Source: Candidatus Latescibacterota bacterium
GTDB taxonomy: Bacteria > JAAXHH01 > JABIQT01
Direction of reading: 5' to 3'
NCBI GenBank assembly: GCA_018667995.1
Contig: JABIQT010000039.1
Coordinates: 1-5,221, forward strand
Length of the DNA stretch: 5,221 bases
Position 1 is the first letter of the stretch. Each line of letters starts with the position of its first letter. The position numbers and the translations under genes are program-made. This document shows positions 1 to 5,221 of the stretch, piece by piece. The notes under the pieces are model-generated. The model ran no database searches, was not told the origin of the DNA, and was given only the letters and a program-made list of their open reading frames with translations.

Positions 1-647
1 GGTGCTTCGACCCAATGGGGGGTCATGATGTGGTTCCAGATGAACTGGCTATCACCCGTGTCAATCGTCAGTAGATCCTCGTTTCCTATGTTTTCAGGGC
101 GTCCCTTCTGGTTTACATCAGTCTGCAGAGCCCAATCCAATGGTGCTTTCTCCTCAGGATTTCTAAGTCCGTGAAAGTGCTTAAGTCCCCGGACGTTCCA
201 AAACAGGACGTTCGAACTATCCACGTGGTATCCTGTAACTGTAGCGGGTCCCGACACCCGCATAATTGCGTAGCACCGATCCCAGGAGAACCCGTTTTCT
301 CTCAGGAAGGATTCCCACGGCCTCATCACGGTCTCTCCGAATCCGTACAGAATCTGGCCTGGAATGTCGAACTCACCAATGTTAAAATGAGTCAGTTGAA
401 ATGATGTCTCCAGCAATTCCTCAAAGGACAAACTACGGTAGTAATCGCCTGCGTCCCGAACTTCCAGATGATCGGAAATCGTGCCAGAAATGGCTTTCAT
501 ATTCGGATTTGCCTGGAGGGCAGAAACGATATCCGCCGTTGATGGAAAATCAAACGAGAAGGGCACACAGTCATCCTCCATCAGGAAATTGATTCCAGAT
601 GCCCAGTTCTCCCTAAACTCCTCTGCCGTCGTGAATGTGTTAGACAT
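1..647 (-). CDS. JmjC/cupin_8-type Fe(II)/2-oxoglutarate-dependent oxygenase, C-terminus cut by window edge
   Basis: Reading the minus strand from the ATG at 647-645 gives 215 uninterrupted codons to the left edge, so the C-terminus is missing. The visible part carries a JmjC-like iron site. H141-x-D143 (GYHVDSSN) is followed by a distal H211 in TPHWVEA, just after a GDS turn near residue 198. K156 (RGLKHF) lies 15 residues after H141 and T138 three before it, the same spacing as the 2-oxoglutarate-binding K214 and T196 relative to H199 in human FIH. Family members hydroxylate or demethylate proteins or small molecules using O2 and 2-oxoglutarate in the cytoplasm; the substrate here is unknown. 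No signal peptide is visible. The start is the first ATG after an in-frame TGA at 680-678, and the GGGGGA upstream is unusually close (3 nt). It is divergent to the ceramidase-like gene across 59 bp. Fold and iron site are fairly sure; function is not. Confidence 0.82.
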   Translation of the reverse strand, partial: MSNTFTTAEEFRENWASGINFLMEDDCVPFSFDFPSTADIVSALQANPNMKAISGTISDHLEVRDAGDYYRSLSFEELLETSFQLTHFNIGEFDIPGQILYGFGETVMRPWESFLRENGFSWDRCYAIMRVSGPATVTGYHVDSSNVLFWNVRGLKHFHGLRNPEEKAPLDWALQTDVNQKGRPENIGNEDLLTIDTGDSQFIWNHIMTPHWVEA

Positions 648-706
648 GATTCCCCCGGGGTCGGTTATCTCGTCACTTCAGAATCCGCATCAGAGAGGAT
701 GTAGAC

Positions 707-1966
707 ATGGTTGCTCGTGAATTGGAGGTCGGTTTCGGGGCCGTAGACCTAACCCCGGAAACTTTTGATAATTCGTTCAGAGTGTATGATCCCCTCTCCA
801 TTCGCGCAATGATTCTAAGGATCGGTGACGTCAACGTAACCTTCCTCTCGGCTGATCTCTTCAGCATTGAATCAGATGTCATGGAGCTCGTCAGGCAGGA
901 GCTTTCTCCGCTATCGTGGCTCACGTTGAAGCACATTCTGCCCTGTGCCTCGCACATTGGTACCTGTCCCGTTCTGTTTCAATCCTACGTGAATCAACCA
1001 TGCGAGCAACTGAAGTATTTCGGAAGGCAAGATTGGTTCGCAAGTCGGATGACAGAGGCCATCGTGAGAGCCGCAGATAGCATGCGTCCCGCTCAAATTG
1101 GTCTCGGTAGCGCCATAGTTCCGGGAATTTCGTATAACAGGCGCTCCTACGACCAGGATGGAAATCTGGTCATGAGTAACTTCAAATTCCCGTATCCCCG
1201 GCCAGAATTATCCTACGGTCCCATAGACGAAAATGTGTACGTCATGCGCATCGATGATCTCCAGGGCTCGCCCACACACGCGGCCGTCTCATTCGGATGT
1301 CACGCATTGTGCAGTACGGACAAGTATGGTCATGTTTCAGCCGACTATCCCGGAATTATTAGAAAGACGCTGACCAGTGCGGGCGTAGACTCACTTTTTC
1401 TGCCGGGCAGCATTGGCAATGTAGTTCCTGTTAGCCGGGGTGGGCGCACGTACGAACGCGTAGGAAACAGCGTTGCAGGCGTGGCACTCTATGCTATGGA
1501 GCAGATTACCACTTCTGGATCGTGCGGGCTCTCGGTCAATCAGGAGGCTCTGAATATAGAGCCATTTCTCAGTGATCGATTGCCAGAGGCGGAGACCGAT
1601 CTGCTTGCAGCACCACCGGGCGGCGACGGATTACAGCGTTTCCAGGCCTACGTCAGTCGTAGGACCGACCGTGATAAGGCAGATGTCAGCTATAAAATCA
1701 CCCGGGTTTCGATCGCTGGATTCCAGGTATTACACTTGCCTGGCGAGATATTTGTGGAGACTGCGGCTGCGGTGAAAGATGCCGCAGGAGATTGTCTAAC
1801 CGTGATACTCTCCGGCCCGAGCGCCGAGGTGGGTTACCTCAGTCCACCCGATGTACATGCGGAGGGAGGAATGGAGCCGCAGTTCGCGGGACTGGCGATC
1901 GGTGCGGAGGCGGCGATCAGGAAAGAGGCTTGCAGGATGGCTGGGACGGACCAACCGGTGAGATAG
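707..1966 (+). CDS. Neutral/alkaline ceramidase N-terminal-domain family protein, nucleophile motif degenerate
   Basis: This 419-aa protein opens with the family's VGFGAVDLTP strand (residues 8-17). Other family marks follow in order: ASH (H83), YNRR (143-146), GPIDENVYVMR (171-181), FGCHAL (H199), SADYPG (211-216), LPGE (E347) and GYLSP (Y377). H83, H199, E347 and Y377 match the Zn ligands of Pseudomonas aeruginosa neutral ceramidase (two His, one Glu, one Tyr), so metal binding is probably retained. The catalytic motif, normally GxxGDVSP, reads GSIGNVVP (234-241), so both the Asp and the nucleophilic Ser are replaced. The usual HTHSGP reads HIGTCP, losing the second His. True ceramidases are about 640-760 aa with a signal peptide and a C-terminal Ig-like domain; both are absent here, so a cytoplasmic single-domain protein is expected. 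GAGAGG at 693-698 is a fair ribosome binding site. Family membership is confident; ceramidase activity is doubtful, and a different hydrolase or binding role is possible. Confidence 0.86.
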   Translation: MVARELEVGFGAVDLTPETFDNSFRVYDPLSIRAMILRIGDVNVTFLSADLFSIESDVMELVRQELSPLSWLTLKHILPCASHIGTCPVLFQSYVNQPCEQLKYFGRQDWFASRMTEAIVRAADSMRPAQIGLGSAIVPGISYNRRSYDQDGNLVMSNFKFPYPRPELSYGPIDENVYVMRIDDLQGSPTHAAVSFGCHALCSTDKYGHVSADYPGIIRKTLTSAGVDSLFLPGSIGNVVPVSRGGRTYERVGNSVAGVALYAMEQITTSGSCGLSVNQEALNIEPFLSDRLPEAETDLLAAPPGGDGLQRFQAYVSRRTDRDKADVSYKITRVSIAGFQVLHLPGEIFVETAAAVKDAAGDCLTVILSGPSAEVGYLSPPDVHAEGGMEPQFAGLAIGAEAAIRKEACRMAGTDQPVR

Positions 1967-1990
1967 TACCTTACAGGGGGGAGATCTGCA

Positions 1991-2030
1991 CGGTGAGTGC
2001 TTGAATCAGATTCTTACAAGCGATTCACCG
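1991..2030. terminator. Imperfect hairpin between convergent genes, possible terminator without T-tract
   Basis: CGGTGA (1991-1996) pairs with TCACCG (2025-2030), and GCTTG (1999-2003) with CAAGC (2017-2021). An internal loop of 2 against 3 nt separates the two helices, and the apical loop is 13 nt. The hairpin is the most obvious structure in the 88-bp gap between two converging reading frames, where a bidirectional terminator would be expected. Neither strand has a clear run of T after the stem, so it would be a weak intrinsic terminator or an mRNA 3'-end stabiliser. It is seen by eye only and no energy was calculated. Confidence 0.35.
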
Positions 2031-2054
2031 GGTATACCGAAACGAGGATAGTAA

Positions 2055-2321
2055 TCATGTCTGTTCATCCGAAGCCTCATTGTCGACGGCAATTTCCATC
2101 TCATATTCCTGAAACACGATTTGATCGCCGCTGTAGATCTTTCTGCGCTTTCGTGTCTCGATCAAACCGTTGACGCTGACAAGCCTTTCAGAAATGACGA
2201 ACTTTGCTTCTCCGCCACTTTGCACAAGGTTCTCCATCTTAAGCACTTTGTAGAGTTCTATGGGTTCTTGTTTTACCGTTACCACATTCATTAGTAATGT
2301 CCATGTGTCGCTTTGAGTCAT
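2055..2321 (-). CDS. Small S4-domain RNA-binding protein (YbcJ-like)
   Basis: The frame encodes 88 aa and is essentially one S4 RNA-binding domain, residues about 20-72. It shows the motif order typical of COG2501/YbcJ-like proteins: IELYKVLKMENLV, then SGGEAKF, VSVNGLIETRKRRKI and YSGDQIVF. The basic RKRRK patch (57-61) and the GGEAK turn form the usual RNA-contact face. Relatives are cytoplasmic and thought to bind structured or ribosomal RNA; the exact target is unknown. The chosen ATG overlaps the ppgK stop as ATGA (2318-2321), implying translational coupling, but there is no good Shine-Dalgarno. An internal ATG at 2291 (M11) would give a 78-aa protein, closer to the family's usual 70-75 aa, and cannot be excluded. 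It is the last gene of the leftward operon. The tail after residue 76 is acidic. Confidence 0.88.
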   Translation of the reverse strand: MTQSDTWTLLMNVVTVKQEPIELYKVLKMENLVQSGGEAKFVISERLVSVNGLIETRKRRKIYSGDQIVFQEYEMEIAVDNEASDEQT

Positions 2322-3055
2322 TCAATACCCGGAGCCGCGAGTGCGGCACCTATGATGCCCGCCTGATTCCGGAGTTGTGCGGGCACTATCTGTGCTGACA
2401 CCGTCAGGTAGGGAAAGTACCGCTCATGTTTTCTGCTGGCGCCACCGCCTATGATGATCATGTCCGGCCATAACAGTGCCTCTATGGCCGTAAGATATTC
2501 GTCCACCCGGATTCCCCACTTCTTCCAGCTGAGTTTTCTAGTAATTCTTACACGTTCCGATGCCCGTTTCTCCGCATCCTTTCCGCGGAGTTCGATATGG
2601 CCCAATTCAGTATTCGGTATGAGGGTCTGGTTGATGAACACTGAGGTACCGATACCCGTCCCCAATGTCACGATTAACACCAATCCCGTCTGACTCCTTC
2701 CTGCTCCGAATCGCATTTCTGCGAGGCCCGCGGCATCAGCGTCATTCAGAAAATTGGTGGAGAGGCCAGTGGCTTCCTGAAGCAGATCTCGGGCGTTAAC
2801 TCCGATCCAATCCGATGAGATATTCGAGGCGGTATGCACGCATCCGTCTTTGATAACTGCGGGAAACCCGCAACCGACGGGGCCAGTCCACTTGTAGTGA
2901 TCTACGATCGCTTTCACCGTATCAATGATCGCTCCCGGCGTGGCTGGCTGAGGCGTTAGGATCCGCAACCGATCTCTTGTGATGGCGCCCGTTTTGGTAT
3001 CTACGGGGGCGCCCTTAATCCCCGTTCCACCGATGTCTATGCCCAATACTTCCAT
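2318..3055 (-). CDS. ppgK: Polyphosphate glucokinase (ROK family)
   Basis: This 245-aa ROK-fold kinase should transfer phosphate from polyphosphate (often also ATP) to glucose, giving glucose 6-phosphate in the cytoplasm. Visible motifs are the first phosphate loop GIDIGGTGIKG (5-15), the substrate/catalytic LNDADAAG (103-110, probable catalytic base D105), the second phosphate loop TLGTGIGTS (130-138), NTELGHIELRGKDAEKRAS (148-166) and IIGGGAS (201-207). The NTELGH...GKDAE..AS stretch and the lack of the zinc-binding CxCGxxGC of ordinary ROK kinases and repressors identify the polyphosphate-glucokinase branch. Length matches the family (about 250 aa). The frame is open upstream to 3334, but the MEVLGID start at 3055 fits the family N-terminus and has AAGGAG six bases before it; the extension runs antiparallel to nothing recognisable and overlaps the upstream gene. 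Its stop overlaps the S4 gene's start; the CBM9-like gene lies 19 bp upstream. Confidence 0.93.
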   Translation of the reverse strand: MEVLGIDIGGTGIKGAPVDTKTGAITRDRLRILTPQPATPGAIIDTVKAIVDHYKWTGPVGCGFPAVIKDGCVHTASNISSDWIGVNARDLLQEATGLSTNFLNDADAAGLAEMRFGAGRSQTGLVLIVTLGTGIGTSVFINQTLIPNTELGHIELRGKDAEKRASERVRITRKLSWKKWGIRVDEYLTAIEALLWPDMIIIGGGASRKHERYFPYLTVSAQIVPAQLRNQAGIIGAALAAPGIE

Positions 3056-3061
3056 GGGGCG

Positions 3062-3067
3062 CTCCTT
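3062..3067 (-). promoter_or_regulatory. Ribosome binding site of ppgK
   Basis: On the minus strand this reads AAGGAG, six bases before the ATG at 3055-3053. It lies in the 19-bp gap after the stop of the CBM9-like gene. It decides the ppgK start in favour of 3055 over the ATG at 3334, which would add 93 residues without homology and overlap the preceding coding region. Confidence 0.8.
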
Positions 3068-3074
3068 GACTTGT

Positions 3075-3950
3075 TTAAACGGCCTCGTCGGCAGAAAACA
3101 CGATGTACGGCCATCTGTCCGGGACATGCATCTGCACCTTACCGTGTTGGGAAATGGACCAATCGCGTGATCGCAGCGTATGGCCATCCTCATCGCGCCA
3201 ATGCTGCACACGCGAGCACCCAATGCGCCAGGTGTCTCCAATTTCAGGCGGGAGGGGTCTCCCGAGTCTCGCAAGGTCAGACATTCCTGACCACGGAAAC
3301 GCCATTTCCGCCATCCAGGCACGGTCTGGGACACTTCGATTGTTCAATGTGCCGTCGATCTGTACCGCCGTCTTCAGGCCCGGAAAATCCCAATCGAAGC
3401 TTCCATGTCTGCCGGGATAGTCGTCTTCCAGATTGCCATAAATGGCGCGTCTGGACTTGAAAAGTTCGTCAAGAGCCTCGTAGTTTGCAGCTTCAGCCAA
3501 CGGTTGAAACCAGGTCCAGAAGACTTCGTAAACGGCGTTCAGAGCGTTAATCTGAAGCTCGTAGTAGGTTCCGTCGCCCAGAATGAAGACCTCGAACTCG
3601 CAGTCCGCACTGATACGACCGTCCCTGGTGGTCTCATATCCAAATACATCAGACTCTTCGAGGCGTACCGCGGCATAAAGAGCCGAACTATCCCAGAGGA
3701 AAGCCACACGGGTATCAAGCTCAGTAGCTGTTCCGTGCTCCATGTCTACGAAAGGGCCCATCCAGGCGGCATGTTGCCACGCGGCCTTGTCAAGCCGGCC
3801 GTCTATCTGAAGAGGCTCTGGCGTCCTCTGGCAGATGTAGGTCGGCGGTTGTGCAAGTCCTCTGCGGCCCCGATGGCCTCCGGAAATTTCCTGCGACCGA
3901 ACGGTATCAGGGATTTCAGGCGGAATAAACTCGAGTGGTGGGTCGGTCAT
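3075..3950 (-). CDS. Carbohydrate-binding family 9-like (CBM9/DOMON-like) protein without signal peptide
   Basis: The gene encodes 291 aa. Residues about 46-286 form a CBM9-like beta-sandwich. The opening is LQIDGRLDKAAW (48-59), followed by VAFLWDSSALYAAVRLEE (82-99), EFEVFILGDGTYYELQINA (118-136), a WMAEMAFPW strand (212-220), DTWRIGCSRVQ (239-249) and the closing strands WSISQHG / MHVPDRWPYIVF (264-285). Characterised CBM9 modules bind sugar ends of polysaccharides, mostly attached to secreted glycosidases; free-standing bacterial members like this have no established function. Residues 1-45 are low-complexity and rich in Pro, Arg and Glu, with no hydrophobic signal segment, so the protein is predicted to be cytoplasmic, which is odd for the family. 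The ATG overlaps the upstream stop as ATGA (3947-3950), and a weak GAAGAG lies nine bases upstream. The next gene, ppgK, begins 19 bp after its stop, which suggests a link to sugar metabolism. The fold is confident; ligand binding is inference. Confidence 0.88.
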   Translation of the reverse strand: MTDPPLEFIPPEIPDTVRSQEISGGHRGRRGLAQPPTYICQRTPEPLQIDGRLDKAAWQHAAWMGPFVDMEHGTATELDTRVAFLWDSSALYAAVRLEESDVFGYETTRDGRISADCEFEVFILGDGTYYELQINALNAVYEVFWTWFQPLAEAANYEALDELFKSRRAIYGNLEDDYPGRHGSFDWDFPGLKTAVQIDGTLNNRSVPDRAWMAEMAFPWSGMSDLARLGRPLPPEIGDTWRIGCSRVQHWRDEDGHTLRSRDWSISQHGKVQMHVPDRWPYIVFSADEAV

Positions 3951-4639
3951 TGGGTGGACTCTTCGTCGTTGGGACCGGGAAACGGGGCGGCCGTGTCATA
4001 CAGGGCATCCCCGGTGGTATCGAAGGCCTCCTCAGGATCCTCATCGGGATGCACCATTGGTCTTGGAGAGGTGATACGCCAGTAATACCCTTCGGAGTCA
4101 AGAATCCGGAAGTCTTTGGCGCCCCATGGGCGGTCCACAAGCTGTTCCTGGATTGAAATCCCGGACTGCTGGATTTGCGAGAAGAAATGGTCGATATCCG
4201 ATACCTCGAGTACGAGCTCGAGTCCGACGCCCCGTACCAAGTCTTTGGGATTGTGGTCAACTACGGCTGGATGCCACAGCAGTTCGTCGGTCTTAAGGCC
4301 GATTATAAGCGCACCCCGGTGCAGGAGTACGTATCCGGGATTGAGGACCATTTCCTTGAAGCCGAGGTTCTGGATGTAAAAATGGACAGCTCTGTCCATA
4401 TCTTTGACAGCGAGATTAATCTGCAGCTGTGCTGCTGGCATATTCAGTTGAACGTTTCCTGCCCGTGCCCCGCGTGGTGTGAACTGCACATCGTAATTTA
4501 CCTTGTCACCTACCTGTAGCCGTGCAAAGGGGGTCTCCTGAACATTGGTCCGGTGAAAGAATATATCCTCACCCTCCGGACTGGTCACAAATCCGAATCC
4601 TCTTGCCTGATTCAATCGGGAAATAGTGCCCTGTGGCAT
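3947..4639 (-). CDS. Fusion of a cold-shock domain with a VOC (glyoxalase/bleomycin-resistance) domain
   Basis: This 230-aa protein has two recognisable domains. Residues 1-66 are a cold-shock domain with GTISRLNQARGFGFV (RNP1-like, 4-18) and EDIFFHRT (RNP2-like, 24-31), followed by LQVGDKVNYDV and the closing ARAGNVQLN. It should bind single-stranded nucleic acid. Residues about 71-192 are a VOC domain with two beta-alpha-beta halves: INLAVKDMDRAVHFYIQNLGF (74-94, written in two parts here: INLAVKDMD and RAVHFY...LGF) and ELVLEVSDIDHFF...FRILDSEGYYWRIT (141-190). Usual metal-ligand positions look altered: N75 at the first-strand His, and R188 where the last-strand Glu is expected. A bleomycin-resistance-like binding role may therefore fit better than glyoxalase. 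The tail (199-230) is acidic and probably disordered. Start 4639 is preferred over 4717 because the cold-shock family begins here and GGAAGA lies upstream. It is the first gene of the leftward operon. Confidence 0.88.
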   Translation of the reverse strand: MPQGTISRLNQARGFGFVTSPEGEDIFFHRTNVQETPFARLQVGDKVNYDVQFTPRGARAGNVQLNMPAAQLQINLAVKDMDRAVHFYIQNLGFKEMVLNPGYVLLHRGALIIGLKTDELLWHPAVVDHNPKDLVRGVGLELVLEVSDIDHFFSQIQQSGISIQEQLVDRPWGAKDFRILDSEGYYWRITSPRPMVHPDEDPEEAFDTTGDALYDTAAPFPGPNDEESTQ

Positions 4640-4646
4640 GGTCTTG

Positions 4647-4652
4647 TCTTCC
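4647..4652 (-). promoter_or_regulatory. Ribosome binding site of the cold-shock/VOC gene
   Basis: On the minus strand this reads GGAAGA, seven bases before the ATG at 4639-4637. It supports the start at MPQGTIS. The alternative in-frame ATG at 4717 has only A/T-rich sequence before it and would add 26 residues not typical of cold-shock proteins. Confidence 0.65.
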
Positions 4653-4684
4653 GTGTTTTGAGAGGTTATCTGGCTGGTAGCGAT

Positions 4685-4706
4685 GGCGAGATATGTATGT
4701 CTCGCC
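4685..4706. repeat. Perfect 7-bp inverted repeat in the operon leader
   Basis: GGCGAGA (4685-4691) and TCTCGCC (4700-4706) are perfect inverted arms around an 8-base spacer. The element sits 46-67 bases upstream of the chosen start of the cold-shock/VOC gene. In that gene's mRNA it would form a GC-rich hairpin in the 5' leader, upstream of the ribosome binding site. No T-run follows on either strand, so it is not an intrinsic terminator. It could be a protein operator in the divergent region or an RNA leader element; the sequence alone does not decide. The right arm overlaps an 8-bp palindrome CGCCGGCG (4703-4710). Confidence 0.5.
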
Positions 4707-4804
4707 GGCGTAATCATTTATTGATGTAGAATCGGCATAAAGTCAAGCGATTCTTTAGCAATATTGGTGTCAAAACCTACCGGCGAAGGACGGGCATTTG
4801 TGTC

Positions 4805-4833
4805 TTGACATTCCCACTGACTGAATCTACACT
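4805..4833 (+). promoter_or_regulatory. Sigma70-type promoter for the metallo-hydrolase gene
   Basis: A perfect -35 hexamer TTGACA (4805-4810) is followed, after exactly 17 bp, by TACACT (4828-4833), which matches four of six bases of TATAAT including the key first, second and last positions. Transcription would start near 4840, leaving a leader of about 54 nt before the ATG at 4894. It points right, away from the leftward operon. Confidence 0.65.
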
Positions 4834-4880
4834 ACTCGCCGTAACTTCGTGGCAGAGAATAAGTAGAGCATAAAATGGAG

Positions 4881-4886
4881 AAAGGA
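4881..4886 (+). promoter_or_regulatory. Ribosome binding site of the metallo-hydrolase gene
   Basis: AAAGGA ends seven bases before the ATG at 4894, and a second purine stretch GGAG lies just upstream (4877-4880). This fixes the start at MSSIKIDFLGH, which matches the family N-terminus. The earlier ATG at 4875 is in another frame and has no such site. Confidence 0.7.
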
Positions 4887-4893
4887 CACTCCC

Positions 4894-5221
4894 ATGTCTT
4901 CTATCAAAATTGATTTCCTCGGTCATGCTTCATTCAGGTTCGAATCTGATGGCACGGTTATTTACTTTGATCCGTGGCTTGACAATAATCCCGCCTGCTC
5001 GGAAAGCGCAGCGGATGTTTCAGATGCGGACATCGTCATCGCAACTCACGGGCACTCGGATCACATAGGTGATTCATTTCAGATTGCCCAGCAAACGGGT
5101 GCGACTTTTGTCAGCAACTTTGAATTGTGTCTGGTGGCTGAAAAGGCAGCAGGATTGACCATGGGCGACCGATCTCTCGCTCTCAATCCTGGTGGGACGG
5201 GACGCGTCAAGAATGTGGACA
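4894..5221 (+). CDS. UPF0173-type metallo-beta-lactamase-fold metal-dependent hydrolase, C-terminus cut by window edge
   Basis: The frame runs 109 codons from the ATG to the right edge without a stop. It shows the metallo-beta-lactamase signature THGHSDHIGD (51-60), giving metal ligands H52, H54, D56 and H57. Preceding it are the short family N-terminus IDFLGHASF (6-14, with H11) and FDPWLDNNP (25-33). The following stretch, FELCLVAEKAAGLTMG and then LNPGGTG, matches the order of the YtkL-like UPF0173 branch, whose members are about 225-230 aa, so about half is visible; later ligand histidines lie beyond the window. These are cytoplasmic dinuclear metal hydrolases with no settled natural substrate. 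A good ribosome binding site and a sigma70-type promoter lie directly upstream, so it is probably transcribed on its own or as the head of a rightward operon, divergent from the cold-shock/VOC gene. Confidence 0.9.
   Translation, partial: MSSIKIDFLGHASFRFESDGTVIYFDPWLDNNPACSESAADVSDADIVIATHGHSDHIGDSFQIAQQTGATFVSNFELCLVAEKAAGLTMGDRSLALNPGGTGRVKNVD

Follow-up and report, generated by a model that had tools for sequence, protein, structure and literature searches.

Few RNA binders are as common in bacteria as the cold-shock domains (CSDs). CspA, CspB and CspD of family PF00313 share a five-strand OB barrel, with the RNP1 motif RGFGFV and the RNP2 motif DIFFH. A CSD joined to a second functional domain is seen in PDB 9t0z, a ribosome hibernation factor chain in which the partner is the hibernation factor and the CSD is C-terminal (residues 118-178 of 183). 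The VOC fold is found in glyoxalase I (GloA), and also in the TioX and bleomycin-resistance-type proteins, which carry a PWG motif near the domain end.

The analysed window is a stretch of 5,221 nucleotides from a Candidatus Latescibacterota genome. A gene on its minus strand (3947-4639) encodes a protein of 230 aa, in which an N-terminal CSD is followed by a VOC domain (CSD-VOC). The protein has the barrel and both RNP motifs in common with CspA, CspB and CspD; whereas it carries Arg at positions W8 and F30 and possesses a second domain. With the TioX and bleomycin-resistance type it shares the VOC fold and the PWG motif; however, its VOC domain is fused to a CSD, and its gene is a core gene within an operon and does not belong to a natural-product cluster. 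In 9t0z, by contrast, the partner of the CSD is not a VOC domain. The fusion is genuine, and it is a new domain architecture made of known parts, not a new kind of system. A full-text literature search, with most subscription papers and the domain databases outside its scope, returned no description of such a protein, which is weak evidence.

Domain architecture of the fusion protein

The CSD-VOC reading frame runs from an ATG at 4639 to a stop codon at 3947-3949 and has no internal stop. A longer open reading frame begins at 4717, but the MPQG start at 4639 was preferred because it is backed by the orthologues; for example, the G011 orthologue has a stop codon, then one residue, and then MPQG. 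The first-pass annotation had described a complete CSD with RGFGFV and DIFFH motifs, joined in one frame to a complete VOC domain, and its coordinates, motifs and domain assignments all held. Pfam placed the CSD at residues 3-64 (4448-4633) and the VOC domain at residues 73-188 (4076-4423).

The structure prediction proposed in that annotation was run with AlphaFold2, and both domain folds were recovered (mean pLDDT 75.6, pTM 0.52). The model contains a five-strand CSD barrel (residues 3-65), a complete VOC fold (70-190) and a disordered tail from residue 197; the placement of the two domains relative to each other is uncertain at this pTM. Solved CSD and VOC structures were each matched by the corresponding half of the protein. 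The last CSD strand ends at residue 65 and the first VOC strand starts at residue 70, and the Pfam matches to the two families lie four residues apart. The intervening four-residue linker (66-69; 4433-4444) is constant in length and variable in sequence. The tail (residues 197-230; 3950-4051) is acidic and predicted to be disordered (pLDDT <50); the orthologue tails are also acidic and differ in length.

The cold-shock half

The CSD matched Pfam PF00313 with 55.8 bits (cut-off 27; E-value 4.2e-15) over profile positions 2-64 of 66, and contains the RGFGFV and IFFHR motifs. Its sequence matches included CspLA and CspB, and its VIA-align Z score against CspB structures was about 12. The protein scored far under the NCBIfam cut-offs for the CspA/C/D/E/G equivalogs and subfamilies.

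Among the RNA-surface residues of CspB-type proteins, F15 (Tyr in one genus), F17, F27, H29 and F38 are kept; whereas W8 is replaced by Arg, F9 by Leu and F30 by Arg. The aromatic nucleic-acid surface of RNP1 and RNP2 is thus present in an altered form that lacks W8 and F30, and W8 is one of the residues on which stacking mainly depends in canonical CspB-type proteins. Since Arg replaces W8 and F30 while most contact residues are kept, the domain probably binds single strands with an altered preference, by analogy with CspB-type complexes.

The VOC half

The VOC half matched Pfam PF00903 with 42.2 bits (cut-off 20.6; E-value 1.2e-10). Its predicted fold has the paired beta-alpha-beta-beta-beta modules of the VOC superfamily, and VIA-align gave a Z score of 14.3 to structure 2rk9 (111 residues, rmsd 2.6). 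The nearest solved sequence relatives include TioX, the best PDB sequence match (1.2e-9), and bleomycin-resistance-type proteins. Invariant residues among the orthologues are W122, E141, P171-W172-G173, Y185-Y186-W187 and R188, and position 73 is either Gln or His.

The alignment with E. coli GloA (hhalign) spans residues 72-189, and the GloA metal ligands H5, H74 and E122 fall on Q73, E141 and R188; the fourth ligand position corresponds to G114 by manual strand alignment only. The four-residue metal site of GloA (His, Glu, His, Glu) is therefore absent from the VOC half, which also scored 15.9 bits against the glyoxalase I model TIGR00068 (cut-off 120 bits). Stand-alone glyoxalase I activity was rejected, as the metal site is not conserved. 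Because the canonical metal site is lost, the residue pattern fits a binding domain rather than a glyoxalase enzyme.

Conservation within the phylum and origin of the fusion

Orthologues were sought in 96 genomes and then in the 16 available genomes of the phylum to which the window belongs, which fall into three families of one order; 'phylum' and 'order' are used in these counts as kinship labels. CSD-VOC is present in 15 of the 16 genomes (53-61% identity), including 9/9 good assemblies. The sole exception is G014, in which the glucokinase gene begins at contig base 71, so the absence is explained by the neighbouring gene falling off the contig edge. Both Pfam families were matched in all 14 full-length orthologues. 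The 15 aligned sequences have zero indels over residues 1-193; one of them is incomplete at its N-terminus because its contig ends there. A frameshift or missed stop at residues 66-71, which the first-pass annotation had named as grounds for refuting the fusion, was sought in the relatives; the junction is gap-free and none was found. Within one genus dN/dS was 0.11 in the CSD and 0.13 in the VOC domain, so both halves are under purifying selection.

A profile of 14 full-length CSD-VOC proteins was searched against about 1,000 genomes outside the phylum at thresholds of 1e-14 and 1e-17, and no fusion was found among the limited number of candidates scored per genome, a design that a very divergent or reverse-order fusion could escape. 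The matches were free-standing CSDs (E-value about 1e-15) and one free-standing VOC protein. A scan of genome contigs gave matches to the CSD part only, in Bacteroidota/Ignavibacteria and further bacteria, and a scan of viral contigs gave no match at all.

The free-standing VOC relative (G171, 137 aa, E-value 6.7e-21) has E141, R188 and the PWG motif in common with the fusion; thus the subfamily of the VOC half also occurs alone. The 'FFHR' variant of the CSD is likewise found in free-standing proteins, for example at locus L051 of G013. As both types exist separately, the fusion appears to have arisen by the joining of two domain types that already existed, with fixation early in the phylum. 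Tandem cold-shock gene pairs were also observed at about 5001-5500 of three Bacteroidota/Ignavibacteria loci (L007, L008 and L009), in which the first gene is of a canonical VFVHF/VFVHY type and the second of an IFFHKSNV type; this suggests a common two-type arrangement.

Operon and upstream region

CSD-VOC is the first gene of an operon, as had been proposed at first pass; its position is marked by 4-nt stop-start overlaps, a conserved TTGACTT upstream and a fixed partner gene. The order in the window, all on the minus strand, is CSD-VOC, a gene with weak similarity to carbohydrate-binding family 9 (CBM9), a polyphosphate glucokinase and an S4-domain gene. The CSD-VOC stop codon overlaps the start of the second gene as ATGA (3947-3950). 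The second gene (3075-3950, 291 aa) has orthologues at the equivalent position in G013, G011 and G001. As its structure prediction was poor (pLDDT 29, three sequences), the carbohydrate-binding label comes only from sub-threshold Pfam matches; its place in the operon is backed by synteny.

The third gene (2318-3055) encodes a polyphosphate--glucose phosphotransferase of the ROK family, with 333 bits against the equivalog model NF045942 (cut-off 250; E-value 8.7e-100). This gene lies downstream of CSD-VOC in all 15 genomes (14/14 relatives and the window). In the ten genomes of genus g3 whose leaders were examined, this position holds no CBM9-like gene, and the stop codon of CSD-VOC runs directly into the glucokinase start as ATGA or GTGA. 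The S4-domain gene (2055-2321, 88 aa; S4_2, E-value 3.1e-23) encodes a YaaA/YbcJ-like RNA-binding protein, and its start overlaps the glucokinase stop codon as ATGA. No orthologue of it was seen beside the operons at the related loci. With CSD-VOC, it gives the window operon two putative RNA-binding proteins.

The heptamer TTGACTT occurs 91-234 nt upstream of CSD-VOC in 14/14 genomes examined (13 relatives and the window). In the window it belongs to a -35-like element, TTGACTTT (4738-4745, minus strand), 107 nt upstream of the gene. The g3 leaders (L059:4725-4970 and nine other loci) are about 215-234 nt long, and TTGACTT is followed there by an invariant CCTAACATG block; the two look like a -35/-10 pair. 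A GGTTCC/GGAACC-type hairpin is located just 5' of the start codon in 10/10 g3 genomes and is confined to this one genus, where it fits a candidate autoregulation site. A hairpin of this type was not seen in the window leader, which contains a GGCGAGA-type inverted repeat (GGCGAGATAT/ATGTCTCGCC, 4685-4706) that was not seen in the relatives by eye. Two-sided change was found in just 4 of the 56 predicted leader pairs in the one genus examined, which is too few to argue strongly for a conserved leader structure. Rfam and ARAGORN scans of the window returned nothing.

Several other genes were observed in the window. A divergent gene on the plus strand (4894-5221) encodes a metal-dependent hydrolase of the metallo-beta-lactamase fold (PRK00685-like), and TTGACA-17-TACACT at 4805-4833 forms a good sigma-70-like promoter for it. 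G013, G011 and G001 likewise have this gene in the neighbourhood of CSD-VOC. The plus-strand gene at 707-1966 encodes a distant neutral/alkaline ceramidase-like protein (Pfam E-value 1.9e-4, under the cut-off). An open reading frame of 215 aa (3-647, minus strand) runs off the window start; it has no confident family and only a sub-threshold Pfam match to 3-HAO.

Possible functions

Ligand-tuned nucleic-acid binding is the likeliest function of CSD-VOC, and it is put forward tentatively as a plausible one. The nucleic-acid contacts kept in the CSD and the lost metal site of the VOC half speak in its favour, and the missing W8 speaks against it. The two-domain protein would be inherited vertically. 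Its non-canonical CSD would bind single-stranded RNA or DNA, and the VOC domain, probably non-catalytic, would bind a small molecule and probably dimerise. The linker between the CSD and VOC strands is short and constant in length, so mechanical coupling is possible: ligand occupancy or the dimer state would alter the engagement of nucleic acid by the CSD. The protein would then tune its own operon, or a few sugar or energy transcripts, in response to a metabolite. Since the fusion is kept across the phylum and always heads a polyphosphate glucokinase operon, it is probably a dedicated regulator; however, a conserved operon position is by itself no proof of regulation.

The main rival, although an unlikely one, is that the VOC domain plays no part in ligand binding and acts as a scaffold for dimerisation, which would make CSD-VOC a bivalent cold-shock protein with constitutive RNA binding. 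VOC domains often form dimers and the canonical metal site is absent here; moreover, CSDs bind short stretches, and bivalency would increase affinity. However, the invariant VOC residues, many of which are likely to line the pocket, exceed what a pure scaffold needs, and E141 and R188 are kept even in the free-standing relative that has no CSD.

An enzymatic role, in which the VOC domain would process a small molecule or damaged nucleotides and the CSD would bring it to RNA or DNA, is improbable. The VOC fold does include enzymes (glyoxalase I, epimerases and dioxygenases), E141 is invariant, His occurs as well as Gln at position 73, and a sugar-kinase operon could generate methylglyoxal-type damage. 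The metal site argues against such an enzyme, as an invariant Arg stands at the position of GloA E122 and a Glu at that of H74.

Sequestration of a drug or toxic metabolite in the manner of TioX or the bleomycin-resistance proteins, with the CSD helping to shield nucleic acid against a compound that would intercalate into it or cleave it, is likewise improbable. The closeness to TioX, a thiocoraline cluster protein, is consistent with it, as are weak matches to the bleomycin-binding models of NCBIfam (BLMA, BLMT and BleO); however, these scores of about 18 bits are far under the cut-offs of 140-275 bits, and a core gene of a glucokinase operon throughout the phylum is unlike a resistance gene. 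An assembly or frameshift artefact, which might be suspected of a short contig from a fragmented draft genome (1165 contigs), is refuted by the 15 gap-free orthologues from three families and by purifying selection.

Ligand-tuned binding might be extended to a phylum-specific class of single-polypeptide, metabolite-gated RNA-binding regulators, in which a VOC sensor and a CSD, tightly joined and translationally coupled to polyphosphate glucokinase, would exert RNA-level control over the polyphosphate-driven entry of glucose into metabolism; this extension is speculative and rather doubtful. Given that polyphosphate glucokinase is the constant partner of CSD-VOC, candidate ligands are glucose, glucose-6-phosphate, polyphosphate and triose-derived dicarbonyls; the partnership also points to a candidate target transcript. 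To our knowledge, cold-shock domains are usually regarded as unregulated at the protein level. The conserved combination of a CSD with a ligand-binding fold would therefore offer a test case for direct metabolite control of RNA binding by cold-shock domains.
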